This document shows, piece after piece, positions 1-26,896 of a DNA stretch of 26,896 nucleotides. Numbering within the stretch: position 1 is the stretch's first letter; every line of letters begins with the position of its first letter. The notes beneath the pieces were generated by a model that made no database searches, was not told the DNA's origin, and saw only the letters and a program-made list of their open reading frames with translations. This stretch comes from an uncultured Bacilli bacterium (GTDB taxonomy: Bacteria > Bacillota_I > Bacilli_A > RF39 > UBA660): NCBI GenBank assembly GCA_947625425.1, contig CANQOH010000016.1:1-26896 (forward strand). The letters are read 5' to 3'. The position numbers and the translations under genes are program-made.

Positions 1-1742
1 TCCTTTGAAAGTTGTGATAAAGCTATTTCTTTATACACTTCACAATTTTTAAGTAATTCTTTATGGGTACCAATACCAACACATTCACCTTTATCTAGGA
101 CAATTATTTTATCGGCATTCATAATAGTACCTATTCTTTGAGCAACGATTAAACTAGTTGCGTCTTTAGTATATTTTTTTAGTTCTTTACGAAGAACAGC
201 ATCAGTTTTATAGTCTAGGGCTGAGAATGAATCATCAAAGATATAGATTTCAGGATCACGGGCGATAGCTCTAGCAATAGCAAGTCTTTGTTTTTGGCCA
301 CCACTTACATTAGTCCCACCACGAGCGATATGTGATTCATATTTATCTTCCATTTTAGTGACAAAATCAGTTCCCTGAGCAACATCAATAGCTTTTTTAA
401 TTTTATCTAAAGATGGTTTTTTACGACCATTATCTCCATAACTGACATTTTCAGAAACAGTTCCAGTAAACATAACTGCTTTTTGAGGAACATAACCAAT
501 TTTATTATGTAGAGTTTCTTGTTTATATTCTTTAACATTGATACCATCAACTAATACTTCGCCATCAGTAGCATCATAAAATCTTGGGACTAAGTTAATT
601 AAAGTAGATTTACCACTACCAGTTGAACCAATGAAAGCAATTGTTTCACCTTTATTAGCTTTAAATGAGATATCTTTAAGTAAGTACTCATCAGCATCAG
701 GATATTTGAAAGAAACGTTTTTAAATTCAACAGTACCTTTTTCTTTTGGTTCATCATTAAATTTACCATCAGTAATATCAATAGGTTCATCTAAAACTTC
801 ATTAATACGATTAGCTGATACTTGAGCTCTAGGTACCATCATGAAGATCATTGCAAGCATTAAGAATGACATAATAACTTGCATTCCGTAACTAGAGAAT
901 ACGACCATATTACTAAATAAGTTTACTTTTTCAACCATACCAGCTTTAACAATCATTAAAGCACCAATAAAGTAGATACCTAAAGTCAAGAAATGCATTA
1001 CAAAGTTCATCATTGGGTTCATTATCGCAAAACATCTTTGGTTAAATAATTGGGTATTAGTTAAATCATTATTAACTTCTTCAAAACGATTTGATTGAAA
1101 CTCTTCAGCATTAAAAGCTCTAATTACGCGAATACCAGTTAAGTTTTCTCTAGTTACACCATTAACACGATCGATTAATTTTTGAACTTTAGCAAATCGA
1201 GGTAAAACAATAATCATTAAAGCAATAACTGTTGATAATAAGATAACTACGCCAGCAGCGGTTAACATACTCCACTGGATACTCTTATCTATTATTTTCA
1301 TAACTGCCCATACAGCCATAATTGGCGCTTTAATCATCATTTGTAAACCCATACTAATTAACATTTCAATTTGGGTAACATCATTAGTTGTTCTCGTAAT
1401 TAAACTACTAGTAGAAAACTTTTTAATTTCAGCCATACCAAAGTCTTCAACTTTATTAAAGATTTTATTACGAAGAGTTCTTGAGAAACTAGCTGATAGT
1501 TTAGAAGCTAGATAACCAACACCGATAGCTGAAGCTAAACTGCCTAAAGCACAAAGTAACATATAACTACCTTGTTCTAAGATTTCACTCATCTTACTAC
1601 CATCAGTTTGAATAAGTCTAGTAATTGCACTCATATAATCTGGTAATTTTAATTCAATCCAAACTTGGAAAACAATCATAACTAGACAAATAAGAATAAT
1701 TAAAATATCTTGTTTATTAAAATTTTTAAATAACTTTATCAT
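1..1742 (-). CDS. ABC exporter half-transporter, degenerate-site subunit (3' end cut by window)
   Basis: Fused membrane and ATPase domains of a type IV (MsbA/LmrA-like) ABC exporter; 580 codons are visible with no stop before the left edge, so the C-terminus is just missing. Residues 1-320 are hydrophobic helices. The ATPase domain has Walker A GSTGSGKST at 372-380, a signature VSGGQ near 480 and Walker B ending in IFDDSFSALD. Two catalytic positions depart from consensus: the Glu after Walker B is Asp504 and the H-loop His is Gln535 (VAQRIGTI). In heterodimeric exporters of the TM287/288, BmrC/BmrD or LmrC/LmrD kind this pattern marks the subunit with the non-hydrolysing site, so the canonical partner is expected just beyond the left edge. 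The ATG follows the marR stop by one base, with AAAGGA as ribosome-binding site, so the two are co-transcribed. A drug or toxic-compound efflux role is inferred; the substrate is unknown. Confidence 0.93.
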   Translation of the reverse strand, partial: MIKLFKNFNKQDILIILICLVMIVFQVWIELKLPDYMSAITRLIQTDGSKMSEILEQGSYMLLCALGSLASAIGVGYLASKLSASFSRTLRNKIFNKVEDFGMAEIKKFSTSSLITRTTNDVTQIEMLISMGLQMMIKAPIMAVWAVMKIIDKSIQWSMLTAAGVVILLSTVIALMIIVLPRFAKVQKLIDRVNGVTRENLTGIRVIRAFNAEEFQSNRFEEVNNDLTNTQLFNQRCFAIMNPMMNFVMHFLTLGIYFIGALMIVKAGMVEKVNLFSNMVVFSSYGMQVIMSFLMLAMIFMMVPRAQVSANRINEVLDEPIDITDGKFNDEPKEKGTVEFKNVSFKYPDADEYLLKDISFKANKGETIAFIGSTGSGKSTLINLVPRFYDATDGEVLVDGINVKEYKQETLHNKIGYVPQKAVMFTGTVSENVSYGDNGRKKPSLDKIKKAIDVAQGTDFVTKMEDKYESHIARGGTNVSGGQKQRLAIARAIARDPEIYIFDDSFSALDYKTDAVLRKELKKYTKDATSLIVAQRIGTIMNADKIIVLDKGECVGIGTHKELLKNCEVYKEIALSQLSK

Positions 1743-1743
1743 A

Positions 1744-2175
1744 TTAAATCCTTTCTAAGTTTTTAGTAATCTTTTCTAAAACATCACTAAATATAATATA
1801 TTCATCTTGGGTAATATTTTCACCTAATAATTTATTAATTTCAATCATATCATCTTTTAGTTTAGTAGCTATTTCGATAGAGTAATCAGTTAAGACGATA
1901 GAATTACGTCTTGAATCAGTATCTGAACCTTTTCTAATTATAAGATTATTTTTTTCCATACTATTTAAGATAGCTGATAAGGTTGATTTTTTACAAGCTA
2001 TCTTATGTTCAATATCTTTTTGACATACTTCATCTTGATGATCATAGATAAACATAATAATACGCCCTTGAGCTGGGGTTACGCCTAAATTTAATCTTTT
2101 ATAACGAGCTCCTAAAGCACGTAATAAGTTTAAATTTACTGATTTTATTTTTAAAGTTAATAAATTATCGTGCAA
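1744..2175 (-). CDS. MarR-family transcriptional regulator
   Basis: Winged helix-turn-helix regulator of about 143 residues, the usual MarR length. The centre shows the family pattern: a helix with VTPAQGRIIMFI, the recognition region around KKSTLSAILNSMEKNNLI, and a wing with GSDTDSRRNSIVLTD, followed by a long C-terminal dimerisation helix. The longest reading frame starts at GTG 2184, but that GTG is itself the end of the GAGGTG ribosome-binding site. A TTG at 2175 lies 8 bases downstream and is the better start (MHDNLLTLKIK...). The gene is first in an operon with the ABC exporter. A perfect inverted repeat sits between its -10 box and start codon, so it probably represses its own operon and releases it on binding a ligand, as is typical of MarR proteins beside efflux pumps. 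The ligand cannot be read from sequence. Confidence 0.9.
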   Translation of the reverse strand: MHDNLLTLKIKSVNLNLLRALGARYKRLNLGVTPAQGRIIMFIYDHQDEVCQKDIEHKIACKKSTLSAILNSMEKNNLIIRKGSDTDSRRNSIVLTDYSIEIATKLKDDMIEINKLLGENITQDEYIIFSDVLEKITKNLERI

Positions 2176-2187
2176 GATTATCACCTC

Positions 2188-2211
2188 AAATAGTTCTATT
2201 GCGAACTATTT
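2188..2211. promoter_or_regulatory. Putative MarR operator, perfect 9-bp inverted repeat
   Basis: AAATAGTTC and GAACTATTT are exact reverse complements separated by six bases. The repeat lies immediately downstream of the marR -10 box, covering the transcription start and leader, which is a position where a bound repressor would block transcription. It is not followed by a T-run, so it is not a terminator. Confidence 0.75.
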
Positions 2212-2212
2212 A

Positions 2213-2241
2213 ATTATAGTACGGTTATATTAGTATTGCAA
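2213..2241 (-). promoter_or_regulatory. Promoter of marR-ABC operon
   Basis: On the minus strand TTGCAA (2236-2241) is followed after 17 bases by a perfect TATAAT (2213-2218). Both boxes and the spacing fit a housekeeping sigma-A promoter; the operator repeat begins right after the -10 box. Confidence 0.82.
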
Positions 2242-2244
2242 TAG

Positions 2245-2268
2245 AAAAAGAGTAATATTTTTACTCTT
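2245..2268 (-). terminator. Terminator of the first S66 peptidase gene
   Basis: AAGAGTAA (minus strand) pairs with TTACTCTT over an 8-bp stem with a 5-base loop and runs into a T-tract. It lies just past the stop codon at 2279 and only a few bases before the marR -35 box. Confidence 0.8.
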
Positions 2269-2278
2269 CACAAAACTT

Positions 2279-3250
2279 TCATTTTAGGTATTCTAAACTA
2301 CCTTCTTCTTGATTACTGATTACTCTTACTTTAAGGCCATTTATTAAAGTAAATGATGGTTTGACATGACCTAAATCAAAGTTAAAGATAACTTTGATAT
2401 CTGGGATAGCTTTAGCTATTAGTTCCTCATAACTCATATCAACAAAGGTATTAGGGAAACACACTTTACCAATTAAAATAGCTTTAGTATTTTTAAACCA
2501 ACCCGCATTTTTAAATTGTAACAAAGTATTATAAACGCCTTCACTAGTCATATTAAAGATATCAAAGTACCAGATTATTCCTTCATTACCGTATTTGTGA
2601 GTAAACTCTTTGGTCTTATCAAACTTAGTACCAATTAAATCTTTTAAGACTTCTAAACAACCACCAATTAAAATTCCTTGTTCATCTACTTCACCATTAA
2701 TATTTAACCAATTATTTTTTTTCGTAAGTTCATCACTAAAATGTTCAGCTTCCATAAATGGATATTTGTATTGTTTGACTAAGTCCCCTTTTAAGATTTT
2801 AAAGTAATTTAAATATGATCCATGTAAGGGGGTTATATTAAAACCGGACATATTACATGGAGAATAGATAGTAGCTATATCGTAATTAGTAGTTAAGATA
2901 TAGAGTAAACTAGTTGGATCACTACTACCAGCTAACCATTTAGGATGATTCTTTAAGATATTAAAATCGACTTTATCTAACATATCATAGAGGAAATCTC
3001 CACCGCTAGCGATAGCAACCATACTAACAGAATCATCTAAGAATAGACTTTCTAATTCTTTAGCTCTCGTAACTGGATCACTACTTACGACACCACCAGT
3101 ACGAACATTATTAGTTTCTTTGATTTTAAATTTATTTTGTTTAACATTATTAATACTAGTTTCATATTTTTCGATTTTATCTAGAACACCAGCACTACAA
3201 GCTGTAATACCAATAGTATCATTATCTTTTAAATATTTAGGAATAAGCAT
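2279..3250 (-). CDS. S66 family LD-carboxypeptidase/MccF-like serine peptidase
   Basis: Resembles the S66 family, whose members trim the murein tetrapeptide (LdcA) or cleave acyl-adenylate peptides such as processed microcin C (MccF). The length of 323 residues is normal. The start is ATG 3250, placed after AGAGGTG; the in-frame GTG at 3259 is part of that ribosome-binding site. The nucleophile elbow is GSSDPTSLL (Ser110) and the C-terminal GHVKPSFTL supplies His295. The region that usually reads LFLE is IIWYFDIFN here, so the position of the catalytic Glu appears to be Asp230. No signal peptide is visible, so it is probably cytoplasmic. It sits between a nucleotidase gene and the MarR-ABC operon, each with its own signals, so no functional link is certain. 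The family call is firm; the substrate is open. Confidence 0.88.
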   Translation of the reverse strand: MLIPKYLKDNDTIGITACSAGVLDKIEKYETSINNVKQNKFKIKETNNVRTGGVVSSDPVTRAKELESLFLDDSVSMVAIASGGDFLYDMLDKVDFNILKNHPKWLAGSSDPTSLLYILTTNYDIATIYSPCNMSGFNITPLHGSYLNYFKILKGDLVKQYKYPFMEAEHFSDELTKKNNWLNINGEVDEQGILIGGCLEVLKDLIGTKFDKTKEFTHKYGNEGIIWYFDIFNMTSEGVYNTLLQFKNAGWFKNTKAILIGKVCFPNTFVDMSYEELIAKAIPDIKVIFNFDLGHVKPSFTLINGLKVRVISNQEEGSLEYLK

Positions 3251-3268
3251 GATAAACACCTCTTTTTC

Positions 3269-3274
3269 ATTATA
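3269..3274 (-). promoter_or_regulatory. -10 box upstream of first S66 gene
   Basis: A perfect TATAAT on the minus strand about 19 bases before the ATG, just after the T-run of the preceding terminator. No good -35 box is seen 17 bases upstream, so this is a tentative call. Confidence 0.4.
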
Positions 3275-3280
3275 ACAAAT

Positions 3281-3300
3281 AAAAAGAAGAATTACTTCTT
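3281..3300 (-). terminator. Terminator of the nucleotidase gene
   Basis: On the minus strand AAGAAG and CTTCTT form a 6-bp stem with a 5-base loop, followed by a T-run, directly after the stop codon at 3302. Confidence 0.7.
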
Positions 3301-3301
3301 C

Positions 3302-3856
3302 TTAGATATACATATTTTGTATTTTATAATATACTTCTTCCCAAGATGTTACTTTATTAAGTTTACTATTTGGTTCAAAGACAGAATTAAATTGAAAAGT
3401 AGGAATGCCTTTCTTAGCTACCGCTTTACAATTTTTAGTACTGTCATCAATAAATAAATCAATATTTTCTTTTAGACATATTTCAGCTTTATTAGAAGCA
3501 TTAACAATTAATTTATCAAATGGAATATTATTTTTTATTAAATAATTATAACTTGTTTGATATGGATCATTAAATTCTTCACTATTACGAGATGTAATAA
3601 AGATGATTTTATGACCTTCATTTTTTAACTTTTGCAAAATATCAATAACACCATTTTTAAGAGGTGCGATACAAGCAACAGTTTCAAAATGAAGCATAGC
3701 AAAAGTAGAAAAATTAGGTAAAGAATAGAATTCTTTATATGAAGGTTTATTTTGTAATAATTTATTTAAATCTTTATTATAAAATAAAGCAATCATTGGA
3801 ACCATTGTTTCATATGTATTAGTAATTGTATCATCAATATCGATTGCTATGTTCAT
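3302..3856 (-). CDS. HAD-superfamily 5'-nucleotidase, NT5C/YqfW-like
   Basis: A 184-residue haloacid dehalogenase-fold phosphatase. All four HAD motifs are visible: motif I DIDDTI at residues 6-11 with the nucleophilic Asp, motif II FITSR, motif III Lys in NKAEIC, and motif IV LFIDDSTKNC with two acidic metal ligands. This layout and size match the cytosolic 5'(3')-deoxyribonucleotidase type C group, which removes phosphate from (deoxy)nucleoside monophosphates; the true substrate is inferred from family only. The gene is monocistronic, with its own promoter and terminator. The start ATG follows TAGGTGAT. No membrane or signal segments are present. Confidence 0.85.
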   Translation of the reverse strand: MNIAIDIDDTITNTYETMVPMIALFYNKDLNKLLQNKPSYKEFYSLPNFSTFAMLHFETVACIAPLKNGVIDILQKLKNEGHKIIFITSRNSEEFNDPYQTSYNYLIKNNIPFDKLIVNASNKAEICLKENIDLFIDDSTKNCKAVAKKGIPTFQFNSVFEPNSKLNKVTSWEEVYYKIQNMYI

Positions 3857-3873
3857 ACTATCACCTACTATGA

Positions 3874-3902
3874 ATTATATCTTTAAATTTAAAAAAGTAC
3901 AA
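3874..3902 (-). promoter_or_regulatory. Promoter of the nucleotidase gene
   Basis: TTGTAC (3897-3902) and TATAAT (3874-3879) on the minus strand are 17 bases apart. The -35 box is part of the descending arm of the upstream terminator, and the spacer is that terminator's T-run. Confidence 0.75.
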
Positions 3903-3918
3903 TATATTATCGTACTTT
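3891..3918 (-). terminator. Terminator of the small membrane protein gene
   Basis: AAAGTAC and GTACTTT (minus strand) form a 7-bp stem over an 11-base loop, followed by six Ts. The stem starts inside the last codons of the gene that ends at 3907 and overlaps the next promoter. Confidence 0.65.
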
Positions 3919-4248
3919 ATACTTATTGTTGATATCATCATTGTCTGTATATTCATCTTTTTTAACATATTTAGGAATAGCAATACCTTTTTTTGTAAAT
4001 AGATTAACACCATAAAAGATAAGGACAGCTAAATCGATAAAAAAGATTAATAAAAACATAAAATTTAATTTAAATATTCTAATTAAAAAGAACATAATTA
4101 AAGCACTAAAGATAAAACCAACTATACATTTAAATTTAGATGGCTTTTGATAAACTCTTTGATATGGATCTTGTTTACTATTTTCATTAGCTACGGCATA
4201 ACCTTCTAGGAATTTATCAATTATATTCTTATCATTTTGATTTTTCAT
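3907..4248 (-). CDS. Small membrane protein with two transmembrane helices, unknown function
   Basis: A 113-residue protein that I do not recognise. A charged, Asn/Lys-rich N-terminal part of about 38 residues is followed by two hydrophobic helices, roughly 39-57 and 61-84, and a hydrophilic C-terminal tail, so both ends are likely on the cytoplasmic side. ATG 4248 is chosen as start because GTGGTG lies just in front of it; an in-frame ATG at 4275 would add nine residues but has no ribosome-binding site. It has its own promoter and terminator and lies beside a four-helix membrane protein gene on the same strand. Confidence 0.7.
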   Translation of the reverse strand: MKNQNDKNIIDKFLEGYAVANENSKQDPYQRVYQKPSKFKCIVGFIFSALIMFFLIRIFKLNFMFLLIFFIDLAVLIFYGVNLFTKKGIAIPKYVKKDEYTDNDDINNKYKVR

Positions 4249-4266
4249 AAGAATCACCACATCATT

Positions 4267-4295
4267 ATCATACAATATATTCTTATAAAAAACAA
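4267..4295 (-). promoter_or_regulatory. Promoter of the small membrane protein gene
   Basis: TTGTTT (4290-4295) and TATGAT (4267-4272) on the minus strand are separated by 17 bases and lie right after the stop codon of the upstream gene. Confidence 0.6.
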
Positions 4296-4296
4296 T

Positions 4297-4707
4297 TTAT
4301 CTTCTTTTACTATAATACTTTATGAGAATAGTATTTAAAATACTTTGAATTATAATAGTCAAACCAAAGAGTAAAGCGCCAATTATTTCATCAAATAAGA
4401 GACATAATACTAACATAAAAATCATGATATAGGTCATAAAGATGATGGTTAGTACATCAGCCTTACCTTCAATAATTAAATTTAAATTATTCTCTTTTAT
4501 TTCATTATCTTTATATAAGATAACTATTGCTATCATAAACATAATAAAACCAATAATGAATAATAAAGCACCAATTACTTTTAAATGATTAAGATTAAAA
4601 TAGGCAGAAGCACCAAATAATAAAAGAAGGCCACTTAAATAAAGGATTAGGCCTACTATAAAAAAAAGTATAGTTAATGTTTTAATTTTTTTCTTTTTAT
4701 TAGTCAT
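4297..4707 (-). CDS. Four-helix integral membrane protein, unknown function
   Basis: 136 residues, nearly all hydrophobic. A Lys-rich start (KKKK) precedes helices at about 11-32, 42-65, 84-104 and 107-129, and the protein ends in a basic YYSKRR tail, giving an in-in topology by the positive-inside rule. No family motif is apparent. It starts 33 bases after the end of the DUF3592-like gene with GGAAGAG as ribosome-binding site, and no terminator is visible in that gap, so the two are probably co-transcribed and might act at the membrane together. Confidence 0.7.
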   Translation of the reverse strand: MTNKKKKIKTLTILFFIVGLILYLSGLLLLFGASAYFNLNHLKVIGALLFIIGFIMFMIAIVILYKDNEIKENNLNLIIEGKADVLTIIFMTYIMIFMLVLCLLFDEIIGALLFGLTIIIQSILNTILIKYYSKRR

Positions 4708-4740
4708 ACTTCTCTTCCATTCTAATTAACTTAGACTTTT

Positions 4741-5940
4741 TTAATATTCTTTACGTTCAATTATTTCTTTAAAGGTATCATCGATGGTACGCATTTTATT
4801 ATGTAATAAATTAGCTAATTGTTCTAGGTCAATATTTTTCATATTAGTTAAGACAATTTTATATTCAGCATTTGATACTACTAATTTAACTACACTACCA
4901 GCACTATTAATGGTTCTAACGACTTTTTTAATATCTTTTAAATTTAATTCTTGAGCTTTTTTACCCATTTCTTCATATATTAATGAAGTACCAGATATAT
5001 AGAAGTAATTAGGAATAACTCTTTTTTGAACTACTTCAGTAGCTGGTTTTTCTTCTTCTTTAACTTCTTTGATTACTTCTTTTAAAACTTCTTTAATAAC
5101 GTTTTTAATATCATCATCTGATGAATCATTACTGATATTTTGGGAAACTGATTTTTTAACTTTTTCAGCTACTTCATCTAGTGATTTCATATTACTTGCA
5201 TCAACAAATGAAGCTTGTTCTTTTTTCTCTGCTGGTTCATCTTTTTTAACTGGTAATTTATCAGGTGATACAACAGAACTTGTTGGAGCTGGAGTTGATT
5301 CTTTAACTGGAGCAGGTGCTGGAGTTGGTTCAACTACAGGAGCTTCAACTGTTTTTTCTTCTTTTACAGGAGTTTCAGTCTTTTGTGAAACTGATGATTC
5401 TTCTTTTTTAGCTAAAACAGGAATTTCCTCTTCTAATTTTAAATCTGTTTTAGGAATTTCTTTGATTGGTTCTTCAACTGGTTCTACTACTTTAGGTGTT
5501 TCTTTGACTGGTTTTTCAGCTTTAGCTGGAGCCTTAGGAACTGATTCTTTCTTATTCTTTCTAAATAAGTCATAAATTCCTAAGCCACATAAAACTAAAC
5601 CAATTATTGGGCAGATAAAGATTATCTTACTTGTTTTATAAGTTTGAACTGATGTAACACTATTTTCATGATAATAAATAATTATTTTATCATCAACTTC
5701 TATTTTATCTTTATAACGGAAATTATATTCATAAGTTACGCCATTAACAACATAAACTACAGATATATTATTTTTACCTGTACCTTCTTTGTCATTATTT
5801 ACTTCAATAACACTAGCTTCAGTTTTTACTAAATCTCTTTCATTAGCAACAATATATATACATATAATTAATGATAGGACAAGTAAAATCCCAATTACTA
5901 AAAATATTACACTTCTTATATTAATATCACGATCTGTCAT
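4741..5940 (-). CDS. DUF3592-like membrane protein with Pro/Glu/Lys-rich linker and C-terminal globular domain
   Basis: 399 residues. Two transmembrane helices (about 10-32 and 104-126) flank an extracytoplasmic beta-rich segment with VVYVVNGVTYEY and DKIIIYYHENSVTSV, which fits the DUF3592 pattern. Residues about 130-300 are low-complexity repeats rich in Pro, Glu, Lys, Val and Ala, likely a disordered spacer. The last 90 residues form a folded-looking domain (YFYISGTSLIYEE, VVKLVVSNAEYKIVL, an ending amphipathic helix) that might be PH-like, by pattern only. ATG 5940 follows AGAGGTG; GTG 5949 belongs to the ribosome-binding site. The architecture suggests a membrane sensor or scaffold with a long cytoplasmic arm; no function is known to me. 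Confidence 0.75.
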   Translation of the reverse strand: MTDRDINIRSVIFLVIGILLVLSLIICIYIVANERDLVKTEASVIEVNNDKEGTGKNNISVVYVVNGVTYEYNFRYKDKIEVDDKIIIYYHENSVTSVQTYKTSKIIFICPIIGLVLCGLGIYDLFRKNKKESVPKAPAKAEKPVKETPKVVEPVEEPIKEIPKTDLKLEEEIPVLAKKEESSVSQKTETPVKEEKTVEAPVVEPTPAPAPVKESTPAPTSSVVSPDKLPVKKDEPAEKKEQASFVDASNMKSLDEVAEKVKKSVSQNISNDSSDDDIKNVIKEVLKEVIKEVKEEEKPATEVVQKRVIPNYFYISGTSLIYEEMGKKAQELNLKDIKKVVRTINSAGSVVKLVVSNAEYKIVLTNMKNIDLEQLANLLHNKMRTIDDTFKEIIERKEY

Positions 5941-5968
5941 AATAAACACCTCTTATTATTCCACTATG

Positions 5969-5974
5969 ATTATA
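5969..5974 (-). promoter_or_regulatory. -10 box upstream of the DUF3592-like gene
   Basis: A perfect TATAAT on the minus strand about 29 bases before the ATG, with only a T-rich, poor -35 match 17 bases upstream. Confidence 0.4.
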
Positions 5975-5990
5975 ACATAAACATTTTATA

Positions 5991-6017
5991 AAAAAAAGTA
6001 GCTTTTAGTAAGCTACT
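5991..6017 (-). terminator. Terminator of the anchored protein gene
   Basis: AGTAGC/GCTACT stem (extendable by an A-T pair) followed by at least seven Ts on the minus strand. The ascending arm includes the last codons and the stop of the gene ending at 6005. Confidence 0.8.
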
Positions 6018-6802
6018 AATGATTTTAAAATATATTTATTATTAACTATTTTATATGTTACTTTAAGATGATATATTACTAAGTTGGTTGGATAATCATT
6101 TTTATCACTCTCTAAATATTGATTAATAAGAGCTGTATCATCATCTTCAGGATTATCTTCGTGAATAACATCAATAATTAATTCATAATTATCATCAGTT
6201 TTAGTAATTGATGCAGCTTTAAAAGCAGTATAGATAGTTGGAAGTCCTGAAGCCATAGTACCATAAATAATGTTATCTTTTAGATAATCAGTAGAATATC
6301 CTAAAACGGTATAATCAGGATTTGTTGGTAGGGCTTCATCAAACATACTTTGATAGAATTCTTTAAAGTATGAGAATTCGACACCAGCTGAACCAGTTAC
6401 TTCTTCACCACTTGGTGAAGCATCATATTTTAGTTTATCTGTACTACCTGATTTAAAAACATAGTACCAAGCTAATCTTAGTTTGGTTTTGGCATCTAAT
6501 AGTTCAACATTATTTCTTCTATTAGAAGCAATGATTGTATCATCGTCATTCATACCAGTTGTTGGAAAAGCCATCATAAAAGTATTTAATTCGTTGTTAG
6601 CTTTAATTTTATCAAAGAAAATGGTTTCTGGTTTTGGTTCTTCAGGTTGTTTTTCTTCATTCTTTTCTTCATTCTTTTCTTCGACTTTTTGATTACTTTC
6701 AGCTTCTTTGTTGGCATAATTTCTACCTAAGAAGAAACCGATAGCACAAGATGCGACTAGTAAAATAACAATTAAACATGTTAATAAAACTTTTTTATTC
6801 AT
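6005..6802 (-). CDS. Membrane-anchored extracellular protein or lipoprotein, unknown function
   Basis: 265 residues with a basic N-terminus (MNKK) and a hydrophobic segment up to residue 26. Within it VASC at 16-19 fits a lipobox, so Cys19 could be lipidated; the segment continues hydrophobic after Cys, so an uncleaved signal anchor is equally possible. A Glu/Lys/Pro-rich spacer (31-60) then leads to a globular domain of about 200 residues exposed outside the cell. That domain has no motif I can name; it contains a small acidic segment near NPEDDDTAL and an ending beta-rich stretch (YHLKVTYKIVNNKYIL). The start has AGGTGATAAT in front. It is monocistronic. Confidence 0.75.
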   Translation of the reverse strand: MNKKVLLTCLIVILLVASCAIGFFLGRNYANKEAESNQKVEEKNEEKNEEKQPEEPKPETIFFDKIKANNELNTFMMAFPTTGMNDDDTIIASNRRNNVELLDAKTKLRLAWYYVFKSGSTDKLKYDASPSGEEVTGSAGVEFSYFKEFYQSMFDEALPTNPDYTVLGYSTDYLKDNIIYGTMASGLPTIYTAFKAASITKTDDNYELIIDVIHEDNPEDDDTALINQYLESDKNDYPTNLVIYHLKVTYKIVNNKYILKSLVAY

Positions 6803-6824
6803 ATTATCACCTATTCTATATAAA

Positions 6825-6833
6825 ATTATAGCA
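6825..6833 (-). promoter_or_regulatory. Extended -10 promoter of the anchored protein gene
   Basis: TGCTATAAT on the minus strand is a perfect extended -10 element (TGnTATAAT). The -35 region is T-rich without a clear box, which the extended element can offset. Confidence 0.6.
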
Positions 6834-6838
6834 TATAA

Positions 6839-6873
6839 AAAATAAAATACCTATACTTTAGGTACTTTATTTT
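6839..6873 (-). terminator. Terminator of the aspS operon
   Basis: A 15-bp stem (one G-T pair) with a 5-base loop at the end of the gene ending at 6851. The arms carry an A-run on one side and a T-run on the other, so the hairpin ends in a T-tract on the minus strand and is nearly symmetric. Confidence 0.75.
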
Positions 6874-7570
6874 GTTTTATATAATTTAGATGACTTTGAT
6901 AATATAGTTCATTATAGTATATACGACCAGTGTCTTCATCATAGTATTTAGCAAATAAACTTTCAGCTAAGTATTCAGCAAAACTTTTTTCCATTTTAGT
7001 TTCATCAAAAGCACGGACTGTTTTAGGTATTAAATGATGATCACAATAATATGAATATTTTTTTAGAAATTCTTGTTTATCAGTTCCTTCTTCATATTCA
7101 GGTTCAGGAATGTCTTCATAGTCAGGATTAGGAACCATTTTAAAACAACCACAATAGTAATTTAAGAATTCTTCTTTAGTCATATATCCATCTTTTTGCA
7201 CATCTTGATAAGAGAAAAATTCAATTAGAGGTTTAAAGGAAGAGAAAGCATCTGCTCCTTTAGTAGGTTTTACGGGAACTTTAATACCTATTCCACCCCA
7301 TGTTCTACCAAAATTATCGGGATTGCTCTGACATAGTTCAGCAAATAATTTTTGATTAGTTTCATCTAAGTCAGAAACTGTTATCCATGATTCATCATTT
7401 TCATAGTTATTGCACATAACAGTAAAAATATTCTTACTCCATAATAGTTTACATGCTTCTAAATTCTCGGGAATTATAAATTCTTCTGGACAATTATATA
7501 CTTGATACATATCGACAACACTATATTGATAGGCTTGAGCGCTTGGAGTGTATACACTTTCTTCAGCCAT
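6851..7570 (-). CDS. Uncharacterised protein with EF-hand-like loop, downstream of aspS
   Basis: 239 residues, acidic and rich in aromatic residues; no signal peptide or membrane helix. I do not recognise the family. Residues 123-134 (DVQKDGYMTKEE) fit an EF-hand calcium loop: Asp at 1, Asp at 5, Gly at 6, Thr at 9 and Glu at 12, followed by FLNYY as an exiting helix. A second loop-like stretch, DEDTGRIYYNEL at 211-222, is one residue off the canonical spacing. Three Cys cluster at 140-143 and 176. The ATG lies five bases after the aspS stop with GGAGTAGATAAT as ribosome-binding site, so it is co-transcribed with aspS and under the same T-box, but no link to translation is visible in the protein. 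Confidence 0.75.
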   Translation of the reverse strand: MAEESVYTPSAQAYQYSVVDMYQVYNCPEEFIIPENLEACKLLWSKNIFTVMCNNYENDESWITVSDLDETNQKLFAELCQSNPDNFGRTWGGIGIKVPVKPTKGADAFSSFKPLIEFFSYQDVQKDGYMTKEEFLNYYCGCFKMVPNPDYEDIPEPEYEEGTDKQEFLKKYSYYCDHHLIPKTVRAFDETKMEKSFAEYLAESLFAKYYDEDTGRIYYNELYYQSHLNYIKQNKVPKV

Positions 7571-7575
7571 ATTAT

Positions 7576-9312
7576 CTACTCCTTTATTTTAAGTCCTAGT
7601 TCATCTAATTGTTCTTTAATAACATTACTTGGAGCTTCGCACATTAAGTCTGTTGCTGAGGCTGTTTTAGGGAAAGCAATAACATCACGAATGTTTTCCG
7701 TACCAGCTAGTAACATAGTTAAACGGTCAAGACCTAGAGCAAATCCACCATGTGGAGGGCAACCATATTTTAAAGCGTCAACAAAGAAGCCAAATTTTTC
7801 TTTAATATCTTCATCTGTTAGTTCAAGAGCTTTAAACATAATTTCTTGAACTTTTTCATCGTGAATACGAATTGATCCACCACCAGCTTCATAACCATTT
7901 ATAACGATATCATAAGCTTTACTGTAGCAATGAGCTTTATCAGTTAATAGTTTATCAACATCTTCATCTTTAGGAGCAGTAAATGGGTGATGGCAAGCCA
8001 TATATCTTCCTTCTTCTTCACTCCATTCAAAGCTAGGAAAATCAACAACCCATAATAGTTTATAGTCATCTTTTTTAATTAAATCTAAATCACGAGCTAG
8101 TTTGCATCTTAAAGCACCTAGTGAAGTTTTAACAACATTATAAGCACCACTAATAATTAAAACTAAATCGTTATTTTCAACATTTAATTTTTCTTTAACA
8201 TCATTTAATTCTTGTTCACTTAGAACTTTAACTACTGAACCAGTTACTTCTTCTTGATATTTAATATAAGCTAAACCACTGGCTTTATAAGTTTTAACAT
8301 AATCAGTTAGTTTATCTAAATCTTTACGTGAATATTTATCAGCAGCATTTTTAACAACGATGGCATTAATGACACCATTATCAGCCATGACATTTTGGAA
8401 AACTGTAAATTCAGTATTCTTAAAGCAATTAGTTATATCATTAATTTCCATACCAAATCTTAAATCTGGTTTATCTGAACCATAGTTAGCGATGGCATCA
8501 TCATATTTCATACGCATTAATGGTAATTTAATATCAATACCTCTTACTTCTTTAAAGATACTAGCGACTAAATTTTCACCTAACCACATAACATCATCTT
8601 CATTTACAAATGACATTTCAACATCGATTTGGGTAAATTCTGGTTGACGGTCAGCTCTTAAGTCTTCATCTCTAAAACATTTAGCGATTTGGAAATATCT
8701 TTCAAAACCAGAAACCATTAATAATTGTTTAAAGATTTGCGGAGATTGTGGTAATGCATAGAACTTACCTTTATTAACACGACTTGGGACTAAGTAGTCT
8801 CTTGCACCTTCTGGAGTAGATTTACATAAAATAGGAGTTTCAACTTCTAAGAAATCTAAGTTATTTAAGAATTTTCTAGTTGCAAATGTAATATTGTTTC
8901 TTAAAACAAAGTTATTCTTTAAAGATTCTCTTCTTAAATCTAAATAACGATATTTTAATCTAGTATCTTCTAAAGCTGTAGTATCATCAGAAATAGCAAA
9001 TGGTATTTCTTTAGAAGTGTTAATAAGTTCTAAGTTACTAACATCTACTTCTATTTCACCAGTAGCTAACGCACTATTCTTACTTTCTCTTTCAACTATT
9101 TTACCAGTTACTTTAATAACATATTCACTCTTTAGAGAATTAGCTAGTTCATAACATTTATTTTCTGGTCTTACAACAACTTGCATAATACCAGTTCTAT
9201 TTCTTAAATCAATGAAGATTAAACCACCTAAGTTTCTTACTTTAGATACCCAACCTTTTAAAGTTACTTCCTCACCAACATTTTTAATTGTATAATTTTT
9301 GTATTTTTCCAT
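7576..9312 (-). CDS. aspS: Aspartyl-tRNA synthetase
   Basis: Charges tRNA with aspartate in the cytoplasm. The 578 residues follow bacterial AspRS order: an N-terminal OB-fold anticodon-binding domain (about 1-105, with GWVSKVRNLGG), the class II core with QSPQ at 189-192, motif 2 FRDE at 213-216 and the following DRQPEFTQID, a bacterial GAD insertion at roughly 285-400, and motif 3 with GLDR at 527-530. ATG 9312 follows AAGGTGATTATA; an upstream in-frame GTG lies in the ribosome-binding site. Expression is controlled by an Asp-specific T-box leader. Whether it charges only tRNA-Asp or also tRNA-Asn depends on a gatB partner not seen here. An S66/MccF-like gene lies directly upstream on the same strand. 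Confidence 0.98.
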   Translation of the reverse strand: MEKYKNYTIKNVGEEVTLKGWVSKVRNLGGLIFIDLRNRTGIMQVVVRPENKCYELANSLKSEYVIKVTGKIVERESKNSALATGEIEVDVSNLELINTSKEIPFAISDDTTALEDTRLKYRYLDLRRESLKNNFVLRNNITFATRKFLNNLDFLEVETPILCKSTPEGARDYLVPSRVNKGKFYALPQSPQIFKQLLMVSGFERYFQIAKCFRDEDLRADRQPEFTQIDVEMSFVNEDDVMWLGENLVASIFKEVRGIDIKLPLMRMKYDDAIANYGSDKPDLRFGMEINDITNCFKNTEFTVFQNVMADNGVINAIVVKNAADKYSRKDLDKLTDYVKTYKASGLAYIKYQEEVTGSVVKVLSEQELNDVKEKLNVENNDLVLIISGAYNVVKTSLGALRCKLARDLDLIKKDDYKLLWVVDFPSFEWSEEEGRYMACHHPFTAPKDEDVDKLLTDKAHCYSKAYDIVINGYEAGGGSIRIHDEKVQEIMFKALELTDEDIKEKFGFFVDALKYGCPPHGGFALGLDRLTMLLAGTENIRDVIAFPKTASATDLMCEAPSNVIKEQLDELGLKIKE

Positions 9313-9332
9313 TATAATCACCTTTCTAAAAT

Positions 9333-9371
9333 AAAAAACAGTTAATCATCCACAAGGGACGAATAACTGTT
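9333..9371 (-). terminator. T-box conditional terminator of aspS
   Basis: A 15-bp stem with one T-T mismatch and a CTTGT loop, followed by TTTTTTATTTT on the minus strand. It lies right after the T-box sequence, whose pairing with uncharged tRNA would prevent this hairpin from forming. Confidence 0.88.
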
Positions 9372-9548
9372 AAATCCGCGGTACCACCCAATTTATTATG
9401 TTAAACATAATCTCTTTTTTGATAACGGAAATATTTTCCGGACATATAGTCAACTCCTGAGTGTCTTCTTATATAAAACTATATTAGTTTTCACCAACCA
9501 CTAATTCTCTATAATATTTTTATATAATACTCTTCTCAATCAACATTT
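9333..9548 (-). ncRNA. T-box riboswitch, Asp specifier (GAC)
   Basis: The leader of aspS holds the T-box hallmark GGGTGGTACCGCGG at 9376-9389 (minus strand), whose TGG pairs with the NCCA end of uncharged tRNA. Stem I lies upstream: its 5' base carries GAGAAGAGTA, an apical AGAGAATTAGTGGTTGGTG region matches the usual AG-bulge and distal-loop elements, and the 3' side has GAAGACACTC. The GAC triplet at 9463-9465 sits where the specifier is expected and codes Asp, in agreement with the gene. A conditional terminator closes the leader. Uncharged tRNA-Asp is therefore inferred to switch on aspS and the gene after it. Confidence 0.95.
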
Positions 9549-9556
9549 ATATCGTT

Positions 9557-9585
9557 ATTTTAAAACTAAATTTATCGATTGTCAA
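9557..9585 (-). promoter_or_regulatory. Promoter of the aspS T-box transcript
   Basis: TTGACA (9580-9585), a perfect -35 box, and TAAAAT (9557-9562) are 17 bases apart on the minus strand. The -35 box begins one base after the stop codon of the upstream S66 gene, whose transcript therefore may run on into the T-box. Confidence 0.8.
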
Positions 9586-9586
9586 T

Positions 9587-10621
9587 TTATAAACATGGGG
9601 AATCTACTAAATATATTTTTTTATTAGTATAATCTACTTTAACTTTGGATCCTAATGGAATTATACCTACAGGATCTGAATGACCAATATTAACATTATA
9701 TAAAACTGGTAAGTCTTCTCTATTAAATTCTTTTAAGACTTTTTTATAAACTTCTTTATATTCTTCATAATATTGTTCATCTTGTGGTTTACCAACGATA
9801 ATTCCTTTAATGACATCAAAGATGCCTAAAGCACCTAAGTTTCTTAAATAAAAAGTTACATATTCAGGACTAGGTTTATCTTCACTTGTTTCTAGTAATA
9901 ATATTTTATCTTGCCATTCTTCTTTAGTTGGCCATATTTCAGTACCTACAACCATAGGGAAGACATCTAGACAACCACCTAAAATTTCACCTGTTACTAC
10001 TCCAGATCCTTGTAATACTTCATAGCCGTGTTCTTCTGGTCTTGTCTTTTTTTCCACATTAATATTTTCTTCTTGCCAAGCGACAAAATCATTAGACCAT
10101 ATTTTACTTGATTCTATTTCATAATTTTGGCAATCTTTAAATAAAATATTTTGCACAGCATTTTTAGTATAATCAAACATTTTAACATATTCGCCAAATT
10201 CACACATTATACAAGGGCCATAAAAAGATACTAAACCAGCTTTATTCATCATTAAATGATTAACTGTTGTATCAGAGTATCCCATAAATATTTTAGGATT
10301 ATTTTTTATTACTTCATAATCTATGTATGGTAATAATCTAACTGTATCATCACCACCAATAGCACAAAAAATACCTTTGATAGATTCATCTTTAAAAGCA
10401 GCCATTAAATCTTCAGCTCGAGCTTCAGGATGTTCATAGACAAATTCACTACCTTTTAAGGCATTCGGCATGGCTACAACTTCTAGACCAAATTCTTTTT
10501 CTAATCTCTCTTTAGCAATATAATATTTATGAATAAAATTATCATCACCAAGCATGCCACTAGATAAACTAACAACAGCTATTTTATCGCCTTTTTGTAA
10601 TCTTTGAGGTTTAATCATCAT
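9587..10621 (-). CDS. S66 serine carboxypeptidase, MccF/LdcA-like
   Basis: 344 residues, the same size as E. coli MccF. The catalytic triad typical of S66 is complete: Ser116 in MGYSDTTVNH, Glu244 in LLLETSEDKP and His314 in NIGHSDPVGIIPLG. Known members either remove the terminal D-Ala of murein tetrapeptides (LD-carboxypeptidase) or cleave the amide of processed microcin C, a poison of aspartyl-tRNA synthetase (MccF). The LLLETSEDKP region and the Trp-containing stretch near 175-182 resemble the MccF side of the family more than classic LdcA, by eye. There is no signal peptide. The gene has its own promoter and sits immediately before aspS with no factor-independent terminator between. It differs strongly from the other S66 gene in this window, so the pair is not a recent duplication. 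Confidence 0.88.
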   Translation of the reverse strand: MMIKPQRLQKGDKIAVVSLSSGMLGDDNFIHKYYIAKERLEKEFGLEVVAMPNALKGSEFVYEHPEARAEDLMAAFKDESIKGIFCAIGGDDTVRLLPYIDYEVIKNNPKIFMGYSDTTVNHLMMNKAGLVSFYGPCIMCEFGEYVKMFDYTKNAVQNILFKDCQNYEIESSKIWSNDFVAWQEENINVEKKTRPEEHGYEVLQGSGVVTGEILGGCLDVFPMVVGTEIWPTKEEWQDKILLLETSEDKPSPEYVTFYLRNLGALGIFDVIKGIIVGKPQDEQYYEEYKEVYKKVLKEFNREDLPVLYNVNIGHSDPVGIIPLGSKVKVDYTNKKIYLVDSPCL

Positions 10622-10660
10622 TACACATCCTTTAATTATAGCTAAGTTTTATTTAAAATA

Positions 10661-10689
10661 ATTATACTAAAATAAATATGGTTATTCAA
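10661..10689 (-). promoter_or_regulatory. Promoter of the MccF-like gene
   Basis: TTGAAT (10684-10689) and TATAAT (10661-10666) on the minus strand with a 17-base spacer. Confidence 0.8.
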
Positions 10690-10702
10690 ATAATTAACAA
10701 GA

Positions 10703-10728
10703 TAAAAACTAGATTTAAAAATCTAGTT
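10703..10728 (-). terminator. Terminator of the five-gene operon
   Basis: AACTAGATTT and AAATCTAGTT form a perfect 10-bp stem with a 2-base loop on the minus strand, followed by a T-run. The stem overlaps the stop codon at 10723. The same CTAGAT stem is used at 15195-15222. Confidence 0.85.
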
Positions 10729-11034
10729 CTTGTTTTTAAGATTAGTCATATATTTTATGTCACTATTTAATAATGTAACATAAGCACTTAAATTATCTAT
10801 TTTAGATAATGCTCTTTTAATATTTTCTTTACCAGCTAATAAGATATGATGATCAGTAGTTATAATATCTTCAATAGTTTTATTATTAACTCCTATTTCT
10901 CTTAAATACATTATGGAAGAATAGAAGCGATCAATACAGTTTTCTAGTTCTCTTCTTTCAGAAAGAGAACATGTTTCTTCTAAGAAATCAATAGTTTCTT
11001 TTGATAAATCAAAACCATCTAATAATTCAAACAT
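10723..11034 (-). CDS. Small helical protein, last gene of five-gene operon, unknown function
   Basis: 103 residues, almost certainly all alpha-helical and mildly acidic, with no membrane segment or recognised motif. A central TTDHHILLAGKENIKRAL stretch stands out. The ATG follows the preceding gene's TGA by four bases with AGGGGTGATTAG as ribosome-binding site, so it is translated from the same message as the 624-residue protein and may work with it. No similarity is claimed. Confidence 0.7.
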   Translation of the reverse strand: MFELLDGFDLSKETIDFLEETCSLSERRELENCIDRFYSSIMYLREIGVNNKTIEDIITTDHHILLAGKENIKRALSKIDNLSAYVTLLNSDIKYMTNLKNKN

Positions 11035-11038
11035 CTAA

Positions 11039-12913
11039 TCACCCCTTTAGTCCTAAAGAACTAACATATTCTTTTAAAGCTTTTAAATCACTATCGCGAT
11101 AATAACTATTATAAGTTAAAGCTAAGATAAATAATTGATCTTTATCAATATTATCAGCTAAACCACTTTTCATTATTAAAGTCCATATACGTTTAAATTT
11201 TAATTTAGAAACACGAACACCATTAATAACATAAGCATGTTCATTTTCTCCGACATTAGGATCATTATCTAAACGACTAATATATTCATCTTGAATAAAT
11301 TTATCAATATTATATTCATTTTCATCAATATAAGTTATTAAACTATCAGGTATATTAGCGATTAAATTTTCAATGTTATCACGATTAATTACTTCATCTA
11401 AATCATATGGTTCTTTTGTAGAACGTATACCTTTTAAACGATTAGTATTAGGATTTACAACTGTTGTTTCATAACCTTTATATAATTTATATAAAATTTT
11501 TCTGACAGATTTTTCTTCTTTTAAAATAGATGGATATTGGAATAAATAACCAAAGAAATCATTTTTATCATCACTATTTTCAATTAAAACATCAACTAGA
11601 TGAATAAAAATACGAGACGTTAAAACAGTTGGAGCTTTAATAAAATGATCATCACCTACTAGATTAATACCATAGATATTTGCAAATTTAATATTACGAG
11701 CAACAACATCAGAAGGTGTTGCTAAGACATCTGGTGAAGTATCTAGTACTTGACGATAGAAATCGACATCAGCATCTGAATGAGTTGCATTATATTCTTT
11801 AGATAACTTATCTAATAAATTAGAATTAATCTTATAGTATTCATATGAACCACTTAAGTAGTCATCATCAGTTGGTTCGCCACTAGGGCCTGGATTTTCT
11901 TTAGTACGAGATACTTTTTTATAAACACCATTAACGGTAAAGATATCTTCTACTCTAACGCCACGTGCTTTAGCATCTTCAATTAAATACTCTAAAGTTT
12001 CTTTAGAAGCAAAACGAATAACAAAGAATAACTTACGAATATTAATACTTCTTATTTTTTCATTTATATTACGAGATTTACCATATTGTTTAACAAATTC
12101 ATATTCAGGATGAGAAGTTAATACCTCTAAGACTTCTTCAATACGTCCTAAGTCACATCTAGTTCTTAAAATATGTTTTTGTTTATCATTAAAGATAGTA
12201 AAATCAAAATTATATTTATTAAAGATAGAAATAATTAAATCTTCATCTATTTCTTCGATTTGTTCTTGTTCATCTTCAAAATCTTCCATATCAGCTTCTA
12301 AGAAAGCTATATTATTTTCATTTATTTTTTCTTCCATACGATTTATTAAATCTAAAACACGATAACGATATGTCATTTCTTTAGAAGCTAAAATATTTAA
12401 TAAATACATTATTTCTTGATTTTGGAAATGAAATAAGCCTTCATCACCTTTACGTAACTTATCATATAGAGAAGTACATAATTCTAATTCAGATGTTTTC
12501 TTAGAAACACTTTGACGATAAGAATCATTTTCAGCTAAAGAAATAGTTTTAATTTGTTCAATAGCTTTAATTAATCTTTCAACAATCGCTAATTCAGATT
12601 CTTTATATTCATTAATAACACCATTATCTATACATTCTGCTAAGAAACATAAATAATCTAAATCATCGATAGCTTGAGTTAAGATAGATTTATCTTCTAA
12701 CTTAACACTAGCTAAGACAGATTGAATCTTGTTTTTAAAATCTGGTGATGCGAAACAAGTATTATTTTCACGAATATGATTAATAACTTTATCATATTCA
12801 TCAACATTTTTTAAACTATCATTAGAATCAGCAATAGAAGCATTTATTTCTCTAATCTTTTTAGCAACTATTCTAACAATCTCTTTTAAAAATTGTTCAT
12901 CAATCTCTTTCAT
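11039..12913 (-). CDS. Large helical cytoplasmic protein, unknown function
   Basis: 624 residues, helical, with no membrane segment or enzymatic motif that I can see. Several segments resemble short helical repeats: around residues 235-310 (EVLEVLTSHPEYEF, then LFFVIRFASKETLEYLIEDAKARGVRVEDIF) and again in the later third. An acidic patch occurs near residue 210 and a DDDYLSGSYEYYKIN segment near 345. Near the C-terminus INGVRVSKLKFKRIW looks like a basic, perhaps nucleic-acid-binding strand-helix. The ATG lies inside the end of the preceding gene (14-base overlap) with a strong GGAGGTG, so translation is coupled. It is probably a lineage-specific protein of the host, given its CGT-rich arginine codons, like the neighbours. 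Confidence 0.72.
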   Translation of the reverse strand: MKEIDEQFLKEIVRIVAKKIREINASIADSNDSLKNVDEYDKVINHIRENNTCFASPDFKNKIQSVLASVKLEDKSILTQAIDDLDYLCFLAECIDNGVINEYKESELAIVERLIKAIEQIKTISLAENDSYRQSVSKKTSELELCTSLYDKLRKGDEGLFHFQNQEIMYLLNILASKEMTYRYRVLDLINRMEEKINENNIAFLEADMEDFEDEQEQIEEIDEDLIISIFNKYNFDFTIFNDKQKHILRTRCDLGRIEEVLEVLTSHPEYEFVKQYGKSRNINEKIRSINIRKLFFVIRFASKETLEYLIEDAKARGVRVEDIFTVNGVYKKVSRTKENPGPSGEPTDDDYLSGSYEYYKINSNLLDKLSKEYNATHSDADVDFYRQVLDTSPDVLATPSDVVARNIKFANIYGINLVGDDHFIKAPTVLTSRIFIHLVDVLIENSDDKNDFFGYLFQYPSILKEEKSVRKILYKLYKGYETTVVNPNTNRLKGIRSTKEPYDLDEVINRDNIENLIANIPDSLITYIDENEYNIDKFIQDEYISRLDNDPNVGENEHAYVINGVRVSKLKFKRIWTLIMKSGLADNIDKDQLFILALTYNSYYRDSDLKALKEYVSSLGLKG

Positions 12914-13100
12914 TTCGCACCTCCTCTAATATTTCTATATATAAAGATAAATTATTTTTAGGATTATTTAATAAATCAATAAATTCTTCAGGACTTAGAC
13001 ATAATCGATCACATAAAGGTAAGATTTCAATATTACGATTTTTTATTTCATTAGTTATTTGGTATATCAAAGATATTACTTGAGTTCTTATTCTTTCCAT
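12900..13100 (-). CDS. Small helix-turn-helix-like protein, unknown function
   Basis: 66 residues. The start is ATG 13100, one base after the stop of the previous gene and behind AGGTGTG; the in-frame GTG at 13109 lies in that ribosome-binding site. The middle (ILPLCDRLCLSPEEFIDLLNN) reads like a Cro/XRE helix-turn-helix without the usual Gln, and the rest is helical. It could be a DNA-binding protein or simply a helical adaptor for its large neighbours; the sequence does not decide. It overlaps the next gene by 14 bases. Confidence 0.6.
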   Translation of the reverse strand: MERIRTQVISLIYQITNEIKNRNIEILPLCDRLCLSPEEFIDLLNNPKNNLSLYIEILEEVRNERD

Positions 13101-13101
13101 A

Positions 13102-14727
13102 CTACACACCTTTACCTAATGATTGACTAAAGACTAATTCATGGATAGCTTCACTACGTTTTAGTAATTTACGATATTCTAAAGTACCATCTTTAATTAT
13201 AGAATTTATTTTCTTTTCAACATTTATATCATAAGCATTTAAACGATTATTAACACTATTGTTATTCATTTCTTCTAAAGAACCACATGTAAAGATTAGA
13301 ATATGATTATTTGGTAAAGTTCTATATGTAACAAAGACAAGTTGACCAATTAATAATTTAAAACCAATTTTGGTACTTTTCTTAAGAAATCTAACACCAT
13401 CAAAACGACCATCTTCTAAACGAGATAGTAATGGTACTAAGTCATTTAGTTTTTCTGGAGTCATACTTTTCATATTCTTTTCAATTTCTGAAGAAGAACC
13501 ATTACTATAGAAGATTAATTTATATGGCTTTTCAGCTTCTTCAGTTTGAGGTATTTCACTTTCCGTAGCTTGTTCTAATTCTTTATCTTCTAAGGCTAAT
13601 TCATTTTCAAGAATACTTATAAAGTCTAGAGCTTGATCCATATCTTCTAAGACAAACTTAACATATTCATCAAAATCTTCAGTATATGTATCATTAATAT
13701 CGTTTAAGATAGTAGAATATTTTTCATAAAAACAGAAGAATAAGAATTTATAATAATCAGTTGTATTATATGCTATTTTGACATATTCAATTGATTTATC
13801 GATATCTTGTAAGTCTAAATTTAATTTAAAGCTTTCACGCATAGTTGGGGTTATTTTACCTAGATATTTATAAGCTTTATATTTTTCTTGTAAGATAGCT
13901 AGTTTTTGTTTTATTTCTTCACTACTAGATAATTTTTGACCTTGAATAGCAGGTTGTTCAGGAACGATAGGTTCAGGAATATCTTCTTCAACTTCTTCTG
14001 GTTCAGGAACGACTGAATCACTATTTGGTTTTAAAATTAAAGCATCTTCTTCAGGAATAGATTTTAAGATTTTCTTTTCTAAGGCAGCAGCCATAGCATT
14101 TCTTCGTTGTTCTTCTTTAGCTGATATTTCAGCCTTTAATTCATCTTCTTTTCTTTTATAATATTCGATTTGAATCATTGTTAAATTAAAATATACTTCT
14201 AACCATTCTTCAGGAGATAGATTAGCATGTTCAAAATAATATGATTCTAATGGTTCTAAGACATAATTAGGTAATTCACCATTTATAAAAGATTGTAAAT
14301 CATGAAACTTTTTAGCTATTTTTTTAGATTCTTCAATACGATGAATATTTACTTCATTTTTATTACTAAAAATATGACGAAGAAAGATTTGATTAACATA
14401 TTCCAAAATACTAGACATATCTTTATATCTTTCATGTTGTTGAAACTTAGGTTTTAATGCACATATTTTACAAAATGTAATTGCCTTTTCAATATCTGAT
14501 TTACTATAAGAAGGAATTTTTTCAAAAAGAGTTAATAGTTCCCATATTTTATCTAAAGGAATAGAAGTAATAGATTCTAAAACACTAGAGCCTTGTTTAT
14601 AATTAGTCATTAGGAAACTATGAGCATTATAAATAGTTTCATTTTCCTTTATACGTTGATCAAGAACATTTACATAAGTATTTAGTTTATCAATAAAACT
14701 AACCATAACATTATTTGATGAATCCAT
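13102..14727 (-). CDS. 541-residue helical protein with possible C-terminal RelE-like domain
   Basis: The N-terminal 220 residues are helical and end in a coiled coil with KRKEDELKAEISAKEEQRR. A Pro/Glu-rich linker (about 228-262) leads to a second helical part (about 263-400), an acidic spacer, and a C-terminal domain from about residue 400. That domain starts KLIFYSNGSSSEIEK and continues LLSRLEDGRFDGVRFLKKS, GFKLLIGQLVFVTYR and HILIFTCGS, a strand-helix-helix-strand order like RelE/ParE toxins. This is a pattern reading, not an established match; clear RelE catalytic residues cannot be assigned. The gene shares one base (TAATG) with the end of the upstream gene and is followed one base later by a small HTH-like gene, so it is tightly coupled in a five-gene operon. 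Confidence 0.65.
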   Translation of the reverse strand: MDSSNNVMVSFIDKLNTYVNVLDQRIKENETIYNAHSFLMTNYKQGSSVLESITSIPLDKIWELLTLFEKIPSYSKSDIEKAITFCKICALKPKFQQHERYKDMSSILEYVNQIFLRHIFSNKNEVNIHRIEESKKIAKKFHDLQSFINGELPNYVLEPLESYYFEHANLSPEEWLEVYFNLTMIQIEYYKRKEDELKAEISAKEEQRRNAMAAALEKKILKSIPEEDALILKPNSDSVVPEPEEVEEDIPEPIVPEQPAIQGQKLSSSEEIKQKLAILQEKYKAYKYLGKITPTMRESFKLNLDLQDIDKSIEYVKIAYNTTDYYKFLFFCFYEKYSTILNDINDTYTEDFDEYVKFVLEDMDQALDFISILENELALEDKELEQATESEIPQTEEAEKPYKLIFYSNGSSSEIEKNMKSMTPEKLNDLVPLLSRLEDGRFDGVRFLKKSTKIGFKLLIGQLVFVTYRTLPNNHILIFTCGSLEEMNNNSVNNRLNAYDINVEKKINSIIKDGTLEYRKLLKRSEAIHELVFSQSLGKGV

Positions 14728-15128
14728 TATCTCACCTTCCCTTCATCAGGAGTTTTAGTTAAAGACATTTGAGACTCTAATTTATCACAAAGACTTGATA
14801 TAGCAGTATATAAACGAATACTTAAATTATTTTCTAATTGAAGTTTAACTAAACGAGCATAGATATCATCTATAACACTTGGATCAAAATCAGCTACTTG
14901 AAGTAATTTACATAAAGCTAAATATTCTTCATAAGCTGATGGATCAACAGATTCTAATTTACTTAATTCCATTTTTAAACGAGCTAGTTCTAATTCAGCT
15001 CTTTTTTTACGAGATACTTTAACTGTAAAAATAGTATTTTCGTATTCATCTAATTGTTCTTTAGAAAAATTTTCTTTGTAGACATATAATTTTTTTAATA
15101 AGTTATTATTTTTATTATCAGTACTCAT
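14727..15128 (-). CDS. Helical coiled-coil protein, first gene of five-gene operon
   Basis: 133 residues, highly charged and predicted helical from end to end, with heptad-like leucines in AELELARLKMELSKLESVD. No known motif. It leads an operon of five genes with gaps or overlaps of a few bases, behind a strong promoter; the start is ATG 15128 after AGGGAAGTG. Its role presumably follows that of the two large helical proteins encoded next, with which it may assemble; that is inference from linkage alone. Confidence 0.7.
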   Translation of the reverse strand: MSTDNKNNNLLKKLYVYKENFSKEQLDEYENTIFTVKVSRKKRAELELARLKMELSKLESVDPSAYEEYLALCKLLQVADFDPSVIDDIYARLVKLQLENNLSIRLYTAISSLCDKLESQMSLTKTPDEGKVR

Positions 15129-15152
15129 TTTGACACTTCCCTACTATGATTA

Positions 15153-15181
15153 ATTATACTAAAGATTTAGAGTTTGTTCAA
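15153..15181 (-). promoter_or_regulatory. Promoter of the five-gene operon
   Basis: TTGAAC (15176-15181) and a perfect TATAAT (15153-15158) on the minus strand, 17 bases apart. Confidence 0.82.
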
Positions 15182-15194
15182 TGAGATTAGAACA

Positions 15195-15222
15195 TATAAA
15201 AACTAGATTATAAATCTAGTTT
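15195..15222 (-). terminator. Terminator of the transglutaminase-like gene
   Basis: AAACTAGATT and AATCTAGTTT form a 10-bp stem with a 3-base loop followed by a T-run on the minus strand, overlapping the stop at 15216. The stem is nearly the same as the one at 10703-10728. Confidence 0.82.
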
Positions 15223-15770
15223 AAGGAATAAGTTTTATCTTTTTTATCTAATTCGTTTATATATAAGTTAAAGTCTTTAAAAGACATATGAGATGGGACA
15301 TCATAGAATTCAGTTATTGGTCTTGATTTACCTTCAGCTAGTTTAACATAGTAACCATTTATTTCTTGTAAAGCTTGTTCTTCAGAATCATATTCATAGA
15401 TACCTATTCTTTCCCAGTTAGGATGTTCTATTTGATAAACTTTATCATTTAAATAATATAGAACAAAACAATGCATATGTTCTTCGGCTTCTAAGTTATT
15501 AAAGTCTTTACCTTCATATATTCGAGTACAAAACATTTTATTAGGAATATTTAGTTTAGTTAGTAAAGTACTCATAAGAAAGACTTGTTCAATACAAGTA
15601 CCTATACCATGAGTTAATGTTTCTTCAAGAGTTGAAGTACGATATAGTTTACGAAAGTTTTTCATATTGTTAATATGTTCTTCGTTATTAACATCTAACC
15701 AGCCATAGGTGATGTGTTCATTCATGAAAGTTAGGATGTCGTTAGGGGTTTTAATTTCTTCGATGGTCAT
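15216..15770 (-). CDS. Transglutaminase-like cysteine protease-fold protein
   Basis: 184 residues. The core of the transglutaminase/papain-like superfamily is visible: GIGTCIEQ places a nucleophilic Cys59 at the start of a helix, HMHCFVLYYL brings His98/His100 on a strand, and YQIEHPNW places an acidic or polar third residue near 115. This small size suggests a bare catalytic domain; bacterial members are peptidases or peptide-modifying enzymes more often than true transglutaminases. There is no signal peptide, so it acts in the cytoplasm. The start is supported by GGAGGTACCCAT. It is single, ends in its own terminator, and lies at the left border of the defence island; two GTCAC-type dyads occupy its upstream region. 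The substrate is not predictable. Confidence 0.72.
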   Translation of the reverse strand: MTIEEIKTPNDILTFMNEHITYGWLDVNNEEHINNMKNFRKLYRTSTLEETLTHGIGTCIEQVFLMSTLLTKLNIPNKMFCTRIYEGKDFNNLEAEEHMHCFVLYYLNDKVYQIEHPNWERIGIYEYDSEEQALQEINGYYVKLAEGKSRPITEFYDVPSHMSFKDFNLYINELDKKDKTYSLN

Positions 15771-15798
15771 ATGGGTACCTCCTTATTAATTTCAATCA

Positions 15799-15813
15799 GT
15801 CACAAATTGTGAC
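15799..15813. repeat. Perfect dyad GTCACAAATTGTGAC upstream of the transglutaminase-like gene
   Basis: A 7-1-7 palindrome about 30 bases before the ATG. It has a TGTGAC half-site shared with the dyad at 15844-15858, 45 bases away. No T-run follows it on the minus strand, so a protein-binding site is more likely than a terminator. Confidence 0.55.
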
Positions 15814-15843
15814 CAATTATTTTTTTCAAGTTTATTTTAAGCT

Positions 15844-15858
15844 GTGACATTTTGTCAC
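15844..15858. repeat. Second dyad GTGACATTTTGTCAC
   Basis: A 6-3-6 palindrome related to the one at 15799-15813, located between the end of the HEPN genes and the transglutaminase-like gene. The two may form a pair of operator sites or mark the island border. Confidence 0.5.
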
Positions 15859-15911
15859 GGGTTCATTTTTATTCTTTTTTTATAAATATTAATTTTTATA
15901 TATACTACACT

Positions 15912-16364
15912 CTATAGAAATTCTATATCGTTAAGTTCAAAACCATTATATTCAGTTATTTTCTTGTTTAATATAGAAAGTAGTTGCATTATTAAAAAAT
16001 CTATCTTTTGAAAAGAAACTTTTATATTTTTTGGATTAGTTACTACATGAAATAATTTATTTCTAATTCCACTTTCACCAAAAATTTCTTCAATATATTC
16101 AGTTGTTTTATCTGGTAATACATTTTTATTAATATTTAGAATTCCATCAGGTGTCCTCATAATTCCTTGTTCATTATGCTCGACATCTGATTCTGGTATC
16201 AATTTATAAATTTCTAAAATTAATTTTTCAATCAAAGGTATGCTATAGTATAAAGATGGTATCCCCTCTTTTTCTAATAAATCAGTGTCAATCTTTCCTA
16301 CTATTTTGATTGTATTTGAAGATTGAACTGCCCTTATTAAATCTATATATGTAATCTTATCCAT
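15912..16364 (-). CDS. HEPN-like protein with Rx4H motif (third of three)
   Basis: 150 residues. The helical segment PSLYYSIPLIEKLILEIYKLI followed later by GESGIRNKLFHV is the pattern of small HEPN proteins: a long helix pair and then Arg101-Asn102-x3-His106. Rx4-6H is the metal-independent ribonuclease signature of catalytic HEPN domains, often preceded by Gly and including Asn as here. It overlaps the preceding gene by 22 bases; the ATG is behind GGAAGTGAT. No antitoxin-like nucleotidyltransferase (MNT) gene lies beside it, so it is not a standard HEPN-MNT pair. A role as an RNase effector or sensor in phage defence is inferred from motif and neighbours. Confidence 0.65.
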   Translation of the reverse strand: MDKITYIDLIRAVQSSNTIKIVGKIDTDLLEKEGIPSLYYSIPLIEKLILEIYKLIPESDVEHNEQGIMRTPDGILNINKNVLPDKTTEYIEEIFGESGIRNKLFHVVTNPKNIKVSFQKIDFLIMQLLSILNKKITEYNGFELNDIEFL

Positions 16365-16837
16365 TCTATCACTTCCTTAATTATGTTTTTTTCATTCTCA
16401 CTTATATTAAAGTCAAAAATCAAATCATTGCTATCTATTTTTTTGTTATATCTATAGTTATAGTATTTTGATAAATCGTCTAGATTATTTAATTGAACTA
16501 TTCGTTCTATCATAAAATATAAATCATTAAAGTCTCCATATTCGTTAGATTTGTCTATTAATTTTATTATTTTATGTCCTAAATTTTCTATATCACTAAT
16601 AGGTATTTCAGAATTAAGTATAAGGTAATATTTACAACTTACTTCAATATAATAAAACAAGTTGTAATATATTGTTGGTTTACTCGAATTGTCTAAAGAA
16701 TAAATAGCCATTTTATAGGCGTCTTCTTTTATTCTTTCGTAATTTCTTGCTATTTTATCTAGTGTATTTTTTGCTTCTTTATTAGTTTCACTTTTGGAAT
16801 TTAGTAAATCATTGATTTTAAGCTTTTTGTGTTTCAT
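16343..16837 (-). CDS. HEPN-like helical protein without Rx4H (second of three)
   Basis: 164 residues. The segment YYNLFYYIEVSCKYYLILNSEIP...LGHKIIKLIDK resembles the first helices of HEPN proteins (a helix with a nucleotide-binding-like Glu-x3-Lys spacing, followed by a His before the next helix), but no Rx4-6H motif is present, so a non-catalytic HEPN or an unrelated helical bundle is possible. The gene overlaps both neighbours (20 bases with the 588-residue gene, 22 with the 150-residue gene). It has no clear ribosome-binding site, so translation is expected to depend on coupling to the upstream gene, giving roughly matched amounts of the proteins. It may be a regulator or partner of the two Rx4H proteins. 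Confidence 0.55.
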   Translation of the reverse strand: MKHKKLKINDLLNSKSETNKEAKNTLDKIARNYERIKEDAYKMAIYSLDNSSKPTIYYNLFYYIEVSCKYYLILNSEIPISDIENLGHKIIKLIDKSNEYGDFNDLYFMIERIVQLNNLDDLSKYYNYRYNKKIDSNDLIFDFNISENEKNIIKEVIEWIRLHI

Positions 16838-18584
16838 TTATTAAAACACTAATAAAAATTAATCCCACAAATGTTACTAATAAAGCCATGTCAAGATTTG
16901 TATTAATTAATGTGCCATGCATCATTTTGTTTCTTAAATTAAGCCCTGATTTTTCATATAAAATATAATTAATATACATAATTCCGTCTTTGATTTTTTC
17001 GTCTTCATAACATGTAAATAGTAAATTTAAATTATTATATCCATCTGTACTAGTTTTACTTTTATTAATTTCTAATAATTTCAATACATCTGCTTCAATT
17101 GCCAGAATATTACCTACAACCATTGAATAATCACTCTTGCTATTGTATGGGACATCTTTTTTTAAATCTTTTATTAATTTTTTAAAGTCGTCTTTTAAAA
17201 TAAAAATTATTAAATTTTGTTGCAATATAAAAGTTTTAGATAAATATTTTAATAACTCTTCATAATAATTTTCAGTTAATTTATTAACAAGAGATTTATG
17301 TTTTAAAGTATAGTTTTTCCCTATCTTATCGTAATATTTTTTAAAATTACTATTTTGGGATGGCGAATTTTCCTCAACATTTATCGAATAAGATAAATTG
17401 TTTGAATCAAATCGAATATTGGTAATGCTACTTTGAAGAGGATGTTCAGAATAAAATTTTAAAGCCTCTCCAACAGCCTTGGAAAAATTAACTTTTGATA
17501 ATGAATATATTGCATATTTATTATTCTTTATTGCTTTTTTTGTTTCTTCTATTTGTTCCTTAGGAATCACTTGAGTAGAACTTATTTCATGCATTTCTGA
17601 GTTAATATAATTTTCATCTGACAGCAAGTATCTTTTTAGTCTTAACAAATAACTTAAGCATTCTTTTATTTTATTTTTTTGAGTTGTGTTTAATGAACTA
17701 ATATTTTGTAATAAAAATAATAAATCCTTTTTTAAATCATCAATTTTAGAAATAACTTCAAGTATAGATGATTTTTTAACACAAAATTTTCTACATACTT
17801 CATTTACAATATCAATTAATTTATTAATAATTTTATTCGTTGATGTTTTAGTCAACGCGCTTGAGTTGTTTAATTTCAAAATAACTTTTTGATAATAATT
17901 GTATCCTCCATAATTCGATAAAGATTTATATATATATTCCAAATAATATTTTTTATTTTTTTTAATATTATTATCATACTTTATTATAGTAGATATGTTA
18001 ATATTATGACTAACTAATAAATCTACTAGTTCATTGTAAATTTCTTCTCTAACACTACTTAAATTATTAAATATCCTATCCAATAAGTCATTATTTATAT
18101 AAAGTGATTTCCCTATTGCATAATTAATCAGTTCTTTGTAAAAGTCACAAATCAAATTTAAATCATCATTAAAGAACTCTTGAGTTATTTTTAAGTTTTC
18201 TAATATACTTTTGAATTCTCTTTTTGCATCTGAATAATGCTTATATTTCTGCTTATATTCAATGCTATTTATCGTTTTAAAATATGTATAAAGGAATTCA
18301 ATTATTATAGTCTTTTCATATGTTAAATTATTTTTTTTTGCAAATATGTATAACTTAAAAATATATTTTAATATTTTTTTCTTTATATGTACTTCATAAC
18401 TATTAATTATCGTTAATATTCTATTATCATGGTAAAATAATTGACTATCTAAATATAGAAATTTTCTAAATTCTATATTAAATAAATCTATAGAACTGTT
18501 TTCTTTAAAATTATAATCAAATTCATTATCATTATAATCTACATCTAGTGGTTTGTTAAAGAAAACTTTAAACAATTTATACAT
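16818..18584 (-). CDS. Large protein with C-terminal HEPN-like domain (first of three)
   Basis: 588 residues, Lys/Asn/Ile-rich and helical. The first 440 residues show no motif I recognise. The C-terminal 120 residues contain a helix (MVVGNILAIEADVLKLLEI), a connecting segment, and GLNLRNKMMHGT, in which Arg551-Asn552-x3-His556 is an Rx4H motif of catalytic HEPN type. The LNLRN...HG context is like that of DUF4209-type HEPN proteins. The final hydrophobic helix after it (LVTFVGLIFISVLI) could be the last HEPN helix or a membrane segment. The ATG lies seven bases after a run of seven Gs that serves as ribosome-binding site. It follows the NERD gene by about 20 bases and leads the overlapping HEPN trio. 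The N-terminal part might be a sensor. Confidence 0.65.
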   Translation of the reverse strand: MYKLFKVFFNKPLDVDYNDNEFDYNFKENSSIDLFNIEFRKFLYLDSQLFYHDNRILTIINSYEVHIKKKILKYIFKLYIFAKKNNLTYEKTIIIEFLYTYFKTINSIEYKQKYKHYSDAKREFKSILENLKITQEFFNDDLNLICDFYKELINYAIGKSLYINNDLLDRIFNNLSSVREEIYNELVDLLVSHNINISTIIKYDNNIKKNKKYYLEYIYKSLSNYGGYNYYQKVILKLNNSSALTKTSTNKIINKLIDIVNEVCRKFCVKKSSILEVISKIDDLKKDLLFLLQNISSLNTTQKNKIKECLSYLLRLKRYLLSDENYINSEMHEISSTQVIPKEQIEETKKAIKNNKYAIYSLSKVNFSKAVGEALKFYSEHPLQSSITNIRFDSNNLSYSINVEENSPSQNSNFKKYYDKIGKNYTLKHKSLVNKLTENYYEELLKYLSKTFILQQNLIIFILKDDFKKLIKDLKKDVPYNSKSDYSMVVGNILAIEADVLKLLEINKSKTSTDGYNNLNLLFTCYEDEKIKDGIMYINYILYEKSGLNLRNKMMHGTLINTNLDMALLVTFVGLIFISVLINETQKA

Positions 18585-18591
18585 AAAATTT

Positions 18592-18598
18592 CCCCCCC
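18592..18598 (-). promoter_or_regulatory. G7 tract in ribosome-binding site of the 588-residue gene
   Basis: Seven consecutive Gs on the minus strand form the Shine-Dalgarno sequence, seven bases before the ATG. Homopolymer G runs are rare in DNA this AT-rich and are prone to slippage, which would change the strength or spacing of the site. Confidence 0.55.
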
Positions 18599-18604
18599 TG
18601 TTTC

Positions 18605-19396
18605 TTATAAATTTTTAGTAAAATGGCATTTAGGATAATTACTACAACCAATGAATGAACCATATTTACCATTTTTAACAACTAATGTTCCTCCACATTT
18701 AGGGCAGATCATTTCATTAACTTTATTATTATCATCTTTTATTTTAGTTTTAATATTTTTTACATGTTCTTTTCTTAATTTTTTATCTTTAATATTTAAT
18801 TCATTTAATTTGTTAGTAATAGTATTAATATCTACATCTAATATTTCATTATGATATTTCTTAATTGTATCGACTAAGAAATCTAATTGAACTACTGGAG
18901 TATTACTTGTTACTTTTACTTTAGCTCTATTAGATAAACTTATAATAGAAATAAATTTATCTTCACTAATATTTAATACTTCACTTAAAGCTTTGATATG
19001 ACCATAGTTTTGATGAATAGGGTTTTTAAAATAATATTTTTGTTTTCCTAAGTATTGTGTCCAATCCTCACTATATTCTTTACCTACTATTAATCCACTA
19101 TAGTTTTTAGTTTCAATTACAAAAATACCATATTTAGATATTACTATATGATCTATTTGATGGGTAGTATTATTACTATATATCATTATATTATTTAAGA
19201 TAATATAATCTTTTTTAGATAATTTCCATAGTTCTGTTTTAACCCAAAACTCACCCATAAATCCGATTATTTTAGAATAAAAGATTGCACATAGTATGCC
19301 AAATATAACGAATCCAATATATATTGGATTAGAAAGAAATGTTTCAGTAAAAGTTTTCATAAAACCTTCTATAAAAGCTTTGATAATATCAATCAT
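18605..19396 (-). CDS. Membrane-anchored NERD-domain nuclease-like protein with topoisomerase-type zinc finger
   Basis: 263 residues. A hydrophobic helix at about 25-45 anchors it. The NERD domain, a PD-(D/E)XK-like nuclease fold, follows: Gly48-Glu49 in a helix, Gln80 and Asp82 in THQIDHIVIS, and the Glu95-x-Lys97 pair in VIETKNYSG, with Asn130 further on. All expected catalytic positions are present. The C-terminus has a type IA topoisomerase-like zinc ribbon, CPKCGG at 231-236 and Cys251/Cys257 in CSNYPKC, which usually binds DNA. The start ATG 19396 is preceded by GGAG; an earlier TTG at 19405 overlaps that site. NERD-Zn proteins occur in many ordinary genomes, so this could be a housekeeping gene, but here it lies 20 bases before the HEPN trio and follows the terminator of the R-M operon. 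Confidence 0.85.
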   Translation of the reverse strand: MIDIIKAFIEGFMKTFTETFLSNPIYIGFVIFGILCAIFYSKIIGFMGEFWVKTELWKLSKKDYIILNNIMIYSNNTTHQIDHIVISKYGIFVIETKNYSGLIVGKEYSEDWTQYLGKQKYYFKNPIHQNYGHIKALSEVLNISEDKFISIISLSNRAKVKVTSNTPVVQLDFLVDTIKKYHNEILDVDINTITNKLNELNIKDKKLRKEHVKNIKTKIKDDNNKVNEMICPKCGGTLVVKNGKYGSFIGCSNYPKCHFTKNL

Positions 19397-19445
19397 ATAT
19401 TTCAAACTCCTAAATTAATTATAATTTTATTATAAAATAAAGATT

Positions 19446-19474
19446 TAAAAAAGCAATGTTATTTTAACATTGCT
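19446..19474 (-). terminator. Terminator of the type III R-M operon
   Basis: AGCAATGTTA and TAACATTGCT form a perfect 10-bp stem with a 3-base loop, followed by TTTTTT on the minus strand. It separates the R-M operon from the NERD gene. Confidence 0.88.
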
Positions 19475-19507
19475 AAAAATTGATATTTAATAGTGCAAGT
19501 TAACTGT

Positions 19508-20170
19508 TTATACATATTCTAATAATAAATATCCTATGTTTGTTATTGAAAACTTATCAATATCATAAATATCTATATTCCCTGGATAGTTGGCAGATAA
19601 ACTAATTATAAAATCATTTTCAATTAGACTTTTTAAGCCAAAAGATATCTCTAATAATTCTCCATTTAGTTCTTTTGAAGTTAAAATATCTCTATATGAT
19701 AATGTCTGGTCAATGTTTGTATATAACTTTAAAAATTCTGACCATTCATAATAATTTTCATCTTTTACAATTGATTTTATCTTCTTCACAACATTCAAAG
19801 ATTCTCGTGATAATAGGCATATTTTTTCAAGTAATATATCGTATCCATTATTATTTTGTTTTTCTGATACATAGTCTAAAAAAATTTTGATATTTGTTTC
19901 TACTAAGGCTGGATCTGTTTTGGTAAAATAAAAACTTAGAAAATTTTTAATATGTATATACTTTGCGCTGTCATCAATTAAGTAAGTAAGCTTTTCTATA
20001 GAGAAATTAATCTCTTTTAATTTATCTTCTAAATAATTTATTTTTTCAAAGACCAGATCTTTATTTTCTTCATCTATAGTTGCAATTAAGCCTGCAATCA
20101 AAGGATATTGTTGTAAAACTGACAAAATTGTATTTTTACCCAATGTAAGTGCAATATTCTTTCTTTTCAT
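19508..20170 (-). CDS. Unknown 220-residue protein in the type III R-M operon
   Basis: I do not recognise this protein. It is helical, with an N-terminal part (LGKNTILSVLQQYPLIAGLI) of amphipathic or weakly hydrophobic character and a long helical middle (LEDKLKEINFSIEKLTYLI). The C-terminal 45 residues (ELNGELLEISFGLKSLIENDFI, then FSITNIGYLLLEYV) read like a winged helix with a final strand. The ATG has AAGGAAATTAT in front and lies 26 bases after res, before the operon terminator, so it is made from the same message as Mod and Res. It could be a regulator, an anti-restriction safeguard or an abortive-infection effector; nothing in the sequence decides. Confidence 0.6.
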   Translation of the reverse strand: MKRKNIALTLGKNTILSVLQQYPLIAGLIATIDEENKDLVFEKINYLEDKLKEINFSIEKLTYLIDDSAKYIHIKNFLSFYFTKTDPALVETNIKIFLDYVSEKQNNNGYDILLEKICLLSRESLNVVKKIKSIVKDENYYEWSEFLKLYTNIDQTLSYRDILTSKELNGELLEISFGLKSLIENDFIISLSANYPGNIDIYDIDKFSITNIGYLLLEYV

Positions 20171-20196
20171 ATAATTTCCTTCTTATTTTTCTAGAT

Positions 20197-22806
20197 TTAA
20201 ATAGACTCAATCCATTTATTTATGTATTCTTCAAATTCTGATTTTTTAAAATTTTCATTGTAAAAAGGTAAGCCAATTATTTTGTATATATTTCCATAAG
20301 TATAAAGTTCATTTGGGTATGCTTCTGACTCCATTTTTAGCATAAATTCTTCTTTCCACTTATCTTCCTCTAAAAGATTATCTCCTTTTGGTTCAGCATA
20401 TAATTGATAAGTTGTAAATTTATGATTAATCTCTTTTTTAACGAGTAGTAAAAAATCAGGTTCAAATCTTTCTCCATGCTCGAAACTATACACAGCAATT
20501 TCAGGAACTCTTTCATTTCTAATTACATAAAATTCTAAATTTTTCTCCAATAATTTTGGTTCTATATAAGTTTTGAAAAATTTTATAAATAATTTTTCTT
20601 CACTAGTTCCATAATTATCATTAAAAACATACCATTTTTCTTTTGATAAATCCAACTTATAATCATCATTAGTGCATGTATTTTGAGATGAACCTTTTCC
20701 ACCATTTTCATCTATATGTGATAGATATATACTCTTGTCTTTAATAACATCTTTAAGCATTTTTGGTTCAAATTTTTTTGTTCCCTCATATTCCTGTTTA
20801 ATCGAAATTATATGGTTGGATATTTCAGCAAATGCTTTTATACAAGCATTCATCATATCTCTGCCACTAATTTTATCATCATACGATATTTCCAATGTTG
20901 AATTACCAAGATATTTATCACCTGTAAGAAATTCTTTCATGGATTTTAAATTAGGATACTTCATTTTTACTACATCAAATCTCAATTCATTAAATCGTTC
21001 AGAAGCTCCTGACAAAATATTATAATCTATGTCTTTAAATTTAATTGTACTAATATTTACATTGTTATCAGTCGATTTTTCGTTATCTCCTATTAAATCT
21101 AGAATTGCTCCTTTATTTGTTTTAACTACATATTTGTATGATTTCGTTTTCATACTATCCTCGATGTCACTAATTTGATCTCTACTTTTCGGAATTCGTT
21201 TATTAGAAAAAATAAATGCTTGTTTATAAAAGTTAGATTCTTTAAATTCATCTTTTAAATAATAGTCTAATTTAATAGAATTTTGTGCTTGTAAACCTGT
21301 TTGGATTAAGGCCTGTTTTAATTCCGCTATGTAAGACGAATCATTTCGACTATGAAAAAACATTGTTTCTAATATCCTTAGATCATTATCAACATCATTA
21401 TCATATTTTCTTTTATACTTTTCTTGTTCATCATTTAATGCAAAAGGGCAATATCTAGCACCTCTACCAATTAATTGAGCTTCTTTGATAGTATAGCTTC
21501 CAATTTTTCCAGCCTTTCCACTTCCCTGTCTTGTATCATAAAGTCTTACTATATCAAATAAATTTAAAACATCCCAACCCTCATTTAGCATATCAACAGT
21601 GAATATTGTTCTTATTGGGTTATTAGAATCTTCTAACGAATTTACTAACAATTGTTTATCCTTGTTATTATCGTTTTCATCATTCATAATAATACTTGTT
21701 TCTTTAGTAAAAGAATCTTTTATACTATGTTCCAATAATTCAAATGTTTCATCCTTTGATTTAAAATAATCTAATGCTTTAATCAAAATATCGATGTTAG
21801 AATTATACAAACTCATTAATTCATAGCTAGTAAGATTATCTATTTTTTCAAAAAACAAATTATAAAATGATTTAGAATCTACTATTTTTTGTGATTTCAA
21901 CATTAAAACTGGTTTTACATTTAAATGATTATCATTAAATAGAAATTTTCTATATTCGCTCAATACAATAGCCATTAGTGTTCTATCCCATAATTCACTC
22001 TCAGTAGCAAAATTTTGAAAATCTTTAGTATATCCACTTTCTCTAAACTTTTTGAGTTGATAATCAAAAACAATTTTGTCTTTATACTTTTCTTCTACAT
22101 ATTTATCGTGTAAATCTGCAGTTGCAGTAAATTCTAACATAATGCTATCTTTATTTTGTGAAAAAGCATTCATAACGGAATACTCCCAACTGTTTCTTTC
22201 TGCTTCTTCATCTTTAGTTTCCTTTTTTGTTAAAGAATTAATATGATGAGATTCATCAGATATAAAAACAATTTTATTATCTTCAAAATCTTTAAATGTT
22301 ATTGAATTTTCCTTTGGAAACATTAAATCATAATGAAGTTTTTGGGTAGTAGTAAAACAAATCTCAATAGTGTCATCAAATCCTGTTGTAAAATTATCTA
22401 CCATTTTAATTTTTAAATTACTACCCATGTGTTTTAATTCTTTATTAAATAAATATTTATTTGATAATGGATTTAAAAAATTTTCTTTTGTTTTTTCTAT
22501 AACATTAGATTGGTTAACAAAAAACAGAAATTTATTATACCCTTTAGAATATAAATATAAAATCAACCCAGCCATAATAATAGTTTTTCCACTTCCAGTA
22601 GCCATATGAAACAAAGTATGAATTTGTTTGTTTTTTCTTATATTTTCATTTTCATAATAAGTTATAAAATATTGAAAGGCTTTTGTTTGATATTCTCTCA
22701 ATTCTATTTTATTTGATAATCCCTCTACTAAAAAATTGGGTACTGGAGATAACATACCCAGTTCATCAAGGATTTCTATTATTTCATATAAGTATTTATC
22801 TCCCAT
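20197..22806 (-). CDS. res: Type III restriction endonuclease subunit Res
   Basis: Large ATP-driven subunit that, with Mod, translocates or diffuses along DNA and cuts unmethylated sites. From the chosen start it has 869 residues. Helicase superfamily 2 motifs: Q-like LREYQ at 36-40, Walker A MATGSGKT at 68-75, DESH at 184-187, motif III EFTATAD and motif VI QLIGRGARYCPF. The C-terminal PD-(D/E)XK nuclease domain has Asp784 in FEPDFLLL and Glu805-Pro-Lys807 in YAEPKG, the type III Res signature. All catalytic positions look intact. The longest reading frame begins at 22872 inside mod, but ATG 22806 is one base past the mod stop and has GGGGAAA upstream, so it is preferred; an ATG at 22821 is an alternative. 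Confidence 0.93.
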   Translation of the reverse strand: MGDKYLYEIIEILDELGMLSPVPNFLVEGLSNKIELREYQTKAFQYFITYYENENIRKNKQIHTLFHMATGSGKTIIMAGLILYLYSKGYNKFLFFVNQSNVIEKTKENFLNPLSNKYLFNKELKHMGSNLKIKMVDNFTTGFDDTIEICFTTTQKLHYDLMFPKENSITFKDFEDNKIVFISDESHHINSLTKKETKDEEAERNSWEYSVMNAFSQNKDSIMLEFTATADLHDKYVEEKYKDKIVFDYQLKKFRESGYTKDFQNFATESELWDRTLMAIVLSEYRKFLFNDNHLNVKPVLMLKSQKIVDSKSFYNLFFEKIDNLTSYELMSLYNSNIDILIKALDYFKSKDETFELLEHSIKDSFTKETSIIMNDENDNNKDKQLLVNSLEDSNNPIRTIFTVDMLNEGWDVLNLFDIVRLYDTRQGSGKAGKIGSYTIKEAQLIGRGARYCPFALNDEQEKYKRKYDNDVDNDLRILETMFFHSRNDSSYIAELKQALIQTGLQAQNSIKLDYYLKDEFKESNFYKQAFIFSNKRIPKSRDQISDIEDSMKTKSYKYVVKTNKGAILDLIGDNEKSTDNNVNISTIKFKDIDYNILSGASERFNELRFDVVKMKYPNLKSMKEFLTGDKYLGNSTLEISYDDKISGRDMMNACIKAFAEISNHIISIKQEYEGTKKFEPKMLKDVIKDKSIYLSHIDENGGKGSSQNTCTNDDYKLDLSKEKWYVFNDNYGTSEEKLFIKFFKTYIEPKLLEKNLEFYVIRNERVPEIAVYSFEHGERFEPDFLLLVKKEINHKFTTYQLYAEPKGDNLLEEDKWKEEFMLKMESEAYPNELYTYGNIYKIIGLPFYNENFKKSEFEEYINKWIESI

Positions 22807-22807
22807 T

Positions 22808-24808
22808 TTAAATTTCCCCATAAAAAGACATCGTAAATTCTTTATCTGACTCAGATATAGTAAAATCTCCATTGTCTATATCTGATTTATTAATATATAA
22901 TTTGTTTTTATCTACTAGATTTTGCAAAATTTTTTTCTTATCATCTGTTGATAATTTATTGAATAAGTCATCTATTTCTTCAAGTTCTTTTCTTGTAACA
23001 TGAGAAATTATTCTATCATCAGAATAAATCTCATTTTTCAAACTATCTATTTCTTCGGCTGTGGATTCTTGAATTTTTTTAATTAAACTTTGAGAATTTT
23101 CTAATAATTCACAGTATACAAATGATCCACCCGAGTTCCAATTAACTTCTTTTGAAATTCCTGTTTGATCTCCATCTATAACATTTTTTAATCTGCTTAT
23201 TTCCTTATCAATATGATCATCTAATTGTTCAATCAAAATATATTTTCTATTCATTTTATGAGCAACAGCACCAGTTGTTCCGGTTCCTGCAAAAAAATCC
23301 AAAATAATATCATTAGGCTTTGTTACCATTTTAATTATCCTGTACAAAATCTTTTCTGGCTTTTTACCATTTTCTAATGTTACATTTCCTTCTTTTGAAA
23401 TAGCACCTGATGTTTTAATATCTTGCCAAAAATCGCATGGGTTTTTATAAATATTTTCATCAGCAAAAACAACTCTTAGTCTTGGTGATTTTGTATCTGC
23501 ATTATAATCAGTAATATAAAAGAATAAAACATTCTCATTTGATAGAGCACATGCTATATCCTGATTATAATTTTTTCCTATTCGTTTTACAAGTTTGAAT
23601 AAACTATCAGAACCACAAGTTTTTATTATTCTAAATGAGTTATTAAAACACCACTCCTCAATTTCCTTAGCTTCTTTTAAATTTAACTCATTTATTTTTT
23701 CTTTTAATGATTTCTTTTTTACATTTTTTAAAATAGATAATGCTTCTTGGACATCTTCATCTGTTTTATTCTCTTTTTCTGATATTTCAATTAATTTTTT
23801 TCTAGATGATTCTTCAAAATTTTCTAAATATATATTATTTTCATTATCCCATTCATTTGTTTTGTATTTGTCAATTTCTTCAAATCCTTTAAAGTCAGGC
23901 ATTTTATAAAATAAAATATATTCTTTAAGTTTTGGAAACCTTATTTTTGCATGACTCATTTTAACACCGGTTGCTTCACTCATTTTAACAGCAATACAAT
24001 TAACAAAATTTCTTACATCAAAAATTTCATCACATAAAACTTTTAAATATGCTTGTTCATTATCATCACATTGAATAAAAATACTACCATCATTTTTTAA
24101 CAGTCTTTTTGCTACTTCTAGTCGATTTTTCATAAATGTAAGCCATGAACTATGATTAAATTTATCGTTATATCCGAAACTATCGTTGCCAGTATTATAT
24201 GGAATATCAATATATATACATTTGATTTTGCCCTCATATTTTTCTAATAACGAATATAGAGCTATCAAATTATTCCCCTTTATTACTAAATTATCATTTT
24301 CAAATTTTATCTTTCTTTCTGTTCCATCTTTAGAATATCTACATGCATTCCCTAAAACTTTTGGACTTAACATTCTAGTGATTTCATCACTCGCAATGGT
24401 TTCATTATAAAATATTTCATCTCTCTTTTGATCCTCTTTTGTTTGACCACCCTCAAGTACGCAGTCTTTGTATGGAAAATCTAAAACTACATCATTGTTT
24501 TTTAATATAAATTTATTGTCACTAGATAAACCAATTTTATTAGCATAAATTGTATAGCTATCTGGTAAAAATTCCTTTGATTCTATAAACCATGCAAATC
24601 CTTGTTTATCAAAAACATAGCAATCATTTACTTTAATAAAAAAATACTTTTCTACTTCCGAATCACTCATTAATAATTTTATTAAATCTGAGTTCATAGT
24701 CATTGCATCTGCATAAACTGAAGTTTTTAGAAGTTTGCCATCATCCGATACATATTTTTCATTTGACACAAGAAGTTCTGCTACTTTAGAATAAATATTT
24801 GTTTTCAT
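22808..24808 (-). CDS. mod: Type III DNA methyltransferase subunit Mod (N6-adenine, beta class)
   Basis: Recognises the target and methylates adenine. 666 residues. Motif IV comes first (CIYIDIPYNTG, residues 198-207) and motif I later (LDFFAGTGTTG, ending at 513), the beta-class order of type III Mod enzymes. The long segment between them, about 300 residues, is the target-recognition region and shows no match I can name. The catalytic motif is DIPY rather than the common DPPY. The N-terminal part includes FAWFIESKEF and the C-terminus is a helical domain that joins Mod dimers or Res. The start is ATG 24808 behind GGAGGTACAA; an upstream ATG at 24826 gives six more residues but lacks a site. 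It begins the R-M operon. Confidence 0.93.
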   Translation of the reverse strand: MKTNIYSKVAELLVSNEKYVSDDGKLLKTSVYADAMTMNSDLIKLLMSDSEVEKYFFIKVNDCYVFDKQGFAWFIESKEFLPDSYTIYANKIGLSSDNKFILKNNDVVLDFPYKDCVLEGGQTKEDQKRDEIFYNETIASDEITRMLSPKVLGNACRYSKDGTERKIKFENDNLVIKGNNLIALYSLLEKYEGKIKCIYIDIPYNTGNDSFGYNDKFNHSSWLTFMKNRLEVAKRLLKNDGSIFIQCDDNEQAYLKVLCDEIFDVRNFVNCIAVKMSEATGVKMSHAKIRFPKLKEYILFYKMPDFKGFEEIDKYKTNEWDNENNIYLENFEESSRKKLIEISEKENKTDEDVQEALSILKNVKKKSLKEKINELNLKEAKEIEEWCFNNSFRIIKTCGSDSLFKLVKRIGKNYNQDIACALSNENVLFFYITDYNADTKSPRLRVVFADENIYKNPCDFWQDIKTSGAISKEGNVTLENGKKPEKILYRIIKMVTKPNDIILDFFAGTGTTGAVAHKMNRKYILIEQLDDHIDKEISRLKNVIDGDQTGISKEVNWNSGGSFVYCELLENSQSLIKKIQESTAEEIDSLKNEIYSDDRIISHVTRKELEEIDDLFNKLSTDDKKKILQNLVDKNKLYINKSDIDNGDFTISESDKEFTMSFYGEI

Positions 24809-24831
24809 TTGTACCTCCATTTTCATTTATA

Positions 24832-24837
24832 ATTATA
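24832..24837 (-). promoter_or_regulatory. -10 box of the type III R-M operon
   Basis: A perfect TATAAT on the minus strand, 23 bases before the mod ATG. No good -35 box lies 17 bases upstream, so transcription may be weak or activator-dependent. Confidence 0.5.
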
Positions 24838-24859
24838 TCATATCATAAAAATCCTTTTA

Positions 24860-24872
24860 TTGTTTGAAACAA
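24860..24872. repeat. Palindrome TTGTTTGAAACAA in the mod promoter region
   Basis: A 6-1-6 inverted repeat centred about 31 bases upstream of the mod -10 box, where the -35 region would end. It could bind a regulator; the basis is position and symmetry only. The stretch from here to 25010 otherwise shows no feature beyond AT-rich sequence. Confidence 0.4.
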
Positions 24873-25010
24873 CTTATTTTCTTTATATATGTTCATATTT
24901 ATTTTAATTATTTCTTTGGAATTTTGTAACTTTTTATATTATTTAATAATATTAAAATGACACAATATACTAGCCCTTCTTCACAAAATACATATTCATC
25001 GTTTATTTAA

Positions 25011-25919
25011 CTACTTATTAAACTCTGGCATCTCAAGTACTAACCTCTTAGGTTTATCTTGGTCTTCGGTGTACTTAAGCCATTTATCTTCTCTTACTCT
25101 ATCGATTGTATCTAAGTCATGTTGATATTTTAGGAGTGATATTTCTTTAGCATAGGAATCTTCTTTTTTACTAGTTCTTTCTTGACCTTTTAATAATAAA
25201 GATCTATATCCATCACTAAGTAATGAATTAGTATATTTAGTATATAGTTCATTTGAATCATCTAAGTCATTATTACCGATATCTATTTTATATACTTTTG
25301 ATAATAATTTAACTGTATCTTGATATGATAAACCTTCATATAACATAATATAACCTGTCATATTAAATGATTCACCACATGCAAAACAACGACCTAGTCC
25401 TACTCCATTACTAATACCTAGTGATGGACTTTTTTCTCTATGAAACTGACAAGTAAATAAATATGAATCTAGAGAATATGGTTTTATTTTAGGATTAGTA
25501 TTATTAGTATATACTAAATGAGTTAATGAACATTCTTCTTGTAAGTATTGTTTTAATGTTTTAGGAACAATACTTTCTTCTAGTAGTTTTAATAATTTAG
25601 TATAATCTGCTAATACAGATGTTATTTGTTCTAACCATGCTCTTTTATTATCTCTAGTAGTTATATATTCTTCTTTATCTTTTTCATTTTCTTTTTGTCT
25701 TAATATATAACTATATAATCTTACATATTCATACCAGTCTAAATAAGCTCTTTTTTTCATAAGAACTACTTCTTTAATTACTTTTTTTATTACTTCATAA
25801 TCTTCTAAAGTTAAACCAGTACTATGTAAGTAATAGTAGTATTTATTTAATTCTTGATTATACATTTCAAGTAATTCATAATCACTTATTTCATAATCTT
25901 TTTCTTCTAATATTTCCAT
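25011..25919 (-). CDS. CHC2 zinc-finger protein without primase catalytic domain
   Basis: 302 residues. Residues 157-181 read C-x2-H-REKSPSLGIS...C-x2-C (CQFH and CFAC), followed by GESFNMTGYIMLYEGLSYQDTVKLLSKVY. This is the CHC2 zinc-binding domain of DnaG-type primases, including the conserved REKSPS stretch and the helix after the last Cys. DnaG would next carry a Toprim core, but only about 120 more residues follow with no Toprim motif (no E-G-x-x-D). The N-terminal 130 residues are helical and unlike DnaG. So it is a CHC2-only protein, perhaps a DNA-binding or replication accessory factor. It follows the 262-residue gene by 25 bases, in the same operon. Arginine codons include CGT, as in host genes. 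Confidence 0.78.
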   Translation of the reverse strand: MEILEEKDYEISDYELLEMYNQELNKYYYYLHSTGLTLEDYEVIKKVIKEVVLMKKRAYLDWYEYVRLYSYILRQKENEKDKEEYITTRDNKRAWLEQITSVLADYTKLLKLLEESIVPKTLKQYLQEECSLTHLVYTNNTNPKIKPYSLDSYLFTCQFHREKSPSLGISNGVGLGRCFACGESFNMTGYIMLYEGLSYQDTVKLLSKVYKIDIGNNDLDDSNELYTKYTNSLLSDGYRSLLLKGQERTSKKEDSYAKEISLLKYQHDLDTIDRVREDKWLKYTEDQDKPKRLVLEMPEFNK

Positions 25920-25944
25920 AATAAAACCTTCTTTAATTTTATAT

Positions 25945-26733
25945 TTATTTCATACTGATACCAGTATTAGTTTGAAATTGGTTTTGATAAAAAGTTAATA
26001 ATTCTGTAGTACGATCTTGCATAGCTTGTTCTTCTTCAGGATTAGTATCACCAGTTAGAGATACATATTCTTTATGAATATCTAAATATCTTTGACGATC
26101 TTTAAGTACTACTTGTTTTAATTTTGATTTTATATAATTTAAAGTATCTTGATCTTTAGTAAGTTTTGTTAACGTGATTAAGGCTTCGCTTTTACCCATA
26201 TAAATATTTTCTAAAGCTTTACATCTGATAATAGTTTCTGCTAAAGCTAAGGAAGATGTAAATAACTTAGATAAAGATGAATAATTAATATATAAAACAA
26301 AATGAATTTTTAAAGATAAATTATTAGTATTTATTAAATGTTCTAAATAAGAACTATATAAGTTATGAGATACTAAATATCTTTTAAATTCTAATGATTG
26401 TTCTTCAGTATTAACACGAGAACATAATATATCTAGAACTCTATTTCTTAAAGTATCTTCTCTAGTAGCAATAAAGTATAAAGCATTTCTTGGCGTATTA
26501 TATGAATTTTTTAAAGCTTCAGATACTAGATGTTTATATAAAGGTCTTTTAAAGGTATAAGCATAATAAAGCTTAGGACGATAATCAAAATCTTTATTTG
26601 TTAATAAAGCATTATCAACAATATTAAAATCAATAGTATTGCTTTGATCTTTTAAAACCATATCTAAAGATACTAAGAAATTAGATACATCATTATTGGT
26701 TATATAAGTACATAATCGATTAGTAATATTCAT
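25945..26733 (-). CDS. Unknown 262-residue helical protein upstream of the CHC2 gene
   Basis: No family recognised. The protein is helical, with many charged and aromatic residues, no signal peptide and no obvious catalytic motif. A pattern of repeated helices (PLYKHLVSEALKN, DTLRNRVLDILCSRV, SLEFKRYLVSHNLY) suggests a helical repeat scaffold. The C-terminus is polar and Gln/Thr-rich. The start is ATG 26733 behind GGAGAG; GTG 26742 lies within the ribosome-binding region. It has a good promoter and is co-transcribed with the CHC2 gene, so the two may act together, perhaps with DNA. Confidence 0.68.
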   Translation of the reverse strand: MNITNRLCTYITNNDVSNFLVSLDMVLKDQSNTIDFNIVDNALLTNKDFDYRPKLYYAYTFKRPLYKHLVSEALKNSYNTPRNALYFIATREDTLRNRVLDILCSRVNTEEQSLEFKRYLVSHNLYSSYLEHLINTNNLSLKIHFVLYINYSSLSKLFTSSLALAETIIRCKALENIYMGKSEALITLTKLTKDQDTLNYIKSKLKQVVLKDRQRYLDIHKEYVSLTGDTNPEEEQAMQDRTTELLTFYQNQFQTNTGISMK

Positions 26734-26761
26734 AATATACACTCTCCAAGACTTGGTTGTT

Positions 26762-26790
26762 ATTATATTATTAAATGAAAATTAAAGCAA
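26762..26790 (-). promoter_or_regulatory. Promoter of the 262-residue/CHC2 operon
   Basis: TTGCTT (26785-26790) and TATAAT (26762-26767) on the minus strand, 17 bases apart. Confidence 0.75.
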
Positions 26791-26794
26791 ACTA

Positions 26795-26824
26795 AAATAA
26801 GTAATCATAAATGATTACTTATTT
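26795..26824 (-). terminator. Terminator of the gene cut by the right edge
   Basis: AAATAAGTAATCA pairs with TGATTACTTATTT over 13 bp with a 4-base loop; a T-rich stretch follows on the minus strand. The stem includes the stop codon of the gene at the right edge. Confidence 0.78.
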
Positions 26825-26896
26825 TTCAGAGCGTTGACAAAGTCAATTGCTCTTTTCTTTTTAAAAAATATATTATATAATTTATTTGTAAGGTTG
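26815..26896 (-). CDS. C-terminal end of an unidentified gene (5' part beyond window)
   Basis: An open frame enters from the right edge and ends in TAA at 26815-26817; 26 residues are visible, basic in character and ending KRAIDFVNALKNK. The frame is open through the whole visible stretch and a strong terminator overlaps the stop codon, which together support a real gene end. Too little is visible to name it. Confidence 0.6.
   Translation of the reverse strand, partial: NLTNKLYNIFFKKKRAIDFVNALKNK

Follow-up and report, generated by a model that had tools for sequence, protein, structure and literature searches.

Four reading frames on the minus strand of a 26,896-nt stretch of DNA from an uncultured Bacilli bacterium (the whole of it termed the window here) raise the question of which of them belong to one system, and of what such a system would do. 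They lie between positions 15912 and 19405 and encode, in order of transcription, a NERD protein and proteins of 588, 164 and 150 aa. The original prediction saw in them a single defence cassette: a DNA-acting membrane protein, two HEPN RNases and a motif-less antidote or sensor. The layout from which it started is confirmed by the frames and their coordinates: between the NERD frame (266 aa if read from a TTG at 19405, 263 aa from an ATG at 19396) and the 588-aa gene lie 20 bases; the 588-aa gene overlaps the 164-aa gene by 20 bases, and this in turn overlaps the 150-aa gene by 22. A type III R-M operon (20197–24826, minus strand; Mod at 22808–24826 and Res at 20197–22872, both matched) does adjoin the four genes, just upstream. 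A terminator-like hairpin with a T run (19452–19474, minus strand; z -2.86) separates the NERD gene from a 220-aa ORF on the R-M side, so that the four genes may share one transcript in this window, apart from the R-M genes; purine-rich, ribosome-binding-like stretches, read by eye, precede the NERD and the 588-aa genes. The 588-aa gene sits in the window's lowest-G+C kilobases (0.20-0.21).

In active HEPN families R-N/D-x3-H is the RNase site, and in an active HEPN RNase two HEPN domains come together, their two R-x4-6-H motifs lining one cleft. The window contains 30 stop-to-stop frames that reach 100 aa or more, 9216 aa in total, and R-N-x3-H occurs in them exactly twice, as R551-N-K-M-M-H556 in the 588-aa protein (16917–16934, minus strand) and as R101-N-K-L-F-H106 in the 150-aa protein (16047–16064, minus strand), the positions originally given for the Arg/His pairs. 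We aligned the two families after removal of near-copies and fragments, keeping the window's own rows: R and H of the first motif are present in 69 of 69 sequences (N in 65, D in the remaining 4), and R, N and H of the second each in 44 of 44. The long helix before the motif also carries invariant glutamates, E497 in the 588-aa family, E46 and E51 in the 150-aa family. Two details of the earlier description need correction: three residues separate the glycine from R in the 588-aa protein (G-x3-R) and one in the 150-aa protein (G-x-R), where G-x-x-R had been given, and the motif of the 150-aa protein lies two thirds of the way along the protein, not at its end. The wrong glycine spacing has no consequence for the motif argument.

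Both proteins can be assigned to the HEPN type, as had been proposed, by different routes. For the 150-aa protein (15912–16364, minus strand) the predicted structure has a four-helix HEPN fold, and its closest solved folds include the HEPN RNases Csm6 and MntA-HepT (PDB 6tug, 6m6u, 7bxo, 7ae6); its invariant R101 and H106 supply the R-x4-6-H of active HEPN families. Scattered Pfam matches among the 44 sequences of this family (PRD in 2, best E 0.0019; the ABC-3C middle component MC7 in 2, best E 0.1; 16 others) were set aside as chance. The 588-aa protein (16818–18584, minus strand) consists of N-terminal alpha-helical repeats, approximately residues 1-480, and a C-terminal HEPN domain (residues 485-588; 16821–17132, minus strand), in the model of which DSSP finds a long helix, two helices, a short helix bearing the motif and a further long helix. 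Pfam places DUF4209 (PF13910) at residues 533-575, with a score of 21.9 bits, just under the 22.3 cut-off; the homologue in genome G001 lies above it, at 22.8 bits, 65 of the 69 aligned sequences match at E <= 0.1, and all 69 carry the R-x4-H of the C6orf70/DUF4209 HEPN domain. Matches to other Pfam families in a few members were treated as chance. The profiles of the 588-aa HEPN domain and of the 150-aa protein did not align, and paralogy of the two is thus not supported.

Searches with the 588-aa model in Foldseek returned no match at E <= 0.001, and Foldseek together with VIA returned helical repeats, designed repeats and 14-3-3-like bundles, mostly over residues 13-334, with the HEPN part hardly covered. 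Sequence searches of the PDB with profiles of all three families gave nothing meaningful, and PHROGs gave no useful match for the 588-, 164- and 150-aa proteins. DUF4209 itself is scarce in the phylum, with matches in 8 of 392 genomes (7 above the cut-off; controls 0 of 14), and other DUF4209 proteins of the same phylum (L029-L031) have no neighbouring 150-aa gene. One protein from a metagenomic contig of 29157 bases, P0104 (458 aa), joins the N-terminal part of the 588-aa family (57% identity over 320 columns to P0075) to a C-terminus of another HEPN family, pEK499_p136 (E 1.4e-7), which has its own R-N-x3-H. If P0104 is not an assembly chimera, its sequence suggests that the helical part is a module able to drive more than one kind of HEPN effector.

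The 588-aa and 150-aa genes form an operon that is paired in every complete copy examined. Scanning genome contigs with the 588-aa family gave six loci, in uncultured Bacilli, Tenericutes and Mollicutes MAGs, and genome searches gave a seventh (L017, in G603). Three of these (L001, L003, L006) have the order 588-164-150, both junctions overlapping by 11-31 bases; three (L004, L005, L017) have 588-150, with overlaps of 1, 20 and 8 bases respectively, the last requiring a GTG start, since the next ATG gives a one-base gap; and the contig of L002 stops inside the 588-aa gene. In the seven relative genomes the 588-aa family has one match each, the 150-aa family one match in six, always inside the module (the exception is G002, where the contig ends), and the 164-aa family one match in three, again within the module. 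Identity matrices of the 588- and 150-aa proteins over seven loci agree (r 0.89; 2 of 5040 permutations), so that, judged by sequence comparison, the two genes are inherited together. When the longest contigs of the 150-aa clusters in the protein collection were compared with those of the 588-aa clusters, 10 of 56, the window's included, agreed exactly in length with one of the latter, which suggests that the two are the same contig. The pair is rare: counting the source genome, the 588-aa family was found in 1 of 395 genomes of the class and in 2 of 193 in each of two family draws that share many genomes, and the 150-aa family in 4 of 385 genomes of the order, one of the four, in G575, being rejected as a chance match inside a Lon-like frame (Lon recognised by eye). 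Since the 588- and 150-aa genes lie in one overlapping or touching run in every complete copy examined, their products are probably made together and act together.

The gene order, the conservation of R and H, the predicted HEPN-like fold of the 150-aa protein, DUF4209 in the 588-aa protein, the co-occurrence of the two genes and the nature of their neighbours, all observed or computed here, are the basis on which we moderately favour a two-gene HEPN module (588 + 150, with an optional 164 between), a complex that would be triggered to cut RNA and so arrest growth; the operon resembles an RNase defence or toxin module of two parts, or of three in some copies. The long helical-repeat part of the 588-aa protein would serve as sensor or scaffold, holding the RNase site shut, and the putative complex would stay silent until a phage- or stress-derived signal reached this part. 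The HEPN domains, once triggered, would cut host RNA, phage RNA or both (tRNA or mRNA), and growth would stop in an abortive infection, with its presumed anti-phage effect, or in a toxin-like response, modulated where present by the 164-aa protein. The two proteins may also be halves of a split, heteromeric RNase, each contributing one R-N-x3-H to a composite site, with the helical sensor on one chain and the optional third protein as regulator, an arrangement that we put forward tentatively and would not yet bet on. Cas13 has a composite active site of this sort, made from two HEPN domains of one chain, and to our knowledge active HEPN RNases are either homodimers or proteins with both HEPN domains in one chain. 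A heteromer needing both genes would explain why the 588- and 150-aa genes were not found apart here and why both keep the motif.

It is unlikely, in our estimation, that the operon is instead a toxin-antitoxin pair of the two-gene type II kind, in which the RNase toxin would be one HEPN protein (150 or 588 aa) and its dedicated antitoxin the product of another gene. Such a reading would suit the small overlapping genes, which in several loci have R-M, AbiEii or recombinase genes next to them, and the middle gene (16343–16837, minus strand), whose product in the window lacks R-x4-6-H, as had been noted. Of four middle proteins checked, those of the window, L001 and L006 have no such motif, and that of L003 differs in having R-x4-H at its very end (R164-H169). 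Two of six middle proteins show a similarity to SocA_Panacea that stays under the cut-off, at E 0.36 and 0.054, and is within chance. The 164-aa family, for which HEPN-like helices had been proposed, otherwise gave no Pfam match above cut-off and no meaningful sequence relative in the PDB, and its profile, built from only three middle sequences, aligned with neither the 588-aa nor the 150-aa profile; residues invariant in its six members include E65, K69, H88, W159 and L162-H163. However, the middle gene is missing from three of the six other complete loci (L004, L005, L017/G603), with no match elsewhere in those genomes, and in 122 genomes of the family it was found only in the source genome itself. 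The middle protein, first suggested as antidote or sensor, is therefore not supported as an obligatory antidote, a role that was rejected, and because the one protein that lacks the motif is optional, a classic toxin-antitoxin system is less likely; both remaining proteins keep the invariant R and H, which a pure antitoxin would not need. One HEPN protein could nevertheless restrain the other.

The surroundings of the other copies bear on whether the module is a defence system at all. L006 has T5orf172, an EcoRI-type methylase and a GmrSD/HNH nuclease upstream and a serine recombinase and Fic downstream; L003 has T5orf172 and a phosphoesterase upstream and DUF6088 with AbiEii downstream; L017 has AAA_21 and RloB downstream; L005 has an integrase and an IS110 transposase; L002 has ASCH; L004 has an IS200-like ORF upstream, seen by eye only; and L001 has a PDDEXK_2 transposase-type gene about 4.8 kb upstream, together with Tex and an M73-type protein. 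The AbiEii gene of L003 has its own DUF6088 partner downstream. R-M, RloB or AbiEii-type genes thus lie near four of eight loci, the window counted, and mobile-element genes near four (L001, L004, L005, L006); R-M, toxin-antitoxin-type or mobile-element genes together lie near seven of the eight (L004 by eye, L001 at about 4.8 kb), and a setting of R-M or toxin-antitoxin-type genes recurs in several copies. A search for an empty site, with the 541-aa neighbour as query, returned no more than two matches in 146 genomes, both weak and partial. That the module serves RNA processing or stress in these Bacilli, and lies near R-M genes by chance, strikes us as improbable: the housekeeping-type neighbour Tex in L001 speaks for it, as do the scans of phages, plasmids and viral contigs, where neither the 588- nor the 150-aa protein had a relative, and the role in ER-linked RNA decay predicted for eukaryotic C6orf70 relatives in the available excerpts of PMC3710099, but the sparse distribution, the neighbours and the lowest G+C of the window count against it and point to a mobile, dispensable gene set.

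The NERD gene (18605–19396, minus strand) encodes a NERD domain and a topoisomerase-type zinc ribbon behind an N-terminal hydrophobic segment. By tblastn it had nothing better than E 3.5 in the seven other loci, where the upstream bases covered in four were fewer than 1.5 kb (1477 in L002, 925 in L004, 527 in L005, 916 in L017). NERD homologues occur in 24 of 146 genomes of the order at E <= 2.3e-51 (a looser tally of 137 also counts topoisomerase-type zinc ribbons); in none of 12 NERD loci does a gene of the module lie within about 1.5 kb, and G001 carries the module and has no NERD match. The order NERD-588-164-150, proposed as one cassette, is thus not conserved among these loci as far as their upstream bases were covered, and that the four genes form one system, with DNA as the target of NERD and RNA as that of the HEPN proteins, is highly improbable, even though NERD starts after the hairpin and ends close enough to the 588-aa gene to share a transcript. 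We reject NERD as a component: it is probably an unrelated local neighbour, perhaps co-transcribed with the module here.

Among known systems, the nearest in fold to the 150-aa protein include Csm6 and MntA-HepT, HEPN RNases with R-x4-6-H that work as dimers. Each has one HEPN protein, whereas the module has two different ones and shows no match to a CARF domain or an MNT partner; no adjacent minimal nucleotidyltransferase of the MNT-HEPN toxin-antitoxin type was matched in six middle proteins or in the 20 window proteins scanned. The PADLOC candidate PDC-S39 matches weakly, and only in the DUF4209 part (residues 533-559; E 0.0042, 13.9 bits, 27 of 615 model positions aligned), too little for membership. 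It is also filed as a single-gene candidate, which we take the prefix PDC-S to mean, unlike the two- or three-gene module here. The type III-A CoCoNuT effector CnuE, in the available excerpts of PMC11090510, resembles the module in having two HEPN domains in one system, one of them with RxxxxH, but carries the two on a single chain, and further CoCoNuT parts (helicase, McrB-type GTPase) are fused to this chain or encoded alongside it; none of these parts was matched in the three genes here. Among the open-licence PMC papers listed on DUF4209, on paired or heterodimeric HEPN operons, on PDC-S39 and on HEPN with NERD, we found no description of the paired 588-150 operon, whose parts are of known kinds. 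Also close is C6orf70/DUF4209, whose HEPN nature and occurrence in R-M operons were already published (Anantharaman et al. 2013, PMC3710099): the C-terminal HEPN domain with R-x4-H, the helical N-terminal part and the R-M neighbourhood are common to both, and whereas the excerpts available of that paper name no second HEPN gene alongside, here a 150-aa HEPN gene comes next in every complete copy examined. Two different active-type HEPN proteins maintained in one operon would offer a clean natural test of whether unlike subunits can build HEPN sites that are switched by a sensor on only one of them. They would also make the DUF4209 family, whose range extends to human C6orf70, accessible to experiment on its bacterial side.

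The 588-aa protein joins a helical N-terminal part to a C-terminal DUF4209/HEPN domain. In a single 458-aa protein from a metagenomic contig (P0104), the N-terminal part of this family is joined to a different HEPN family, pEK499_p136. Three loci in other genomes of the phylum (L029, L030 and L031) encode solo DUF4209 proteins of 555-575 aa, and within the stretches read no counterpart of the 150-aa HEPN-fold partner lies near these genes; ORFs judged by eye to be helix-turn-helix-like follow all three.

Downstream of the HEPN operon in the window, between the 150-aa gene and a transglutaminase-like gene, are two short palindromes (15799-15813 and 15842-15860) built from GTGAC/GTCAC half-sites, whose order is reversed between them. 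They look like operators no less than terminators.

NERD genes in several related genomes (L038-L044) are immediately preceded by ORFs judged by eye to be serine recombinase-like, and this position directly behind such ORFs suggests that NERD is mobile cargo in those genomes.

Elsewhere in the window, two S66 LD-carboxypeptidase genes (2279-3259 and 9587-10621) flank the aspartyl-tRNA synthetase gene. A row of genes encoding proteins of 133, 541, 69, 624 and 103 aa occupies 10723-15128; a Pfam scan of the 541-aa and 624-aa proteins gave no match. Among 146 genomes of the order the 541-aa protein has two relatives, both weak and partial, one of which adjoins a gene resembling that for the 69-aa protein.

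On the R-M side, a 302-aa protein (25011-25919) carries a DnaG-type CHC2 zinc finger, the only primase domain among its Pfam matches, and adjoins a 265-aa protein that could be placed in no family with confidence. Immediately behind Res, the 220-aa ORF at 19508-20170, for which Pfam and PADLOC returned no match and NCBIfam none of note, may be an accessory gene of the window's type III R-M operon.
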